Source: Paenibacillus ihumii (lineage in GTDB: Bacteria; Bacillota; Bacilli; Paenibacillales; Paenibacillaceae). Taken from it: a DNA stretch of 64,000 nucleotides. Below the pieces are notes generated by a model, which worked only from the letters and a program-made list of their open reading frames with translations, was not told the origin of the DNA and searched no databases. The DNA lies in the NCBI RefSeq assembly GCF_001403875.1, contig NZ_LN884298.1, positions 372,001-436,000 on the forward strand, given 5' to 3'. The stretch's first letter is position 1; each line of letters starts with the position of its first letter. A program made the position numbers and the translations under genes. Positions 1-64,000 of the stretch are shown in pieces.

Positions 1-2483
1 ACTCCGATATCTGCATCAAGCAAATACTGAGATACGCTTTGCATCATCGCGTTAATAGAGTTTTCAGCAATAACTTGAATTTCAACTCTTGGGAAACTAT
101 TGTAACGTTCGGAATGTTGTTCCTCCTGATTCATCCAGTCATTTAAATATTCATGCACAGATGCACCATTTGTCTCACAATGAACAATTGCTTTTACTTT
201 ACGGACATTCAAGTTATGTTTGAATATCCGATCAATAGCATTCGTGACATATTCCGCATGTGGACAATACAAGAATACAATATCTAGGCAATCACGAGCA
301 TAAGGATACACATCTAGATAAGTCTTAACCGTGTTAAGAAATTCTTCGCCAAATGTTTTAACGAGTGTCTCTTCTCCGCTATTCTTACCGTTTAACGCAA
401 ATACCCCTTCACCCATTTGCTCATGTTGTTCAATTAGAAATTGATCTTGAACCCCTTCAATAACAAAATAACGCGGAAACAAATGAGCAGTTTCCTCTTG
501 TTTCTGCTGTAAATAAGCTTTCATTTCGTCAATAGATGCAGGAGCTGCCTGCTGCTTTATCCAGTTGTCCAATTCATCGCGAATACGTAATAGACGCTTT
601 GAATAGCTCAGCAGCCGTAGAGGATTAAACAGGGTCAATACGCGTGTTTGTACATGACCAACTGGATCACTAATTTTGCAATCGTAACGATCGATAACTC
701 CCAAACAGTTTATATATTGCAATACGTGTTTCGAAATGAGCGCAGATTGGTGTATTTGACTTAGGAGTATTTCAAGTTTGTTCTCTAATTCTTTGAAGTT
801 CATGCTACTTAGTCCTAATTTCAAGCCTTTCTTAGTCTCGAGAGTAAACCAATCAACAAACTCATAGATACAAGTAGCTGAGCTCTCAACATTAGAATAG
901 CCCGTCGCCACGTAACCACTAACGCGATCTTTCACCATCTGTGCCACATCGACCAACTTCATATCGGAACCATAATACTCACGAACGTAAGGTATTTGTC
1001 CTATATCTTGTAACTGCTCAATCATACCTGAAAGAGCCCCCATAAAAGCTTTACTCAGTATAAAACGACTTTCTGAAACTACCTGATCTTTAACAAGTAA
1101 TTGTAATTTAAAGGATTGATCATGCCCCTTTTCTTGAATGTTAGAATACTCCAGTGAGGATTCGTCAAACCTTATATACCCTGTCAGTTTGTCCAGTTGA
1201 AGGAGATGAAACTTTAGTGCCTCCTGAACAGATTCATGAACGGAAGAGTTCAAGCGAAGCACAAATACTACTTCGTCTAGCCCCCTCCCTTCTTGTTCCG
1301 ATGAGAATTCTTCCAGGAGTTGTATCGACTCCTGCAGTAAAGCGTCGCTTAGTTCCATATATTCCGCAAGTTGACGTTGTCGGGCAATAATACGTTCTAG
1401 ATCTTTCTTCAACGTTGGGTGTTCATGCAAATCATCCGAAAATTCGTCAATAAATTCTTGAATTTTATCCGGATTACGATTATCATCTATAGCCTCTAAT
1501 GTTTCCGTTATGATATGGTCCTTTTCCGGCTTCCAGTTTTCTTGAACTTCCAGCAATGATTTAAAATCATTAATTTTTTCATTAATCTTCTGCTTTTTTA
1601 CTTTAAAGAATAATGCAGTTGAAATAATATCAAACTCATATTGTAGTAATTCATCCGATTGATTATGAATAAAAGCCAAAGCCTGTTGTCGGAAAGTGTC
1701 AGGATGAACCTTCTCCCAAAGCTCATGTTCCTCCTGCGGTGCAGTCGATTTTTCAATAAAAGAATACAAATTATCAATCAAATCGTCTTTTTTAACCGTC
1801 TTTCCTTCCCTCTCCAATCTAGATAGTTGGTAATTTCGCTTTAATCTCATGAATCCTTCTGAAGTACGAAACGATAGCTTACTATCGCGAAATAACAACA
1901 GTTGATCCATATTTTGCTGAATCTTATCTATCATCGATATCTGAGAATCCTGGGTAACTGAAGCTAGGAAGGCAAGTACGTTACGCAGTTGCGGTTCAGC
2001 AATTCGACTATACATGCTTAAGAACTGCATAAGCGCCTTCAACTCATCACCAATACATTTATAGATATCCGCAAAAAACTGATACAATACTTCAAGACCT
2101 TGTGGGCTTAATAGCCTAGCCTCATCAATAGTAAATATATTCTCTAAACTTTGAGCTTCTGGAGACAAATCATTCATAAAAATAAGAAGTGCACTGCCGG
2201 AAGACGTATTATTCCGGAGCCAAGTGCTCGTCTCGTGTTGCTGGCACTCATAAGTCTCGAATTCCTGAACTTTGTTCAAAGTTCTAATAATAGGCTTGTA
2301 ATAAATTGATAGGCGATCTTCTGCTTCCCTAAACGCTTGTAGTACTTCACTCCAGGCCGAATCGTCAATTCCTGCAATTTTTATAAACAATTTATCGCTG
2401 TGGATCTTTTTTTGATCCTCAAAATAATGTATAACTAGCCTAACAACCCACTGACCCAGCAACTGTCGTGCAGAACTATACAT
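1..2483 (-). CDS. Large protein of three-gene ATPase cassette (partial, 827 codons visible)
   Basis: An uninterrupted minus-strand frame runs from an ATG at 2483 to the left edge; I checked the frame at several points and saw no stop. The visible 827 residues are the N-terminal part only. They are mostly charged and helical, with long stretches rich in E, K, Q and L, and no P-loop, nuclease or helicase motif that I recognise. The start overlaps the stop of the upstream gene by 8 nt, so translation is probably coupled. In three-gene cassettes of similar sizes (for example dptFGH of DNA-phosphorothioation restriction) the third gene encodes a very large protein with a C-terminal HerA/FtsK-like ATPase; that part would lie outside the window. 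Function unknown; a role in defence is inference from architecture and the AT-rich context. Confidence 0.85.
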   Translation of the reverse strand, partial: MYSSARQLLGQWVVRLVIHYFEDQKKIHSDKLFIKIAGIDDSAWSEVLQAFREAEDRLSIYYKPIIRTLNKVQEFETYECQQHETSTWLRNNTSSGSALLIFMNDLSPEAQSLENIFTIDEARLLSPQGLEVLYQFFADIYKCIGDELKALMQFLSMYSRIAEPQLRNVLAFLASVTQDSQISMIDKIQQNMDQLLLFRDSKLSFRTSEGFMRLKRNYQLSRLEREGKTVKKDDLIDNLYSFIEKSTAPQEEHELWEKVHPDTFRQQALAFIHNQSDELLQYEFDIISTALFFKVKKQKINEKINDFKSLLEVQENWKPEKDHIITETLEAIDDNRNPDKIQEFIDEFSDDLHEHPTLKKDLERIIARQRQLAEYMELSDALLQESIQLLEEFSSEQEGRGLDEVVFVLRLNSSVHESVQEALKFHLLQLDKLTGYIRFDESSLEYSNIQEKGHDQSFKLQLLVKDQVVSESRFILSKAFMGALSGMIEQLQDIGQIPYVREYYGSDMKLVDVAQMVKDRVSGYVATGYSNVESSATCIYEFVDWFTLETKKGLKLGLSSMNFKELENKLEILLSQIHQSALISKHVLQYINCLGVIDRYDCKISDPVGHVQTRVLTLFNPLRLLSYSKRLLRIRDELDNWIKQQAAPASIDEMKAYLQQKQEETAHLFPRYFVIEGVQDQFLIEQHEQMGEGVFALNGKNSGEETLVKTFGEEFLNTVKTYLDVYPYARDCLDIVFLYCPHAEYVTNAIDRIFKHNLNVRKVKAIVHCETNGASVHEYLNDWMNQEEQHSERYNSFPRVEIQVIAENSINAMMQSVSQYLLDADIG

Positions 2484-4065
2484 AGCTTACCTCCATCGTG
2501 CTAGAAACATAAGGATTTTGAACCATGGCCGTAGCATCTGAAAATTCGATAAGCAATCCGTTATGACGTAGCTTGTCGCGTAACGCCTTTTCGTTGTCGT
2601 TAAAATAACGGATATTAAGTCTTGATTGATCATACACACCTGAATTTTTTGCTTGGCTTTCCCCAATAACAATGCCATAGTCCTCGTAAATTGACTCCAA
2701 AAAATTATGATACTCCATCTTTTCTTGTGGCTTAACTTTAGTGAACACGAGCATTTGCAAAAAGGCATCCGAAATCGTATATCTATAATTAGAAGCAGAG
2801 CCACGGCGATAAGTCGCAAACCCCCCGTCCCTTGAAATAACACGAGTAATGTTTAATTGATGCTTTTTTAACTGATCAGAAACAGCCTCGCGAATCATTC
2901 TCTTCAATCTTCCTGTTACATCAGATGCACTGCTACACCGGGACAGCGTTGAAATAATGATTTGCTTTCGGCTGCGCATTTGCCCTAGTCCCATCTTACT
3001 GATAAATTCATCAGGATCTGCCTTCCATAAAGGTAACTGCTGCTCAATTTCTTCTTCACTACCGAATACATTTTTCATTTTCAACTCGAATTCATGTTCA
3101 AACTTTGCCTTTATCAGATTTTCGTGCTGCTCAAAGCTAATAGATGATAATTGAAAAATCGGTTTATTACTCCCATCTAAACAATCTATGAAATAATAAT
3201 GGTTACTGGATTGGATATGAGCCCTCTCATGCATATAACGTGCCAATTGAAAACATACTAAAGAGGTCAAAAGATTAAACATTTCGTAAATATCAAGATC
3301 AATCGAGAGCAGAGACTCTAGTTCTATCGCAAAGCTTTCAAATAACCGCTCGTTTTCTAGAGGAGCTGAAGATGGCAATAGCGGAACATTTTCTTCACTA
3401 GAAGTAGATCGCAAACGCGCACGATCCAAGGACTCTTCCTCCTCGTCAAAGGCTGACGTAATTTTGTCAACAACTTTTTCGATAATTTTATTTTTCGTCA
3501 ATAGTTGTCTGAACCTCTTCTCGATAAAGCTACGTCGCTCCTCATGTTTTTCTGTCCCGTACGCCAGCATGAGGAAGTAAAGTTCACCGCCTCGGGCATA
3601 AAAATTTCGTTCAAATGACAAGTCTTTTCCTTTTTTACGTAATTCAACATATAGCAACGATTCATGTAATGGATACAACGACCGTGCAAACCAGGATCGA
3701 TCCGCTTCTTTTCCTGTTGTATTATATAGAACAACCTCTAAATTTCGGAGAAACTGTTTTAACACATGTACATCATTTTCATGAATAGCCTTAAATAACT
3801 TTTCTTTCTCCTGCTCCTTGAGAACCAAAATATCTCGCGAACCTGATCCTTCTTTCACGCCTTCAAAAATAAATTTTCGAAGCCCAACTGACCTCTTACG
3901 TTGATAACAATCATCACTGAAACTGTAGTTAGTGCCATACAATACATTAAGAAACTCTAACACATACTCCGGGCCCCGCTGTCCATCCTTAAATCGGTGT
4001 CCCCATATGCGAGCAGATAGCTGAGACGTAAATTTATCTAAACTGTTTTCCGCTACTGTTTTCAT
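2476..4065 (-). CDS. Unrecognised 529-aa middle protein of the cassette
   Basis: ATG start 20 nt after the upstream ATPase stop; its own stop overlaps the next gene. I do not recognise the family. Visible features: an N-terminal block with W21, the motif GQRGPEYVLEFLNVL (28-42), a block with YARGGELYFLML (156-167), an acidic and serine-rich linker at about 205-240, and a C-terminal region (about 400-480) that looks like a winged-helix or DNA-contact domain with RDGGFATYRRG (412-422). No signal peptide or membrane segment. The position between a P-loop ATPase and a very large protein suggests it is a structural or adaptor subunit of one complex. DptG-like or another restriction subunit is possible but not shown by sequence. 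Confidence 0.85.
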   Translation of the reverse strand: MKTVAENSLDKFTSQLSARIWGHRFKDGQRGPEYVLEFLNVLYGTNYSFSDDCYQRKRSVGLRKFIFEGVKEGSGSRDILVLKEQEKEKLFKAIHENDVHVLKQFLRNLEVVLYNTTGKEADRSWFARSLYPLHESLLYVELRKKGKDLSFERNFYARGGELYFLMLAYGTEKHEERRSFIEKRFRQLLTKNKIIEKVVDKITSAFDEEEESLDRARLRSTSSEENVPLLPSSAPLENERLFESFAIELESLLSIDLDIYEMFNLLTSLVCFQLARYMHERAHIQSSNHYYFIDCLDGSNKPIFQLSSISFEQHENLIKAKFEHEFELKMKNVFGSEEEIEQQLPLWKADPDEFISKMGLGQMRSRKQIIISTLSRCSSASDVTGRLKRMIREAVSDQLKKHQLNITRVISRDGGFATYRRGSASNYRYTISDAFLQMLVFTKVKPQEKMEYHNFLESIYEDYGIVIGESQAKNSGVYDQSRLNIRYFNDNEKALRDKLRHNGLLIEFSDATAMVQNPYVSSTMEVSYV

Positions 4066-4085
4066 TATTTAGCAGTACCCCCGCA

Positions 4086-5759
4086 TCAAATGTCGATTTC
4101 ATATGGCTTGTACACGCCTTTATTTGGATCTATTGCGAATACCTGCAAACTAAATTCATCCAATTCGCTACGATTTATCAAATCATTCTTGAAGGTGCCA
4201 AGCAAAATATCGACCTCTTGTTTTAATGTAACGAATAGTCCTCCTCCGGCTAATCGTAGTAAGTATTCGAATACCGGTAGTTTGACCTCTAACCTCGTTT
4301 CCTGGTTTACTGTTATAAACATCTTTGATGGTAAGTAATCAATATCCGTCCGTTCTTCATCTATTGAAAGCCTCACTTGGCTTGGGGAGTAGCTTTCATG
4401 AATTAGTAGATTTTCATTTACTACATACAAATTAGTTTCGCCACGACTGATCAGTTTTTTGGAAAAGTTATGATTCAATCCTTGAATGAGTTCTTTCCTC
4501 GTTGATGCAAGAGTCTGCCTGTCCTTTAAGCAATCGAGAAACCGATAGAAATGTAAATAAGGAGTTAGCATTTCTCGTGTGCGTTTGTCTTGCTCACCTG
4601 TCTCAAAAAAATACTTACGTCTGAATTTGGGCATTTGATCGAAAATCTCCAGCGATTCCTTGTCCGGATCTTGAATCCGATATCTTTCGATTAACTTACG
4701 GTAATAACCGAACAGTAAATCAATTTCATCATCAAATAACATCTGATGCTTTTGAACGATTAGATTGTCTCCACTAATGTCCCCGTTCAACAAATAATCA
4801 TCAATCGATGAGATAGACAGCTTACCAGGATCAAGGTGCTTAAAGTAACGGATAGCCCCTTGCTCTCCGGCTCCATTTTCCTTCATATTCACCCCATAAA
4901 AATTATCATAGTAGGCTAGCCTCGCATGTTTTTCGATATCTCTATACCCGGCACTCATTACTTGCTCACAGGTGAGTCCCCCAGTCAATACATAACTAAT
5001 ATGTATGAGTATCTCACGCATAGTGACGTGAATACCTAAGCAATCCAACAACCGATACTGTTCGACAAGCCGGTTTCGTATTAACGGCTGTGACAAACGT
5101 CGATGATTTAACTGAATCACGCAATTTTTCTTCCGGGTGCAAGTCTCACAGGCAACCCAGTTATCCTCACGGTTCCATTCTTCCATGATGCGAGCCGCAT
5201 ATATTGAGGAAGTAACATCCTGTAAATTAACCAGGTGGAGGTGCTTATCGTTAGACTTATGATCTAGAAACCTTTTATTTACCATTTGGGACAATGTAAG
5301 CAACTCAAGATGCTGGGATAGAAACTTGGTGAGCTTGCCTTCGTTAGCAGCAATCAAATAATAGAGTCTACTCTCGTGCCCATCAGCTATCATTTCTTGC
5401 AGAAATTGAAGCTCTTCAAAGATTACTGCATCAGTAAGCTCCGATAAATCTTTTACAATCCGTAATTTACCCTTGTTGAACGAAGCTTCTAATATTCCGC
5501 TATCCGGCCATTTTAGCAATTGCTTCCCCGTAATTCGCTCATATATAGTACGACATAGGCGAGTTTTGCCATCACCAGCATTACCCGTCATGATCACACT
5601 ACGAGGATCTTCATTAAACAACGTCAATAAAAACTGTTCAATGTTGGTATCGATTGCAAATCGATATTGATCCGTACTTTGGGTGTACTCGTCGTATATC
5701 TTCGCATGGTTTGGGGAAAGGACATTAAATTGATCGAGATATTGTACGAAAGAATTCAT
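4086..5759 (-). CDS. P-loop ATPase with Cys cluster, first gene of the cassette
   Basis: 557 aa, ATG preceded by an AAGGAG site 7 nt away. A Walker A motif GNAGDGKT lies at 59-66, followed by a region with YYLIAANEGKL (133-143) that resembles the end of a NTPase core strand. A cysteine group CETCTRKKNC (204-213) suggests a zinc-binding insertion, followed by TMREILIHISYVLTGG (246-261), typical of the helical lid of STAND/DptF-like ATPases. No membrane segments. It heads a tight three-gene minus-strand unit (20-nt gap, then 8-nt overlap). The general class (GxxGDGKT ATPase with a Cys cluster, about 550 aa) recalls DptF of phosphorothioation-dependent restriction, which usually has GSSGDGKS. 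Assignment to that family is a hypothesis; an uncharacterised defence ATPase is equally possible. Confidence 0.88.
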   Translation of the reverse strand: MNSFVQYLDQFNVLSPNHAKIYDEYTQSTDQYRFAIDTNIEQFLLTLFNEDPRSVIMTGNAGDGKTRLCRTIYERITGKQLLKWPDSGILEASFNKGKLRIVKDLSELTDAVIFEELQFLQEMIADGHESRLYYLIAANEGKLTKFLSQHLELLTLSQMVNKRFLDHKSNDKHLHLVNLQDVTSSIYAARIMEEWNREDNWVACETCTRKKNCVIQLNHRRLSQPLIRNRLVEQYRLLDCLGIHVTMREILIHISYVLTGGLTCEQVMSAGYRDIEKHARLAYYDNFYGVNMKENGAGEQGAIRYFKHLDPGKLSISSIDDYLLNGDISGDNLIVQKHQMLFDDEIDLLFGYYRKLIERYRIQDPDKESLEIFDQMPKFRRKYFFETGEQDKRTREMLTPYLHFYRFLDCLKDRQTLASTRKELIQGLNHNFSKKLISRGETNLYVVNENLLIHESYSPSQVRLSIDEERTDIDYLPSKMFITVNQETRLEVKLPVFEYLLRLAGGGLFVTLKQEVDILLGTFKNDLINRSELDEFSLQVFAIDPNKGVYKPYEIDI

Positions 5760-6559
5760 GTCGCGCTCCTTACGAATCTCTAGTAGTTCAAAAGTAATGA
5801 ATCTACAGTAATTGATTTCCTATAAAGTATATTATCATTGTTAATCTATTGGATCAATTTAACAAAATATTATTATGCTGGATTTTGTAACACAATTGAT
5901 TATTACATCTAAAGTTAGCAAAAAAAACAGGTTAATTGCACAAGTTCCCAAAACAAAACTCCATTAAACACTCCCTTACTCCTTAGCTACTCCTTCCTGC
6001 ACATCAAATCCTTTCCTCCTTCCTACCTGCCATTAGTTACAAACACTGCAGCAAAAGATCAGTCGTAAGAAGGAATCATCGATGGGAGTCACGTTACGAT
6101 CGACAGTGCTGTCGAGGTCAGTCTATCAATGTCGCAGGGTAGATATCCCGATTTATAAGTAGACTACAGATGACCAGGTCTTCGAAAAACTGATTAGCTA
6201 AGTTTTTATTGAAGGATTTTTGAGTATAAAAAGGGACTTCACCCTGATCTAGCGGAAGTTTTCAAATGATCTAAATAGAAAACTTCAAGGGAGGGAAGTC
6301 ATTTTGCATATTCTACAAGAAAGTCTACTTCTTTAAATGTTAAAATTAACAGGTCCATTATCTATCTTTTAAGCGAATTTCCGTCCTTCACTAAAATAAG
6401 AAGTCGTTACCCAAGGGTTAAAAAAGGAATTTTCCACCCATTTCCGTCCTCCAGAACACATTCAAAATTTATTTCGACATGGAAAGACTACATCAAATGA
6501 CGCAAATCAGTAGTTCGGTATAGATACATTCTCAGCGAGGACTCTTAACATTAAACTTC
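5760..6559. other. AT-rich spacer upstream of the ATPase cassette
   Basis: About 800 bases with no credible gene. It is AT-rich like the cassette. It contains a hairpin with perfect 9-bp arms (6255-6263 and 6278-6286, 14-nt loop) flanked by a second, imperfect inverted pair around 6232-6244 and 6288-6300, and two similar TTTCCGTCCT stretches near 6371 and 6441. This could be the scar of a mobile element or the border of the acquired block, but no transposase frame is recognisable. The promoter of the cassette should lie in the AT-rich stretch just above 5760. Confidence 0.4.
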
Positions 6560-6600
6560 AAAAAATGGCCTGTATCTACTAAATTAGTAGACACAGGCCG
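6560..6600 (-). terminator. Intrinsic terminator after the SDR gene
   Basis: Stem GGCCTGT-(A)-TCTACTA, loop AAT, with the complementary arm ending at 6599. On the minus strand it is followed by a T-run read from the A-run at 6560-6565. It closes the MarR-SDR operon. Confidence 0.85.
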
Positions 6601-6659
6601 CTTTATTTTTATTCCTACGAATTGTATTTATAACTGTCTTTATTAAACCACTTCAACTC

Positions 6660-7412
6660 CTACTTCGCCACATATCCGCCGTCGATCGGCAGCTCGACCC
6701 CCGTAATGTAGGAGGACTCGTCCGAGGCGAGGAACAGCACGCCTGCCGCAATATCCTCTGCCTTGCCCAGCCGCGGAAGGGGCGTCATCGAAAGGAACCA
6801 GTTTCTCATTTTTTCGTCGGCCATTAAATCGACAGTCATCGGCGTTTCGATAAAGCCGGGATGCACCGAGTTTACGCGGATATTATGCTTGGCAAAGTCT
6901 ACGGCCGTAGCCTTGGTGAGCATGCGGACCGCCCCCTTGCTTGCAGTATAAGGTCCTGAACCGCTGCCGCCCGTAAGCCCCGCGATGGAGGAAATATTAA
7001 CAATCGAGCCGCCGCCGTTATCGATCATATGCGGGATAACATACTTTTGCCCGAGAAAGATACTGGTGACGTTAATCGACATGGTCTTCTCCCACTGCTC
7101 AACTGTGAGCTCCAGGAAAGGCGTCGGATTGGAAACCCCGGCGTTATTGACCAGAATATCGATTTTGCCGAATTTCGCTATCGTGCCCTCCACAACGCGA
7201 ATCCAGTCTTCTTCAGAAGCTACGTTATGGGCAAAGCCGATCGCCTCGCCGCCGTTCTGCTCAATTTCCCGAACAACCTCCTGGATTTTATCCTCCTGGA
7301 TATCGGAGATGGCCACCTTGGCTCCTTCTTTGGCGAACAACAGTGCATCCGCCTTTCCCATTCCCCCGGCCGCACCTGTAATAATAGCTACTTTATTATC
7401 CAATCTACCCAT
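6660..7412 (-). CDS. SDR family NAD(P)-dependent oxidoreductase
   Basis: 250 aa, the usual length of a classical short-chain dehydrogenase/reductase. The N-terminal cofactor motif TGAAGGMG (about 12-19), NNAG (about 89-92), the catalytic Ser in NISSIAG and YTASK (Y at about 155) are all present, as is the PG motif of the substrate loop (HPGFIETPM). An acidic residue after the second strand (SDI) suggests NAD(H) preference. Soluble cytoplasmic enzyme; the substrate cannot be read from sequence, though family members reduce ketones or oxidise steroid-like and sugar alcohols. It follows a MarR gene by 15 nt with an AGGAGG site, so the two form an operon and the enzyme is probably induced by the MarR ligand. 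Confidence 0.93.
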   Translation of the reverse strand: MGRLDNKVAIITGAAGGMGKADALLFAKEGAKVAISDIQEDKIQEVVREIEQNGGEAIGFAHNVASEEDWIRVVEGTIAKFGKIDILVNNAGVSNPTPFLELTVEQWEKTMSINVTSIFLGQKYVIPHMIDNGGGSIVNISSIAGLTGGSGSGPYTASKGAVRMLTKATAVDFAKHNIRVNSVHPGFIETPMTVDLMADEKMRNWFLSMTPLPRLGKAEDIAAGVLFLASDESSYITGVELPIDGGYVAK

Positions 7413-7427
7413 GCTAGCATCCTCCTG

Positions 7428-7871
7428 TCATTTATATCCTCTGCCCTTGCCGATGGGCAGCAAGCTCGTCATCTTCTCGAAGGCACTCAACAATGCGTCG
7501 GTTTCCTGCTCCGTCAGATGATCCCGCATCGGCTTGGTCAGCTCTTGGTATCTCTCAAGCATTCTTGTCATCACTTTGCGGCCTTCCTCCGTAAGCCGCA
7601 GATATACGCTGCGCCGGTCGGTATCCGGCGTAATGCGCTCAATATAGCCTTTGCCTGCGAGCTTATTGGACAGATTCGTGATCGCCGGCAGCGTGACGTC
7701 TAGTTCCTCAGCCAGCTCTGAGCAGCTTTTCGGCTCATTTTCGGATAAAATTTGAAGAATCAAATACTGGGGAGCCGTTAAATCTTGGTCGAGCATTTTA
7801 GCATACCCGACTACAAACCGGTTCATGCAGTCAGAGATCATAGCTGACAAGCGTTCCTGCTTATCCAGCAT
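7428..7871 (-). CDS. MarR family transcriptional regulator
   Basis: 147 aa with the MarR-type winged helix: helix-turn-helix around 55-80 (CSELAEELDVTLPAITNLSNKL), and the wing motif DRRSVYLRLTEEG (about 103-115). ATG preceded by GAGGTGAT. First gene of a two-gene operon with an SDR oxidoreductase; such pairs usually respond to a small aromatic or electrophilic ligand and repress their own operon. A long palindrome about 50 nt upstream is a likely operator (separate entry). The ligand is unknown. Confidence 0.92.
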   Translation of the reverse strand: MLDKQERLSAMISDCMNRFVVGYAKMLDQDLTAPQYLILQILSENEPKSCSELAEELDVTLPAITNLSNKLAGKGYIERITPDTDRRSVYLRLTEEGRKVMTRMLERYQELTKPMRDHLTEQETDALLSAFEKMTSLLPIGKGRGYK

Positions 7872-7917
7872 CCATCACCTCGATTTGCGGTATATTCAAA
7901 AAATTAATTAATAGATA

Positions 7918-7945
7918 ATAATAGTTTAAACCGTTGAACTATTAT
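7918..7945. promoter_or_regulatory. Palindrome, likely MarR operator
   Basis: ATAATAGTT, 10 nt, then AACTATTAT: perfect 9-bp arms at 7918-7926 and 7937-7945, some 50-75 nt upstream of the marR start, inside an AT-rich promoter region. MarR proteins bind palindromes of this kind in their own promoters. The binding itself is inferred. Confidence 0.5.
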
Positions 7946-8047
7946 GTTTTTATCTTAAATCTCAGGTGATCCAGAGTCAACCTGCAGGTCCTGGAAGCTC
8001 TCCTGTCCATTTTGTGTCACTAATCTGAATTTATACCCTGTTATATG

Positions 8048-8093
8048 CAAAAAGGAGCCTTCCGAGCCCTTTGGCAGGCCCGGTATGGCTCCT
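8048..8093 (-). terminator. Intrinsic terminator after the helicase gene
   Basis: Arms AGGAGCC (8053-8059) and GGCTCCT (8087-8093) with further pairing of GGGCC/GGGCTC-type bases inside; on the minus strand a run of T follows the stem. Confidence 0.75.
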
Positions 8094-8136
8094 CAGAATG
8101 CACGTAACTATGGGGTACTGCTTGAGCACGACACAG

Positions 8137-10455
8137 CTAGGGCTGCTGCGAAATAACGGTATGCTCCCTCCACTGCTCTGGGAGAAGCCTGGCGTAATGC
8201 GGCTGCAGGTACCGATCATCGACCAGCACGAGCAATCCGGTATCCTGCTCAGAGCGAATCAGCCGCCCTCCCGCCTGAAGAACCTTGTTCATGCCCGGAT
8301 ACACATAGGCATAGTCAAATCCGTTCCTGCCCGTCCGGTCGAAATAGCTCCGCATGATATTCCGCTCCAGGCCGATTTGCGGCATGCCTACACCCACAAC
8401 GACGACGCCCGTCAAGCGGCTGCCCACCAGGTCCACGCCTTCGGAGAATATGCCTCCCATCACCGCGAACCCCGCTAACGTCCCCGATCCGCCTGCCTCA
8501 AACGCAGCCAAATATTTCTCCCGCTCTTCCTCGGCCATGTCCCCATGCTGCAGGATCGTTTCCGCCTTGGGAGCTCCGCTCATAAAGCGCTCGTAAACTG
8601 TATTCATATAAGCATAGGAAGGAAAAAAGAATAAATAGTTTCCGGGCCGCCTCTCCGTTAATTGCTGCAGATAAGCCGCAAGCGGCGCTGCTGTTGCCTC
8701 CCGGTCACGATAGCGTGTAGACAAGGGCAGCAGGACAACCTCCAGTTGCTCTTTGGAGAAAGGAGATGGAACGGTCACCGTATAATCATGGCTGTCCGCT
8801 CCCAGCATATCTCTGTAGAAGCCGATCGGGGATAACGTCGCCGAGAAATAAATATGCGAGCGGTAGCCCTTGCCCACTTCCCGCAGCAAATGAGCGGGAT
8901 CCAGGCAGAGCAGCTTGATCCGCACCTCATGGCTGGAAGCCTCTAAATACGTTACATAGCGCTCATCATACAACTTGCCGATTTTTACAAAATGGACGGC
9001 TTCAAAGTATGTATCGAGCAGCAGCGATCCGGTCTCCGGAACAAGCCGCCCTGCTCCGGCCGCCAATTCACGCTCGGCTTGCTGGACAAAATCCTCAATA
9101 AGCTCCAGCAGTTCTACCGGAGCCTCGCGCTCGATCAAATGCTTCTCCTCTGCACGCTTCCTCTGGCGAATAAAATAGCTGTTCACCGCCTTGGCCGCTG
9201 CGAATACTCCCTTGTTCACGGCCTTATACTCCCGCTGCAAAGCGAGAAATGCCGACTTTCCCAGCGCGCTGGAGAACATCTCCCTGGAGCGGTCCACCAG
9301 ATTATGCGCTTCATCCACAAGCAGCGCGGTATGGCGCTTATACTCGGCCATCTGCCGCTTCAAGGATACCCGCGGATCGAAAATATAATTATAATCGCAA
9401 ATGACCGCATCAGCGGCATACGCCGCGTCGAGCGAAAATTCAAACGGACAGACGCGGTGCTTGCGGGCATACGCCTCAACCACTCCGCGGTCGATCAGCG
9501 TCTCATGTCCGAGCATATCCAGAATGGCTACGTTTACCCGATCATAATAGCCGTCCGCATAAATGCAGTCCTCTTTCCGGCAGCTGATCTGCTCTTGAAA
9601 GCAAATCTTCTCCTTTGCCGTAATGGTCACCGCATGAAGATGAAGCCCTCCAGCCTGCAGCCGGGCAAAGGCCTCCTCGGCCGCAGTCCGGGTGATCGTC
9701 TTGGCCGTAAGGTAGAATATCCGCTGCAGCAGCCCGGTTCCAATCGCTTTTACCGCCGGGAAGATCGTCGACATCGTCTTCCCGATGCCCGTCGGTGCCT
9801 CGGCAAACAGCTTGGCTCCTTCGGCAATAGAAGCATACACTGCGCCCGCCAGCTTCCGCTGCCCTTTACGATAGGCGGGGAAGGGAAAATCCAGGCCTGT
9901 GATGCTCGCATCCCGCCTCGTCTGGTGTCGATGCAGCATTTCCGCGTAAGGAGCGTATTTCTGCACGACATCAGCTACGAAAGCCTCCAATTGGTCCCTC
10001 GTCATCGTCTGCACGAATCGCTTGTGCTCGTTCGTACCGACTTGAACATACGTTAACTGCATGTCCAGCTCCGGGACATCATTTATGCTGGCATACATAT
10101 AGGCATAGCATTTCGCCTGCGCCCAATGAACCGGGAAGGTGTCCGGCTCAATCCCCTCCAGCTCCATAGCCGTGGATTTGATCTCGTCGATCGTGACCTT
10201 CCCGTCCTCACTGACCAGCAGACCGTCACAGCGCCCATCCAGCACGAATATGAACCCGCCGTGGGAGATCTCCAAAGACAGGTAGACCTCCTTCTGATCC
10301 AGTTCTCCGTATGTCTTTTGTATCCTCTGATGCACCTTCGTGCCCTCCGTCAAGGAGGAGACGCTCCGAAACCCGCCCTCGAGGCTCCCGCTTCGGAACA
10401 CGTGCTCAACCAGTTGACGGACAGCGAGTTCTACACGCTGGACCATCCTTCTCAC
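8137..10455 (-). CDS. XPD/DinG-like DNA helicase with N-terminal nuclease domain
   Basis: 772 aa, superfamily 2 helicase of the XPD/Rad3/DinG group. The N-terminal ~170 residues carry a PD-(D/E)XK-type nuclease signature: D77 in DGRCDG and E91-x-K93 in DEIKST. The helicase part has Walker A APTGIGKT (220-227), four cysteines in the Fe-S position (C285, C292, C297, C336), DEAH (381-384), and C-terminal motifs including FSATLSP and a final arginine-rich block with GGRLIRS. Such fusions act on damaged or structured DNA. Start is uncertain: GTG at 10455 or ATG at 10446. A perfect LexA box lies just upstream, so the gene is probably SOS-induced, which fits a repair role. It is monocistronic with its own terminator. 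Confidence 0.9.
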   Translation of the reverse strand: MRRMVQRVELAVRQLVEHVFRSGSLEGGFRSVSSLTEGTKVHQRIQKTYGELDQKEVYLSLEISHGGFIFVLDGRCDGLLVSEDGKVTIDEIKSTAMELEGIEPDTFPVHWAQAKCYAYMYASINDVPELDMQLTYVQVGTNEHKRFVQTMTRDQLEAFVADVVQKYAPYAEMLHRHQTRRDASITGLDFPFPAYRKGQRKLAGAVYASIAEGAKLFAEAPTGIGKTMSTIFPAVKAIGTGLLQRIFYLTAKTITRTAAEEAFARLQAGGLHLHAVTITAKEKICFQEQISCRKEDCIYADGYYDRVNVAILDMLGHETLIDRGVVEAYARKHRVCPFEFSLDAAYAADAVICDYNYIFDPRVSLKRQMAEYKRHTALLVDEAHNLVDRSREMFSSALGKSAFLALQREYKAVNKGVFAAAKAVNSYFIRQRKRAEEKHLIEREAPVELLELIEDFVQQAERELAAGAGRLVPETGSLLLDTYFEAVHFVKIGKLYDERYVTYLEASSHEVRIKLLCLDPAHLLREVGKGYRSHIYFSATLSPIGFYRDMLGADSHDYTVTVPSPFSKEQLEVVLLPLSTRYRDREATAAPLAAYLQQLTERRPGNYLFFFPSYAYMNTVYERFMSGAPKAETILQHGDMAEEEREKYLAAFEAGGSGTLAGFAVMGGIFSEGVDLVGSRLTGVVVVGVGMPQIGLERNIMRSYFDRTGRNGFDYAYVYPGMNKVLQAGGRLIRSEQDTGLLVLVDDRYLQPHYARLLPEQWREHTVISQQP

Positions 10456-10472
10456 CTGCCGATCATTTGAAA

Positions 10473-10484
10473 GAACATTTGTTC
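10473..10484. promoter_or_regulatory. LexA (SOS) box upstream of the helicase gene
   Basis: GAACATTTGTTC, a perfect palindrome fitting the Bacillus LexA/DinR consensus GAAC-N4-GTTC, 18 nt before the helicase GTG. A minus-strand TATACT-like -10 element sits just outside it (about 10490-10496), so bound LexA would block the transcription start. Confidence 0.8.
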
Positions 10485-10620
10485 TCTATAGTATACCATG
10501 ATCCGCAGGGGTTAACGCCAATTCTTCGCTAAACGCCACTTTTCGCGCATAGAACGTAAATTTATCTTTAGCAGGTTGATGTGAGCAAACACCTCTCTCC
10601 ACCTCCCCCTCTCTACGCCG

Positions 10621-10862
10621 AGCATGAAGCGGGGTTTTCTCGTTCTAGTGAGTATGAATCGCGGATTTCCCCGTCTAGTGAGTAAGAATTGCAGATTTCG
10701 CAGTCTAGTGAGTGACCGTGGACTCCGTCTGGTAAGTATGACCCGCGGGTTCCCCAGTCAGTGAGCATAACCCAAGGATTTCCGTCTAGTGAGCATGAAC
10801 CACGGATTTCCCCGTATCGTGGATTCCCCCGTCTAGTGAGTATGAATTGCGGATTTCTCGTT
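10621..10862. repeat. Degenerate 30-bp tandem repeat
   Basis: Units built on TCTAGTGAGTATGAATCGCG followed by GATTTCCCCG. The TCTAGTG core is seen at 10644, 10674, 10704, 10785 and 10832, with weaker copies between. No unique spacers, so not CRISPR. It fills the spacer between the helicase promoter and the dispersed repeat and contains no gene. Confidence 0.8.
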
Positions 10863-10863
10863 T

Positions 10864-11045
10864 AAATGGATTTATAGTAGTTAGTTTCTGCGGCAAAGAA
10901 AGGAAAGTAGATTTAAATGGATTTCATGTCGTTAGAAGAAAGAAAATATCCATCAGGAGCAAGATTCTTGATTTTAAATACATGAAATCCATCTATTCCC
11001 CTAAAACAATTGCCTAGAGCATAATTAGATACATGAATTCCATTT
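10864..11045. repeat. Structured dispersed repeat, copy A
   Basis: A 182-bp element whose second copy is at 36304-36485 (about 22 mismatches and no gaps by my count). It holds four versions of one 21-nt unit close to AAATGGATTTCATGTAGTTAG: two forward (10864-10884, 10915-10935) and two inverted (10974-10994, 11025-11045), giving nested inverted repeats. Mismatches between the copies cluster in the loops, not in the arms. No coding capacity. It lies downstream of a minus-strand gene, as does copy B. A MITE-like or REP/BIME-like element is the likeliest class. Confidence 0.8.
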
Positions 11046-11046
11046 C

Positions 11047-11204
11047 GTGTTTGAGTTGGATAGCTTAGACATATAGGCCAAAGAATGAGGATTTAGTTTG
11101 CGAATTCGATAGTTTATATAACATAGGCCAAAGAATAGGATTTTCGTGTTCGAGTTCAACAGCTTGCATAAGATGAGCTAAAGAGTGAGATGCGGGTAAG
11201 GAAG
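11047..11204. repeat. About 50-bp degenerate tandem repeat beside copy A
   Basis: Three units built on GTGTTCGAGTTCGATAGCTT, then ATATAACATAGGCCAAAGAATAGG split over the next 25 nt. The same unit family occurs four times beside copy B (36487-36675), so the dispersed element and this array travel together. Confidence 0.65.
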
Positions 11205-11216
11205 AAATTGATCATG

Positions 11217-11276
11217 TAAAAATTGATTCTGCAAAAGTTGATTCTTCAAAAGTTGATTCTTCAAAAGTTGATTCCA
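11217..11276. repeat. 15-bp tandem repeat, four copies
   Basis: CAAAAGTTGATTCTT at 11232-11246, 11247-11261 and 11262-11276, with a diverged first copy at 11217-11231. Short perfect arrays like this vary in copy number by slippage. It lies in the 3' untranslated side of the lipoprotein gene. Confidence 0.85.
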
Positions 11277-11297
11277 CAAAAACGGATAGCATTCTGA

Positions 11298-11346
11298 AAA
11301 AAAGGGGCGCCCCTCAGCCAGCTATAATGGCTTATGGACCCCCCCG
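11298..11346 (-). terminator. Terminator-like structure after the lipoprotein gene
   Basis: On the minus strand a GC-rich stem region with inner arms AGCCA/TGGCT and the palindrome GGGGCGCCCC is followed by a run of seven T. Outer pairing is imperfect. A similar arrangement follows the small gene next to copy B of the dispersed repeat. Confidence 0.6.
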
Positions 11347-11349
11347 TCT

Positions 11350-12351
11350 TTATTCGGTCATATCGACGCTGATATTATAATTATAGGCATCGATGAGGCT
11401 CGACACCTGCGAGAAATAGCTGCTAATCAACATATTGTCCCGGTTGCTGCTCGTATCCTTCGTCTCTAGAATCGTCAGGATATCGGTCGCCGTCCCGATC
11501 ACCTCTTCAAGGGCCGATTCCAGTTCGGGATTCGTTGTCCAGGACTCCTGCTTCTTCCTCTTGTCATCCTCGGCATATTCCATAAACTGCTTGGAGTCAT
11601 GGATCAGCAGGTCAAACAATAACCTGTATTCCTCCAGTTTGTAATCCAGAATGTTCTCATCATAAATCTCAGCCTCAAAAAAAGCCTTCTCGATATCCTG
11701 AGCCCGCATCACCAAGCTAAGAGCATAGTACCGGATCAGAAAGTCCTGCTCCTTAAGCGTCTCCAGATCCGTCAGCTTCTGCTGGGCCGCAACCTGGTCG
11801 AAATCATGATAGAAGCGATCGGCCAAAGGCTCGTATGTAGAGTATTGGGCAATAAATCGGCTGTGCAGCTCCCTGCCCTTGGCGAACTGATCCTCCGTAA
11901 AATTCCTATCGCTGTAGTAATCGGATATCTCCGTCATCGTGTCCAGCAGATCGAGCATGGCGGGTCCTAATTGAATGAGCGCTTCATCTGCAGCCCCGTA
12001 CGAGGGCTCGCCGGCCGCGCGATCCACGGCGGTATTCACCGTCTTCGCCAGACCTTCCAGCCCGGGAGCAACTACAAAGCCGCTGCTGTCAAAATCCTCG
12101 CTAATATAAATCTCATCATTCATGCCGAATTCATTAATATAGCTCTCGATTACCCTATCGAACGTTCCGCCCGTCATCAGATTGTTTAAATTTATGTAAG
12201 CGCTGTATTTGGCAGCTGCATGCTCCTCCTCCAGGCTTGCCCCATTGACGTTGATGCTCGCGCCCCCCTTAAGCTCGTCCAGCAAGCTGCAGGAGGCGAG
12301 CAGGAAGCAGAGCAGGATGCTGCATAAGACGAGCCGTCCTTGTCTCCTCAT
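11350..12351 (-). CDS. DUF3829-like lipoprotein
   Basis: 333 aa. N-terminal basic start, hydrophobic stretch and lipobox LLASC place the lipidated Cys at about residue 21; the protein should be anchored outside the cytoplasmic membrane. The body is helical and acidic with features of the DUF3829 (YiiG-like) family: a YSAYINLNN start, a central YYSDRNFTEDQF block and a long helical C-terminus. Function of the family is unknown. Monocistronic; downstream repeats begin right after its terminator. Confidence 0.75.
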   Translation of the reverse strand: MRRQGRLVLCSILLCFLLASCSLLDELKGGASINVNGASLEEEHAAAKYSAYINLNNLMTGGTFDRVIESYINEFGMNDEIYISEDFDSSGFVVAPGLEGLAKTVNTAVDRAAGEPSYGAADEALIQLGPAMLDLLDTMTEISDYYSDRNFTEDQFAKGRELHSRFIAQYSTYEPLADRFYHDFDQVAAQQKLTDLETLKEQDFLIRYYALSLVMRAQDIEKAFFEAEIYDENILDYKLEEYRLLFDLLIHDSKQFMEYAEDDKRKKQESWTTNPELESALEEVIGTATDILTILETKDTSSNRDNMLISSYFSQVSSLIDAYNYNISVDMTE

Positions 12352-12527
12352 TTCTATAGGCCCCCATTCTATTTAGCCATCTGCTTTATTTATCGGCTAA
12401 ACTGTGGGGATTTTTTACTAGAGCAACCATTCCTGAACAGCCTGGCTTCAAATCTAAATAAAAGGAAGGATCTTGTCTTGGCCGCTTCTACCCCCCAGCC
12501 TGAAAAAGACCTGTGCAGCTTCTGTCC

Positions 12528-12722
12528 TCATTCCTCCCAAAAAAGATCGTTTAGCGTCTTGGACAAGGCTTTGCAGATCGCCACGCACAAGCTGAGGCTG
12601 GGGTTATACTTCCCCAGCTCAATTAACCCGATCGTCTGTCTCGATACGCCGACCAGCTGGGCCAGCTGCTCCTGGGACAAATCCTTTTCGACTCTTGCCA
12701 GCTTCATCCTGATATTCTTCAT
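12528..12722 (-). CDS. Small XRE/YozG-type HTH regulator
   Basis: 64 aa, a single Cro/CI helix-turn-helix: SQEQLAQLVGVSRQTIGLIE (residues about 16-35) followed by GKYNPSLSLCVAICKALSKTL. Proteins of this size act as dimeric repressors paired with a membrane protein encoded in the same operon. Its ATG overlaps the stop of the upstream membrane-protein gene by 4 nt (12719-12722), so translation is coupled. Confidence 0.92.
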   Translation of the reverse strand: MKNIRMKLARVEKDLSQEQLAQLVGVSRQTIGLIELGKYNPSLSLCVAICKALSKTLNDLFWEE

Positions 12723-13231
12723 TCCAGCTCTTCCTTGTTCACATGCATGCTCGCTTTGTTCGCAGCCTTATGAAGGCCGAAGGTTAACAGCAGGAACAGT
12801 GGAACATAAATCATCAATGAGACGAAAGCCACGAGCACGAAATACCACAGTGACTGCAATCCCCCATCAGCATAAAGAGTTGCGCTGCGGAACCCGAAGT
12901 ACAAAGCCAACCCCAAACCCAAAGCGCTGCCTGCAATGATATTTTTGGTGCTCATCTTGAATTTGCTCGTTCGATCATGAACCTCGACCGCATCTGAATA
13001 AATGCCCAGGGAAGCCGAACGAATCAGATAATACAGGCTGGAAGCCAGCAAAATGACGATTTCTGTGATTACCGGTGTATCTTTCCCCAGCATGACAAAC
13101 TTGACGATAATCGATGCCAGACTGATCAACATAATCAGCGTATAGGCTTCTCTATAAATTTTATTCTGAAGATTAACAACTCTCTCGTCCGCGTGTTTGC
13201 CTTGATTTGGATCCCACGTAAACCATTTCAT
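12719..13231 (-). CDS. Membrane protein paired with the HTH regulator (DUF6773-like)
   Basis: 170 aa. A soluble N-terminus with a WDPNQGKHADERVVNLQNKI block is followed by four hydrophobic segments (about 32-50, 58-75, 100-118 and 130-152). Family resemblance is to small membrane proteins encoded directly upstream of YozG-like regulators. It may sense an envelope signal for the partner regulator, but that is inference. Starts with ATG just upstream of an AT-rich promoter region (13240-13330). Confidence 0.7.
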   Translation of the reverse strand: MKWFTWDPNQGKHADERVVNLQNKIYREAYTLIMLISLASIIVKFVMLGKDTPVITEIVILLASSLYYLIRSASLGIYSDAVEVHDRTSKFKMSTKNIIAGSALGLGLALYFGFRSATLYADGGLQSLWYFVLVAFVSLMIYVPLFLLLTFGLHKAANKASMHVNKEELE

Positions 13232-13398
13232 ATCTCCACAACCTCTCCACGCAATATAGTAACCTGCATCTGTTTACACTCTAAATCTACATCATACCTG
13301 TCTAAATGTCAAATATATATTGCATTTAAACAATTATAAATGTCATTGGCATGTCTGTCTTTGTTATTTCTTAAATATCTCGCCCGCCATTCCCCCAA

Positions 13399-13445
13399 AA
13401 CAACAAACGCCCTCCATCACAGCCGAAACTGCGAACGAGGACGTT
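13399..13445 (-). terminator. Intrinsic terminator after the SLC13 permease
   Basis: Arms AACGCCCTC (13406-13414) and GAGGACGTT (13437-13445) pair with one wobble; the minus strand continues TTTGTTGTTTTG. Confidence 0.65.
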
Positions 13446-13451
13446 CCTGAT

Positions 13452-15326
13452 TTAAAACGGAAAAAATATCGGCAGCACTGCCACCATCACCACGCCGATG
13501 AATATCTGCAGCGGAAGACCGACCTTAATATAATGGCTGAACTTATATCGTCCCGCCGACATCACGAGTGCATTTGGCGGCGTAGAAAACGGGGATGCAA
13601 AGCACATGCTTGCCCCGATCGATACTGCGAACAGATACGGATACGGGCTTACGCCAAGCTGAACCGCTGCAGTAAGGGCAATGGGGGCAAAGAGCACCGC
13701 ACAGGCCGTATTGCTAATGAACATGGTCAGCAGAGACGTCGTAAAATATACGCCGGCCAGCAGCACAATCGGGCCATAGCCCCCAAGCACGCTGACCAGT
13801 CCCTCGGACAGCAGCGCTGCCGCTCCGGTCTTCTCAATGGCGATCGACATCGGGATCATGCCGCCGATCAGGACGATGCTTTCCCAGTTGATGCTCTTAT
13901 AAGCTTCCTCCATATTGCGGACGCAGCCGAAGACCACCATCAGCACAGCGGCGATCATGACAGCTGCCACGGCAGGCACCAGCTCCGTAATGAGCAGAAT
14001 CACCATGAGCAGCATAATCCCGGCAGCGATCGGCGCCTTAATATCCATCGTAACCTTGCGCGATTCCTCGATCGGCTGTCCAACGACGACGACATTCGCC
14101 TGATCCGCCGCCAGCAGCGCGATATCCTCCCAGCTGCCTTGGACAAGCAGAGCATCGCCGAATCTCATCCGCTCCTCCTTCAGATTATGCAGGAGGTACT
14201 GCTCCTTCCGCTGGATGCCGAGAATATTGACCCGATACTTCTCCCGAAATCCGGAATGCTTGACCAGTCTGCCGATCAGGCTGGAGTTCGGCGTCAGCAT
14301 CACCTCGGCAATGCCCACTTCGCTGGTCGCATATTGTTCACCCTGATCCGACGGCGGCCCGCTTCTCTCCGGAACGTGATGATCGAGCAGGGTTAACCCG
14401 TAATGCCGGGCGAATTGCTCGGCCCGCTCAAACGTGCCGTTGACATACAGAATGTCATCCTCGTGAATGACTGTATCCGGACCGGCGATCTCCTGGTTAA
14501 TTGTCTTGAAAAACTGGTTCTTTGCCGAAATTTTACGGCGGATTTCAATGACGTTGACCTCGAACTTGGCGGATATATCGAGCTCCAGCAGCGTTTTCGA
14601 CTGAATCGGCGAATCCTTTCCCACCTGAACACGGTACAAATTTTGCGTGAGCTGGTATTGGCTCGCAAGCTCCTGCAGCGAACGGCCCTTCTTCTTGGTT
14701 CGGCCCTCCTCCTTCCTGTGATCCGGCAGGAAGCGGCGCAGAAACAGCAGGCCGATGATGCCTGCAAGCAAAGAGACGATGCCGATCGGCGTAAAGCTAA
14801 AAAAGGACAGCCCCTTGTACCCGGCCTTCTGAAGCGTCTCCTGAATAACAAGGTTGGGCGGCGTACCGATCAGCGTCAGCATGCCGCCCAGGCTGCTGGC
14901 AAAGGCTAGCGGCATGAGCAGCTTGCCCGGGTGAGTTCCCGCACTCATGGCGAGGCTCACCACGATCGGCATCATGACGGCAACGGTGCCCGTATTGCTG
15001 ACGAATGCACCGATCAGCGAGGTGACGAGCATGACCATAATCAGCAGCCGGGTCTCGCTTGTTCCAGCCAGCCTCAGCAGAAATCGGCTGGCCATCTTGG
15101 CCAGTCCGGTATGGAGTATCCCCCCGCCGACAACGAACAATCCGATCATCATGATCACGACCGAATTGGAGAAGCCGGATAACGCCTCAGCCGGAGTAAG
15201 AATATTAAGCAGCATCAATACGATCAGCGCCCCGATCGCCACGAGATCGGAGCGGACCCTTCCCGAGAAAAACAGCACCGATGCCGTGATTAAAATAATA
15301 AGAGTAATAATCATAGGGCCATTCAC
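13452..15326 (-). CDS. SLC13/DASS-type permease with two TrkA-C domains
   Basis: 624 aa integral membrane protein. The two transport halves carry the paired motifs of the ion-transporter superfamily: SNTGTVAVMMP (about 110-120) with GTPPNLV (154-160), and SNTACAVLFAP with STPPNALVMS near the C-terminus. Between them lie two cytoplasmic TrkA-C (RCK-C) domains at about 225-310 and 335-415, which probably bind a regulatory ligand. Substrates in this family include dicarboxylates, sulfate and other anions; which one cannot be told. GTG start with AGGAGG at 7 nt. Monocistronic. Confidence 0.88.
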   Translation of the reverse strand: MNGPMIITLIILITASVLFFSGRVRSDLVAIGALIVLMLLNILTPAEALSGFSNSVVIMMIGLFVVGGGILHTGLAKMASRFLLRLAGTSETRLLIMVMLVTSLIGAFVSNTGTVAVMMPIVVSLAMSAGTHPGKLLMPLAFASSLGGMLTLIGTPPNLVIQETLQKAGYKGLSFFSFTPIGIVSLLAGIIGLLFLRRFLPDHRKEEGRTKKKGRSLQELASQYQLTQNLYRVQVGKDSPIQSKTLLELDISAKFEVNVIEIRRKISAKNQFFKTINQEIAGPDTVIHEDDILYVNGTFERAEQFARHYGLTLLDHHVPERSGPPSDQGEQYATSEVGIAEVMLTPNSSLIGRLVKHSGFREKYRVNILGIQRKEQYLLHNLKEERMRFGDALLVQGSWEDIALLAADQANVVVVGQPIEESRKVTMDIKAPIAAGIMLLMVILLITELVPAVAAVMIAAVLMVVFGCVRNMEEAYKSINWESIVLIGGMIPMSIAIEKTGAAALLSEGLVSVLGGYGPIVLLAGVYFTTSLLTMFISNTACAVLFAPIALTAAVQLGVSPYPYLFAVSIGASMCFASPFSTPPNALVMSAGRYKFSHYIKVGLPLQIFIGVVMVAVLPIFFPF

Positions 15327-15533
15327 GGTTGTTCCTCCTATGTAACTGTTGGTTTTGCAGTATTGTTATGTAATAAGCTTCCCAGTATCCGCATCAGGAC
15401 TATCATATCATTGCATATGGCTCCAGAACAGGCTTATTCGCCAAGGAGCTGGTTTTTCCGGCAAACTGACACCAGCCTCCCGGACTATCAACCTTGCCCC
15501 TCCCGGACTATCAAGCTCGCCGCCCGCCAGCAC

Positions 15534-15572
15534 AAAAATCCCCTTCGGCTGCTTGCGCAGGAAAGGGGATTG
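15534..15572 (-). terminator. Intrinsic terminator after the 92-aa protein gene
   Basis: Arms AATCCCCTT and AAGGGGATT around a GC-rich loop; on the minus strand the stem is followed by TTTTT. Confidence 0.85.
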
Positions 15573-15606
15573 GACTGTCTTTTTTTCACAAGCCGCTAGT
15601 CGCGCT

Positions 15607-15885
15607 CTAATCCACGTAGCCTGCAAGACCCTTGTCCATTAAATATTCCATCTCCAGCTCCAGGATCGTCTCGACGGTGAGCTCGTCGAGCTGTACGTCC
15701 GGGCGGCTCAGCACATAGTCAACCAGCTCGTCGCCATCGATATCAACTTCACCCTTGGCGCTCTTATGAGCATCGTTAATAAACGCCTCCTCATGCTTCA
15801 GCACGGTGCGAATCTCCTCAGGCTTGGCCTGGGCACGCTCGGCAATGTATTGAACCAGCTCTTGCTCGTTAATTTGTTCGCTCAT
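15607..15885 (-). CDS. Small acidic protein of unknown function
   Basis: 92 aa from ATG 15885, preceded by AAAGGAG at about 10 nt. Very acidic, helical, without membrane segment or cysteine; repeated short helices of the form EELVxYI and VDYVLSRPD. I do not recognise the family; it looks like a soluble cytoplasmic protein found in this genus. Own terminator; not part of an evident operon. Confidence 0.75.
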   Translation of the reverse strand: MSEQINEQELVQYIAERAQAKPEEIRTVLKHEEAFINDAHKSAKGEVDIDGDELVDYVLSRPDVQLDELTVETILELEMEYLMDKGLAGYVD

Positions 15886-16080
15886 CAACAGTTAGCTCCT
15901 TTGTTTATGGTAGGTTGTGCATATCATGAGAAGAATTCATGCTGCTTCTATATAAGTTTGCATGATTGAGGTGGATGTATGGCAGGCACGCACAAAATGC
16001 TGTTTCTTCAGAATCACATTTTTTCCTTTGCCTGCATCCCCCTTCTCTAGTTCATCTTATATAGCTTGTCCTGATGTCTG

Positions 16081-17694
16081 TCATTGTACCATAGGATCAT
16101 GCCCAATCACTCTCCAATTATGGTTGCAGCCTGCCTGAATCGTCCGATGCTCCCGGATGTATTCCGCGACGAGCTCAGCCATATCGATCCCGATTTCCCG
16201 CACAACCGGCCTCCCCCTGAACATGTCATAGTCTCCCCCGCCGCCTGCCCGGTAGCTGTTCATGACGACCTCGAACTCCTGCTCCTCTCCGATAGGCCGG
16301 CCGCTGAGATCGGTCAGCTTCACGACCCGCTCCCCGAATGTCCTGGCGATATCAAGCTCATAGCGGATGCCTTCCCACATATCGTAATTGTAGTGCTGGG
16401 CCTTGGGCTTCATGTATGCCGGATTGACCGCAGGATTTCCGTCCGGATCCATGACGAAATAAGCCGCCGTCTGCTCCAATGCAGCCCGGATATCCCTCCC
16501 CTTCAGCCGGAGTACAGTCAAGGTATTGGGATACATGAAATTGCCCAGCACATCGCGCATGGTCACGATCGCTCCGAATCCGCGGGAATCCTCGCTCAGA
16601 AGGGCGGCGCAGGATATCTCGGCATCAGCAGCGTTCATCTGTACTCTATTGACGAACTCTATGAACGGATGATCCGCCATCCGGCAGATGAACGGGCTAG
16701 GTATGCGCATATCTCCCTCCACTTTGCCAATGGGCTGGTCCAGCCAACGCTGCGTCTCGGCCTCCAGGCCGGATAGCATCTTCAGGACTGCCTCATCCGC
16801 CTTAACCGAATCGTCTACCCTCAGCAGCTCAGCCGATTTGCGGCATATGCCCCACTGCTCCCCGCGCTTCTCCAAATGCACCACGATTTTACCCAGGGCC
16901 TGTCCCAGACTGCCCGGCTGAATCACGGTTACTTCACCCAGCTGCTCCGCCAGGAAGCGATGCTGGTGGCCGGTAATCAGGACGTCGATTCCTGCGGCTT
17001 TCCGGCAGATCGCATAGCCCTGATTTTCGCCGGTCAGCTTCTCGGATGCCTCCCCGCTGACGAGATCTCGTTCGAATCCGCCGTGATATGAAACGATCAG
17101 CAGGTCGGGGCGCTCTGTCTCCCGGATCAGAGACACCCAGGCCTTCGTCGTTTCCAGGGCGTCGCGGAACTCCCACCCTTCCAAATGAAGCGGATTCTCC
17201 CAATGAGGAATATAATGCGTCGTTATGCCGAGAACCGCTACCTTGACCGGATCATCGGAGGGCCCTGCTTGTTTCACAATATAAGGCCTGCCAAAGGCGG
17301 GCTTGCCAGTCCCGGCATCGACTATATTGGCCGACAACCAGGGAAATTCCGAATCCGCCATAACCCGGCGCAGGACGTCCTGCCCATAGTTGAACTCGTG
17401 ATTCCCCGGAACGGCGGCATCATAGGCCAGATGATTCAACACAGCAATCGCCGGATGGGGAACGCTCGCCCCCTGCTTAATGAAATACGAGGCCATCGGG
17501 GAGCCCTGTATCAAGTCGCCGTTATCCAGCAGGAGCAAATCGGGAATGTGCCGCCGTTCCCGCTGAATGAGAGAAGCTATTTTCGCCAAGCCCAGGCTCT
17601 GCTCCTCCGTCGTCCTATAATCGGTCGGATAAATATGCCCGTGTATGTCGCTTGTGACGAGGATTTCAACCTCGCAGACCTTCTTATTATTCAT
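16081..17694 (-). CDS. 5'-nucleotidase / metallophosphoesterase (YunD/UshA-like)
   Basis: 537 aa. The N-terminal metallophosphoesterase domain shows the metal ligands TSDIHGH (14-20), NGDLIQG, PGNHEFNYG (about 96-104), VSYHGG and ITGHQHR. The C-terminal 5'-nucleotidase domain (about 330-500) carries the substrate-binding part. There is no signal peptide, so it is cytoplasmic like YunD, unlike periplasmic UshA. Expected activity: hydrolysis of nucleoside 5'-phosphates or nucleotide sugars with divalent metals. Monocistronic, AGGAG site, ATG start. Confidence 0.88.
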   Translation of the reverse strand: MNNKKVCEVEILVTSDIHGHIYPTDYRTTEEQSLGLAKIASLIQRERRHIPDLLLLDNGDLIQGSPMASYFIKQGASVPHPAIAVLNHLAYDAAVPGNHEFNYGQDVLRRVMADSEFPWLSANIVDAGTGKPAFGRPYIVKQAGPSDDPVKVAVLGITTHYIPHWENPLHLEGWEFRDALETTKAWVSLIRETERPDLLIVSYHGGFERDLVSGEASEKLTGENQGYAICRKAAGIDVLITGHQHRFLAEQLGEVTVIQPGSLGQALGKIVVHLEKRGEQWGICRKSAELLRVDDSVKADEAVLKMLSGLEAETQRWLDQPIGKVEGDMRIPSPFICRMADHPFIEFVNRVQMNAADAEISCAALLSEDSRGFGAIVTMRDVLGNFMYPNTLTVLRLKGRDIRAALEQTAAYFVMDPDGNPAVNPAYMKPKAQHYNYDMWEGIRYELDIARTFGERVVKLTDLSGRPIGEEQEFEVVMNSYRAGGGGDYDMFRGRPVVREIGIDMAELVAEYIREHRTIQAGCNHNWRVIGHDPMVQ

Positions 17695-17896
17695 CGCTGT
17701 CTCCTAACCCCTTCCATTACCGGATTCAATTATGCTCTATTCAGTCTATCAAGCGAAATCATGAATTATATTAACTGGGCCGCATTGAAAATCACAATTT
17801 TTTACATAATTCTATATTTCTGCTGATGGGCCGTTAATAAACCTCTCCTATAGTTTAAGTGAGTAATCCAAAATAGATTTGTGGAGGTCATACCGT

Positions 17897-18886
17897 TTGA
17901 GAAAAATAACCCGATTCATTCTGCCCCTGCTCTTGTCCGTCGCCTTCCTTAGCGGCTGCGGCAGCAATGCTGCGGTCAGCAGCACCGGAAAGGACGTTGC
18001 GGCGAACCAGCCAACCAATCAACCGCAAGGCCAGCCTGCGGATGCGCCTGAAGCCGCCGGATATGTGCCGGAGACGCTAACCGTACAATTCGTTCCATCC
18101 CAAAATGCGGACACGCTCGAAGCTAAAGCCAAGCCGCTGGAGAAGCTGTTGACCGACCGTCTCGGCATTCCCGTTAAAGTCAGTGTATCAACCGACTACA
18201 ACACGATTATTGAAGCGATGGCCTCCAAGAAGGTAGACGTCGGCTTCCTTCCGCCGACCGCTTATGTCCTGGCCAAAGAGAAGGGCGCTGCCGAGGTCAT
18301 TCTGCAAGCTCAGCGCTACGGCGTTCAAGATGCCACGGGCGCTCCTACCGAGGAGCTCGTCGACTTCTATAAAGCGATGATTATCGTCAAGAAGGATTCC
18401 GCCATTCAATCCGTCAGCGATTTGAAGGGCAAGCGTATCGCTTATCAGAATGTGACCTCCTCCGCAGGCTTTGTATGGCCCGCCGGCAAGCTGATGGAGG
18501 CCGGATTGGATCCGCTCAAGGATGTTCAAGCCATCACGGTCAAGGGACATGACCAAGGCGTGCTCGCCGTATTGAACGGGGATGTCGATGCCGCGGCTAT
18601 TTTCCAGGATGCCAGGAATGTCGTGAAGGGCGATTATCCAACAGTATTCGAGGATACCCGAGTCCTGACGTTCACCGAGCCGATTCCTAACGATACAGTC
18701 AGCGTGCGTACGGACATGAACGCGGAATGGAGCGAGAAAATCGCGGGCGCCTTCATTGATATCGGCAAGGACGAAGCTGGCCGTGCAATCATTCAGGAAA
18801 TATATTCGCATGAGGGTTATGTGAAGTCGGAGGACAGCACCTTTGATATCGTGCGCGAATACGGGGAGAAAGTAAAAACGGAGTAA
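17897..18886 (+). CDS. phnD: Phosphonate/phosphite-type ABC transporter substrate-binding lipoprotein
   Basis: 329 aa from TTG 17897, chosen because GGAGG (17883-17887) sits 9 nt upstream and the resulting N-terminus is an ideal lipoprotein signal (basic RK, hydrophobic core, lipobox FLSGC). A longer reading from 17879 would bury the Shine-Dalgarno. The mature part fits the PhnD/PtxB family: LTVQFVPSQNADTL start, VDVGFLPPTAYVLA, and FVWPAGKLMEAG loops. It captures phosphonate, phosphite or a related oxyanion outside the membrane. First gene of a phnD-C-E-E transporter operon. No C-P lyase or phosphonatase genes are nearby, so the substrate is uncertain. Confidence 0.88.
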   Translation: MRKITRFILPLLLSVAFLSGCGSNAAVSSTGKDVAANQPTNQPQGQPADAPEAAGYVPETLTVQFVPSQNADTLEAKAKPLEKLLTDRLGIPVKVSVSTDYNTIIEAMASKKVDVGFLPPTAYVLAKEKGAAEVILQAQRYGVQDATGAPTEELVDFYKAMIIVKKDSAIQSVSDLKGKRIAYQNVTSSAGFVWPAGKLMEAGLDPLKDVQAITVKGHDQGVLAVLNGDVDAAAIFQDARNVVKGDYPTVFEDTRVLTFTEPIPNDTVSVRTDMNAEWSEKIAGAFIDIGKDEAGRAIIQEIYSHEGYVKSEDSTFDIVREYGEKVKTE

Positions 18887-18936
18887 GCCTGCCTTATTGG
18901 AAGGAAGCCTCCGGGACACCGTATGCAAAATGAGCA

Positions 18937-18970
18937 AGCCAGTTGGAGTGCTGCCGCACTGTGACTGGCT
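18937..18970 (+). other. Intercistronic hairpin between phnD and phnC
   Basis: AGCCAGT ... AGTGC-TGCC-GCACT ... ACTGGCT, a stable two-part stem followed by a moderately T-rich stretch. In transporter operons such hairpins often let the binding-protein mRNA outlast or outnumber the distal part. Confidence 0.6.
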
Positions 18971-19037
18971 GTGCTTGTTGTTAGAGACGTCAGACAGGGC
19001 TGCGCGATAAAACTATGTATAAGGAATGATTATATAA

Positions 19038-19811
19038 GTGATAGAGCTTACGAATGTATCCAAGACATATCCCAATGGAACAAAGGGTCTGAACCAGATT
19101 AATCTGTCCATTTCCCAAGGCGAGTTCGTCGTTATCGTCGGGCTCTCGGGGGCAGGCAAATCGACGCTGCTGCGTTCGATGAACCGGCTGCATGACATTA
19201 CCGAAGGGGATATCCGAATCGGCGGCAAGTCGATTACCGAGGCATCGGGGCAGCAGCTTCGCAGCATTCGCCGCGATATTGGCATGATTTTTCAAAGCTT
19301 CAACCTCGTCAAGCGTTCCACCGTGCTGCGTAATGTGATGGCCGGACGGGTCGGCTACCATTCCACGCTGCGCACCGTGCTGGGGCTGTTCCCCAAGGAG
19401 GATACCGAAATCGCCTTTGAGGCGCTAAGCCGCGTCAACATCGCAGAGAAGGCTTATGTACGGGCCGACCAGCTGTCCGGCGGGCAGCAGCAGCGGGTGG
19501 CGATCGCTCGCGTGCTCGCCCAAGAGGCCAAGATCATCCTCGCGGATGAGCCTGTCGCCTCCCTGGACCCGCTGACGACGAAGCAGGTGATGGATGATTT
19601 AAAGAGAATCAACCAGGAGCTCGGCATTACGACGATCGTCAACCTGCATTTCATCGACCTGGCCAGAGCGTACGCTACTCGGATCATCGGGCTCAGAGCA
19701 GGAGAAGTCGTTTTCGACGGCCCGGTGTGGGAGGCGACCGACGAGGTGTTCGCTGCCATCTATGGGCGGCCGATTCAGCAGGATGAGCTCCTGGAGGAGC
19801 GGGTCGTATGA
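19038..19811 (+). CDS. phnC: Phosphonate-type ABC transporter ATP-binding protein
   Basis: 257 aa. Walker A GLSGAGKS (about 35-42), signature LSGGQQQR (about 142-149), Walker [12 protein letters not shown], and switch His in NLHFID. GTG start with AAGGA about 12 nt upstream. Typical PhnC: short linker N-terminus and an [11 protein letters not shown] block. It powers import with the two permeases downstream; its stop overlaps the next start by 4 nt. Confidence 0.92.
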
Positions 19812-20608
19812 ACGCCAAGCCAAGCCTCCCTATCCAGGCGCGTCCAAAAGCCCCTAGCCGGCTGAAGCATGGGCTGACTGCGGTCATTATCCTGCTCCTG
19901 CTCTGGGGCAGCGCGATGCAGACAGATTCGACGCTCGGCGAGCTCGCGGCCGGAATTCCCAATATGCTCGACCTGCTGCGGGAAATGTTTCCGCCGAAAT
20001 GGAGCTACTTCAACAATATTACACAGGCTATGCTCGAGACGATCCGCATGGCCCTCGTAGGAACGACGCTGGGAGCGATCGCTGCTATTCCCGTCGCCCT
20101 GCTGTGCGCCAGTAATTTAACCAGATCCGGCTGGATTTACTATCCGGTGCGATTCCTGCTGAATCTCGTGCGCACCATCCCGGATTTGCTGCTGGCTGCC
20201 CTGTTTGTCGCTATTTTCGGGCTTGGCCCGCTCCCGGGAATATTCGCTCTAGCAGTCTTCTCGATGGGCCTGATCGCCAAGCTGACCTATGAGGCGCTGG
20301 AGACGATCGACCATGGCCCGCTGGAGGCGATGACCTCCGTCGGAGCCAATGCGCTGCAGCGGATTGCATATGCCGTCATTCCGCAAATTCAGGCCCACTT
20401 CGCCTCTTACGTGCTCTACACCTTCGAAATCAATGTACGCGCTGCGGCTATTCTCGGCCTGGTCGGCGCCGGCGGCATTGGACATTATTATGAGGTGACT
20501 TTGGGTTTCCTGGAATATGACAAGACCAGTGTGATCATTATCTTTACATTAGCTATCGTGCTTGTAATCGATTATATAAGCATGAAGCTGCGGGAGAAGC
20601 TGCTATGA
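19808..20608 (+). CDS. phnE: Phosphonate-type ABC transporter permease 1
   Basis: 266 aa, about six membrane helices, with the binding-protein-dependent permease EAA-like loop ([21 protein letters not shown]) in the last third that contacts PhnC. Starts with ATG overlapping the phnC stop and ends overlapping the next permease by 4 nt. Forms a heterodimer with the second PhnE. Confidence 0.9.
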
Positions 20609-21408
20609 CAAAATCGGCAAACCAAACCAGGCGCAAGCCGAGAAAGCCAGCCTATCGCTGGCTGATCTACACCGCGCTTGCCATCATTTATATTTGGGCC
20701 TTCGCCGGAATACCGTATACCGGCATCAAAGAAACTGCAGGGCAAATCACGAAGGCCATCGTGGCAGGGATCTTCTCGCCGGACTGGGACTACGTGTATT
20801 TGCCTGACGGCGAGGACTTGCTGCGGGGTCTGCTGGACACGCTGGCAATTTCCATGCTCGGCACCTTCATCTCGACCATCATCTGCATCCCCTTCGCCTT
20901 CTGGGCGGCCGCCAATATGAGCTCCGCCAGATGGGTGTCCGGCTCGGGAAAAATGATTCTGAGCTTCATCCGCACCTTCCCGGAGATCATTATGGCCATC
21001 CTGTTCATCAAGGCGGTTGGCCCCGGCTCCTTCGCCGGTGTGTTAGCGCTTGGGCTGCACTCTGTAGGCATGCTGGGCAAGCTGTTTGCCGACGAAGTCG
21101 AGAATTTGGATCCGGGCCCTATCGAGGCCTTGCTCGCCTCGGGAGCGAACCGGCTGCAAATCATGTGGTTCGCCGTGCTTCCTCAGGTGCTGCCGGGCTT
21201 CCTGTCCTACACCTTATACCGGTTCGAGATCAATGTGCGCTCCGCCACCATTCTCGGGATCATCGGGGCGGGCGGGATCGGCACACCGCTTATTTTCGCC
21301 TTAAGCTCCCGCAATTGGGAGCGAGTCGGCATTATTCTGCTCGGCATCGTGGTCATGATTACGATCATCGACATGATCTCCGGATCTATCCGCAAAAAAT
21401 TGGTTTAA
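20605..21408 (+). CDS. phnE: Phosphonate-type ABC transporter permease 2
   Basis: 267 aa, paralogue of the preceding gene, with the same topology and loop (EALLASGANRLQIMWFAVLPQ). Two separate PhnE proteins instead of one homodimer are common in Gram-positive phosphonate/phosphite importers. Last gene of the transporter operon. Confidence 0.9.
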   Translation: MTKSANQTRRKPRKPAYRWLIYTALAIIYIWAFAGIPYTGIKETAGQITKAIVAGIFSPDWDYVYLPDGEDLLRGLLDTLAISMLGTFISTIICIPFAFWAAANMSSARWVSGSGKMILSFIRTFPEIIMAILFIKAVGPGSFAGVLALGLHSVGMLGKLFADEVENLDPGPIEALLASGANRLQIMWFAVLPQVLPGFLSYTLYRFEINVRSATILGIIGAGGIGTPLIFALSSRNWERVGIILLGIVVMITIIDMISGSIRKKLV

Positions 21409-21491
21409 TTATCCGTTTCTGCAACATTTCCAAGAACAATCCCGTCTGGACTTGTAGCTACTTCAAATTACAGTTAGAGAGGATTGTTAAC

Positions 21492-22580
21492 ATGAACAAG
21501 ACTATACTGAGAACATCCATGGCCATGCTGGCTTTGTCGACAGCAATCGCCTCTAGCGCAGCAGCTGCCGAATCTGCGGCAAGCCGTCCCGTCGTCTCGG
21601 CGGATATTACCCCAATGGCATCACCTGTACAGGCGCCAGCCGCCACTATTGAAATCGATGGAGCACTTCTGCCTGTAACGGCCTACCAAGCGCAGAACGG
21701 AGACGTAACGATGCTGCCGCTTCGCGCTGTTGCAGAGCAGCTGGGTTATAGCGTGAAATGGAGCCAAGCCGATCGTTCCGCAGCAATAAGCAAGGACGGC
21801 ATGAACGCGGCCGTTAAGACTGATGCAAAGGAATATACAGTCAATGGAGTATCCGCTTCGCTTCCGGCCGCTTCTGAAATGACGAAGGGGCAGCTGCATG
21901 TACCGGCCGCCTTTATTGAAGATGCCCTGAACGCCTCCGTGGCAATCAACGCAGGCACCGTCTCGATTACAGCGCAGGCGCAGGAGTCGCAGCAGCCAGA
22001 GCAGCCGGTGCAGCAGCAAACGGCCCAAACCACCGGCGTTATCACTGCCATTCAAGCGGATGATAAGTATCCCTCAGTTCATATTCAGGGAGTCTGGCCC
22101 GATGGGCTAGTTCTGAAGGTCAGCGAGGACACCGTATATCAACGCCCTGATGGAACGAAGCTCCAATGGTCGGATCTGCAGCTCGGGATGACCGTTCAAG
22201 CCGATCACTCTATGGCTATGGCTCTCAGCCTGCCGCCTCAGACGGGAGCCTACACCCTCACTGTGCTGGACGACAAGCTGCCTAGCGAACTGCTGGGAAC
22301 TGCCGGAACCATTGAGGATATCCGTACGAATGGCCAAGGATATGCCAGCTACCTGGTCAAAGGACAGGGGCTGACCGATTCGTCCCAGGATGAAATCGTC
22401 CTTCAATTAAGCGCTGATACAGTCATCATCGACAAGGAGGGCAATACTTTAGAGCCAGGCTCCATCAAGCAAGGAGCAAAGGTCATCGGGTTCTACCAGC
22501 CCGTTATGACAAAGAGCCTGCCTGCGATCAGCCAAGCTGTCAAAATCGTGGTAGAGGCTGATCTGCCATCAGAGCAATAA
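21492..22580 (+). CDS. Secreted copper-amine-oxidase-N-domain protein
   Basis: 362 aa from ATG 21492, with AGAGAGGA upstream; the frame is open much further upstream (20931) but that part is a shadow of phnE. Cleavable signal peptide ending near ASSAAAAES. Residues about 45-155 are a copper amine oxidase N-terminal-like domain (VTMLPLRAVAEQLGYSVKW, then LHVPAAFIEDALN), a surface or stalk module common in Paenibacillus. A Q/P-rich linker (QESQQPEQPVQQQTAQ) leads to a beta-rich C-terminal part. No catalytic residues recognised. It may be co-transcribed with the phn genes (83-nt gap) and is closed by a terminator. Confidence 0.8.
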   Translation: MNKTILRTSMAMLALSTAIASSAAAAESAASRPVVSADITPMASPVQAPAATIEIDGALLPVTAYQAQNGDVTMLPLRAVAEQLGYSVKWSQADRSAAISKDGMNAAVKTDAKEYTVNGVSASLPAASEMTKGQLHVPAAFIEDALNASVAINAGTVSITAQAQESQQPEQPVQQQTAQTTGVITAIQADDKYPSVHIQGVWPDGLVLKVSEDTVYQRPDGTKLQWSDLQLGMTVQADHSMAMALSLPPQTGAYTLTVLDDKLPSELLGTAGTIEDIRTNGQGYASYLVKGQGLTDSSQDEIVLQLSADTVIIDKEGNTLEPGSIKQGAKVIGFYQPVMTKSLPAISQAVKIVVEADLPSEQ

Positions 22581-22593
22581 GCAGTTCAATACA

Positions 22594-22635
22594 AACACCT
22601 CACAGCGGTACACTCCGCTGTAAGGTGTTTTTTAC
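22594..22635 (+). terminator. Intrinsic terminator
   Basis: AACACCT-(C)-ACAGCGG, six-base loop, complementary arm, then TTTTTT. Ends the phn / copper-amine-oxidase-like unit. Confidence 0.9.
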
Positions 22636-22664
22636 TGCCGCCAGTTACCTCTAAGCTTTTCACA

Positions 22665-23705
22665 TCAATGAACGGGTTCCTGATGCTCTGCCGAGCCTTT
22701 ACGAATCGGATACACCTTCACCAAAACGGTCACCATATCGATAAATGTTACGAGTCCCACGATATAAACAAACCACTTTCTGCCCTCGTTCCAGATCCCC
22801 TCGACCCATTCGAACGCCTCACTGCCAGGTGTTAAGACATTTAACTGCACCAGCTGCTCCATAAAATACGGATTCCAAACGGCTGGATCCTTGAACATAA
22901 TAACCATCAGTATCAGCAAGGCTACATTAAATATCATATGTGACAGCATGACACCGCGCGTCCATTTGCCGAAGATCATTTTGACCGATTCCTTCATGAT
23001 GCTGAGTGCTGTAAGCCCCCAAATGAGCGGCAAATACCGGGTGAAATTCTCTGTATGGAATACGGAGACTGTCCCTTGGAACTGGCCGTCCTTAAAAATA
23101 ATAGCCCCGATCAGCTCCACCGAAAACGTAAATAACACAGCAAATAGCACAGCGAATATAATTCCCGTAATAGGCTCGCTCCGCTTAATAAGCAGCCTGC
23201 GATCAGGAACCTCGGGAAGTTCGGCTAGAGACCATTTCCGCTCGCTCGCGCCCCGATCCTTCGGCTTTACGCCAGCGTATTCAATAATGGCAAAGGAAAA
23301 GGTTACCCAGGCAAAGCCCTGTACACCGATCGTTATGACCGACACGATATAGGAAACAAAGTGCTCCAGCAGCTCCGCTGGCGTAATGAGAGCTTGAACG
23401 GCAAAGCTGATCGTAAGCCCGATGCCAATAGAGATCATGACAATACGCAGTATTGCGATATAAGCATCGAAGTAGGCGGGGCCGATCAAGTATCTAGGAC
23501 GGACTTGGTATTTGACTGCCAGCTCCTGCGGACTTCCCAGCCCGCGGAGCACCGTCTCGATATCGCCCTCCGTCACAGGCCTGCCCTGCGTGCGCTCCTC
23601 CAGCATATCTTCAATCAAGCCCTGCAGCTCCAGCTTAATGTCCTCTCTCTGCCCCTCGGGCAGCTTCTGCGTTACAGCATAAATATATCTCTGCACATAA
23701 TCCAC
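22665..23705 (-). CDS. HAAS-domain membrane protein
   Basis: 346 aa. The N-terminal ~75 residues are a HAAS-type signalling domain (YIYAVTQKLPEGQREDIKLE, VLRGLGSPQELAVKY); the rest holds about six membrane helices. GTG start with AGGAGGAG. It follows a PadR gene by 20 nt; PadR-HAAS pairs are common in Firmicutes, the HAAS protein being the regulated membrane partner. Exact role unknown. Confidence 0.85.
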   Translation of the reverse strand: MDYVQRYIYAVTQKLPEGQREDIKLELQGLIEDMLEERTQGRPVTEGDIETVLRGLGSPQELAVKYQVRPRYLIGPAYFDAYIAILRIVMISIGIGLTISFAVQALITPAELLEHFVSYIVSVITIGVQGFAWVTFSFAIIEYAGVKPKDRGASERKWSLAELPEVPDRRLLIKRSEPITGIIFAVLFAVLFTFSVELIGAIIFKDGQFQGTVSVFHTENFTRYLPLIWGLTALSIMKESVKMIFGKWTRGVMLSHMIFNVALLILMVIMFKDPAVWNPYFMEQLVQLNVLTPGSEAFEWVEGIWNEGRKWFVYIVGLVTFIDMVTVLVKVYPIRKGSAEHQEPVH

Positions 23706-23725
23706 GAGTCACTCCTCCTAAATAT

Positions 23726-24067
23726 TCAATTCAAATCCAGCAAGCTCTCAACGCTTCGATTCATTTCCCGCCAATCCGAGCATAGCTGGCGGTATACCTC
23801 GGTGCCGAGCTCGCTCCGCCGATAATATTTCCGCGGGCGGCTTTCCGTCGTGTCCCACTCGCTCTCCAGCAGCCCCTGCTTCTCCAATCTTCTAAGCAAG
23901 GGATACAGCGTGCCGGGATCAATCGCCATCCCCTTCTCCTCGAGGATCATCACAAGCGAATATCCATACTGGGGCTCCGACAACTGGCTCAATACGCCTA
24001 TGATGATCGTTCCCCGCCTTAATTCCTGCAGTAATCCATTCACGACCTCTTGAATATCAGTCATCAT
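23726..24067 (-). CDS. PadR family transcriptional regulator
   Basis: 113 aa from ATG 24067, which has AGGAG 7 nt upstream; a longer start at 24103 has no ribosome site. PadR winged-helix core: IIIGVLSQLSEPQYGYSLVM, DPGTLYPLLRRLEKQGL, and wing PRKYYRR. Length fits the small PadR-s2 class. Operon with the HAAS membrane protein, probably autoregulated. Confidence 0.92.
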   Translation of the reverse strand: MMTDIQEVVNGLLQELRRGTIIIGVLSQLSEPQYGYSLVMILEEKGMAIDPGTLYPLLRRLEKQGLLESEWDTTESRPRKYYRRSELGTEVYRQLCSDWREMNRSVESLLDLN

Positions 24068-24142
24068 GATCAACTCCTGCTCCCAATATACTGTATGCCG
24101 CACACTATTGTAAAGTTATTATTATTATTAATTTTCAGCCAT

Positions 24143-24178
24143 AAAAAAACATGAGCAAGATTTATGATCTCACTCATG
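24143..24178 (-). terminator. Intrinsic terminator overlapping the sigma-factor stop
   Basis: Arms CATGAG (24150-24155) and CTCATG (24173-24178), minus-strand tail of seven T. The stem includes the last codons of the sigma-factor gene. Confidence 0.75.
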
Positions 24179-25372
24179 CCGAATGGTTTGCAGATGGCTT
24201 AGCTTTTGAGGATTGAGCAGCAAATATAAATTTTGAATCCCGTTCGCTTCACCCGTCCATTGAAAGCATAATATCCCTTTCAATTGGCCGTCCTTCTTGA
24301 ATACGAGGTTCAGCTCTCCGTTTACCTCAGTCAATACGGCTTCCCAGCTGCGCAATTCCTTAAACGCCTTCGGGGAAGTCAACAATGCCAGCACGCGCCC
24401 CCGGCTTATAATCGGGAAAATCGCGGAACGGGTATAGCCCCCGCCATCGGTAATCAATACCGCATCCTCCGCCAGCAGCTCAAGCATCTCCTCCACCTGA
24501 TATCGCTCGAATGCGGCAATGAACCGCTCGATCAGCTTTCTTGCGGCCTCCTGGCCGGGAGCGGCAGGTTTGTCAGTTTCCACGCCCCCCGCCTTTAGTC
24601 TCTGCTTGGCCCGGCTGCATATTTTGCGACAGTTGCTCTCCGACTTGCCCAGCATTTCTGAAATCGCGGAATAGTCATATTGAAATACTTCCCGAAGCAG
24701 GTAGACCGCCCGCTCCATCGGCGCAAGGCGCTCAAGCATGACCAGATAGGCATACGATATTACGTCCTGGCGCTCCAGTGTCTGTTCGGGAGACTCGTAA
24801 TCGGCGACGAGCGGCTCAGGAAGCCATTCGCCGACATATACCTCCCTCTGCTTGCGTGCGGATTTCAATACATTCAGACTGCGGTTGGTAATTCCTCGGG
24901 CCAAATAAGCTTTTACATCCCGGATTTCGGTCAAATCTCTGGATTGCATCTCCATAAACCAATCCTGAACCACATCCTCGGCATCGGATACCACACCCAG
25001 CATCCGGTATGCAATGGAAAAGGCATATGCCCGGTAATTCCGATACAAAGCATCGAGGTCTGTTAAAGCATGGAGATCCATTCCCGTCTGCTCAGCCGCC
25101 TCATCCCTTGGGCCGTTCCCGTCATCTCTGGTTTGTCGGGTCCGGCTGTCCTGCCGGGCCCGTTCAATCTGTGGAGCCTGTGCAATCTGCCGAGACTTCT
25201 CCACCTGATGAGGCTTCTCAATCTGCTGAGACTGCTTCACCTGCTGAGACGCCCTAATCTGCTGAGATTGCTCCATCCACTGAAGCTGCTCCACCTTCCG
25301 TATCACCCTAATCTGCTCAGATTGCTCCATCTCCTGAGTCCGAGCCTCCTCATCTTGCGATGGCACCGTCAA
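24170..25372 (-). CDS. ECF41-type sigma factor with Gln-rich N-terminal extension
   Basis: 400 aa from TTG 25372, chosen for the GGAGGAGG site 6 nt away; another TTG lies at 25396. Sigma-70 region 2 (ALYRNYRAYAFSIAYRMLG) begins about residue 108 and region 4 (YDYSAISEMLGKSESNCRKI) near 230, followed by a SnoaL-like C-terminal domain as in SigJ/ECF41 factors, where this domain replaces an anti-sigma factor. The first ~95 residues are unusual: a Q/E/R-rich low-complexity run with repeated SQQIE/QVEK units coded by a degenerate minisatellite. The CMD-like gene upstream carries a matching promoter. Confidence 0.88.
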   Translation of the reverse strand: MTVPSQDEEARTQEMEQSEQIRVIRKVEQLQWMEQSQQIRASQQVKQSQQIEKPHQVEKSRQIAQAPQIERARQDSRTRQTRDDGNGPRDEAAEQTGMDLHALTDLDALYRNYRAYAFSIAYRMLGVVSDAEDVVQDWFMEMQSRDLTEIRDVKAYLARGITNRSLNVLKSARKQREVYVGEWLPEPLVADYESPEQTLERQDVISYAYLVMLERLAPMERAVYLLREVFQYDYSAISEMLGKSESNCRKICSRAKQRLKAGGVETDKPAAPGQEAARKLIERFIAAFERYQVEEMLELLAEDAVLITDGGGYTRSAIFPIISRGRVLALLTSPKAFKELRSWEAVLTEVNGELNLVFKKDGQLKGILCFQWTGEANGIQNLYLLLNPQKLSHLQTIRHE

Positions 25373-25453
25373 GCCGTTCCCTCCTCCAAATGCCAAAAAG
25401 AAGCCGGAACGGCTTCCTTTCGCTATAGCCTTTTATTTTCTTATATTACCATT

Positions 25454-25906
25454 TCATGCTCCAAAGCAGCCGGGAAAAAGTCCGGATGAAATAGCCAGGC
25501 GGTTCCAGCTGTTAATCGTATTTATCGCCATCAGCAAATCTACGTATTCGCTCTCGGTGAAATACTGCCTCACTCTCTCATAGACTGGCTGAGGCACTCC
25601 CTCACGCGAAATGTTCGTCACGCATTCCGTGAGCTCCAGCGCGGCCCGTTCCTGATCCGTGAATAAATGCGGGACCTCCCGCCATACGCTCAGCAGCAAA
25701 ATACGGTCGGCATGATCCCCCATCGTCATCAAGTCCTTGGCGTGCATATCCAAGCAGTAGGCGCATCCGTTGATTTGTGACGCACGAAGCTTGATCAACT
25801 CATTTGTAACGGGATCTACGCTGCTATCCTTAGTGTAATTCTCCAATCCAGACATCGCTTGATATGCAGCAGGGTTGGCCGCTCGAAAATTTAACCGCAG
25901 ACTCAT
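25454..25906 (-). CDS. Carboxymuconolactone decarboxylase / AhpD-like protein
   Basis: 150 aa from ATG 25906 with AAGGAGAG upstream; the longer reading from 26026 would include the promoter. Contains the AhpD-type redox motif CAYCLDMHAKDL (Cys-x-x-Cys then His) and the ELTECVTNISREGVP block. Members act as alkylhydroperoxidase-like or decarboxylase-fold enzymes. Established for ECF41 sigma factors: their genes lie beside CMD/oxidoreductase genes which they transcribe. Here the sigma gene is directly downstream and a close match to the ECF41 promoter precedes the start. Confidence 0.9.
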   Translation of the reverse strand: MSLRLNFRAANPAAYQAMSGLENYTKDSSVDPVTNELIKLRASQINGCAYCLDMHAKDLMTMGDHADRILLLSVWREVPHLFTDQERAALELTECVTNISREGVPQPVYERVRQYFTESEYVDLLMAINTINSWNRLAISSGLFPGCFGA

Positions 25907-25941
25907 GGTCCATCTCTCCTTAATATATGTGATACAAAGTA

Positions 25942-25968
25942 GACAAATGAACCTCCGATTTTGTGACA
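25942..25968 (-). promoter_or_regulatory. ECF41-type promoter
   Basis: Minus strand TGTCACA (25962-25968), 16-nt spacer, TGTC (25942-25945). The reported ECF41 consensus is TGTCACA-N16-CGTC. The transcript would start about 30 nt before the CMD-like ATG, and would run on into the sigma gene, giving autoregulation. Confidence 0.75.
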
Positions 25969-26103
25969 CCAAGGAGAGCACAGCTCGCCGCATTTGATCT
26001 TGTCCTGTAGAACAGCTGCCTCTCACCCCTTTCCTCCCGTCCTTTCTTGAATTGACGGCTCCGCCTGTAATCGCTACTATTTGGAATGGGAGGTGTTATA
26101 TCT

Positions 26104-26466
26104 ATGACCACATTGCTGCTGCTCGGCGCGGGCATGATGTTCCTTGCTGTAGCCTTGGGAGCGTTCGGAGCCCATGCATTGAAGAAGAAGCTGTCCGAGG
26201 AAATGATGAAAATTTATCAAACCGGAATCCAATACCACATCGCGCATGCCCTTGGCTTGCTGCTGCTAGGCTTGATCTCTGCGCAATTCGAATCGGCTTC
26301 CCTTATGATGCTGGCCGGCTGGTTCCTGTTCGCGGGCGTCATTCTATTCTCAGGCAGCCTGTACGCGCTAAGCCTGACGGGTATCCGCAAGCTTGGGGCG
26401 ATTACGCCGCTAGGCGGCGTAGCCTTCCTGATCGGCTGGGCCATTATGGCGATTGCGGTGATTTAA
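26104..26466 (+). CDS. DUF423 membrane protein
   Basis: 120 aa from ATG 26104 (GGGAGGTG 8 nt upstream). Small four-helix membrane protein with the DUF423 hallmark GAFGAHALKKKL near the N-terminus and QYHIAHALGLL, later GSLYALSLTG. Function of the family is unknown. Its 3' end overlaps the convergent S-component gene by 23 bp. Confidence 0.9.
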   Translation: MTTLLLLGAGMMFLAVALGAFGAHALKKKLSEEMMKIYQTGIQYHIAHALGLLLLGLISAQFESASLMMLAGWFLFAGVILFSGSLYALSLTGIRKLGAITPLGGVAFLIGWAIMAIAVI

Positions 26467-27163
26467 TCGGCGAGTCCTCCGGGTTCAACAGGCCATACTT
26501 CGATTTGACCCGGATAAGGATTCGCATCCATACTCCTGAGAATAGCGTAAGAAAGAATACGTTCGACAGCGCATGAGCCAAATCGAAATAGAAGCTGGCG
26601 ATATAGGCCGATGCGAATACCGGCCAGGATAATTGATCATAGAAGCCGATGAGGAACCATAAATTCATGATCCAGCCAAACAGAAATCCCCACAGGAAGC
26701 CAAAAATATTTCTGCCCCACATCCGCTTCATCCAGAACGTATCCTTAAGCAGACCCGCCGTGAAACCGATCATCCCCCAGCAGAACATCTGCCATGGCGT
26801 CCATGGCCCTTGCCCCAGGAATATGTTCGATACGACGGCGGCGATGCTGCCTACGAGAAATCCCGTCTCCGCTCCAAAGGCCAGAGCCGCCATGATAATG
26901 ACAAAAGACGTTGGCTGCACGCTGGGGAGCGGCGCAAAAGGCACGCGGCTCACAGCTGCGATGGCTCCCAGCATAGCCACAAGCAAAATTTCCTCCGCCC
27001 TCAGCTTCTTCCTCTCGAAGCGGATAAAGAACGGAACAATCGCCAGGCCAATGATCAGGAAGCTGAGCGGAAGATAGTATTCCTCGAACCAGAACACTGC
27101 GGCAAGCAGCAGGATTACCGCGATGAGGCTGCCGGTATAGATCAAGCGTTTTATTTTTCCCAT
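26444..27163 (-). CDS. ECF transporter S component (putative cobalamin-related)
   Basis: 239 aa integral membrane protein. After two N-terminal hydrophobic segments comes an S-component core: AAVSRVPFAPLPSVQPTSF, GSIAAVVSNIFLGQGPWTPW and GLLKDTFW. It gives the ECF importer its substrate specificity. Last gene of the cobalamin-riboswitch operon; its start overlaps the EcfA stop, so it is translationally coupled. Substrate cobalamin or a corrinoid precursor is inferred from the riboswitch and the transcobalamin-like partners, not from the sequence of this protein. Confidence 0.85.
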   Translation of the reverse strand: MGKIKRLIYTGSLIAVILLLAAVFWFEEYYLPLSFLIIGLAIVPFFIRFERKKLRAEEILLVAMLGAIAAVSRVPFAPLPSVQPTSFVIIMAALAFGAETGFLVGSIAAVVSNIFLGQGPWTPWQMFCWGMIGFTAGLLKDTFWMKRMWGRNIFGFLWGFLFGWIMNLWFLIGFYDQLSWPVFASAYIASFYFDLAHALSNVFFLTLFSGVWMRILIRVKSKYGLLNPEDSPIKSPQSP

Positions 27164-29049
27164 AGCATTTCAATATCCTTCATAGTCATAGCCGCAGGGA
27201 AGAACTCACCCGCCGTGCGGTGAATGATTGTCGTATAAAAGTAATTGTCCCGCAAAAAATCCCTCGTCTCGTCTGCCGCAACCAGCTTGCCGTCAAACAG
27301 CAGCCCGCAGCGGGTCGCATAATGAGCTGCAAATTCGATGTCATGGCTGACCATTAGAATGGTTGTCCCCCTCTCGCGGATAGCCTCAAGCTGTGCAGCC
27401 AGCTTCATTTTGGAGGTAGGATCCAGCCCTTTCGTAGGCTCATCTAGCAGCAGCAATCGCGGCTCCGCTAGAAGGACAAGAATAAGCGCTGCCTTCTGCT
27501 GCTGTCCTCCGCTCAGATCAAGCGGATGCTGGTCCAGCGACTCCTTCAGCTCAAACAGCTCCACCAGTTCGTATAGCCGCTCCTGTCTGCTGACGGTGAA
27601 CGCCTGACCCCGCCGTCCCCCTTGCTCCAAGCTTAGCTCCAGCCGTTCGATTCGATCCTTGAACTGCGCCCTTACCGTATCCCTGGTGAAGTAAAGCAAC
27701 GGATTCTGGGCTACGTACCCGATCCATCGGCTTCTCTCGGCAGTGCTGCTGCGAAGTAAAGATTTTCCCTCCATAAAAATATTCCCGCGCTGCGGCTTCC
27801 TCACACCCGCAATTTGATACAGGAGCGTAGACTTGCCTGAGCCGTTCCCGCCGAATAAAGTGAAGAATTCCCCCTGCCGAATGTGCAGCGAGCAGCCCTT
27901 CAGCACAAGAGGCGCATGCTTCTCGTAGGTGAAGAACAAGTCCCTGCATTCCAGTAAAGACGCTCCAGGCCTCTCGGCTTGCCGTTCCGTTTGCTGTTCA
28001 GCTTGCCATTCCGATTGCAATCCATCTTTGCGCTCAGCTTGCTGTACCACTCGCTGTGCGGTTTGCTGTATAACTTGCTCATTCAATGTCTGCCCATGAT
28101 TTAGCGGTGCGAATGATGTTTTGGATGGCGGCCCGCTTACCCCATCTGTTAATGCTGATGCTTCTGCAGGCGTCCTGGCAAGGGATTCCGCCAATGCCTT
28201 GGTGTACTCGCTAATCCAATGCCGGCCTGCTTTGACGGTAAGCGGGATCGATTGCTCGGGCCTGCTCCAGGCATCCATACCGCCAGCGCCCAGAAATAAT
28301 CGGCTGACAGCGGGCAGATAGGGCATGAAGAATTCATCCCGGCCGTTCCAAATTTCGCGCATAGTCTCTTGCGGCTCCCCGGCGTAGGCGACCTCCCCCG
28401 CCTTAAGCATGACAATCCGGGATGCGAGGGGGAACAGCTCCTCGACTCTATGCTCGCTAATGATAATAGTCATGGACAGCTCCTCATTGATCCGGGCCAG
28501 CAGCTGGATGAACTCCTTGGCGGCAATCGGGTCCAGTTGAGCCGTCGGCTCGTCAAGCAGCAGAACCTTAGGCCGCAAGGACATGACGGAGGCCAGGTTG
28601 AGAAGCTGCTTCTGCCCCCCTGACAGCTCATGTACCTCCAGCTGCAGCCAGTCTTCCATGTCAAAAAATTGAACGAGCTCGCCGATTCTGCGCTGAATTT
28701 GCTCCGTGGGGTAGCCCAGATTTTCCATAGCGAAGGTAAGCTCCTGCCATACCGTATTCATGACGATTTGATTGTCGGGATCCTGAAAAACCATTCCGAT
28801 TTCCTCAATAGAGCACCGCTTCTCCAAGTCATCCAGCAGACTTCCCCTGTACCGTATTTCTCCCCCACGCTGTCCCTCCGGCCGGATCTCCCGCTTTAGC
28901 TGGCGAAGCAGCGTCGTCTTGCCCGAGCCGGATGGCCCGCATAGCAATACGAATTCTCCCTCTTCAACAGTAAGATTTATGTCCGCCAGCATCGCAACCG
29001 ATGCTTCCGGATATCTGAAGCTTACATGTTCGATTTGATAAAGCGCCAA
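27151..29049 (-). CDS. Fused ECF transporter ATPase (EcfA1-EcfA2 type)
   Basis: About 632 aa with two ABC ATPase domains in one chain. Domain 1: Walker A GPSGSGKT (41-48), signature LSGGQKQ (145-151), Walker B LLLDEPTAQLD. Domain 2: Walker A GGNGSGKS (403-410), signature LSGGQQQK (515-522), LLLDEPTKGLD (numbers from GTG 29058). They are joined by a Q/E-rich linker at about 320-365. TTG at 29049 has AAGGAG 8 nt upstream and is preferred over GTG 29058, which lies directly on it. It drives the EcfT/S import complex; fused ATPases of this type occur in vitamin-specific ECF systems. Confidence 0.92.
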   Translation of the reverse strand: MALYQIEHVSFRYPEASVAMLADINLTVEEGEFVLLCGPSGSGKTTLLRQLKREIRPEGQRGGEIRYRGSLLDDLEKRCSIEEIGMVFQDPDNQIVMNTVWQELTFAMENLGYPTEQIQRRIGELVQFFDMEDWLQLEVHELSGGQKQLLNLASVMSLRPKVLLLDEPTAQLDPIAAKEFIQLLARINEELSMTIIISEHRVEELFPLASRIVMLKAGEVAYAGEPQETMREIWNGRDEFFMPYLPAVSRLFLGAGGMDAWSRPEQSIPLTVKAGRHWISEYTKALAESLARTPAEASALTDGVSGPPSKTSFAPLNHGQTLNEQVIQQTAQRVVQQAERKDGLQSEWQAEQQTERQAERPGASLLECRDLFFTYEKHAPLVLKGCSLHIRQGEFFTLFGGNGSGKSTLLYQIAGVRKPQRGNIFMEGKSLLRSSTAERSRWIGYVAQNPLLYFTRDTVRAQFKDRIERLELSLEQGGRRGQAFTVSRQERLYELVELFELKESLDQHPLDLSGGQQQKAALILVLLAEPRLLLLDEPTKGLDPTSKMKLAAQLEAIRERGTTILMVSHDIEFAAHYATRCGLLFDGKLVAADETRDFLRDNYFYTTIIHRTAGEFFPAAMTMKDIEMLWEK

Positions 29050-29924
29050 TGCAGCCACTCCTTCCCATTCATCGCCAGGGGGATGGCCAGGAATACAGCA
29101 TAGCTAAGCAAATGAATCGCTAGCTGAACCGACCACTGCCATCCCTGCAGCCGAGGATACACCTCATAGTGGTTAACGCCGAACAGCGCCCCAATGACTA
29201 TATTCAGCCCCGTTACGGTCATGATCCACAGCACAAGCCTGTCCCGGCGATCCATCCGGTACGCCGTACCGCTGCTTCTTCGCCCGATTCCGTAGCCCCT
29301 GGCCCGCATGGAGCCGGCCGTCTGCAGCGCTTCCTCCAAGGACCAGCCGACGAGGGTATGCATCGTCTCCATGCCTTCCCGCATCAGATGCTTCTTGCTC
29401 CCTCCGGGCTGCAAATAGCCCATCACCTTCTGAATCGTCATGATCTGCTGCAATCTGCGGGTCAGCAGAGGGACGAAGCGAAGCGTTACAGTAATCACAA
29501 AGGCCGTTCGAGGCGCGTACGGCGTCAGCAGATACAGCAGCTTATCCGGCGTCACAACCAAATTAAAGGCGACGAAGGCGAGCAGGATATTCAACAGCGA
29601 CAAGGCAAAAATTGCGCCGTACGCGATAGCCTCCAGCGTAACTGGGCGATCCATCATGTAGAACAGGATCGTAGCGCCCCGGCTGGAGAACAGCGGGTTC
29701 GAGATCGATATAATCAAGGCGATCAGCAGATAGCCTTTGATGACTTTCTTCAAAGCCCGCCCCCCGTCAAGAGAGAAGAGGAGCACTATAATGCATAGTA
29801 ACGACGCCAGCAGATAGACCGGATGCTGAAACATCATGCATGCTGCCAGCAGCACGATGAAATACAGCAGGCATAATCGCGGATGCAGGCCTGAGAACCC
29901 GTAGACCATATCAGCTCTTCCCAT
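29022..29924 (-). CDS. ECF transporter T component (EcfT)
   Basis: About 300 aa transmembrane coupling protein. Family marks: AIAYGAIFALSLLNILLA, then two short Ala-Arg-Gly-type coupling motifs in the cytoplasmic part, the last as SMRARGYGIGRRS. ATG 29924 (AGAGGA 6 nt upstream) is preferred; it overlaps the end of the DUF4430 gene by 14 nt. ATG 29909 is an alternative. Its 3' end overlaps the EcfA start. It links the S component to the fused ATPase. Confidence 0.9.
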   Translation of the reverse strand: MGRADMVYGFSGLHPRLCLLYFIVLLAACMMFQHPVYLLASLLCIIVLLFSLDGGRALKKVIKGYLLIALIISISNPLFSSRGATILFYMMDRPVTLEAIAYGAIFALSLLNILLAFVAFNLVVTPDKLLYLLTPYAPRTAFVITVTLRFVPLLTRRLQQIMTIQKVMGYLQPGGSKKHLMREGMETMHTLVGWSLEEALQTAGSMRARGYGIGRRSSGTAYRMDRRDRLVLWIMTVTGLNIVIGALFGVNHYEVYPRLQGWQWSVQLAIHLLSYAVFLAIPLAMNGKEWLHWRFIKSNM

Positions 29925-31005
29925 CCCATAAACCGTCCTCTGCACCAGCGCCCAAATCCTTGCCCAAATCTTCCGTATACAGCCACCGGATATCATCCCC
30001 CGGGCTCAGCGGCCAGATTCCCGCGCTCCGGTTAGGAAATTTGCCATTCACACTGTACATCCAGCCGCTGCCGGAGCCCTTGTCGAATTCATATAAATTA
30101 TCGATGCCCTGTACATATGCGGTTGCTCCAGTTCCGGTATACTCCATTTGCATCTTTTGACTCCGCGCCGCCTTCTTCAATACATCCAGCACGGTCTTCG
30201 AATCGCCGATGTCCACCTTGGTCGTCTCCATAATCGTGCCGATATCCGGTGCCCCAACGATAGTCAGGGTCACAAAATCGCCAGAGCCTGCCTCCGCCTC
30301 CGCGACCCTTCCCTGTTCCTTGCCTGACTTTATGGCAGCTCCAGGAGTTGAGGCAGGGCCTGCGGAGATTGAACCCGCGGAGGCTGGGCCGCTTTCGCTC
30401 GGCGTCTTAGCTTCTACGGCAGTACCGGCTTTGCTATCGCCACTCCCTACCTGCTGTGGCTGCGGCCCGCCTGCTTCAGGCAGAGGCCCAGGCTGGGAGG
30501 CATGAATGGAAGATCCTTGATCCTTCCCACCTGCTCCAAGGGCTGCTGCGCTCCCGGAAGCATCTCCATCCCCAGTGTCAGAGAGCGGCTTCGCTTCAGT
30601 ATTTCTGGCCGGCAGCGATGAGGCTGATTCCTCTTGCCCCGACACCGCTGACAGCGAACCGCTCTCCCCGCCAGCTGCTGTTCCCAGCTCCTCAGCACCC
30701 TCGGCTGTTCCCGGCTCCTCAGTACCCACAGCTGCTCCCGGCTCTCCAGCATCTGCACCGGCAGGCGCGGGTGAATCCGCGGATGAGCCCTCGCCTGCAT
30801 TGGCGCTGCCGGGTGACTCCTGCTGCCCCGTACCCGGCTCTACCGCAAGGCTTGCCTGCTGCGCCGCCTCGAGCTTGGGCTTCGACTCAGGGGCAAGTCG
30901 ATCTCCCCCGTAAAACCATACCGCAGCCAGCACAATCGCCAGCACGGCCAGCAGTCCGAAGAGTTTATTTCTGTTGCGCCACATTGCTTTGCTCCAATCC
31001 TGCAT
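29911..31005 (-). CDS. Membrane-anchored DUF4430 (transcobalamin-like) protein
   Basis: 364 aa from ATG 31005, which lies directly after GGGGAGGG; the upstream ATG at 31032 has no site. One N-terminal membrane anchor (KLFGLLAVLAIVLAAVWFYG), then about 200 residues of low-complexity S/G/A/E/P sequence as a wall-spanning stalk, then one DUF4430 domain (about 265-355) with GSGSGWMYSVNGKFPN. This C-terminal domain resembles domains 1 and 2 of the neighbouring SLH protein. It probably hands corrinoid from the surface protein to the ECF importer; that is inference. Confidence 0.88.
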   Translation of the reverse strand: MQDWSKAMWRNRNKLFGLLAVLAIVLAAVWFYGGDRLAPESKPKLEAAQQASLAVEPGTGQQESPGSANAGEGSSADSPAPAGADAGEPGAAVGTEEPGTAEGAEELGTAAGGESGSLSAVSGQEESASSLPARNTEAKPLSDTGDGDASGSAAALGAGGKDQGSSIHASQPGPLPEAGGPQPQQVGSGDSKAGTAVEAKTPSESGPASAGSISAGPASTPGAAIKSGKEQGRVAEAEAGSGDFVTLTIVGAPDIGTIMETTKVDIGDSKTVLDVLKKAARSQKMQMEYTGTGATAYVQGIDNLYEFDKGSGSGWMYSVNGKFPNRSAGIWPLSPGDDIRWLYTEDLGKDLGAGAEDGLWDGKS

Positions 31006-31079
31006 AAGCCCTCCCCAAGCTATAGTAATCATATAAATAGGGAAAGAAGGAGGCTTAAGGCTCCTTCTCCCGGTTGATT

Positions 31080-34000
31080 CTATGAATGGATCATTTCATA
31101 CATTTTTACAATGACAACGGCGGCCATTTCTCTAGTAACCTGCTCGTGCGGGCGGAAATAATCGCCGTCTCCTGACATAAGCCCCGATTGAATCGCCGCA
31201 TCCACATAAGCCGCTGCCCAATCCGAGACCTGCTCTCGATCCTTAAGAACGCGGTTGGAGGCTGTGCCCTCCCCTGCATTCGGCTGCAATTGTCCTTGCA
31301 TCCGCACAAGGATCGTAGCCATTTCCTGTCTTGTGATCTGCTGGTTCGGTCCGAATTGATTATCGCTCAGGCCGGAAATCAGACCTTGCTCCTTAGCAGC
31401 CGCTACATACCCGGCATACCAGGAGCCTGGGCTGACATCGTTAAAGCCTGCCGCATTCCCGGACGGCCCTTCGCCTGCCAGTTTGACGACCAGCACCGCG
31501 AATTCCGCACGCGTCAAGCCGCGCTTCGGCTCAAATTGCGGCGACGCCGTCCCTGTCCCGGTCATCAGTCCAAGCTCTGCGGCTCTGCCAACCGCTTCCT
31601 TGGCCCATGCAGATATCGAGGCTTCATCCCCGTATGCAGCCGGAGCCGGTTGGGGAGCGGAAGCTTGAATATCGGACATATCAAACAGCGCGCTTTGCTT
31701 CTTCAGCATCCGCTCATACGCCCCAAGCGCCATCAGGCCCTGATGAGTCGCCATGTAATCACTGGCCCCTCCAGCCGTATGGGCAAAGCCGCCATCCTTA
31801 TTCATATAGACCTGCAGCGCCGTGAGAAGATCACCGCGGGCCTTGACAAACCGTTTATCATCCAGCGGAATATCAAGGCTGGACAGCGCAATAATAACCT
31901 GCGAAATACTCTCGCTCGTCTCTACGCCCCACGCTTTAAAGCCGCCATTCGCCTGCTGCTGCTGCGACAGCCAGGCCAGCGCCTTATCCGTCGCCGCCTT
32001 GACCGCCTTGCGGTCCTGGTATTTCGCCAAGGCCTGCAGAGCCATAGCTGTCATATCTATGTCGCTTTGGCCATTGGTCTCCTTGCTGATCGGGAACCCG
32101 CCGTCGGAGTTCTGCTGCTGCAGTACAGCCGCGATCAGCTTATCCCGTGTCCACAGCGCATCGCCCGGAATATCGGCCTTCGCCGCGTCCAGAGCCAGCA
32201 GCGCGAACACGAGCCCGTTCGTTCCCTGGTTGGTCATGCGCGTATTGTTATAGATTTTCTCCAAGAGATCGAACCCGGCCACGCTGCGCGGGTCTTTACC
32301 GATCGAGACGGCGGCCAGCGCCATGCGCTCGTAATCCGTCACTAGCCGGAATTCACCGTTCTTCTCCCGAATATGGCTTTCGAGCACGGAATAGTACTCC
32401 GCAGGGACTTGCTTGCCGGAGCGGGCCAACGCAATGGCATCCCAATCATTGAAATTGTCATGCTTGGAAAAGCTGCGGTTGTTCAGAATCCAAGCCGCTG
32501 AGCGGGCGATGGCCTCCTTAATGCGTACCAGCGAGGCCTCTTTCTGCTCCGGCGTTGCCGCTGCGGCTTGTCCTAGCGATCCGCCAGCTTCGCCGCCTCC
32601 TGCAGCTCCTCCTGCACCAGGTGCTCCGGGTACCGGTGCACCGCCTCCGGCATCTCCGGCTTCAAGATCTTTTCCGAGATTCGTCGTATAGCGCCAACGG
32701 AGAACGTCCCCGTTCTTTAGCGTATACAGCCCGGCGCTGTAGTTCGGGAACACGCCATTCACCGAATACATCCAGCCGCTCTCAGGCCCTTTATCAAACT
32801 CGCTCAGGCCGGCAATGCCCTTGACGTACAGAGTTGCATCCGAACCGGTGTAGTCAACCGATACGCCTCGAGCTTGCGCCGCTCTTCTGAGAACCGTAAA
32901 TGCAGTATCTCCGTCCTGCAGCGTTACTGACACGGGTGAGATGATATCTCCCTCGCCAATCGTACGCTTCTCGACAGATAGAGTAACTGTACGGGACACA
33001 GGGGGATTGGTGACGCCGCCTCCGCCCGGATTCCCGCCGTCACCAGGTGAGCCGCCAGGAGTTCCGCCGCCGCCAGGACTGCTGCCATTCCCGCTGTCAT
33101 CTCCAGGGCTGCTTCCGCCGTTACCAGGCCCGCCGCCCTGTCCAGGGTTATCTTTAGTCTTTAAATCATAAGCGATAAATTCCGTGAAATGCGTTGTTCT
33201 GATGACCAAGTCTCCGCGGTCATCGGCATATGCATATACTGTGTCCTCTCTTGACGATGAGTCGCCATATTTTGGAATCGGGTGAAAGCTGCCGTCGCTG
33301 CCGATCCAGCCAGCATGCCGGCTGCCTTGGCCCGTTAGCTTTAATGTGACGTGGCGGGTGAAATCAATCTGCTCATCGCCGCCTACTTTCACACGGATTG
33401 CGATTCCCGCAAGCTCCTGATTCGATGAGGACAGAGCAGCATTTATGTTGCCGATTAACGCGGCATCCGTGATGCTCAGCTTGCTCGGCAATTGAATAAG
33501 CTTGTTCCATCCTGTGGAAGTCACCTCTGTATTCGGTTCAATGTCGAAATAGGTGCTGTCCGTGACGGTAGTAACCTGCGGCAGCTGGAGCTTGGTAAAC
33601 TGCAGAATGACTTTGTCTTCCGTCAACGGGTCTCCATAAGAGCCGTACTCAAAATGAGTCTCACTATCCGGAACAGGAATAATCTCTTCCTGAATTGGCC
33701 CAGCATAGGCTGCCACATGAACAGTTACAGCCTCTGCATCGCTCTGTCCAGTCAGAGCTCCGGCCAAGGCTTGCATGGAAATCGTGCCCTCCACGGCTTG
33801 GCCGGCAAATGCAATGCGGGCTTGCTGCTCGTTCACCAGAGTAATGCCGGCCACCTGCAGCCCGGTCGACCCCGGGTCGATGAGCCAATGGCTGGCCTGC
33901 TGCGCAGCCGGTGTAAACGTATCCCCAACCAGCTTCAATTCAACCGCCGGGTCTACGGTGCCATGACTGATTTCAGCTGATGTCGCCGACAGGCTGGCCC

Positions 34001-35327
34001 AACGGCTGTAATAGAAATGAACCTGATCACCGGATTGAATGAGATAATCGCCAGCCCCGACGTCAGGCGCGGCCCCATTGACGGTATACATCCAGCCGTC
34101 CCAGCCGCCCAGGGCTCCGGCGGTTTGGCCCGCTATCTCCGTAACGTAAGCGTAGCTACCGCTGCCTGTAATACTGTAGCTGATGGGCGGGACAGCTGTA
34201 TCCAGTCCCTGCTTCATGACGTCTAGCGCCGTAACCTCCCCGCCGCTAGCCGCTACCGTCACAGTCCGAGGCGCATAAATCTCGCTGTCCATCCCGGTCA
34301 CCTGCAGCTGTGCGGCAATGCCAGGCTGGGCCGGCGTTGCCTCGGCAATACGGTACCAGGTCGATTGTCCATGCAGGATGTCAAGCAGCGCAACCAGCGC
34401 CTGCTCCGTAGACATGCTGTTCATTCTTGTATCAGCGGCTTTCCATTTGAAGGAGCCGTCAGCCAGCTGGAACTGCTCATACGCATCCAATACCGAGCGG
34501 CCGTTCTCGATCCACTCAGAGGATAATGCATCGCCGCCTGCAGCGATCAGGCCGGATACTGTAGAAGACAGGCTGTTCGAGTTGTCTCCGGAACCCCATG
34601 TTCCAGGTGAATCGAACCCGCCATTGTCGAGCTGTCTCTGCTTCAGAAGCTCCTTGGCCCGCTGAATGGCGCTGTCTACCGCACTTTGCCCCTGATATTT
34701 CCCTAACGCCAGCAGGGCCATGCCCGTCATATCGGTGTCACCGAAGCTTCCGCTTGGGCTGAGGCCAAATCCGCCATCAGCATACTGGCATTGAAGCAAA
34801 TATTCCAAAGCCTTCTTCTCCGCGGCCTGATCCCACGGACCAACGTCCGCGCCGAGCTTGACCCCGGCATTCAGAGCCAGCATCGCCCAAATATGCTTAT
34901 TTACTCCACCGATAGCTCCGGTATCCGGATCCTGCTGGGCAGCCAGCTCGGCCCATAAATTCCGATCTGTCTCCCAGGCATGCGCCGGATCCTGACCCAT
35001 TGCCAGCAGCCCGAATATGTATCTGATGTGCTCGGTTCCATAGTTATTCGGCGTCAAATTAGGTGCAGTCAGCTCCCAGGAAGGCAATCTCCATTGTCCA
35101 TCCTGCAAATCTACTCCCGCCCCCCACAAAGCTACGAGCTCCCACCAGGACTCGATTCGTTTCGTAGAGCTTGGATCACGATACTGCTCCTCGTAGTAAT
35201 CGAGGGTACTCTCAATCATTCCTTGCAGCCGTGTGTCGCCTGCTCCTCCCGCCGCCTTGGCGAGCTGGGGATTAATCAGCGATAACAGCAGCACGAAGCT
35301 CATCACCATAGGCAAGCTTCTCTTCAT
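31080..35327 (-). CDS. SLH-anchored transcobalamin-like surface protein
   Basis: 1415 aa from ATG 35327 (GGAGG 6 nt upstream; TTG 35348 possible; the longer start 35405 lies inside the terminator stem). Numbering from 35405: signal peptide 27-52; alpha/alpha barrel of prenyltransferase/squalene-oxidase type 55-350 (ADGGFGLSPSGSFGDTDMTG); DUF4430 domain 378-470; beta-rich region 480-750; G/S/P linker 752-803; second DUF4430 805-915 (ESGWMYSVNGVFPN); A/G linker; second alpha/alpha barrel 955-1240 (NSDGGFPISKETNGQSDIDM); three SLH repeats 1262-1440. Animal transcobalamin and intrinsic factor combine the same two folds, barrel plus C-terminal beta domain, and DUF4430 is classed as transcobalamin-C-like. 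With a cobalamin riboswitch in the leader, a role in B12 capture at the cell wall is likely. Confidence 0.9.
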   Translation of the reverse strand: MKRSLPMVMSFVLLLSLINPQLAKAAGGAGDTRLQGMIESTLDYYEEQYRDPSSTKRIESWWELVALWGAGVDLQDGQWRLPSWELTAPNLTPNNYGTEHIRYIFGLLAMGQDPAHAWETDRNLWAELAAQQDPDTGAIGGVNKHIWAMLALNAGVKLGADVGPWDQAAEKKALEYLLQCQYADGGFGLSPSGSFGDTDMTGMALLALGKYQGQSAVDSAIQRAKELLKQRQLDNGGFDSPGTWGSGDNSNSLSSTVSGLIAAGGDALSSEWIENGRSVLDAYEQFQLADGSFKWKAADTRMNSMSTEQALVALLDILHGQSTWYRIAEATPAQPGIAAQLQVTGMDSEIYAPRTVTVAASGGEVTALDVMKQGLDTAVPPISYSITGSGSYAYVTEIAGQTAGALGGWDGWMYTVNGAAPDVGAGDYLIQSGDQVHFYYSRWASLSATSAEISHGTVDPAVELKLVGDTFTPAAQQASHWLIDPGSTGLQVAGITLVNEQQARIAFAGQAVEGTISMQALAGALTGQSDAEAVTVHVAAYAGPIQEEIIPVPDSETHFEYGSYGDPLTEDKVILQFTKLQLPQVTTVTDSTYFDIEPNTEVTSTGWNKLIQLPSKLSITDAALIGNINAALSSSNQELAGIAIRVKVGGDEQIDFTRHVTLKLTGQGSRHAGWIGSDGSFHPIPKYGDSSSREDTVYAYADDRGDLVIRTTHFTEFIAYDLKTKDNPGQGGGPGNGGSSPGDDSGNGSSPGGGGTPGGSPGDGGNPGGGGVTNPPVSRTVTLSVEKRTIGEGDIISPVSVTLQDGDTAFTVLRRAAQARGVSVDYTGSDATLYVKGIAGLSEFDKGPESGWMYSVNGVFPNYSAGLYTLKNGDVLRWRYTTNLGKDLEAGDAGGGAPVPGAPGAGGAAGGGEAGGSLGQAAAATPEQKEASLVRIKEAIARSAAWILNNRSFSKHDNFNDWDAIALARSGKQVPAEYYSVLESHIREKNGEFRLVTDYERMALAAVSIGKDPRSVAGFDLLEKIYNNTRMTNQGTNGLVFALLALDAAKADIPGDALWTRDKLIAAVLQQQNSDGGFPISKETNGQSDIDMTAMALQALAKYQDRKAVKAATDKALAWLSQQQQANGGFKAWGVETSESISQVIIALSSLDIPLDDKRFVKARGDLLTALQVYMNKDGGFAHTAGGASDYMATHQGLMALGAYERMLKKQSALFDMSDIQASAPQPAPAAYGDEASISAWAKEAVGRAAELGLMTGTGTASPQFEPKRGLTRAEFAVLVVKLAGEGPSGNAAGFNDVSPGSWYAGYVAAAKEQGLISGLSDNQFGPNQQITRQEMATILVRMQGQLQPNAGEGTASNRVLKDREQVSDWAAAYVDAAIQSGLMSGDGDYFRPHEQVTREMAAVVIVKMYEMIHS

Positions 35328-35383
35328 CCATTTCCTCCAACTGTTCAACGTCCGCTCTCCTTTACCATCTTGTAATGTGGACA

Positions 35384-35417
35384 ACAAAAAAACATCTTTC
35401 CCCAAAGAAAGATGTTT
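35384..35417 (-). terminator. Riboswitch-controlled intrinsic terminator
   Basis: Perfect stem AAACATCTTTC / GAAAGATGTTT (35390-35400 and 35407-35417) followed on the minus strand by a run of seven T. It stands between the cobalamin riboswitch and the first gene of the operon, so cobalamin binding most likely ends transcription here. Confidence 0.9.
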
Positions 35418-35532
35418 CGAAGTTTTGTCCGTGTCGAACTATACATACGATCGCCGCCCTATGACGCATGATCACGCATAACGGCAGCAGCACGAATAAA
35501 CATCTCCATCCCATCCTCGTGAGAAATTGCAG

Positions 35533-35710
35533 AGCCCTTACACGGCAGGTCTCCTGGCTTCGCTTCATCGCTTAACTATCACCTTCCCATTGTTGATCAA
35601 CAGTGGCTTTACGATAGTCAGCTCCGCGTTACAGTGGCGGGACCGCGTCGAATTTACATCGAACTTCCCTATTAAGCTGCTTCATAATAGATTATGGGCA
35701 GCACCGTATA
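35533..35710 (-). ncRNA. Cobalamin riboswitch
   Basis: Read on the minus strand, the leader holds the conserved blocks in order: GGTGCTGCC, AATAGGGAA, GCGGTCCCGCCACTGTAA, AAGCCACTG, TGGGAAGGTG and the B12 box AGCCAGGAGACCTGCC (35544-35559). Spacing fits a full-length AdoCbl-type aptamer. It controls the downstream ECF transporter operon through the terminator at 35384-35417. Confidence 0.95.
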
Positions 35711-35741
35711 AGTAAAATATGAAATTAGTAGATTCGGGGTT

Positions 35742-35770
35742 ATTGTAGCAGACTTCCTCGGTTTAGACAA
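35742..35770 (-). promoter_or_regulatory. Sigma-A promoter of the cobalamin operon
   Basis: Minus strand TTGTCT (35765-35770), 17-nt spacer, TACAAT (35742-35747). The start site near 35735 places the whole riboswitch in the 5' leader. Confidence 0.7.
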
Positions 35771-35848
35771 AGGATTTTTCAGCAATTTTTCAGCAATGCC
35801 CCAATGGCCTACTACTGATGGGAACTGCTGCATAGCCGCCTATACAGA

Positions 35849-36095
35849 GGGGCTGTCCAATAAGTCCCAAAAATAAAAGGTTGGAGGGAAAACGTAAAGC
35901 TTCCACTCCATCTTTGTAGTGGCCACCGCCTTTGTAAGAAAGCAGCGAGGCGGCTGCTTGCTGCTATCAGTAGATTGTGGGCTAAGGCCATAAGCCCAAA
36001 CTGCACATGAACCTTGTCCAAGCCTCGCAAAGAAAACCTGCAACACAATCGGTTGCCCCTTGGCCAAACACACTCTCTGCCTCGGATTACTCCTG
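35849..36095 (-). pseudogene. IS1182-type transposase remnant with right end
   Basis: The minus-strand frames carry a broken tail of an IS1182-like transposase: SVFGQ in one frame and RGLDKVHVQFGLMALAHNLL in another, matching the conserved C-terminal VFG...RG..KV..E....AHN pattern. Just beyond it lies GGGGCTGTCC (35849-35858), typical of IS1182 terminal repeats. No left end or complete frame was seen, so this is a decayed end fragment. Confidence 0.6.
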
Positions 36096-36270
36096 ATGTG
36101 ACCAAAAACGCTCCTTGCATCGGGTTACCTCTAATGTGACCAAGCACGCTCCTTGCATCGGATTACCCCTAATGTGACCAAGCACGCTCATGCCTCGGAT
36201 TACCCCTAATGTGACCAAGCACGCTCATGCCTCGGATTACCCCTGATGTACCAAGCACGCTCATGCCTCC
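36081..36270. repeat. 37-38-bp tandem repeat, about five copies
   Basis: Units contain TCGGATTACCCCTAATGTG followed by ACCAAGCACGCTC. The GGATTAC core is at 36084, 36122, 36160, 36197 and 36234. The whole unit repeats without unique spacers, so it is a minisatellite, not CRISPR. It begins at the end of the transposase remnant. Confidence 0.85.
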
Positions 36271-36303
36271 CTTACGCCAAGCTAATCGCGGATTTCACGT
36301 TCT

Positions 36304-36485
36304 AAATGGATTTATAGTAGTTAGTTTCTGCGGCAAGGAAAGAAAAGTAGATTTAAATGGATTTCATGTCGTTAGAAGAAGGGAGATCGCTATCATAGGC
36401 CGGATTCTGGATTTTAAATGCATGAAATCCATCTAATCCTCCAAAACATTCGTTTAGAGCATAATTAGATACATGAATTCCATTT
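36304..36485. repeat. Structured dispersed repeat, copy B
   Basis: Second copy of the element at 10864-11045, same length and orientation, with the four 21-nt arms preserved at the same offsets. It is followed by four ~50-bp degenerate units (36487-36675) of the same kind as beside copy A, and then by a minus-strand gene terminator. Confidence 0.8.
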
Positions 36486-36486
36486 A

Positions 36487-36675
36487 GTGATCGTGTTCAA
36501 GAACTTACCTAACATAAGCCAAGGAGTGAGGTTTCAGTGATCGTGTTCAACAACTTACCTAACATAAGCTAGGGAGTGGGGTTTTAGTGTTTGAGTCGAC
36601 GGCTTATATAACATAGGCCAAAGGGTAGGATTTTAGAGTTCGATAGCCTATATAAGATGAGCCAAAGAATAGGTC
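36487..36675. repeat. About 50-bp tandem repeat beside copy B
   Basis: Four units built on AGTGATCGTGTTCAACAACT and then TACCTAACATAAGCCAAGG; the last two resemble the units near copy A more closely. Confidence 0.65.
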
Positions 36676-36713
36676 GCCGGCAAGAGAGAGATTCCGCAGA
36701 AGCGGATAGCCTT

Positions 36714-36768
36714 CAAAAAGAAAGGGACGCCCCCAGTCATTTATGATGACTTCTGAGACAGCCCTTTC
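36714..36768 (-). terminator. Terminator after the small Sm-like-fold gene
   Basis: On the minus strand AAAGGG and AAGTCAT pair with AATGACT and CCCTTT, then CTTTTTG follows. Pairing is interrupted, so strength is uncertain. Confidence 0.65.
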
Positions 36769-36783
36769 AGCATAACCATACGT

Positions 36784-37014
36784 TTAAATCAAAGCGATCG
36801 CCAGCAGCGTAAACAGGCTTAGCGTCAAAATTTCACCGCCATAAAAGCCTGGATAGAATGCCGAGGTTTTGACAACCCCTCTGGGATCGGGACGCAAATA
36901 AACGTTGTTGTAGTCTACATCAACTATAGTTCCCGAGTACTGCCGCCCGTCCCTGGTCAGAATGCGAACCCTTTTATTTTTACAGCGCAGGCAATTATAA
37001 TAGGCTTCAACCAA
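36784..37014 (-). CDS. Small protein of unknown function, possible Sm-like fold
   Basis: 76 aa from TTG 37014, chosen because GGGAGG lies 9 nt away; an ATG at 37023 directly abuts that site and is too close. After a CLRC pair comes RVRILTRDGRQYSGTIVDVD-type sequence that resembles a strongly bent beta-barrel of the Sm/SH3 kind, then a hydrophobic C-terminus (LTLSLFTLLAIALI) that could sit in the membrane. I do not recognise the family; it may be a genus-specific spore or envelope protein. Confidence 0.7.
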   Translation of the reverse strand: MVEAYYNCLRCKNKRVRILTRDGRQYSGTIVDVDYNNVYLRPDPRGVVKTSAFYPGFYGGEILTLSLFTLLAIALI

Positions 37015-37118
37015 AATCCTCATCCTCCCTATTCATATTACATATTAGTCTATGAGAGGAATGAGGGACGGTAACGGCTCAGGTCTATAGGCGGCGAGAC
37101 CATTTATTGCAGACTTAC

Positions 37119-38192
37119 CTAGGATATTCTCTTATCCTTCTTAATCTGCTTGCTGCGCAGCTGACCGCAGGCCGCATCGATATCCGTGCCATGCTCCAGA
37201 CGGACGCTGCAGTTGATTCCCTGCTTCTTCATCACATCATAAAAGGCCAGAATCGATTCCTTGCGGCTTCTCTGGTACTGGCCGTGTTCATCCACAGGGT
37301 TGTAAGGGATGAGGTTGACCGTAACTCCGCCCCGGCGAGTGCCGATCAGCTCAGCAAGCTCCAGCGCATGCTCTGGACCATCGTTAACGTCTCTTAGCAA
37401 AATATATTCCAGGGTAACCTTGCGATTCGATTTAGCCAGGTAGTAGTCTACAGCCTCCATCAGTTGCTCGATCGGGATGGCCCGGTTGATCTTCATAATG
37501 CGCGTCCGCAGCTCATTGTTGGGGGCATGCAGTGATATCGCCAGGTTGACCTTCAGGTCGGAGTCGGCAAACTCAATGATTTTGTCCGCGAGGCCGCTTG
37601 TGGATACGGTAATGCGGCGCGGACCGATGGCCAGACCCTTGTGGTCCTTCACCGTACGAATAAAGTTGGATACGTTCGTAAAGTTATCAAACGGCTCGCC
37701 GATGCCCATAACGACGATATGGCTTACCCGTTCCTCCTGTCCAGCCTCATCCAAATGGAACTGTACTTTCATGATTTGTTCCACGATTTCGGCGCTCGTT
37801 AAATCACGGCTCTTCTTCAGCAATCCGCTCGCGCAGAAGCTGCAGCCGATATTGCAGCCGACCTGTGTGGTGACGCAGACGGAGAGACCGAACTTATGCC
37901 TCATTAAAACCGTCTCAATCAGATTGCCGTCCGCCAGTTTAAAGAGAAACTTGACTGTTCCGTCCGCAGACTGCTGCTTCACCTGCTCTGTCAGCGTCTC
38001 CATCACGAAATTCTCTTCCAGCAGCGCAACAACCTCAGGCCTGACGTCATTCATATCCGCGAAGCTGTGTACCCGTTTGCGGTAAAGCCAATCCCATACC
38101 TGGAGCGCGCGTGATTTCTTGTGTCCCCGCTCCTCCAGCCAGGCGATCAGCTGATCTAGCGTAAATCCATAAATGGATGATGTATTCAACAT
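37119..38192 (-). CDS. rlmN: RlmN-type radical SAM rRNA methyltransferase
   Basis: 357 aa. Radical-SAM cluster motif CNIGCSFC (about 113-120), [20 protein letters not shown], and the C-terminal methyl-carrying Cys in DIDAACGQL. These fit RlmN, which methylates A2503 of 23S rRNA at C2 (and tRNA A37 in some species). The related resistance enzyme Cfr has GMGEALAN and FSLHSP at the corresponding places, so a Cfr function is unlikely. Paenibacilli often carry more than one RlmN-like gene. Monocistronic. Confidence 0.9.
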
Positions 38193-38408
38193 GTTTTATC
38201 CTCTTTTCAGAATTTAAAATTCTGTTTATTATTGTCCCAAATCTTTTTTATGAAAACAAGGCTCTATTATTGAGAAATATATCCGAAAGTGTAACTTTAG
38301 CCCCCTGCCGACGTCTACATAATTAAGCGAACGGTGAAACAGGCCGTTTGAATCATAAATAATAACCAGCCCCGCCCATGCAACAACGGGGGCAGAAATG
38401 GAGTTGCT

Positions 38409-39305
38409 GTGCTTATGGCCGGAAAAATCATCTTGGCCGGGGGAACCGGCTTTATCGGAACCTACTTAAGTGACAAGTTTCAACAGCAAGGCTATGAAGT
38501 AATACATATTTCCAGACGGCCTGGACATATTTCTTGGCAGAATCACAAGGACATTGTAGAAGCTCTAGAACAAGCGGAGATGCTGATCAATCTGGCGGGA
38601 AAGTCCGTCGACTGCCGCTATACGGAGAAGAACAGGAAGGCCATTATAGATTCGCGTACGGAGACGACTCAGCTTCTTGGCGCTGCCGTGCTAGCCTGCA
38701 AGCAGCCGCCTGCGTTGTGGATCAATTCAAGCACAGCCACGATCTACAGGCATGCTGAGGATCGCCCGATGACGGAAGCGGGCGGCGAGATCGGAACCGG
38801 CTTCTCCGTCGAGGTGGCCAAAGCGTGGGAGCAGGCCTTCTTCTCCTTCAAATTACCGGCAACAAGACAGGCTGCGCTGCGCATCGCCATTGTCCTTGGC
38901 GAACACGGAGGCGTGATGACGCCATACAAGAACCTCGTCCGCTTCGGGCTTGGCGGTGTTCAGGGGCCTGGTACCCAGCGTTTCAGCTGGATTCACATCG
39001 AGGACATTTACGGAATCATCTCGTTTCTCCAGGCTAGGGAAGATTTGAGCGGCGTGTTTAACTGCGCCTCCCCGAATCCTGTCACGAATCGGGAGCTCAT
39101 GAGCGAGCTGCGGCGGGTGATGAACCGCAGTTTCGGACTGCCCTCGCCGAAGTGGCTGCTGGAGCTGGGCGCCGTGATGATCCAGACGGAGACGGAGCTG
39201 ATTCTAAAGAGCCGCTGGGTGATCCCCGAGCGTTTGGAGAGGGAAGGCTACACGTTTAAGTTTCCTCATCTGGACCAGACGCTGCGTGATATTTTACAAG
39301 GATAG
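38409..39305 (+). CDS. TIGR01777 family epimerase-like protein
   Basis: 298 aa, NAD(P)-binding Rossmann protein: GGTGFIGTYLSDKF near residues 10-23, NLAGKSVDCRYT (about 62-73), WINSSTATIYR, and FSWIHIEDI. All are marks of the TIGR01777/YfcH group, close to nucleoside-sugar epimerases. Physiological substrate unknown. GTG 38409 (GGAG 5 nt upstream) or ATG 38415 could be used. Followed by a glycerophosphodiesterase gene 10 nt downstream, probably as an operon. Confidence 0.9.
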   Translation: MLMAGKIILAGGTGFIGTYLSDKFQQQGYEVIHISRRPGHISWQNHKDIVEALEQAEMLINLAGKSVDCRYTEKNRKAIIDSRTETTQLLGAAVLACKQPPALWINSSTATIYRHAEDRPMTEAGGEIGTGFSVEVAKAWEQAFFSFKLPATRQAALRIAIVLGEHGGVMTPYKNLVRFGLGGVQGPGTQRFSWIHIEDIYGIISFLQAREDLSGVFNCASPNPVTNRELMSELRRVMNRSFGLPSPKWLLELGAVMIQTETELILKSRWVIPERLEREGYTFKFPHLDQTLRDILQG

Positions 39306-39315
39306 GAACGTGAAA

Positions 39316-40287
39316 ATGAAGCGAAAAAAAGGACTGCAGCGAGCATTTTTATTTCTGCTCATTTTATCAGCATTTATCTACTTAAATAATTCTTCTCTGC
39401 TCGCCAAGGGGCGCAACGGCTCCTCCTTCTTGCTGGCCCACCGCGGGCTGGGGCAGACCTTCAGCATGGAAGGTATAGAAGGAGACACCTGCACGGCCAC
39501 CCGAATTTTCGAGCCGGAGCACCCTTACTTGGAGAATACGATTCCCTCGATGGAAGCGGCCTTTGATGCTGGAGCGGATATGGTTGAGCTGGACATTAAG
39601 CCTACGAAGGACGGGCATTTCGCTGTTTTTCATGATTGGACGCTAGAATGCCGGACGAATGTCCAGGGCATGGTCAGTGACTATACGATGGACGAGCTGA
39701 AGGAAATCGATATCGGTTACGGTTATACGGCGGATAACGGCGCAACCTACCCTTTTCGCGGCAAAGGAACAGGGCTGATGCCTTCGCTGGATGAGGTGCT
39801 GGCTTATTTTCCCGAGGGCTCCTTCCTGATTCATATTAAAAGCAATGATTCTGGCGAAGGCCGCCAGCTTGCACGATATCTGAGTAAGCTTCCGGAGGAA
39901 CGCCGGGCTCAACTGGCTGTCTATGGCGGAGATGCCCCTATAGCTGCACTGCAGGAGGATTTGCCAGGGTTGAGAGTGATGTCAAAGGCTACGTTAAAAA
40001 GCTGCCTCCTGTCGTATGAAGGGATCGGTTGGACCGGATATGTGCCGGCCGGCTGCAGGAATACGCAGCTGCATATTCCCGAGAGGTTCGCCCCCTGGCT
40101 ATGGGGCTGGCCGAATAAATTTTTGAACCGGATGGATGACGCCGGCACACGGGTGATCGTTGTCGCAGGCAGCGGGGAGTGGTCGGAAGGATTTGATACC
40201 GCAGAGGATTTAACAAGGCTTCCCAAAGGCTATACCGGTGGGATCTGGACGAACAGAATTGATCGGATCGCACCGGCCGTGAAATAG
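39316..40287 (+). CDS. Glycerophosphodiester phosphodiesterase family protein
   Basis: 323 aa from ATG 39316 (AGGA 8 nt upstream). N-terminal signal anchor (about 8-28), then the GDPD TIM-barrel: catalytic LLAHRGLG, ENTIPSMEAAFDAGADMVEL, DIKPTKDGHFAVFHDWTLE and the late strand IKSND. An insertion with CTATRIFEPEHPYLENT between the first His and the Glu pair is typical of this membrane-attached subgroup. Expected to hydrolyse deacylated phospholipids or teichoic-type glycerophosphodiesters outside the cell. Confidence 0.88.
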   Translation: MKRKKGLQRAFLFLLILSAFIYLNNSSLLAKGRNGSSFLLAHRGLGQTFSMEGIEGDTCTATRIFEPEHPYLENTIPSMEAAFDAGADMVELDIKPTKDGHFAVFHDWTLECRTNVQGMVSDYTMDELKEIDIGYGYTADNGATYPFRGKGTGLMPSLDEVLAYFPEGSFLIHIKSNDSGEGRQLARYLSKLPEERRAQLAVYGGDAPIAALQEDLPGLRVMSKATLKSCLLSYEGIGWTGYVPAGCRNTQLHIPERFAPWLWGWPNKFLNRMDDAGTRVIVVAGSGEWSEGFDTAEDLTRLPKGYTGGIWTNRIDRIAPAVK

Positions 40288-40344
40288 GCCATGGAAGATC
40301 TCAGCCGCTGGCTTGCAGCGTAATGCTGCGAACAGATGGCAAAT

Positions 40345-40372
40345 AACCCGCTAAATGGTTTAGCGGGTTTTT
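40345..40372 (+). terminator. Intrinsic terminator
   Basis: AACCCGCTAAA-TGG-TTTAGCGGGTT with TTTTT following; ends the epimerase/phosphodiesterase operon. Confidence 0.93.
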
Positions 40373-40533
40373 GGGTATGACAAGGCTTGTATGCATATTT
40401 AGATGCTGGTGCACTGAGAGTAACCAGGGGTCGGGGCCTTAAGGAGTTCGAGGCATTTCCTTAGAAGCCTGCACTTGGCCATGTCCATCGCAGTTTAAGA
40501 ATGCGGCATTGTACTACCGACAAGGCAGCATTC

Positions 40534-41331
40534 TCAGGAGCCAGCGCCCTTGTAGCGCTTGACCCCCATATTCCAGGCCAACAAGCCTATGCCAAGGAAA
40601 ATAGCCCCCATCACCGGAGTAAGCAGGGCCATGCTTGTCATCTCTTCCCGCTGCAAGAACAGAGCAGCCGGATAGATGCCGACAAAGGCGAACGGGATAA
40701 CCCAGGTCAGCAGAATCTGGATCGTCCGGTTGTAAATCGTGACGGGATAGCGCCCATAGTTCTGAATATTGAACATGAGCGGAAGTATCCCAGTCGGCGC
40801 ATCCGAATAGAATGACAGCGAGGTGAGCGCGGTGTAGATGCCTGTATAAATCGCGACCGCGCAAAGCGTCAGAATGATGAGCGCCGGAATGGTCCACCAT
40901 TCGAATGGCAACCCAAGCTGACCGCCGCTGATAACCATTATGACAATGCCGACTACACCGCCGATCAGCGCGGGTGGATCGATATTTTCCAGGAAAATCT
41001 GGAATAGATGATGCGCCGGACGCGTCAGTACGCGGTCCATCTCTCCCTTAACGATGTAGCGCTCGCTGAAATTCCACATATTGACGAAGCAGCTGAAGAC
41101 GGCATAGGGGACCATGAAGAAGCCATAGACAAAAATAACCTCGTTCTGGCTCCAGCCGCCCAGGCTGTCGGTATGCATGAATACGACCAGAATGAAAATA
41201 AAGTTCGTCGCCTGGAACAGCAAGTCCGAGATCACCTCGACCCAGAAATCAGCACGGTAAGTAAGCCGGGTTTTCATGTAATTTTTGAAATATTCCACAA
41301 TTAAGCCTAAGTAATAGAACATCCTCGTCAT
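40534..41331 (-). CDS. ABC-2 type permease (second subunit)
   Basis: About 265 aa from ATG 41331 (or 41322); six hydrophobic segments, with the FYSDAPTGILPLMFN block and the N-terminal KTRLTYRADFWVEV helix seen in ABC-2 exporters of the DUF990/YhcN-like type. It starts 9 nt after the stop of the partner permease. Together with the ATPase it forms a three-gene exporter whose substrate cannot be told from sequence. Confidence 0.88.
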   Translation of the reverse strand: MTRMFYYLGLIVEYFKNYMKTRLTYRADFWVEVISDLLFQATNFIFILVVFMHTDSLGGWSQNEVIFVYGFFMVPYAVFSCFVNMWNFSERYIVKGEMDRVLTRPAHHLFQIFLENIDPPALIGGVVGIVIMVISGGQLGLPFEWWTIPALIILTLCAVAIYTGIYTALTSLSFYSDAPTGILPLMFNIQNYGRYPVTIYNRTIQILLTWVIPFAFVGIYPAALFLQREEMTSMALLTPVMGAIFLGIGLLAWNMGVKRYKGAGS

Positions 41332-41339
41332 GCCTCTCG

Positions 41340-42221
41340 TTAACCTCCTTGCACGAACAGGCGCTGCCGCGCCGCCCGGTATAACAGGATCATCGGGATG
41401 ATCAAGGCCGCGAACCAGAACACCTGAATGCCCAGCACGTTCCAAATGCCCACGCCCTGTACCCTGCCCGTAAAGACGGAGCCCGGCAAATAGGTGATCG
41501 CCTGAAAAGGCAGCACCTCAAGCACCTTGGACAGCCAGCCCGGAAACAGGCTGATTGGCACAATGAGCCCTGAGAAGAGATCGACGATCACTCGCTTCAT
41601 CCGCATGACGCCTTCGTTATTCTCGATGAAGAAGGCCGAGAGGCCCGTAATAACATTGATCTGCGAATTGATCAGGAAGCTGAAGACCAGCATGACCAGA
41701 AAGCCCGCCCAGGCCGATGGAGCCGTTGGCAGCTGCACCGGGAACAGGAGCATGGCGATGGCCATGCCGGGAATCATGAACAGCAGGAAGCGGAACATGC
41801 CCTCCCCGAGGCCCTGCATCATTTTGGCAAAGACATAGTTATACGGGCGTATGAATTGAATGGCAATGCTGCCGTCGCGGATATCGGTCGATATTTCCCG
41901 GTCCAGGTTGTTGAAATAGAATGCCCGGGCCATCCATGATACCGCAACGTAAGTCGTCATCTGCACAGCGGTGAAGCCTCCCAGCGAGTCTCCCTCGCCG
42001 TAAATAGCCTTCCAGGTGAAATAGTTGACCCCGATGTTGAGGGTATAGATGAGAATACCAGTGTAATAGTTGATGCGGTAAGCGAGCATGGTCAGAAACC
42101 GAATCCGGATAAAGTCTAAATACGCGCCCAGGAGCAGGCGTTTTCCGCTATGGCGCGAGTTTCGCCCTTCCGGGCGGGGCGGTCTGGGTGAAGACGGAGT
42201 AAATGAAAGACGCTTAGACAT
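41340..42221 (-). CDS. ABC-2 type permease (first subunit)
   Basis: 293 aa from ATG 42221 with GGAGG 6 nt upstream; the longer frame to 42314 would run back into the ATPase gene. Its start overlaps the ATPase stop by 8 nt. Six hydrophobic segments and the conserved REISTDIRDGSIAIQFIRP stretch in the first cytoplasmic loop. Partner of the permease downstream. Confidence 0.88.
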   Translation of the reverse strand: MSKRLSFTPSSPRPPRPEGRNSRHSGKRLLLGAYLDFIRIRFLTMLAYRINYYTGILIYTLNIGVNYFTWKAIYGEGDSLGGFTAVQMTTYVAVSWMARAFYFNNLDREISTDIRDGSIAIQFIRPYNYVFAKMMQGLGEGMFRFLLFMIPGMAIAMLLFPVQLPTAPSAWAGFLVMLVFSFLINSQINVITGLSAFFIENNEGVMRMKRVIVDLFSGLIVPISLFPGWLSKVLEVLPFQAITYLPGSVFTGRVQGVGIWNVLGIQVFWFAALIIPMILLYRAARQRLFVQGG

Positions 42222-43272
42222 GGGGGGCCTCCGTTGTTTCGGCCATGAAGGATCCCGCCGCTTCCTCCGGCTTGTTCGCCGACCCGGATTGATAGATGCT
42301 GCGTACGATTTCATCGGTATTCGTCTCGATTATTTTGATATCCGTAATGTCGGCCTGTCCCACGACGCGGCCGAGCACGTCGGATACGTTGAGCTCCAGC
42401 GGAATCCAGACCTTGGCATTGAGCTCGTTCTCGGCTGACCATGTCACGGCCAACCCTTCCGTCCATTGCCGCAGCGTCTCCAGCTTCGTCGCCCTTCCGA
42501 ATTGGAACAGCACCTCACGCCCCGTGCCCCAGCGCTGCTTCAGCTCCTCCAGCCCGCCGTCGTAAATGATCCGTCCATCATCCAGCATGATGACGCGGGA
42601 GCAAAGGGCCTCGATATCCTGCAAGTCATGCGTCGTCAGCAGGATCGTCGTGCCGTGCTCGCGGTTCATGTCCTTGAGGAAGTCGCGAATTTCCGACTTC
42701 ACCATGATATCGAGCCCGATCGTCGGCTCGTCAAGGAACAGAATCGACGGGTTATGCAGCAGCGCGGCGACGAGTTCACAGCGCATGCGCTGCCCCAGGC
42801 TGAGCTTGCGCACCGGACGATTCAGCAGATCCTGGAGCTTCAGGCGCTCCACAAGCTCGTCCAGCCGCTTCTTGAAGTCCTGCTCGGGCACCCGGTATAC
42901 CTTCCGCAGCAGCTGGAACGATTCGATGACGCCGATGTCCCACCACAGCTGGCTGCGCTGCCCGAAGACGACGCCGATATTCTGCACGAAGCGCTCCCGC
43001 TCCTCGTAGGGCACGTAGCCGCCTACCTTGAGATGACCGGAGGTCGGCACCAGTATGCCGGTGAGCATCTTGATGGTCGTCGATTTGCCCGCGCCGTTCT
43101 CCCCGATGTAGCCGCAAATTTCGCCTTGGGGAATAGCGAATGTAATATCTTTTACGGCAATGACCTCCTGGTATTGCCGTTTGAACAAGTCCGCAAAGGC
43201 CCCTTTGAGGCCTTCGCGGTTTTTTTGTATTTTGAATGCTTTGCGCAAATCCTGCACTTCTATCGCGTTCAT
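42214..43272 (-). CDS. ABC-2 exporter ATP-binding protein
   Basis: 352 aa. Walker A GENGAGKS (about 57-64), VVFGQRSQLWWD Q-loop region, signature in the variant form LSLGQRMR instead of LSGGQ, Walker B ILFLDEPTIGLD, switch TTHDLQD. The C-terminal ~110 residues are an extra regulatory domain. This variant signature with the RSQLWW block is characteristic of a large group of exporters with two different ABC-2 permeases, which follow here. Confidence 0.92.
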   Translation of the reverse strand: MNAIEVQDLRKAFKIQKNREGLKGAFADLFKRQYQEVIAVKDITFAIPQGEICGYIGENGAGKSTTIKMLTGILVPTSGHLKVGGYVPYEERERFVQNIGVVFGQRSQLWWDIGVIESFQLLRKVYRVPEQDFKKRLDELVERLKLQDLLNRPVRKLSLGQRMRCELVAALLHNPSILFLDEPTIGLDIMVKSEIRDFLKDMNREHGTTILLTTHDLQDIEALCSRVIMLDDGRIIYDGGLEELKQRWGTGREVLFQFGRATKLETLRQWTEGLAVTWSAENELNAKVWIPLELNVSDVLGRVVGQADITDIKIIETNTDEIVRSIYQSGSANKPEEAAGSFMAETTEAPHV

Positions 43273-44082
43273 ATCTATCTACCTCGCTAACGATGTCTTT
43301 CTTCATGTTCCGTCCAAGCTCCTATTATAAATTACAACCTCTGAAACCTCTACATCAAATGATCAACTGGATGTAAAGGCAATATTTACCGTATATCTGC
43401 TGGAGCAGCGGTGAAGGGCTTGCTAGAGCAATGGCGCGAGCAAAGGTGCCGGATTTGTTGGAGGAACGATACGGGGTTTGCAGAGGTACGCAATGCGGAT
43501 TGTTAGAGAACAGGACAGGGGTTGCCACAGCTAAGATGTGGATTTGCTAGAGCTACGGTTCGTGGCTTGCAGTATCAGCAGGAGTTCGATTAGGTATGGG
43601 CATGGAAAGACTTGAACTAGACAAGCTTTGACGAGAAAGGCGGGTTGCGATAGGCAGGAACGAAGTTGAACATGGTGGCGTAGCAGGGAAGGTGGGCGGA
43701 GGACACCACGGGCTGGTTAAACTTGGATAGCCGAGTAAAATCGTTAAATTGGGTGATTGGCGTGCGAACTAGCAAGGTGGCAGGTTATAAAGTAAGCTTG
43801 CGGACAGGAGATCCGCTATTTCTTGTTTTGGCCGGAATTTGAGCGTTTATCGGACCCAGAAGCCCTTATTTGCAAAAATAAGCTGCAAGTTGACTGAATT
43901 TGAGTGTAATAGCGGAACTAGGGTCCGTAAGCAGAGTGTTTTACCCCATTTTCGTCGGAATAGCGGAACCAGGGTCCGTTATGAATCGTGAAGGACGGCT
44001 ATCGCTAATCAACGTACCCTAACCGACCATTTTTGCAACGATCAATAATGGGACTCTCTGATTCCAGAGTTCCCTATATATT
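43273..44082. repeat. Repeat-filled spacer: 22-bp minisatellite and REP-like copies
   Basis: No gene seen. At about 43416-43585 a degenerate 22-23-bp unit (GGATTTGCTAGAG plus variable bases) recurs at 43451, 43474, 43497, 43519, 43540 and 43562. At 43908-43928 and 43959-43979 a 21-bp element AATAGCGGAACTAGGGTCCG+T repeats 51 bp apart, and an inverted partner CGGACCC lies near 43853. These CGGAAC..GGGTCCG elements look like a REP-type family. Confidence 0.6.
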
Positions 44083-44137
44083 AAAAAAACGCCTTACCGA
44101 GACGGTTCGCAAAGCAGTCTCTTATCGGCGTCTTTTT
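44083..44137. terminator. Bidirectional intrinsic terminator
   Basis: ACGCC and GAGAC pair with GTCTC and GGCGT; the plus strand ends in TTTTT and the minus strand in a run of seven T. It serves the minus-strand GyrI-like gene. Confidence 0.75.
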
Positions 44138-44167
44138 AGTGGAAATTCGGCCTTTCGATTTCACCAT

Positions 44168-44240
44168 ACTGCTTTCTGCGTGCTAAACTGCTTTCTTCGT
44201 ACTAAGCTGCTTTCTGCGTACTATTTCTGCGTACTAAATT
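44168..44240. repeat. 18-19-bp tandem repeat, four copies
   Basis: TGCTTTCTGCGTACTAAAC-like units directly downstream of the GyrI-like gene, the last one shortened. Confidence 0.8.
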
Positions 44241-44255
44241 GGAGGAGCAAACGGA

Positions 44256-44759
44256 CTAATCCTCTAGAACAGGGATCATGATCGTAAACTTAGGGTGTGA
44301 GCTGTAAGGATCCTGGTCGCTTGGATATATTTCGAAATGCGTCAGCTCCTTTTCCTCCTGCGGCTGCGTCTTGAGGCCCTGCTGTTCGATCCAGGCATAA
44401 ATGCTGCTGTACGATTCGCTGATATTTTCCTCGGCCCGGTGCTCGTATTTCACATATTTCATTGCCTGTACTTGGACTTTCACCATTCCTTCGGGGATTT
44501 GCTCTTCCCCGGGGTCAGCGACCTCGAATACCGCGTAATGAACGAATCCGTCCCCACCTGGATAAGCGTGGTAAGATAAGCCGTAAAAATTGCCAGGATC
44601 AACAATACCGCGGATTTCCACGCGCCGTTGCAGCAGCTTCTCATGGATTGCGCGTATACCGCCGGCACCCGCCTCGGCAAATGTACCCTCCCAACGTAGT
44701 CCAATCGCGCTAAAGGCTTGCTTAGTTACAATGGTTGCCATCATATTCGTCTGCTCCAT
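44256..44759 (-). CDS. GyrI-like / effector-binding domain protein
   Basis: 167 aa, a free-standing GyrI-like (AraC effector-binding) domain: FSAIGLRWEGTFAEA at the start, GLSYHAYPGGDGFVHYAVFEV in the middle and ISESYSSIYAWIEQQGL near the end. These domains bind small hydrophobic molecules; alone they serve as ligand binders or toxin/stress antagonists. GAGAGGTG precedes the ATG. A frameshifted AraC/GyrI gene lies 500 bp away on the other strand. Confidence 0.85.
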   Translation of the reverse strand: MEQTNMMATIVTKQAFSAIGLRWEGTFAEAGAGGIRAIHEKLLQRRVEIRGIVDPGNFYGLSYHAYPGGDGFVHYAVFEVADPGEEQIPEGMVKVQVQAMKYVKYEHRAEENISESYSSIYAWIEQQGLKTQPQEEKELTHFEIYPSDQDPYSSHPKFTIMIPVLED

Positions 44760-44938
44760 TACTCACCTCTCCCTATCATTGAAAATATTACTTGTCCCCG
44801 AATCCCATTTTACTACAACACACTTACAAAATCTGTAACAAGTGTACAAATACCCAAAAATCCGCCCCTGGATCGATTCTTTGAGAAAATGGGTTTCGGA
44901 CCGAAGTTACGCCATTTAATTTCACTTCTGACCCTGTC

Positions 44939-45157
44939 CAATTCCTATCGACTCCAATTCCCGTCAATTCCAACTCTTATAGACTTCAACCCCTACTAAT
45001 TCCAATTCCTATCAATTCCAACTCCTATTGACTCCAATCCTACCAATTTTAATTCCCATCGATTCCAACCCCTATTGACTCCAATCCTACCAATTCCAAT
45101 CCTATGGATTCTAATTCCTATCGACTCCAATTCTTATCGATTCTAATTCCTATCAAA
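44939..45157. repeat. 16-bp minisatellite, about 14 degenerate copies
   Basis: Consensus TTCCTATCGACTCCAA with 15- and 16-bp units; fills most of the 500-bp spacer between the GyrI-like gene and the AraC pseudogene. No coding potential beyond it. Confidence 0.85.
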
Positions 45158-45259
45158 CTAAGGTACGATAGCTGCAAGAGGCTGTTCGCAAAAAGCACGA
45201 AAAGACAGGAACGCCCTGCCCTAGGGTGATATGCTGATATTTACAAGGAGGTTATGTGT

Positions 45260-46128
45260 TTGGAAAGGTTACTGCGTATCAAGGATGCTTTGGAGCTGAT
45301 CGAGCAGCGGCTGGAGGGTCGGGTGGACATTGATGAGATTGCCAGGGCAGCCTGTGTATCTCCATTTCATTTTCAACGGGTGTTTCTCATCTTAACTGGC
45401 ATGACCGTAGCTGAATATATGCGTAAGCGCAAGCTGACCTTGGCTGCCCAGGAGCTGGCAACAACGTCTTCTAAGGTGATTGATGTAGCGCTGAAGTATG
45501 GCTATGATTCCCCTGAGTCTTTCACTAAAGCTTTTCGCAAAATACACGGCATCCCGCCTTCGGAAGCCCGCAGTCCAGGCGCCAGTTTGAAGGCCTTTCC
45601 GCGCATTTCCTTCCATTTATCGCTGAAGGGAGATCAAGATATGGATTACAAAATCATTGACAAAGAAGCTTTCAAGGTCATCGGCAAGGCCATCGAAGTA
45701 AAATGTCATGACAAGGGACAAATTTCGAGGTTCTGGCAGGAGTGCCACCAGAATGGCATGATTGAGAAGCTCGGCTCGTTTGGCAACGGCGGGAATCTCC
45801 TCGGAGCCTGCATGCATATGCAGCCGGAAAGCGGGGATTTCACTTATATGATTGCTGCACCCACCGATCTGGAAGCTCTGTAGAGGGATTCTCGCTAACA
45901 ACGATTCCTCGTTCTACCTGGGCGATCTTCAATGCAGTCGGTCCAGTGCCTCACGCCATTCAGCAGGTGTTTGAGCGGATATTTCAGGAATGGTTCCCGG
46001 CTACCGGCTATGAGGTTGCGAATGCGCCGGAGCTGGAGGTCTATTCGCCGGGAGATACCTCAGCCGAGGATTATCTTTGCGAAATCTGGATCCCTATTAT
46101 AAAAAGCGACGACCGGCAAACTAGCTAA
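45260..46128 (+). pseudogene. AraC family regulator with GyrI-like domain, frameshifted
   Basis: TTG 45260 has AAGGAGG 8 nt upstream (ATG 45254 is too close). An AraC helix-turn-helix pair (residues about 8-105: DEIARAACVSPFHFQRVF, VALKYGYDSPESFTKAFRK) is followed by a GyrI-like domain that stops early at TAG 45881-45883. Shifting by one base there, the frame continues as EGFSLTTIPRSTWAIF and PATGYEVANAPELEVYSPGD to 46128, which completes the domain. One missing base near 45880 explains it. Either a true recent inactivation or an assembly error. Confidence 0.85.
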
Positions 46129-46264
46129 CAAACTTGCCAAGAGACGGACATAGCGAAATTACTCCAGCTAATAACAAACCATGGATGATCTGGCCTCGCT
46201 CAATAACCGCATATCCGAGACGCATATCCGAGATATGAAGATATAAGATGTGAAGAACGGCGTA

Positions 46265-46296
46265 AAGCCGACTGCCTGGGGCAGTCGGCTTTTTCT
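46265..46296 (+). terminator. Intrinsic terminator
   Basis: AAGCCGACTGCC-TGGG-GCAGTCGGCTT followed by TTT; closes the AraC pseudogene and separates it from the convergent AAC(3)-like gene. Confidence 0.92.
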
Positions 46297-46317
46297 CTCA
46301 TCAAGGCTTCCTCTCTG

Positions 46318-47079
46318 CTACTCGGCCAATGGCTCGTTATCCGAAAACAGATCCGGGTTCTTGCGCAGCATATCCGTCAGGATATCCGTCGTCTTCACCG
46401 TATCGCATACCAGCACCTCGGCATCGCCCAGACGCGCACGGTAGAGCGCTCCCTGTTCTTCCAGGACGCCCTCTACCTTCCAAAAATGCTCCGACCAAGG
46501 CAGACCGCAATGGCGGCGCGACGGAACCAGAATCTCCCGGCCGTCAGGGAGCACCGTGTACAGCTGCTCATGACTATCCGTCAGTCTTCCGGGAATATCG
46601 ACCCATTCTTCAATCCCATGGATAAACGTGTTTCTGCGCAGATCCACTCCTACAAGCAGTATCGTGGCCTTGCGGTCCAGCAGGCGGCCCCAAGCCGATT
46701 CCCTGTGGCAAGGCGTATCCCAGCGCTCGTCGCCCGCGGTAAACTCAGCCGCATCCTTGCCCAGCGCCGCTACGGAATGCGTAGGATGAAGAGAGCGGAT
46801 TACACCCGGACGCTTGCGGAACAATTCAGGGAGTATGCCGACGCAGACCTCGGAGGTCTCTACATAAAACTTCGGATTATCCGCATTAATATAAGACCAG
46901 GTATGGGTAGGCAAAACTAATAGTCCATCCTTCATATATTCCAAAAGGGCATCCAGAACCGTGTCTGCTCCTCCCTCTACCTCGCCGATGCTTTTCATGG
47001 ATGAGTGCATCAGCACGGTTCCATGCCGGTTAATGCCAGCACTTTCAAGCTGATCCATCAAACTTTGCTTCGTATGCAT
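46318..47079 (-). CDS. AAC(3) family N-acetyltransferase
   Basis: 253 aa from ATG 47079 with GGAGG 5-6 nt upstream. Antibiotic_NAT fold: VLMHSSMKSIG, GGADTVLDALL, LPTHTW, HPTHSVAALGKDA (catalytic His region) and LLVGVDLRRNTFIH. Members acetylate the 3-amino group of aminoglycosides, but many chromosomal homologues such as YokD-type proteins have other or unknown acceptors. A second member of the same family lies 1.5 kb away on the opposite strand. Confidence 0.9.
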   Translation of the reverse strand: MHTKQSLMDQLESAGINRHGTVLMHSSMKSIGEVEGGADTVLDALLEYMKDGLLVLPTHTWSYINADNPKFYVETSEVCVGILPELFRKRPGVIRSLHPTHSVAALGKDAAEFTAGDERWDTPCHRESAWGRLLDRKATILLVGVDLRRNTFIHGIEEWVDIPGRLTDSHEQLYTVLPDGREILVPSRRHCGLPWSEHFWKVEGVLEEQGALYRARLGDAEVLVCDTVKTTDILTDMLRKNPDLFSDNEPLAE

Positions 47080-47216
47080 GATAACCTCCAACTGTTGGTA
47101 ATGGAATGATTCATCCCCATTATACCTGTCCTGCCTGGAACAACAACCCTAGACTGACGACGAATGAGAAAGAGCCGCATCTTCTGCGGAGAAGTTAACT
47201 ACGATCGAGGAGTTAA

Positions 47217-48257
47217 CTACAATCCACGCGTGTACCATTCCGAAGCCGCCTGAATGATGTCATCCATTCGGGAACTGCAGGCATGCCGTTCATCCGGATA
47301 TTCGATCAGCTGCTTCTCGGCAGATATTCTGCGGTAGAACGAGCGGATCTCCTCCTCCTTCACCCAGTCATCCATCTGGCCATGTATAAGAAGAAGCGGT
47401 CCCGACTGACCGATATTCTCCTCTTTCAATTCAAGAGGGCTCTCCTCTCCCTTAATCACGTAGGCCAAACGTTCCTTAAAATAATCCGGCAGCCTCCCCT
47501 GGCTCTCCAAAACAGGGCTGACCGCCGCAACCCTGCCGATGCTGGAATGGCGGCTTCCTTCAATGGCCCAGGAACCGCCAAAGCTGGTTCCGAATAGGTG
47601 CAGCGGCAGCCCCGGAAATTGCTGTGCCGCAAGCTCGATAAGCTTGTGTATAAACAGCTCCCAGCCTCGCCGAGTTGCCAGGCTACGGTTCAAGACATAC
47701 GTCTCGCCCTGCCCCGGTCCATCAAAGCTGATGGTAATGAAGCCTTCTCTAGCGAAGCCAATCTCATATTTAATCAGCTCCTCCTTCGACGAATCAATCG
47801 GATATATGATGATTACGCAGCCGCGGGGATGCTTTGGAGTTCGTATTCTTCCGCTGCACTTATTCCCTTCAACCAGAATCTCCGCCTCGACAATCTCGTC
47901 CTCGGCCAGCCCATCCGCCTGCCGGTGCATGTCTATGCAGCGTTCGTACCACAATTGCTTGTCTCGTCCGGTATGAGGATACATCCACTGGATAAGATTG
48001 TAATTCACAGCTGCGCTTCGGTAGAAATACTCGGCTTCACTGATCAATTGCTGATGAAGCAGCTTGGACGCCAGCTGCTCATACACGGCAGCATGACCTT
48101 GCAGCACTTCCGTCCAGCTCTCGATTCCGGTCACCCGCTGGCGCAGCTCGTATACCACCGGCTTCGGCAAACCGATTCCGAGCCACCGGTCCCAGAATGC
48201 GTCAGACACGAAGCTTATCGATATCGTTTTCTCTATCGTATATTTGGCACTATCCAC
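47217..48257 (-). CDS. Alpha/beta hydrolase (FrsA-like esterase)
   Basis: 346 aa. A helical N-terminal cap (about 1-135) precedes an alpha/beta hydrolase core: FDGPGQGET (oxyanion region), nucleophile GTSFGGS (about 219-225), acid in GQMDDWV and His in DERHACSS. Cytoplasmic, no signal peptide. Family members hydrolyse esters or amides; substrate unknown. Sits between two AAC(3)-like genes. Confidence 0.85.
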   Translation of the reverse strand: MDSAKYTIEKTISISFVSDAFWDRWLGIGLPKPVVYELRQRVTGIESWTEVLQGHAAVYEQLASKLLHQQLISEAEYFYRSAAVNYNLIQWMYPHTGRDKQLWYERCIDMHRQADGLAEDEIVEAEILVEGNKCSGRIRTPKHPRGCVIIIYPIDSSKEELIKYEIGFAREGFITISFDGPGQGETYVLNRSLATRRGWELFIHKLIELAAQQFPGLPLHLFGTSFGGSWAIEGSRHSSIGRVAAVSPVLESQGRLPDYFKERLAYVIKGEESPLELKEENIGQSGPLLLIHGQMDDWVKEEEIRSFYRRISAEKQLIEYPDERHACSSRMDDIIQAASEWYTRGL

Positions 48258-48386
48258 GCTAACGCCCCCCTTTTACTATATATACGTAAACCGCTCGAAT
48301 TTTAAGGGCATAAGACAACCCGGTGATTCTATTATTGGTAAATAGCTCGTCTATCTCAATTTTATAAACGGGGTGCATCTGGAATA

Positions 48387-48416
48387 ATATTGAAACTATT
48401 TGCCTTTTCAAATATA
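48387..48416 (+). promoter_or_regulatory. Sigma-A promoter for the leader and second AAC(3)-like gene
   Basis: TTGAAA, 17-nt spacer, TATAAT, close to consensus. Transcription should start near 48423, about 25 nt before the leader ORF. Confidence 0.8.
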
Positions 48417-48446
48417 ATATACAAGAAGCACAGCAAAATAAGGGCA

Positions 48447-48512
48447 ATGCTTTTCTGGAAGCACCAGAGACAACCCCTCGGCGTTAGGAGGGATTGTCTC
48501 TTTTTTTTGTAA
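48447..48512 (+). CDS. Leader ORF of an attenuator (21 codons)
   Basis: ATG preceded by AAGGG, 21 codons, stop at 48510-48512. The peptide begins MLFWKHQRQPLG and ends in hydrophobic Phe/Leu. The ORF runs through the whole terminator stem and its T-run, so a stalled ribosome would melt the stem. This layout is typical of antibiotic-responsive attenuators in Gram-positives. No experimental support. Confidence 0.55.
   Translation: MLFWKHQRQPLGVRRDCLFFL
48467..48508 (+). terminator. Leader terminator (attenuator)
   Basis: GAGACAA.CC.CTC pairs with GAGGG.TTGTCTC (48467-48500), followed by eight T. It stands between a strong promoter and the AAC(3)-like gene, so it must be read through for expression. 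Confidence 0.88.
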
Positions 48513-48539
48513 ATTCGAAGAAATAAGGAGTGATCAGCA

Positions 48540-49367
48540 GTGGCTAATTTTCACGATGCCCAAAAGCCTGTTTTGACCAAAGACGTACTCAAAGAGCAGT
48601 TCCGCCGATGTGGCGTATCAGAAGGGCAAGCGATCATCGTTCATACCTCGCTAAGCAAGCTCGGATTCGTAGTTGGCGGAGCCGAGACCTTAATCCGGGC
48701 TCTGCTTGAAATTGTCGGCGATGAGGGGACGCTGATGATGCCAGCCCAAACCTGGAAGAATCTTGATCCCGCCACAGGCGTTCATTGGGAGGTGTCTCCC
48801 GAGCACTGGCCTGTCATCCGCGAGCATTGGCCCGCCTATAATAAAGACATTACTCCAGCCATCGGAATGGGCATTGTTGCGGAAATGTTAAGGAAATGGC
48901 CTGGGGCCTCCAGATCTGATCATCCTGCAAGATCCATGGCTGCCGTAGGCAAGCATGCAGAGTATCTTACGAAGGAGCATGATCTAAGCCAAATTTTTGG
49001 CAAAGGTTCGCCGCTCCATAAGCTATACGAGCTTGACGGCCACATCCTGCTCATCGGAGTCGGCCACAACAAGAACACCTCACTGCACTTAGCAGAGACC
49101 AAGGCGGATTTCCCCACGAAGCGATTTATGGAGGAGAGCAGTGCGATTCTGCTAGACGGAGAGAGAAAATGGGTGACCTACCGCACTCAAGCTGTGGATG
49201 ACGGAGATTTCACCATTCTGGGTGAAGAATTCGACAGAGCTCACCAGGTAGCGATCCACAAGGTCGGTGAGGCTGAGGTTCGTTTTCTGAGACAGAGACA
49301 ACTCGTAGACTGGGCCGTTCAATGGATGGAAGAGCATCGAAAAGGGGAGAATCACACAAACTTATAA
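48540..49367 (+). CDS. AAC(3) family N-acetyltransferase behind an attenuator
   Basis: 275 aa. GTG start with AAGGAG 9 nt upstream. Same family as the gene at 46318: VHTSLSKLGFVVGGAETL, MMPAQTWKN, RSDHPARSMAAVGKHA (catalytic His) and LLIGVGHNKNTSLH. Closer to YokD/AAC(3)-VI-like length. The leader terminator and leader ORF upstream suggest induction, perhaps by a ribosome-targeting compound. Whether the enzyme acetylates aminoglycosides is not shown by sequence. Confidence 0.9.
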   Translation: MANFHDAQKPVLTKDVLKEQFRRCGVSEGQAIIVHTSLSKLGFVVGGAETLIRALLEIVGDEGTLMMPAQTWKNLDPATGVHWEVSPEHWPVIREHWPAYNKDITPAIGMGIVAEMLRKWPGASRSDHPARSMAAVGKHAEYLTKEHDLSQIFGKGSPLHKLYELDGHILLIGVGHNKNTSLHLAETKADFPTKRFMEESSAILLDGERKWVTYRTQAVDDGDFTILGEEFDRAHQVAIHKVGEAEVRFLRQRQLVDWAVQWMEEHRKGENHTNL

Positions 49368-49482
49368 ATAATGACTTCAAGATAATTACTGCTGCCATTA
49401 TGATTATCGATAGACACAAAATAGGGAGGCAGCCTTTCCTTTAATACCTTTACCGAAGCTTAGCCTCGTCCAATAAACGGAG

Positions 49483-49526
49483 AAAAAATCGCCCTCCCTT
49501 CTGCAAACCGCAGGAATGGGGGGCGA
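49483..49526 (-). terminator. Intrinsic terminator after the 146-aa membrane protein
   Basis: TCGCCC.CC and CTTCTGC pair with GCAGGAA and GG.GGGCGA (49489-49526); the minus strand continues with six T. It can also act on the convergent AAC(3)-like transcript. Confidence 0.85.
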
Positions 49527-49569
49527 CTCAGCCAGGTCACTGTGGCCGACCGCGCATTTGCGCAAATAA

Positions 49570-50010
49570 CTACCATAGCTGCGGCTTGGCAACCATAAGC
49601 CACAACATAACGAGCAGGAGCAGCAAATAAATCCATACCGAACGAATCAGCTTCCTGATCAGAGCCTCCTCATTGACATCAGGCTCTCCGAATTTACGCA
49701 GCTTTGGCGTAAAAGCACAGGCCATAAAATAGAGCGAACAAGCCAAAATAATATACGTCGCTACAAGCCAGGGCTCCAACCAGGACCAGGATGCCGCCAG
49801 GATCAGGAGTATTCCCGAGACAACAAGCACATGTCCCATGTGCTTGACCAGCCGGATCGCCGACTTAAACGTATTCAAATAGGCCTGACGTGCCTCGGGC
49901 CCTGCCGACCGAAGCCTCGGAACCAAAGAAATCAGCACAAAAAAGGGGCCAATCGTCGTAATCGCGCTAAGGATATGGATATACAAGAGGATGATACGCA
50001 GCTTATCCAC
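49570..50010 (-). CDS. Small membrane protein (DUF2269-like)
   Basis: 146 aa with four hydrophobic segments (about 7-28, 58-78, 82-102 and 125-142). The start LRIILLYIHILSAITTIGPF resembles DUF2269-type predicted integral membrane proteins. Follows the ASCH gene by 6 nt in the same direction, so the two are co-transcribed. Function unknown. Confidence 0.75.
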   Translation of the reverse strand: MDKLRIILLYIHILSAITTIGPFFVLISLVPRLRSAGPEARQAYLNTFKSAIRLVKHMGHVLVVSGILLILAASWSWLEPWLVATYIILACSLYFMACAFTPKLRKFGEPDVNEEALIRKLIRSVWIYLLLLLVMLWLMVAKPQLW

Positions 50011-50016
50011 ATCCGC

Positions 50017-50367
50017 CTATTTCTGCACAGGGTTGAACTCGTGAACCCAAACTCGCATGGTCGGTACCCAGCGCATGCCGGGATGAATAGACAGGATCGA
50101 CTGCTTGTATTCCTCCAGATTGGCATAGCCTTCCTGCATAGCCTGCTCTTCCGTCAGATCGCCGAGAGCCTGGGAATATACCCGCTCTACTACGAAATCC
50201 CGCCCCTTCAGCGTCATCACTTCACCCACATCGGCGTAACGACCGTTGCGGCGGGTAGCCGTCTTCTGGCCTGCCAACACCTTCTCCACGTCAGCAGGCA
50301 TAGTCACTAATCGCTCAATCGAACAGGTCTTTGGCGGCAATGCCTCGTGTTCTGTATGATTCTGCAT
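50017..50367 (-). CDS. ASCH domain protein
   Basis: 116 aa with the RNA-binding-like ASCH fold: VEKVLAGQKTATRR (substrate-loop motif), GEVMTLKGRDFVVERV and EGYANLEEYKQSI. ASCH domains bind RNA or act as small amidohydrolases; the actual role is not known here. First gene of a two-gene operon. Confidence 0.85.
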   Translation of the reverse strand: MQNHTEHEALPPKTCSIERLVTMPADVEKVLAGQKTATRRNGRYADVGEVMTLKGRDFVVERVYSQALGDLTEEQAMQEGYANLEEYKQSILSIHPGMRWVPTMRVWVHEFNPVQK

Positions 50368-50453
50368 GTTGTTTTACCCTCCTCGTCCATTCTTTCATTT
50401 TACTTTATCACAATTGTGATCCGTGTCCATAACCCTCGGTGCATGTCGCGACT

Positions 50454-52418
50454 CTAACGATCTGCTCTTATCGGCTGCATATAATCCTCCAGCTTGGAGC
50501 TTTTAACGTAAATATCCGGGCGGATGTGGGAGTGCATAATATTGTTCTGCCTCACGTTCCAATAGTGATTTACCGCGATGACCATAATTTTATTCGCTTT
50601 ATCCTCGAAAACGCGTTGGCCGACTCCTTTGCCGTATGTATCCTGTCCTATGATCATCACATTAGGCAAATAGGTGCTCAAGCCCAATGTTAGCAGCTCG
50701 GAGGCGCTCGCCGTATTCCCATCGACCAGGACATATATATGACGGAAGGCAATATAATCCGCATCCGAGTAGTAATTGTCCGCATAACCATCCCGCTCAA
50801 TCAGCATGCTTGTCACGCATTCCGGCAGGAGCGCATCCAGAATATGATTCGCGCTGTCCATATCCCCGCCTGTGTTCCCGCGAAGGTCAATGACAAGCTT
50901 CTTCGTTTCGGGGCTGGAAATTTGATCGAGATATTCGATAAACCTGTCATCGGTACTTGGATTAAATTCATAAATGCGGAAGTAAGCGATCGTTCCCTGG
51001 TCTTCATAAAGCACATCCTGATCCGGTCTCCCGGTGAATTGATCGTATTCCTGCCCATATATGACCGAGGTGAAGACGTCCCCTTGCTGGATCGCACGAT
51101 CGATGACCGCAGCGATTTCCGCCGTCGTCAGCTCCTTCTGATCCAGCTTGGACAAAATCGTATCTACATCAGGAATACTGCCTATATACAAATAATTATC
51201 TTGGAAAAAATGCTTAATTCGCTCGCCAAGCGGCTTCCTGCTGTCCTGTATTGCATTTTGAATATATAGGGCCATCGAATTGCCGGAGTATAACTCCAAG
51301 CTCTTCTCGCAGAATTCCTCCGCCCGATCGTACTCCTCCAGCATGTAATAGGAATACGCAATCGTGGCGTAAGCCTCGTCATCTTGCGGATCCAGATCAA
51401 TCACTCTCTCCATTGCTTTAATGGCTTCCGTATATTGGTTTAAATCAAAATGACATTGCCCTGTAAACCATGGAATAAGGGAAGAGGAGAATTCTTGCTT
51501 CCCCGCTTCCTCGCCAAAGGCGATGCACTGATAATTCCTGCGCCCATTGTACAGCGCCCTCAGCCTGTTGATGCTGCCCTCTTCATGCCGAGGCTGGAGC
51601 TGAAGCGCATAATCATAATACCTGGCTGCTTGAACATACATGGATCGTTCCATATGAACGTCTCCCATAGCTATATGTATATCTGCATTGGACTGATCCT
51701 TTTGAACGGCGGCGTTATAGCTGCTCTTTACCCGTTCAAAATCTCCCAGCGCGTTATATGTCTCCATCATCTGCACGTAAACTTCCATATTGTCGGGAAA
51801 CTTTTCAATCATGCTCTTATAATGAGTTTCTATTAGATCTATGTTGCCTGTATCTTCAATTACAGCGGCTTTAATACGGTATGTCTCATAGTTATCCGGT
51901 TCCTGACGGATGAGATCATCGGCCAGCCTGCTCGCATCCTCATACCGACCGAGTTGGAGCAAGGTGTATATTTTCGCTTCAAACCCGTCCATATCCGATT
52001 CATCCATACCCAAATAAATATCGAATTGCTCCAGCGCTTCTTCATATCGCTCCAAATCAAAAAGCGCTCTGCCTTTACCATAATAAGCATACTTCTCGTC
52101 GCCTATTGCTAAAGCCTGATCATAGCTCTCCAGGGCGGCTTCATATTCATACAAGCCATACAGGGCATTTCCTTTATTCACATACTCCCCATCCTGGTTG
52201 GGCACAATGAGGAGCGACTTCTCGATGTATTCCAAGCCTCTCTCATAATCCTCCAATTCGTTATACGCCCAGCCTAGGTTGTTGAATGGAGCCCCCATAT
52301 GCCGATCCAATTTCATTTCGCTTTCCAAATCAACGAGGGCCGGCTCCATTTTATAAGCATATTCAATCGCTTTCTCCAAATATTTTATCGCCTCTTCATA
52401 TTCCCCCTCCTCCACCAA
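50454..52418 (-). CDS. TPR repeat protein with C-terminal S41 peptidase domain
   Basis: About 654 aa. At least eight tetratricopeptide repeats (about 1-380) are followed by an S41/CTP-type protease domain with LVIDLRGNTGGDMDSA, the Ser in GNTASASELL and the Lys in DTYGKGVGQ. No signal peptide or lipobox is visible. The 5' end is doubtful: the frame opens only at TTG 52418 or GTG 52415 without a clear ribosome site. A TAG stop lies about 50 nt upstream in frame, and the sequence in between (NCFEEWGNSNNATGYR) still looks protein-like. A truncated or frameshifted N-terminus is possible. Confidence 0.75.
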   Translation of the reverse strand: MVEEGEYEEAIKYLEKAIEYAYKMEPALVDLESEMKLDRHMGAPFNNLGWAYNELEDYERGLEYIEKSLLIVPNQDGEYVNKGNALYGLYEYEAALESYDQALAIGDEKYAYYGKGRALFDLERYEEALEQFDIYLGMDESDMDGFEAKIYTLLQLGRYEDASRLADDLIRQEPDNYETYRIKAAVIEDTGNIDLIETHYKSMIEKFPDNMEVYVQMMETYNALGDFERVKSSYNAAVQKDQSNADIHIAMGDVHMERSMYVQAARYYDYALQLQPRHEEGSINRLRALYNGRRNYQCIAFGEEAGKQEFSSSLIPWFTGQCHFDLNQYTEAIKAMERVIDLDPQDDEAYATIAYSYYMLEEYDRAEEFCEKSLELYSGNSMALYIQNAIQDSRKPLGERIKHFFQDNYLYIGSIPDVDTILSKLDQKELTTAEIAAVIDRAIQQGDVFTSVIYGQEYDQFTGRPDQDVLYEDQGTIAYFRIYEFNPSTDDRFIEYLDQISSPETKKLVIDLRGNTGGDMDSANHILDALLPECVTSMLIERDGYADNYYSDADYIAFRHIYVLVDGNTASASELLTLGLSTYLPNVMIIGQDTYGKGVGQRVFEDKANKIMVIAVNHYWNVRQNNIMHSHIRPDIYVKSSKLEDYMQPIRADR

Positions 52419-52641
52419 GCGATACCCTGTTGCATTATTGCTGTTCCCCCACTCTTCGAAGCAATTTAGACTCTATCGTTAAATTATCTATATCTTATCA
52501 TGGAGTGCTTAGGGTAGAAATGACTTTGAAGTGAAATGCTGGTAGCACCAATGTTTGCTGGCTTGTATTTGCCCTCCGCATTATTATCCTTATAATGGAA
52601 GAAGAGGAAACTAACTGACTAATAGATTAGGCGGGGAAAAA

Positions 52642-53337
52642 ATGACTGAGATTTACGGTGTCCGGCTAGAACCGAACATAACCTCGCTCCCAATTTGGGG
52701 CCTGATCGATGTGCTTCCTATCGATAGGCAGGAGCGAATCCATAGATTTATGCACAAAGAAGACGCGCTAAGAACATTAACGGCTGATATTCTATCCAGG
52801 CTCCTCATTTGCAGCAGACTGAACATGAAGAACAGGGATATACGATTGATTCAAAATGCTTACGGCAAGCCGCTGTTGGAAGGGGATTCCAGTCTGCACT
52901 TTAACAACTCCCATTCCGGGAAATGGGTAGTTTGCGCCATAGACGATTCCCCTGTCGGGATTGATGTGGAAAAGTTCGCAGATATTGATTTCAGCATCGC
53001 CAATCGTTTTTTCTCAAAGCAGGAGTGCTTTGATCTTTATATGCGTCAGGGGGGTGCCAGATTAAGCTATTTTTTCGATTTATGGACCCTTAAAGAGAGT
53101 TATATTAAAGCGGCGGGTATGGGGCTCTCCTTGCCGCTGGACTCCTTCTCCATCCGTGTTGGACAGGAGCGGATCGAGTTAGACACCCAAAATGATTTCA
53201 AGCCTTGTTCGTTCAAGCAGTATGATATCGATCCCGCGTACAAACTGTCTGTTTGTGCGCTGCATGACCGATTTCCTGATCATATCCGCATGCTGAGCAT
53301 GGACGAGCTGCATGAGCGGTTCTTGGTTTACATATGA
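52642..53337 (+). CDS. 4'-phosphopantetheinyl transferase (Sfp type)
   Basis: 231 aa, the usual size. Marks: NNSHSGKWVVCAI, magnesium-binding VGIDVEKFADIDF (D and E), and WTLKESYIKAAGMGL with the catalytic Glu and Lys. It attaches 4'-phosphopantetheine from CoA to carrier proteins of peptide or polyketide synthetases, or of fatty acid synthesis. No synthetase cluster is in the window, so it probably serves the whole cell. Confidence 0.92.
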   Translation: MTEIYGVRLEPNITSLPIWGLIDVLPIDRQERIHRFMHKEDALRTLTADILSRLLICSRLNMKNRDIRLIQNAYGKPLLEGDSSLHFNNSHSGKWVVCAIDDSPVGIDVEKFADIDFSIANRFFSKQECFDLYMRQGGARLSYFFDLWTLKESYIKAAGMGLSLPLDSFSIRVGQERIELDTQNDFKPCSFKQYDIDPAYKLSVCALHDRFPDHIRMLSMDELHERFLVYI

Positions 53338-53562
53338 ACGAATTCTGAAAGAGCCCGCAACCGTGAACAATATGCCTGGCCGATCAGGCTGAATATAGAA
53401 GCAGCCAGGTAAACAAATAGCCCCCTGGTAGAAAGAACGTTGACATCACGCAAAACAAAAGCCACAACAGCAATATGCCCAGCCAGAGTATGCGCGAATG
53501 CAACGCGAAAGCCAGCGAACCAACAGCAGGTTCAACACAAACGTAAGAATCAGCAGACCGCT

Positions 53563-54849
53563 TTACATTGAACCCAAAATGAAATACAGCAGGAAGAAGA
53601 AAGCGATCATATACATGGTCATGGACACTTCCGCACGGCGGCCCGTCACCCACTTCACGATTGGATAAGCGATGAAGCCAAACGCAATCCCGTTAGCGAT
53701 GCTGAAGGATAAGGGCATGATGGCCAGCATCATGTAAGCCGGAAAGGCTTCGGTAAAGTCGTCAAAAGGCACTTCCTTGATCGACATTATCATCAGGCAG
53801 CCCACAATAATAAGCACCGGAGCAATCGCACTGCTCGGGATGACCTTAAATAGGGGGACGAGAAACAAGGCGGGGATGAAAAGCAGTCCGGCGGTTAGCG
53901 AGGTAAGCCCCGTTCTTCCGCCGGATGCAATACCGGTCGCTCCTTCCGCTGCCGTCGTCATCGGACTGCATCCGAGCAGCCCTGCACTGATCACCGAAAA
54001 CGAATTCGCCTGAAACGACTTTCTAAACTTTGACTTATTCGGGAGCATACCCAACTGGGCCCCCATATTTGAGAAGATAATTACCATCGATAAAGAGAAT
54101 ACGGCCGTCCAAAATTGGAATGTCCCTATCCCGCTGAAATCCAAAGCAAGAAACAGCTCTCCATACCCGTCAAAAGAAATGCTGAAATCACGCAGCACTG
54201 AGAAATCAACAATGCCAAGCGCCGCACCGATCCCTGTTCCGGCAATGATCGCAATTAAGAAGCTCCCTTTCACATTACGCAAGAATAAAGGCAGCGCGAT
54301 AACCAATGTTAAAATCGTCGTTAACGCGTGAGGCTCATCCAGATTAGCCAAGCTCACGAAGGTGCTTTCGTTGGCCACGATCACACCGCCGTTTCGTAAG
54401 CCGAGAAAGGCAATAAAAAAGCCGATCCCCGCCGTCATCGCATGAATCATCGACTTCGGAATCGAGCGGGATAGATAGTCCGCCCACTTCGTCACCGACG
54501 TGGCCATGAACACAATTCCGGCAAGGAATACCGCAGCTAGTGCCTGCTGCCAGGTTAATCCTAGCGAGAATACGAGCGTAAATACAAAAAACGCATTGTC
54601 TCCCATACCTGGAACCAGAATAAGGGGCGAGTTGGCCCACAGCGCCATCAGCATACAGCCGATGAAGGAGCAAATGACCGTCACGATCGTAGCCGCTTCA
54701 TACGGCATCCCCGCCATGCTTAGAATAGAGCCGTTCACGGCAATGATGTAGGCCACCGTCATAAACGTTGTTAATCCTGCTACCATTTCGGTACGTATCG
54801 TCGTCTTCTCTGCTTGAAGGTGAAACCATCTTTCCAGTCTGCTATCCAA
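53563..54849 (-). CDS. NCS2 / AzgA-type purine permease
   Basis: 428 aa from TTG 54849 (AGAGGTG 7 nt upstream; GTG 54873 also open). About 12-14 membrane segments. Family marks: AGLTTFMTVAYIIAVN, NSPLILVPGMGDNAFF, AGIGFFIAFLGLRNGG, and the late SPMTTAAEGATGIASGGRTG loop that is typical for the AzgA/PbuG guanine-hypoxanthine group. No purine riboswitch was recognised upstream. Fits the purine-salvage neighbourhood with the nucleoside importer and DeoD. Confidence 0.9.
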   Translation of the reverse strand: MDSRLERWFHLQAEKTTIRTEMVAGLTTFMTVAYIIAVNGSILSMAGMPYEAATIVTVICSFIGCMLMALWANSPLILVPGMGDNAFFVFTLVFSLGLTWQQALAAVFLAGIVFMATSVTKWADYLSRSIPKSMIHAMTAGIGFFIAFLGLRNGGVIVANESTFVSLANLDEPHALTTILTLVIALPLFLRNVKGSFLIAIIAGTGIGAALGIVDFSVLRDFSISFDGYGELFLALDFSGIGTFQFWTAVFSLSMVIIFSNMGAQLGMLPNKSKFRKSFQANSFSVISAGLLGCSPMTTAAEGATGIASGGRTGLTSLTAGLLFIPALFLVPLFKVIPSSAIAPVLIIVGCLMIMSIKEVPFDDFTEAFPAYMMLAIMPLSFSIANGIAFGFIAYPIVKWVTGRRAEVSMTMYMIAFFFLLYFILGSM

Positions 54850-54965
54850 TGAAGAACACCTCTTTATTAGCACTACAATTCCTGCTCACAGACCTGTTGC
54901 ATAGAATTCCCCTCATTTTGTAGCACTTTCTGTTATATACTTGGCAGCTTACCGTAATTTTGTTT

Positions 54966-55003
54966 TAAAAAGAGCTGGAGGTCTTAACCGACTCCAGCCC
55001 TTA
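54966..55003 (-). terminator. Intrinsic terminator of the nucleoside importer operon
   Basis: Minus strand: GGGCTGGAG and CTCCAGCTC arms with a 14-nt loop, then TTTTT. Confidence 0.88.
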
Positions 55004-55026
55004 TCCCAACTATAAATTGCTGATGC

Positions 55027-55980
55027 CTATCGCTTCCCTACCTCGTAAGGCTCCCCTAATGCCTTCGGCGCCCGAGCCTTTCCTACCGCGCCGATCAGGA
55101 CGAGCATCGTAAGGACATACGGCAGCATATAGAAGAACTCGTTCGGAATGCGGGCTGCAAATTCGAAGATTTGCAGCTGATCCTTGACCGCTTGAGCCAA
55201 GCCGAAAAATAAGGAAGCCAGCATAGCCCCGACTGGATTCCATTTGCCGAAAATAACGGCCGCCAGCGCGATGTAGCCCTGCCCTGAAATGGTATTGAAG
55301 GCAAAGTTGCCGTTCGAGGTCAGTACGATCGTCGCTCCGCCCAGCGCGGCGATCGAGCCGCTGAGGATAACGGCCATATAGCGCATCCGATTAACCTTGA
55401 CCCCCACTGTATCCGCGGCGCCCGGATGCTCGCCAACGGCACGGAGCCTAAGCCCCGTCGACGTCTTATAAATAATGAAGTAAATCAAAATCACGAACCC
55501 AATCGCGATATATGTCGTCGGATAGTTGTTGAAGAAGGCATTGCCGATAAACGGAATATCGCTTAGGAACGGGATTCTGAATTTATGAAATACCGTCGTC
55601 AGCAGCGGGCTTTCCGCCGAGCCTTCAAAGATCAGCTTCACCAGAAAGAAGGTGGAGCTCGCCGCAAGTATATTGACCACAACCCCGCTGACCACCTGGT
55701 TGGCCTTGAACCCGATCGTGGCTATGGCATGAATGCTGGAGAATACGGCCGAGAATACGAAGGCCCCGATCACGCCGAGCCACGGGGACAATCCGCCTAA
55801 TCCTGCCGACTCGGCATAATAAGCAATGACCGCCGAGAAGAAGGCTCCGGACACCATAAAGCCTTCCAGTCCAATATTGATGACGCCCGAACGCTCGGAG
55901 ATCAGGCCGCCGAGGGCAGCAAAGATAAAGGCCGTGGAGAATACAAGCGTCCCATTGATGAGATTGCTGATAATGTCCAT
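55027..55980 (-). CDS. nupQ: Nucleoside ABC transporter permease (NupQ-like)
   Basis: 317 aa, nine or so membrane segments, BPD_transp_2 family: GLISERSGVINIGLEGFMV near the N-terminus and AVGEHPGAADTVGVKVNRMRY in the cytoplasmic coupling loop. Follows the NupP-like permease by 3 nt. Second permease of a BMP-type nucleoside importer. Confidence 0.88.
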   Translation of the reverse strand: MDIISNLINGTLVFSTAFIFAALGGLISERSGVINIGLEGFMVSGAFFSAVIAYYAESAGLGGLSPWLGVIGAFVFSAVFSSIHAIATIGFKANQVVSGVVVNILAASSTFFLVKLIFEGSAESPLLTTVFHKFRIPFLSDIPFIGNAFFNNYPTTYIAIGFVILIYFIIYKTSTGLRLRAVGEHPGAADTVGVKVNRMRYMAVILSGSIAALGGATIVLTSNGNFAFNTISGQGYIALAAVIFGKWNPVGAMLASLFFGLAQAVKDQLQIFEFAARIPNEFFYMLPYVLTMLVLIGAVGKARAPKALGEPYEVGKR

Positions 55981-55983
55981 CTC

Positions 55984-57054
55984 TTACACCTTCTTCTTCA
56001 TTTTATTAGTGAGCGGGCGGAAGAAGAGCCTCACAATCCCGGGTGCAGCCACGAAGAAGATAATGAAGCCGATAACCATCCGAATGATTTCGCCCGGCAC
56101 CTCTGCGCCGAAGCTCATGCCCTGCGAGCCGTAGGTCAGCGCCCCGATGAGCGTCCCCGCCAGCAGCACCCCGAGGGCCGTATTTCCGCCCAGCAGGGCT
56201 ACCGCGATTCCATCAAAACCGAGGCCCGAGGTCACCGAGTTGATGGCGATATATTTGAATACGCCCAGCACCTCAAAGGTGCCGACCAGGCCGCCGAACA
56301 CGCCGGAAATAAACATGGTGCGCACCAGAACATTCGGCACCTTCATCCCTGAATACTCAGCCGCATCCGGGTTAAGCCCGACAGCCCGCAGCTCATACCC
56401 CCACTTGGTTCTGTTCAGGTAAATATGATAGAAGATTACGGCGAGAATCGTTAAGAGGAATCCCCAGTGAATGCGGGCGCCTCCCATAAGCTGGGACAGC
56501 CAGCCAATCTGAATGCTTGCGGACTCCTGAATCATGGCGGAACGCTGCGTTCCTGCTTGCGGCATGAACGTACGGATGAAGTAATGGCTCAAGTACAGCG
56601 CAATGAAGTTGAACAAGATACTGGTAATAACCTCATTGATGCCCCGCTTCGCCTTAATATACCCGATCAGGGCGCCCCACAGTCCGCCGAGGATTGCACC
56701 AAACACGACGGCGACCAGAGCGTGCAGAAGCGGCGGCAGGCTTAGCTTCGTGCCTACAATAAGCGCACCGAGCGAGCCCATGATGATTTGCCCGTCGACC
56801 CCGATATTGAACAGGCCTGCGCGGAAGGCAATGGCTACCGCCAGACCGCACATGACGAGGGGAACGATCGAACGCAGGGCCTCCCCGATATCATAGCTGG
56901 TGCCGAATATTTTGGTAATCAGGGAATCGTAAGCGAGCAGCGGATCATACCCGCCGATCAGCATGATCAGCGCACCCAATAATAGACCAATAATAATAGA
57001 GACAACAGGAATAACAGCAGATTCACGCCTGAAAATACTCATAAACTTATTCAT
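55984..57054 (-). CDS. nupP: Nucleoside ABC transporter permease (NupP-like)
   Basis: 356 aa from ATG 57054, chosen because AAGGAG lies 9 nt upstream, inside the end of nupO. Its start overlaps the nupO stop by 8 nt. BPD_transp_2 marks: AFRAGLFNIGVDGQII, EVITSILFNFIALYL and ELRAVGLNPDAAEYSGM. Partner of the NupQ-like subunit. Confidence 0.88.
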   Translation of the reverse strand: MNKFMSIFRRESAVIPVVSIIIGLLLGALIMLIGGYDPLLAYDSLITKIFGTSYDIGEALRSIVPLVMCGLAVAIAFRAGLFNIGVDGQIIMGSLGALIVGTKLSLPPLLHALVAVVFGAILGGLWGALIGYIKAKRGINEVITSILFNFIALYLSHYFIRTFMPQAGTQRSAMIQESASIQIGWLSQLMGGARIHWGFLLTILAVIFYHIYLNRTKWGYELRAVGLNPDAAEYSGMKVPNVLVRTMFISGVFGGLVGTFEVLGVFKYIAINSVTSGLGFDGIAVALLGGNTALGVLLAGTLIGALTYGSQGMSFGAEVPGEIIRMVIGFIIFFVAAPGIVRLFFRPLTNKMKKKV

Positions 57055-58582
57055 GTGCGCCATCTCCTTCATGCTTGCCTGCCATCATCAGCCCCAGCTC
57101 CTGATCATTCGTCGATTCCGGCGTCGTCTCGCCTACAATCTGTCCTCCGAACAGGACGAGAATGCGGTCGGACACATTCAGAATCTCCTCGAGCTCGAAG
57201 GAGATGAGCAGCACGGCCTTTCCTTGATCCCGCTGGGCAATGAGCTGCTTGTGCACAAACTCTATCGCACCGACGTCAAGCCCCCGCGTAGGCTGGGCCG
57301 CGATGAGCACCTGCGGCTTCTTGTCGATCTCGCGGGCAATAATGACCTTCTGCTGATTGCCTCCAGACATGGAGCGGACCTTCGTGTCAATGCTTGGCGT
57401 CCGTACGTCAAACTCCTTGACGAGGCGCGCGGCCATCTCGTCCCGTGACTTCTCATTAATGAAGCCGCGCTGGCTGAACTCCGGATGATGGTACGTTTGC
57501 AGGAGTATATTTTCACTGACAGTAAAGTCAAGAACGAGTCCGTGTTTATGGCGGTCTTGCGGAATATGTGACAATCCGCTTTCGGAGATGATGCGCGGAG
57601 ATTGGTTCGCAACGGCCTGGCCCTGCAGAAGAATCTCCCCCGATTTAATGCTGCGCATGCCAGTAATCGCTTCGATCAGCTCAGTCTGGCCGTTGCCATC
57701 GACCCCGGCGATCCCGACAATCTCGCCTGCGCGAATGGAGAAGGACAGTCCATCGACCGCATTTTTTCCCTTTCCGCCCTCCACGACCAGGTCTTTGACT
57801 TCCAGCAATACTTCTCCAGGCGTCGCTGCCTGCTTCTCGGTCTTGAAGTTGACGGCCTTCCCTACCATCTTCTCCGCCAGCTCCTGCGGGTTCGTCCTGG
57901 CGACCTCCACGCTCTCAATGACCTTGCCCCGGCGGATAATGGTGCATGTATCTGCAACCTCCATAATTTCTTTGAGCTTGTGCGTAATCAATACAATCGA
58001 TTTGCCCTCGGCGACAAGCCGTCTCATAATCTCCAGCAGCTCGCTGATCTCCTGAGGTGTGAGCACGGCTGTCGGTTCGTCGAAAATAAGAATATCCGCG
58101 CCCCGGTAGAGCGTCTTGATGATTTCTACCCGCTGCTGCATGCCGACGCTGATCGACTCAATCCTGGCCATGGGATCAACATCGAGCTTGTACTGCTCCG
58201 AGAGCTTCTTGACCTGGGCGCTGGCGCCTTTAATATCGATCTTCAAGCCCTTCTTCGGCTCCATGCCAAGAATGATATTCTCCGTTACCGTAAAGGGCTC
58301 GACCAATTTAAAATGCTGATGCACCATCCCGATGCCCAGATCAATCGCCTTGTTCGGACTATCGATCACTTCCTTCTGCCCGTTAACGTAAATCTCGCCC
58401 GCATCGGGCTGATATAATCCAAAGACGATGCTCATCAACGTGGACTTGCCTGCACCGTTCTCACCGAGCAAAGCATGAATTTCGCCGCGCTTCAACTGAA
58501 AACTGATCGAGTCATTGGCTAATACTCCGGGGAAGCTCTTCGTGATTCCTTTCAGCTCTAACGCAATATCTGCCTTAGTCAC
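57047..58582 (-). CDS. nupO: Nucleoside ABC transporter ATPase (NupO-like)
   Basis: About 511 aa, two ABC domains in one chain as in sugar- and nucleoside-type importers. Domain 1 has Walker A GENGAGKS and Walker B LIFDEPTAVLTP but a degenerate signature (SVGMQQRVEI). Domain 2 has GVDGNGQTE in place of Walker A and MSGGNQQKVI signature, the usual asymmetry of this family. GTG 58582 has GGAGGGG 6 nt upstream. Powers the NupP/NupQ channel. Confidence 0.9.
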   Translation of the reverse strand: MTKADIALELKGITKSFPGVLANDSISFQLKRGEIHALLGENGAGKSTLMSIVFGLYQPDAGEIYVNGQKEVIDSPNKAIDLGIGMVHQHFKLVEPFTVTENIILGMEPKKGLKIDIKGASAQVKKLSEQYKLDVDPMARIESISVGMQQRVEIIKTLYRGADILIFDEPTAVLTPQEISELLEIMRRLVAEGKSIVLITHKLKEIMEVADTCTIIRRGKVIESVEVARTNPQELAEKMVGKAVNFKTEKQAATPGEVLLEVKDLVVEGGKGKNAVDGLSFSIRAGEIVGIAGVDGNGQTELIEAITGMRSIKSGEILLQGQAVANQSPRIISESGLSHIPQDRHKHGLVLDFTVSENILLQTYHHPEFSQRGFINEKSRDEMAARLVKEFDVRTPSIDTKVRSMSGGNQQKVIIAREIDKKPQVLIAAQPTRGLDVGAIEFVHKQLIAQRDQGKAVLLISFELEEILNVSDRILVLFGGQIVGETTPESTNDQELGLMMAGKHEGDGAHE

Positions 58583-58606
58583 AGTAGACCCCTCCATCAA
58601 AGTTTC

Positions 58607-58637
58607 CGTCCCCTATCACGTACGGCAATAGGGGACG
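58607..58637 (-). other. Hairpin between the binding-protein gene and nupO
   Basis: Perfect 10-bp stem CGTCCCCTAT / ATAGGGGACG with an 11-nt loop and no T-run. It probably stabilises or partly attenuates the transcript so that more binding protein than transporter is made. Confidence 0.6.
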
Positions 58638-58643
58638 AATGGA

Positions 58644-59702
58644 TTATTCTTCAGGTACGGTGATTTCGCCGTTAATGATTTTTTGGCGATACTCATCTAC
58701 TTTAGCCAGCACCTCGGGGGCTACGTTCTTATCGGAAGTCGGCGCAATGTCCACGCCGTTCTCTTTAAGCCCCATCAGCGTCACCTTCCCTGCCGGGAAA
58801 TTCCCTTCGGCCAAGCTCTTGGAGATTTGATAGACCGCCTCATCTACCTTCTTCACCATGGAAGTGAGGGTGACATCATCGCCGAAGATCAGGGATTGGT
58901 CCTTGTCGACCCCGATAACCCATACCTTGTCGCCCTTGCTGCTGCGCTCCTTCGCTTCATTAAATACGCCATTTCCCGTCAAGCCCGCCGCGTGAAAAAT
59001 AATATCTGCGCCATCGTTATAAATCGTAGAGGCCGCCGATTTCCCCATATCTACCCGGTTGAACAAGCCTGTGTAGTTTACGATCAATTTGGCATCCGGA
59101 TTAACGGCTTTAATCCCTTCGCGGAATCCAGCTTCAAAGCGTTTGATGACGGGGATATCCATGCCGCCGACAAAGCCGATTTTATTCGTCTTCGTCGTCA
59201 ATCCTGCGATCACCCCTACGAGGAAAGAGCCCTCCTGCTCCTTGAAGGATACCGCCGCAACGTTAGGCAGCGTCAGGTCGGAGTCCACGATTCCGAACAT
59301 CGAATCCGGGTTCTCGTTAGCCAGCTGGGCTACGGCATCGGCAAGCGTATACGCGGTAGCCCAAGTCAGATCATAATTTGCTTTGACGAATTGATTCAGG
59401 TTAGGGACCACATCCGCATCGGATTTGGGCTCCAGGTATTTGACTTCGAAGCCATAGTCTTGCTCCAGCTGCTGCAGCGCCTCCCATGCGCTCTGGTTGA
59501 AGGACTTGTCGTTAACGCTTCCAAGGTCGGTCACCATGCCGACTTTTAGCTTCTTGAGCTCCTGTTGATTGCCGTTGCCAGCAGGAGTATTCCCGGTGCC
59601 GGCCCCAGCGCCGTTCTGATTCGGCGCCTTCTGTCCGCATGCGGTTAGAACCAGCATGAGCGCGAGCAGCAGAGGTAATACGGTTTTCATCGACTTTTTC
59701 AT
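58644..59702 (-). CDS. nupN: BMP family nucleoside-binding lipoprotein (NupN-like)
   Basis: 352 aa from ATG 59702 (GGGAGG 9 nt upstream). Lipoprotein signal with lipobox VLTAC, a short N/G/T-rich linker, then the BMP (PnrA-like) domain: VGMVTDLGSVNDKSFNQSAW, ADIIFHAAGLTGNGVF and WVIGVDKDQSL. Members bind purine or pyrimidine nucleosides. First gene of the four-gene importer operon. Confidence 0.9.
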   Translation of the reverse strand: MKKSMKTVLPLLLALMLVLTACGQKAPNQNGAGAGTGNTPAGNGNQQELKKLKVGMVTDLGSVNDKSFNQSAWEALQQLEQDYGFEVKYLEPKSDADVVPNLNQFVKANYDLTWATAYTLADAVAQLANENPDSMFGIVDSDLTLPNVAAVSFKEQEGSFLVGVIAGLTTKTNKIGFVGGMDIPVIKRFEAGFREGIKAVNPDAKLIVNYTGLFNRVDMGKSAASTIYNDGADIIFHAAGLTGNGVFNEAKERSSKGDKVWVIGVDKDQSLIFGDDVTLTSMVKKVDEAVYQISKSLAEGNFPAGKVTLMGLKENGVDIAPTSDKNVAPEVLAKVDEYRQKIINGEITVPEE

Positions 59703-60185
59703 TGTGATTTCCTCCCTAATATAAATATTTGCCTTTGGACCCTTACCTGGGCGTGGCTTAGCTACCAATCCTTAGCTGCGAAACCGACGCTGAGCCAGGA
59801 AGCAAGGAATTTGAAATCTACCAAATTAGTATCAAGAGGCCCTTAAACGAACGCTCCAACTACTGGATTGTCATTCCAATAACATCTAAGTTAGTCTTTG
59901 TTGGAAGAGATTTCATTATTCCTTGTCCTGTAAATATATCATAAATTTTACCAATGGGATAACATCATACCCGCCGGCCTGCAAATGCTTTAGCACGGTT
60001 TCTCCGAAGGGGATCAGGCCATTAACCTGGTTCCAAACTCATCATTTCTTCCCGAATTTGGCATAGAACAAAAAATGACTCTATGCTATGTTTTCTTTAA
60101 ATCATGCTACAATAACACGGTAGGGCTGCTTTACCATCCCATAACCAGGCTGTTCACATAACGAAACTGAAAGGGCGTAGAATTC
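59703..60185. other. Divergent promoter region between nupN and the Crp/Fnr gene
   Basis: About 480 bases with no gene. It must hold the promoters of both units. AT-rich stretches at 59880-59960 and 60090-60120 (TACAAT at 60107-60112) are plausible promoter parts. I saw no purine riboswitch or clear operator. Confidence 0.4.
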
Positions 60186-60901
60186 ATGATTGATAACCTC
60201 TCAGACATTCAAATTTTTTCGGCCTTCCTGAAGAGGACTTGCAATATATTGTCCCGTTTCTCAAAGAGCGGCAGTTCAAGAAGAACCATATTCTTATGTT
60301 TGAGAATGACGAGAGTGATGAGATCTACCTGCTTCGCTCCGGCATGGTTAAAATTTATCGCATGTATGAAGGCAAAGAAGTGGTCCTTAGCATTACAATG
60401 CCGGGTGACATCATTGGCGAAGTTGAATCATTATCGAACAGCTACCATCGAATCTCCTCGATTGAGGCGCTGGAGAACGTCTCCGTCTGGCATATTTCCA
60501 GCCAGGATTTCCTGCATATCGTTGATAAATACCCGATTGTTCTGAGAAACGCATATAAAATTCTTGTAGAACGAACGCGGATGCTCAATCGCATGATCCG
60601 TTATTTGACCTTCTACGATGTCCGGGGCAAAGTCGCCAACCTCATCATGGATCTGTACTATAACTTTGGAACAACTCACGAAAACGTTTACAAAATTGAT
60701 CTTAAAATTAACCAATCCTTATTGGCTAACATGATCGGGATCACCAGAGAGTCGATCTCCAAAACGCTGGGTGATTTTCAAGCCGAAGGACTAATCGATA
60801 TTCGTGACAAATACCTGTACCTCCTCGATATGAAGTTGTTAGAATCCATTTGTCATGAGACGGAAGAATTCCCTACGCTTCGCAAATGGTATAACAATTA
60901 G
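60186..60901 (+). pseudogene. Crp/Fnr family regulator with a frameshift in a T-run
   Basis: ATG 60186 (AGGG upstream) opens MIDNLSDIQIF, but that frame soon loses homology. The correct Crp-like reading GLPEEDLQYIVPFLKERQF continues in another frame from 60221 to the stop at 60901. One extra T in the six-T run at 60214-60219 would join both parts into a normal ~238-aa protein. The rest is intact: cyclic-nucleotide-binding fold (residues 15-120, FENDESDEIYLLRSGMVKIY), dimer helix, and helix-turn-helix INQSLLANMIGITRESISKT. Sequencing error, real mutation or programmed slip cannot be told apart. It lies between the nucleoside importer and deoD, so may regulate them. Confidence 0.82.
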
Positions 60902-60947
60902 GCCTGCCTGCTGCTCTCAATATAGCAAATGACAGCGCTTCAATTCC

Positions 60948-61007
60948 GTTAACAACGTAACGTTTATTCTGTTAACCAATTCACAGATGCCGGGTTAACC
61001 CCTTAAC
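60948..61007. promoter_or_regulatory. Array of GTTAAC motifs upstream of deoD
   Basis: GTTAAC at 60948, 60971 and 60994, exactly 23 bp apart, and a related CTTAAC at 61002. They lie just upstream of a TTGCAT (61019-61024), 17 nt, GTAATG promoter-like pair. A regulator binding site array is plausible; the regulator is unknown. Confidence 0.4.
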
Positions 61008-61087
61008 AGTCCCTCTCCTTGCATTGTGCTATGCTTTTCATGTAATGTTGCAAAAGTCACAATACAACTAAGCTGGAGGGAAATTAC

Positions 61088-61798
61088 ATGAGCTTTCACA
61101 TCGAAGCTGCAGTTGGCGAGGTTGCTGATTCGGTCTTGCTGCCCGGCGACCCATTACGCGCAAAATATATCGCCGAGACCTTCCTGGAGAATGCCGTATG
61201 CTACAACCAAGTCCGCGGCATGCTCGGTTTTACAGGAACCTATAAGGGACAGCGCGTATCGGTTCAAGGCACCGGGATGGGGATGCCTTCCGCGTCCATT
61301 TACATCCATGAGTTGATTAACGATTACGGTGCCAAGCATCTCGTGCGCATCGGCACATGCGGGGCCATACAGCCCGACGTCCAAATCCGTGACGTCATCG
61401 TCGCTCAAGCGGCGGCCACCAATTCTGCGATCATTCGCAACGCGTTCCCCGGATACGACTTCCCGCAAATCGGGAACTTCGATTCTATCAAGACAGCTTA
61501 TGAAATCGGCACCCATAAAGGATTGAATCTGCGTGTCGGCAACGTCCTCTCTTCCGACCTGTTCTACACCGACAGCAACGATGAATTCAGCAAGCTCGGA
61601 AAGCATGGCGTATTGGCCGTAGAGATGGAGACAGCAGCGCTGTATTTCCTTAGCAATAAATTCGGCGTCAGAGGCTTAAGTCTGCTTACAGTAAGCGACC
61701 ATATCCTTACAGGAGAGCAAACCACGGCCCAAGAGAGACAAACGACGTTCAACGATATGATCGAAGTTGCTCTGGAGACTGTTGCCGCAGTAAAATAA
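61088..61798 (+). CDS. deoD: Purine-nucleoside phosphorylase, DeoD type
   Basis: 236 aa, the normal length of hexameric DeoD. Marks: [15 protein letters not shown] (phosphate site GDP), [38 protein letters not shown] and [10 protein letters not shown] with the catalytic Asp. It splits purine (deoxy)nucleosides with phosphate to base and (deoxy)ribose-1-phosphate, the natural next step after the nucleoside importer upstream. Good GGAGGG site before the ATG; monocistronic with terminator. Confidence 0.96.
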
Positions 61799-61849
61799 GA
61801 CCGAGGCATCGTGCACTATAGCTTGAGTAAAACCCATCACAAACAACAA

Positions 61850-61905
61850 AGAGGACTACCTGACAGCAGCGGGCTTCGCCATCGGGTAGTCCTTCTCTTT
61901 TATCC
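61850..61905 (+). terminator. Intrinsic terminator after deoD
   Basis: AAGAGGACTACC pairs with GGGTAGTCCTTCTCTT across an imperfect loop, then TTTTA. Confidence 0.75.
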
Positions 61906-61958
61906 CTATCACCTATGAGAACGAGATAGATCTATCATCCATATTAGGAGGTCTTATT

Positions 61959-63470
61959 ATTCGCCGCTTATCTATCCTGTTCCCTATTATAATTTTGTAC
62001 AGCCTATTATCTCTCCCCATCATGGCCTCCAGCTCCGCAGAAGTTGCAACTCAGAGGGAGCTATGGGATCGTATCGATGAAGAAATTGTCCAGAACATGC
62101 AGCGCTTCGACATTCCGGGCATGGCCTTCGTGCTTGCGGATGAGAACGGTACTATTTATACCAAAGGATATGGAGTAACCGAATGGGGTAGCGCTCGGGA
62201 GATTAATTCCACGACCCGGTTTCAAATTGGTTCTATCTCCAAGGTGTTCACTTCGCTAGCTGTTATGCAGCTGCAGGATCAAGGACTGGTCGAGCTGGAT
62301 GCTCCTGTCACTGCATACTTGCCATGGTTTGCAACGAAGGACCCCACCCTCTCTGACCTTATAACCATCCATGATCTATTGAATCATACGAGCGGGCTTC
62401 CAGGGCGGCTCAATACTCATGATATAACAAGCACGAGTTCTGAGAAAATTGCCGCACAAATCAAGCATAAGCTTCAGAGCGTACAGCTTGCAGCCGATCC
62501 GGGGACAACCTATGAATATACCAATATCAACTATGACTTGCTGCAGCTCGTTATTGAGGAGGTCAGCGGTTTAAATTATCCCGACTATATGCGTTATCAT
62601 ATCTATGAGCCTCTAGGCATGCATCAAACGTTCTTCACCCGGGCTGCGGCCGGGCTTGACCACAATTTAGCCACCGGACACCGGTATATCTGGGGGCATG
62701 TTCGCCCTTTTCATGAGAATCTAGCTTATGCTACCTTGGGATCCGCCGGTTTATCAACCAGTGCCCAAGATTTGGGGACTTACATATCTTTTCTCCTTAG
62801 CGGCACTTCCGCCTCGGGTGATCCAGTCATTCAAGCAGATAGTCTGCGCAGGATGCACACCGCTGCTATTTTTGATTCTTCGATCGGGCATGGACACGGT
62901 TGGGAGATCACAGCAAATACAATAGAAAAAAAAGGGGGACTCCCCGGATTTTCAGCCAATTTGATATTGGTTCCCGGTGAATCGTACGGCTTCGCCCTGC
63001 TTGCCAACTCCAAGCAAAACATTACCGACGAAACAAACTTTAATATTTACCGGATATTGAAGGGGGACCCTCCTCGGCATTTGGCCAAGAGCGATTATCC
63101 TGCTGTATCTTCCATAAATAAAAGTCTTCTAGCGATCAGCGCTTTGTTGTTCCTTATTATTGTGCTAATATGGCTTCCCACATGGATAAGATGGCTAGGA
63201 AAGAGAACAAGCTGCTCCTTGATCAGGCCAACAATTTCAGCTATACTGTTCTGCTTCGTATTAAATGGTTTAATACTGGCTGGCGTCCTCTATTATATAT
63301 ACGTCCATGTTCCATATGCGAGCGGAGCGCCTTCTCTGCATCGGCTCACAACGGCACCCGACACCGTAAATGGACTAACTCTGCTGTCCATTTTCTGGAT
63401 CGGCTTAAGCATTTCGGTTGCTTGCAAATCTTTTGTTCGCCAGGAGATAGTGACAGCCCCTAGATCATAG
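61959..63470 (+). CDS. Beta-lactamase-family serine hydrolase with membrane C-terminus
   Basis: About 503 aa if started at the ATT codon 61959, which is 7 nt from AGGAGG (61946-61951) and yields a complete signal peptide (RRLSILFPII..., cleavage near MASSSA). The first conventional start, TTG 61995, has no ribosome site and cuts the signal in half. Class C beta-lactamase / D-peptidase fold: SISK (SxxK), YTN (YxN) with NTNINYD-like context, HTSGLPGR, and HGHGWEI as the third motif. The C-terminal ~120 residues hold three membrane segments. Likely an outer-surface esterase or peptidase; not necessarily antibiotic resistance. Confidence 0.82.
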   Translation: MRRLSILFPIIILYSLLSLPIMASSSAEVATQRELWDRIDEEIVQNMQRFDIPGMAFVLADENGTIYTKGYGVTEWGSAREINSTTRFQIGSISKVFTSLAVMQLQDQGLVELDAPVTAYLPWFATKDPTLSDLITIHDLLNHTSGLPGRLNTHDITSTSSEKIAAQIKHKLQSVQLAADPGTTYEYTNINYDLLQLVIEEVSGLNYPDYMRYHIYEPLGMHQTFFTRAAAGLDHNLATGHRYIWGHVRPFHENLAYATLGSAGLSTSAQDLGTYISFLLSGTSASGDPVIQADSLRRMHTAAIFDSSIGHGHGWEITANTIEKKGGLPGFSANLILVPGESYGFALLANSKQNITDETNFNIYRILKGDPPRHLAKSDYPAVSSINKSLLAISALLFLIIVLIWLPTWIRWLGKRTSCSLIRPTISAILFCFVLNGLILAGVLYYIYVHVPYASGAPSLHRLTTAPDTVNGLTLLSIFWIGLSISVACKSFVRQEIVTAPRS

Positions 63471-63552
63471 ATCACAACAATCCGGACCCTCTTCCATCTT
63501 GATCATAAGCTCGGCCCAGACACTTGATATCGGCTCGCGAGCGAAGCTCCAC

Positions 63553-64000
63553 TTACTTGATCATCTGCTTGATCAGCTCCCGATTTCTCGCCTTGAAAAC
63601 CTCGTTGTGGGAGGACACCATGCCGCTGCGATGCGCATCCGGCTGAATATATTGCTTGGCCCGGTTAACTGCATTAGCCGCATCCTGGAAGGCTCCCGCA
63701 ATAAGATTCAGCTTCCCGTCGTGCCTCAAAATATCTCCTGCGGCATACAGCCCGTCGATGGAGGATTCGCCTCCAGCGCTGCCCGCGATGTAATAATTGT
63801 CCGCAATCTCTATGTTCAGCGCGCTGTTCTTCAGCAGAGCCGTATCGCGCTCGTAGCCGTGATTGATAATGACTTCATCCACGGCAAGATACATAACCTC
63901 ACCCGTCTCATGATTCGTCAACTCTACGCGCTCTATAGCCTCGTGGTTCTCTCCCGCGATCAGCTTCGTAATCGACGTGTTGAAATAACATTTAGCGGAG
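63553..64000 (-). CDS. Ferredoxin-NADP reductase-like flavoprotein (partial)
   Basis: The last 148 codons of a minus-strand gene that enters from the right edge. The FAD-binding end GLYAAGDILRHDGKLNLIAG and the NAVNRAKQYIQP block are typical of TrxB-like ferredoxin/flavodoxin-NADP reductases (YumC group), which lack the CxxC of thioredoxin reductase in the part that would be outside the window. Cytoplasmic NAD(P)/FAD oxidoreductase. Confidence 0.88.
   Translation of the reverse strand, partial: SAKCYFNTSITKLIAGENHEAIERVELTNHETGEVMYLAVDEVIINHGYERDTALLKNSALNIEIADNYYIAGSAGGESSIDGLYAAGDILRHDGKLNLIAGAFQDAANAVNRAKQYIQPDAHRSGMVSSHNEVFKARNRELIKQMIK

Follow-up and report, generated by a model that had tools for sequence, protein, structure and literature searches.

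On the reverse strand of the window, the 64-kb stretch of DNA that was analysed, we found a regulatory leader followed by genes for a wall protein, a membrane-anchored DUF4430 protein and the EcfT, ATPase and S components of an ECF importer (Table 1). A covariance-model search aligned the cobalamin riboswitch aptamer over its full length (model positions 1-189), and this was the sole match within the window at gathering thresholds (35723-35527). Terminator-like sites were by count only somewhat above shuffled sequences (13 in the window; shuffle mean 8.8, sd 2.9). The candidate antiterminator strand could form a duplex of 9-10 pairs with the terminator 5' arm, whose energy was reached by 19 of 1000 mononucleotide shuffles, and the segment recurs in 6 aligned leaders, slightly altered in L047 and L051. 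Promoter-like sites were not above shuffles (5 in the window vs a mean of 7.6), so the putative promoter rests on its place and on its hexamers, both of which were kept in the leaders of the closest relatives (L032, L033, L034), with TACAAT kept also in L047. The first-pass annotation had placed a promoter, a riboswitch and a terminator ahead of the operon; the riboswitch and the terminator-like hairpin stood, while the promoter gained nothing from the site count. The riboswitch and the conserved antiterminator/terminator pair suggest that expression of the operon would respond to B12.

Table 1. Features of the operon and its leader, in window coordinates
Feature	Position	Strand	Evidence or remark
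Putative promoter	35742..35770	-	TTGTCT-17-TACAAT, TG ahead of second hexamer; place and hexamer conservation
Cobalamin riboswitch aptamer, RF00174	35527..35723	-	115.7 bits, gathering score 31.5, E 2.7e-28
Candidate antiterminator strand	35496..35507	-	GGAGATGTTTAT; complementary to terminator 5' arm
Intrinsic terminator-like hairpin	35389..35418	-	13-pair stem then T run; -14.0 kcal/mol alone
SLH wall protein gene	31080..35348	-	1422 aa from likely TTG start; longest ORF 1441 aa
Alpha/alpha barrel 1, wall protein	34347..35234	-	ORF aa 58-353; predicted model
DUF4430 domain 1, wall protein	34005..34235	-	ORF aa 391-467; beta domain, first transcobalamin-like unit
DUF4430 domain 2, wall protein	32664..32915	-	ORF aa 831-914; profile match and predicted model
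Alpha/alpha barrel 2, wall protein	31704..32552	-	ORF aa 952-1234; profile match and predicted model
SLH x3, wall anchor	31101..31613	-	ORF aa 1265-1435; PF00395 6.9e-33, 3 stretches
Hairpin between wall-protein and membrane DUF4430 genes	31042..31071	-	11 pairs
Membrane-anchored DUF4430 protein	29911..31032	-	DUF4430 at aa 277-360
EcfT, CbiQ family	29022..29996	-	PF02361 3.1e-8; conserved
Fused EcfA-EcfA' ATPase	27151..29058	-	TIGR04520 2.8e-99, 331.9 bits vs cut-off 315
ECF S component, CbrT-like	26444..27163	-	6fnp_A 6e-16, single sequence

The listed TTG start of the wall protein gene (35405) sits within the terminator; the likely start is the TTG at 35348, behind aaaggagag. From a signal-peptide-like N-terminus, the protein runs through a barrel, two successive DUF4430 domains and a second barrel to three SLH stretches, so the barrel and DUF4430 folds claimed for it earlier are present, each of them twice. 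The DUF4430 domains (PF14478) scored 126.9 and 67.1 bits against a curated cut-off of 23.8, the toroid parts matched the Pfam families Prenyltrans/SQHop, and the SLH part matched the S-layer protein Sap at 2.4e-14. Asp225 and Gln335 were invariant. The hairpin behind this gene is possibly a partial terminator or a processing site. The next protein carries a hydrophobic helix at its N-terminus, a low-complexity linker and one DUF4430 match, in agreement with the membrane anchoring first proposed. Among 59 DUF4430-only proteins encoded before EcfT, a script assigned an N-terminal transmembrane helix to 38, a lipobox to 16 and neither to 5. Viral contigs yielded no relatives of the membrane protein, and the four pattern matches there were all unrelated. 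The EcfT, fused EcfA and S component genes were likewise recovered by profile (CbiQ, double ABC ATPase, ECF S), and a profile of such S components matched ECF-CbrT (PDB entry 6FNP; PMC5997447) at E 1e-24, with the next best S component at 1.6e-4, which bears out the reading as a B12-type importer.

A phylogenetic profile was drawn from a sample of 119 Bacillota genomes not picked by likeness. DUF4430 occurred in 37 genomes, as did a strong S component (a match above 45 bits); 36 genomes had both, one had DUF4430 only and one the strong S component only. In 34 of 44 DUF4430 clusters a same-strand cobalamin riboswitch preceded the genes by at most 10 kb, the operon's own riboswitch being included, and by script count 10 clusters had none. 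The figure of 34/44 is low by one, since two G136 clusters with two riboswitches were counted by the script as one, and it excludes three G175 matches to RF00174 that fell short of the cut-off (30.2, 29.2 and 23.8 bits). The 23.8-bit row lies just upstream, on the same strand, of a G175 DUF4430. Across 39 genomes including the host's own, 8 carried the S component, and these were the very genomes that had strong DUF4430; a riboswitch stood just upstream of all 9 of their clusters. In a search with 12 seed riboswitches, 69 of 77 DUF4430 loci were preceded on their own strand by a riboswitch of the cobalamin class, and all five operon parts occurred together in 57 of the 77; L036 encodes the barrel and the S component as one fused protein. 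These results indicate that the association is real and beyond chance, in operon conservation, riboswitch linkage and phylogenetic profile alike. With DUF4430 and a CbrT-like S component together in 36/119 Bacillota genomes (wall anchors not counted), the system cannot be called unusual, as it had been. Within the host genome DUF4430 is confined to the operon; elsewhere that genome also encodes a binding protein of BtuF type (Peripla_BP_2), preceded by its own cobalamin riboswitch.

Two genomes (G170, G207) held a DUF4430-S gene pair; the 12 kb of each that was inspected showed no barrel, and neither genome matched RF00174 anywhere. In G006, G012 and G019, DUF4430 was matched only weakly (22.9-27.1 bits; proteins of 238-247 aa); these genomes had no adjoining RF00174 and no S component, and the matches were taken to be chance or a separate group. 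In G019 (locus L044), the gene after the weak match resembles nitrite reductase.

The first barrel-DUF4430 unit was modelled with AlphaFold2 (pLDDT 93) and searched with Foldseek against 350,542 PDB chains. The results showed that its first 15 matches were all transcobalamin, haptocorrin or intrinsic factor (E 1.1e-10 to 2.1e-8; next match 2.0e-5), with alignments spanning both domains (450-481 alignment columns), so that the two-fold likeness to animal B12 carriers noted at first holds beyond domain names. For the second unit, transcobalamin ranked level with toroid enzymes. Like transcobalamin, intrinsic factor and haptocorrin (2bb5, 2pmv, 4kki), the first unit starts with an alpha/alpha barrel and continues into a ubiquitin-like beta domain, and a passage of PMC4350170 assigns a DUF4430 domain to the C-terminal part of transcobalamin-family carriers. 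Compared with closed holo carriers, the ligand-free model gave an rmsd of about 22 Å and TM 0.37-0.43; the interdomain angle differs, and the model therefore does not show a closed B12 pocket or sandwich. Separated transcobalamin domains are reported to assemble only upon addition of cobalamin (PMC5599065), so a transcobalamin-like mechanism would allow such a difference in domain placement.

By sequence, the barrel profile matched no transcobalamin-family chain within E 0.01, and within E 10 the only such carrier was intrinsic factor, through DUF4430 (E 0.7). The DUF4430 profile ranked transcobalamin-2 first at only 0.097, next to nitrous-oxide reductase at 0.12. Similarity to animal carriers over both domains was thus not significant, with E 0.097-1.2 for the DUF4430 part alone. 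The animal carriers are soluble and enter by receptor uptake, whereas the proteins here are predicted to be anchored to wall or membrane (SLH, N-terminal hydrophobic anchor). According to PMC11107200, 3-4 disulfides are present in the animal alpha domain, whereas cysteine was absent from 36 of the 48 aligned bacterial rows; and, unlike in the animal carriers, barrel and DUF4430 often sit on separate proteins in the bacterial family. The bacterial modules may nevertheless be homologous to the animal carriers. More tentatively, at somewhat less than an even chance, we propose that a split transcobalamin, with barrel and DUF4430 halves separately anchored in wall and membrane or fused to S, closes round B12 and passes it inward to an ECF importer, and that the animal carriers descend from this bacterial family or have a common ancestor with it.

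We consider it highly probable that the operon serves to acquire corrinoids (vitamin B12), its transcobalamin-like capture modules feeding an ECF-CbrT importer. For the ligand, its binding and the order of hand-over we infer the following scheme. When B12 is scarce, the riboswitch would leave the antiterminator free and the operon would be read. The SLH protein would present two sets of transcobalamin-like domains in the wall, each an alpha-barrel with a DUF4430 beta domain. If they work as transcobalamin does, DUF4430 would bind the corrinoid first and a barrel would then close over it. In this wall-to-membrane relay, the vitamin would pass to the membrane-tethered DUF4430 protein and on to the CbrT-like S component, with import driven by EcfT and the fused ATPase. 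The host is probably a B12 auxotroph: CbiC was not found in its genome, and its MetH-type gene is uninterrupted.

The operon could instead import corrinoids that are not complete cobalamin, such as cobinamide or different cobamides; the wall protein would then scavenge with broad specificity, as haptocorrin does. ECF-CbrT is reported to transport cobinamide as well (PMC5997447), and since the BtuF-like system is also present in the genome, two uptake systems could divide ligands. However, a single broad system would serve cobalamin too, and our results look alike for cobalamin and other corrinoids; we hold this reading plausible though unlikely.

In a profile search, the barrel sequence was closest to squalene-hopene cyclase (1e-22), and VIA-align placed cyclases (Z 22.1) above intrinsic factor (Z 19.9) for the first unit, as would be expected if only the ECF importer handled B12 and the wall protein were a B12-switched enzyme or adhesin (terpene cyclase, prenyltransferase, glycan-acting toroid). 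Class II terpene cyclases and prenyltransferases are defined by a catalytic DXDD motif or conserved Zn ligands. However, the fourth Asp of DXDD was absent in 48/48 barrels and no column of the 48 aligned rows conserved Cys or His at 70% or more, so an enzymatic barrel was judged unlikely; moreover, barrel and DUF4430 jointly rank B12 carriers first in Foldseek, and the barrel-S fusion and the joint occurrence of the five parts also speak against this reading, which we regard as very improbable. Import of another substrate, riboflavin or cobalt, is suggested by Pfam names only (ECF-ribofla_trS, CbiQ) and was rejected as hardly credible on the margin of the CbrT profile match and the riboswitch linkage in the sample not chosen by likeness.

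The corrinoid acquisition operon resembles known B12 systems in part. ECF-CbrT of Lactobacillus delbrueckii (6FNP) likewise combines a related S component with EcfT and two ATPases; the purified complex is reported to transport cobalamin in liposomes, with cobalamin bound by CbrT alone (PMC5997447), so DUF4430-type accessory proteins would be unneeded for transport as such. In that species, according to the same source, cbrS adjoins cbrT (order nrdJ-cbrS-cbrT-pduO) and one ECF module is common to eight predicted S components, whereas here the ECF module lies within the operon, the ATPases are fused, and the wall protein and tethered DUF4430 protein are encoded first. An 'Additional lipoprotein component of putative cobalamin ECF transporter' of L. 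rhamnosus (PMC9963975) is an anchored extra protein like the membrane DUF4430 protein; it is an annotation name, and the passage giving it mentions no wall protein, barrel or transcobalamin likeness. The Bacteroides lipoprotein BtuG, encoded in B12 transport loci, captures B12 at the surface ahead of an importer, as proposed here; it is described in PMC6143338 as interacting with BtuB and as reported only from Bacteroidetes, and we liken it by that description.

ECF-CbrT and the 'lipoprotein component' name were thus already known, and the new part is the wall-bound transcobalamin-like protein. The proposal assigns a definite role to DUF4430 and to a class of toroid surface proteins whose Pfam matches are prenyltransferases and cyclases, and suggests how Gram-positive cells may retain scarce B12 outside the membrane ahead of import. 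With purified domains, it also becomes possible to test whether the human B12 carriers have bacterial relatives. If the proposal is true, such proteins could be competitors of other B12 binders in any habitat of these bacteria.

All parts of the B12-type uptake operon described in the first-pass annotation were present, namely the riboswitch, the wall protein, the tethered DUF4430 protein and EcfT-EcfA(fused)-S, confirming that the operon is real. It is headed by an RF00174 Cobalamin riboswitch aptamer (115.7 bits) with a 13-pair terminator-like hairpin downstream. A candidate antiterminator strand, GGAGATGTTTAT, is complementary to the 5' arm of this hairpin; six aligned leaders share the strand, apart from a single base change in locus L047 and, in L051, an insertion behind GGAGATGTTT. 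Its duplex energy with the hairpin arm was reached by 19/1000 mononucleotide shuffles. As read from the sequence, aptamer, pairing strand and hairpin form the usual layout for putative transcriptional control. The longest open reading frame of the first gene begins within the terminator, and a downstream TTG is therefore the likely start. The wall protein opens with a signal-peptide-like stretch, followed in order by barrel, DUF4430, DUF4430, barrel and three SLH domains, and the second product has a hydrophobic helix at its N terminus, a linker of low complexity and a single DUF4430; genes 3-5 code for EcfT, a fused ATPase pair and the S component. DUF4430 is limited to these three domains in the genome. 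The same operon was found in a same-genus relative (G004, locus L032; wall protein 81% identity), whose riboswitch coordinates are those in the L046 genome, Paenibacillus bouchesdurhonensis.

Coordinates of the operon, neighboring elements and features in loci from other genomes
Feature	Sequence	Position	Strand	Remark
Single operon	window	35770 to 26444	minus	riboswitch and five genes
Candidate antiterminator strand	window	start 35507		
Wall-protein gene	window	31080-35348	minus	likely start TTG 35348; 1422 aa
Membrane DUF4430 gene	window	29911-31032	minus	
11-pair hairpin	window	31071-31042		between the two genes above; may lower downstream-gene expression
38-bp tandem repeat	window	36071-36269		5.4 copies, upstream of operon promoter
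Long imperfect tandem array	window	44937-45156		16/47-bp units
S-barrel fusion	L036	4494-6284		
Minimal DUF4430-S pair	L123	5481-6382		
Minimal DUF4430-S pair	L124	6035-6912		
Weak DUF4430 match	L043	6798-7523		
Weak DUF4430 match	L044	6217-6933		adjoins nitrite-reductase-like gene
Weak DUF4430 match	L045	6695-7438		

We modeled the first unit of the wall protein (barrel 1 and DUF4430 domain 1, ORF residues 45-472) with AlphaFold2 from 48 sequences (pLDDT 93.0, pTM 0.81) and compared it with 350,542 PDB chains using Foldseek. The results showed that the top 15 matches were all transcobalamin, haptocorrin or intrinsic factor (E 1.1e-10 to 2.1e-8, 450-481 columns), whereas the following matches, mostly toroid enzymes with shorter alignments, began at 2.0e-5. 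The isolated transcobalamin beta domain (5no0) matched the model with a TM of 0.77 (by its own length) and an rmsd of 2.7 Å. The alignment to the carriers covered both domains in order, with a global rmsd of about 22 Å and a TM of 0.37-0.43; the first unit is thus predicted to share the two domains and their order with these carriers, with an interdomain angle that differs from that of the closed forms.

VIA-align of the first unit gave Z 22.1 for squalene-hopene cyclase and Z 19.9 for intrinsic factor (341 residues aligned). In the second-unit model (residues 815-1262, order DUF4430-barrel, pLDDT 84.8), toroid enzymes and transcobalamin were about level (7.2e-5 and 7.5e-5), and its barrel, which superposed on transcobalamin with an rmsd of 3.1 Å over 244 residues (Z 19.9), scored higher with cyclases (Z 23.8). 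By sequence, squalene-hopene cyclase was likewise nearest to the barrels (1e-22), and the barrel search reached intrinsic factor solely via DUF4430 (E 0.7); the DUF4430 profile ranked transcobalamin-2 first, but at 0.097, with nitrous-oxide reductase alongside at 0.12. A cyclase or prenyltransferase identity is unlikely because the fourth DxDx position was never Asp (48/48) and no Cys/His column was conserved. Asp225 and Gln335 were invariant in 48/48 rows, as were their counterparts Asp1117 and Gln1222 in 23/23. In the predicted model of the first unit, B12 carriers are singled out by the domain pair, not by the barrel fold alone.

A phylogenetic profile of DUF4430-barrel proteins against cobalamin riboswitches had been suggested in the first-pass annotation; here DUF4430 was compared with both riboswitches and the S component, and the association proved real. 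Among 39 genomes chosen by likeness (the own genome and 38 relatives), DUF4430 occurred in 11, strongly in 8; these 8 genomes contain 9 strong clusters, each just downstream of a same-strand Cobalamin riboswitch (paired by coordinate), and the S component was found in exactly these 8/39, with at least one Cobalamin riboswitch in 39/39. We then drew a sample avoiding choice by likeness, comprising 119 Bacillota genomes, own included. DUF4430 was present in 37, the S component (≥98 bits) in 37 and both in 36 (Fisher 3.6e-28, species being non-independent). Sixteen further genomes, in which no S match exceeded 45 bits, were not scored as S; they include G126, where DUF4430 precedes a 167-aa gene that matched no Pfam family. 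For 34/44 DUF4430 clusters, a same-strand Cobalamin riboswitch lay no more than 10 kb upstream; 1/44 had one on the opposite strand, and 33/44 had a strong S component on the same strand within 10 kb. Among the ten riboswitch-less clusters, two began close to a contig end, one was a merging artefact, and one (G175) had a match of 23.8 bits that fell below threshold and was not counted. These results indicate that the DUF4430-CbrT core is present in about a third of the sampled Bacillota genomes. Separately, weak DUF4430 matches in L043, L044 and L045 (proteins of 238-247 aa) had no Cobalamin riboswitch nearby and seemingly bear no relation to B12.

Scanning genomes with seven DUF4430 domains yielded at least 579 relatives among at least 598 candidate stretches, of which the best 80, representing 77 loci, were kept. 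A cobalamin-class riboswitch lay upstream on the same strand in 69/77, 61 of them recognized by sequence profile (E 1e-5 or better) and the other 8 solely by Rfam models (7 RF00174, 1 RF01482); the profile search found no opposite-strand riboswitch at E 0.1. Among the eight loci lacking one, L054, L093 and L107 extend less than 2 kb beyond the matched domain on its upstream side (in L093 a riboswitch lies downstream), L104 and L118 gave sub-threshold matches only (30.8 and 24.9 bits, whose coordinates place them upstream and on the same strand), and L063, L097 and L113 contain no cobalamin-class riboswitch within the locus. EcfT and the ATPase pair were each found in 63, S in 62 and the barrel in 73, with all five parts in 57/77; in L066 and L108, the DUF4430 ahead of EcfT is carried by the barrel protein. 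A DUF4430-only protein precedes EcfT in 59/77 (38 with an N-terminal TM, 16 with a lipobox and TM, 5 with neither by script, 4 of these 5 showing a Cys box by eye). The 14 EcfT-less loci (L048, L049, L050, L064, L065, L068, L076, L078, L090, L103, L105, L111, L113, L122), most with barrel-DUF4430 genes alone, had a riboswitch upstream in 13, and the sequence of L065 and L105 stops directly after the DUF4430 gene. In L072, L075, L088, L102, L104, L109, L128 and L129, a single long open frame spans the two ATPases and the S component.

CbrT was reportedly predicted by Rodionov in 2009. The importer is already known in kind: searched as a single sequence up to E 1, the S component hit 6fnp alone (6e-16), and a profile built from 20 S components of this type gave 6fnp at 1e-24 and the next chain at 1.6e-4. 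6FNP is the deposited ECF-CbrT structure of Lactobacillus delbrueckii, described as transporting cobalamin and cobinamide (PMC5997447). In L036, the S component (41% identity to that of the window, 2e-32) runs in one frame, via a hydrophobic signal-like stretch, into an alpha/alpha barrel that is 33% identical to the wall protein (3e-14) and has Pfam toroid matches at aa 282-405; this is the sole such case in 91 loci scanned. In genomes G170 and G207, a small single-domain DUF4430 gene overlaps the S gene; neither a barrel nor EcfT was seen in the 12 kb fetched, and neither genome gave an RF00174 match. Based on these minimal pairs, the DUF4430-S pair may be the core, and the barrel and wall anchor additions.

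CbiC, the one marker searched, is absent from the own genome, which makes de novo corrin synthesis unlikely; a MetH-type gene is present. The other three Cobalamin riboswitches of this genome (L040, L041, L042) lie ahead of metE, a BtuF-like system (Peripla_BP_2 binding protein and ABC ATPase), and nrdD/nrdG plus another ribonucleotide reductase gene. The organism is likely to use B12, with B12-free alternatives as back-up, and has two candidate systems for importing it.

Transcobalamin is reported to take cobalamin first with its beta domain, after which the alpha domain closes (PMC11107200), and its separately made domains join only upon cobalamin addition (PMC5599065). An arrangement in which a DUF4430 is anchored beside the importer and barrels sit on the wall protein would be compatible with such a mechanism, forming a split carrier that would assemble as the transcobalamin domains do; the hand-over order within it is one that we infer. 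Purified ECF-CbrT is reported to suffice for transport in liposomes (PMC5997447), and DUF4430-type accessory proteins would therefore be unnecessary for transport as such, which counts against an obligatory relay. An entry in PMC9963975 names an "additional lipoprotein component of putative cobalamin ECF transporter", and a DUF4430 protein adjoining rtpR is entered there separately. Among the matches listed from open-licence PMC full text, none joins DUF4430/barrel surface proteins with ECF-CbrT and transcobalamin. The new, testable part is the wall-bound transcobalamin-like protein together with the idea that the carrier may be split.
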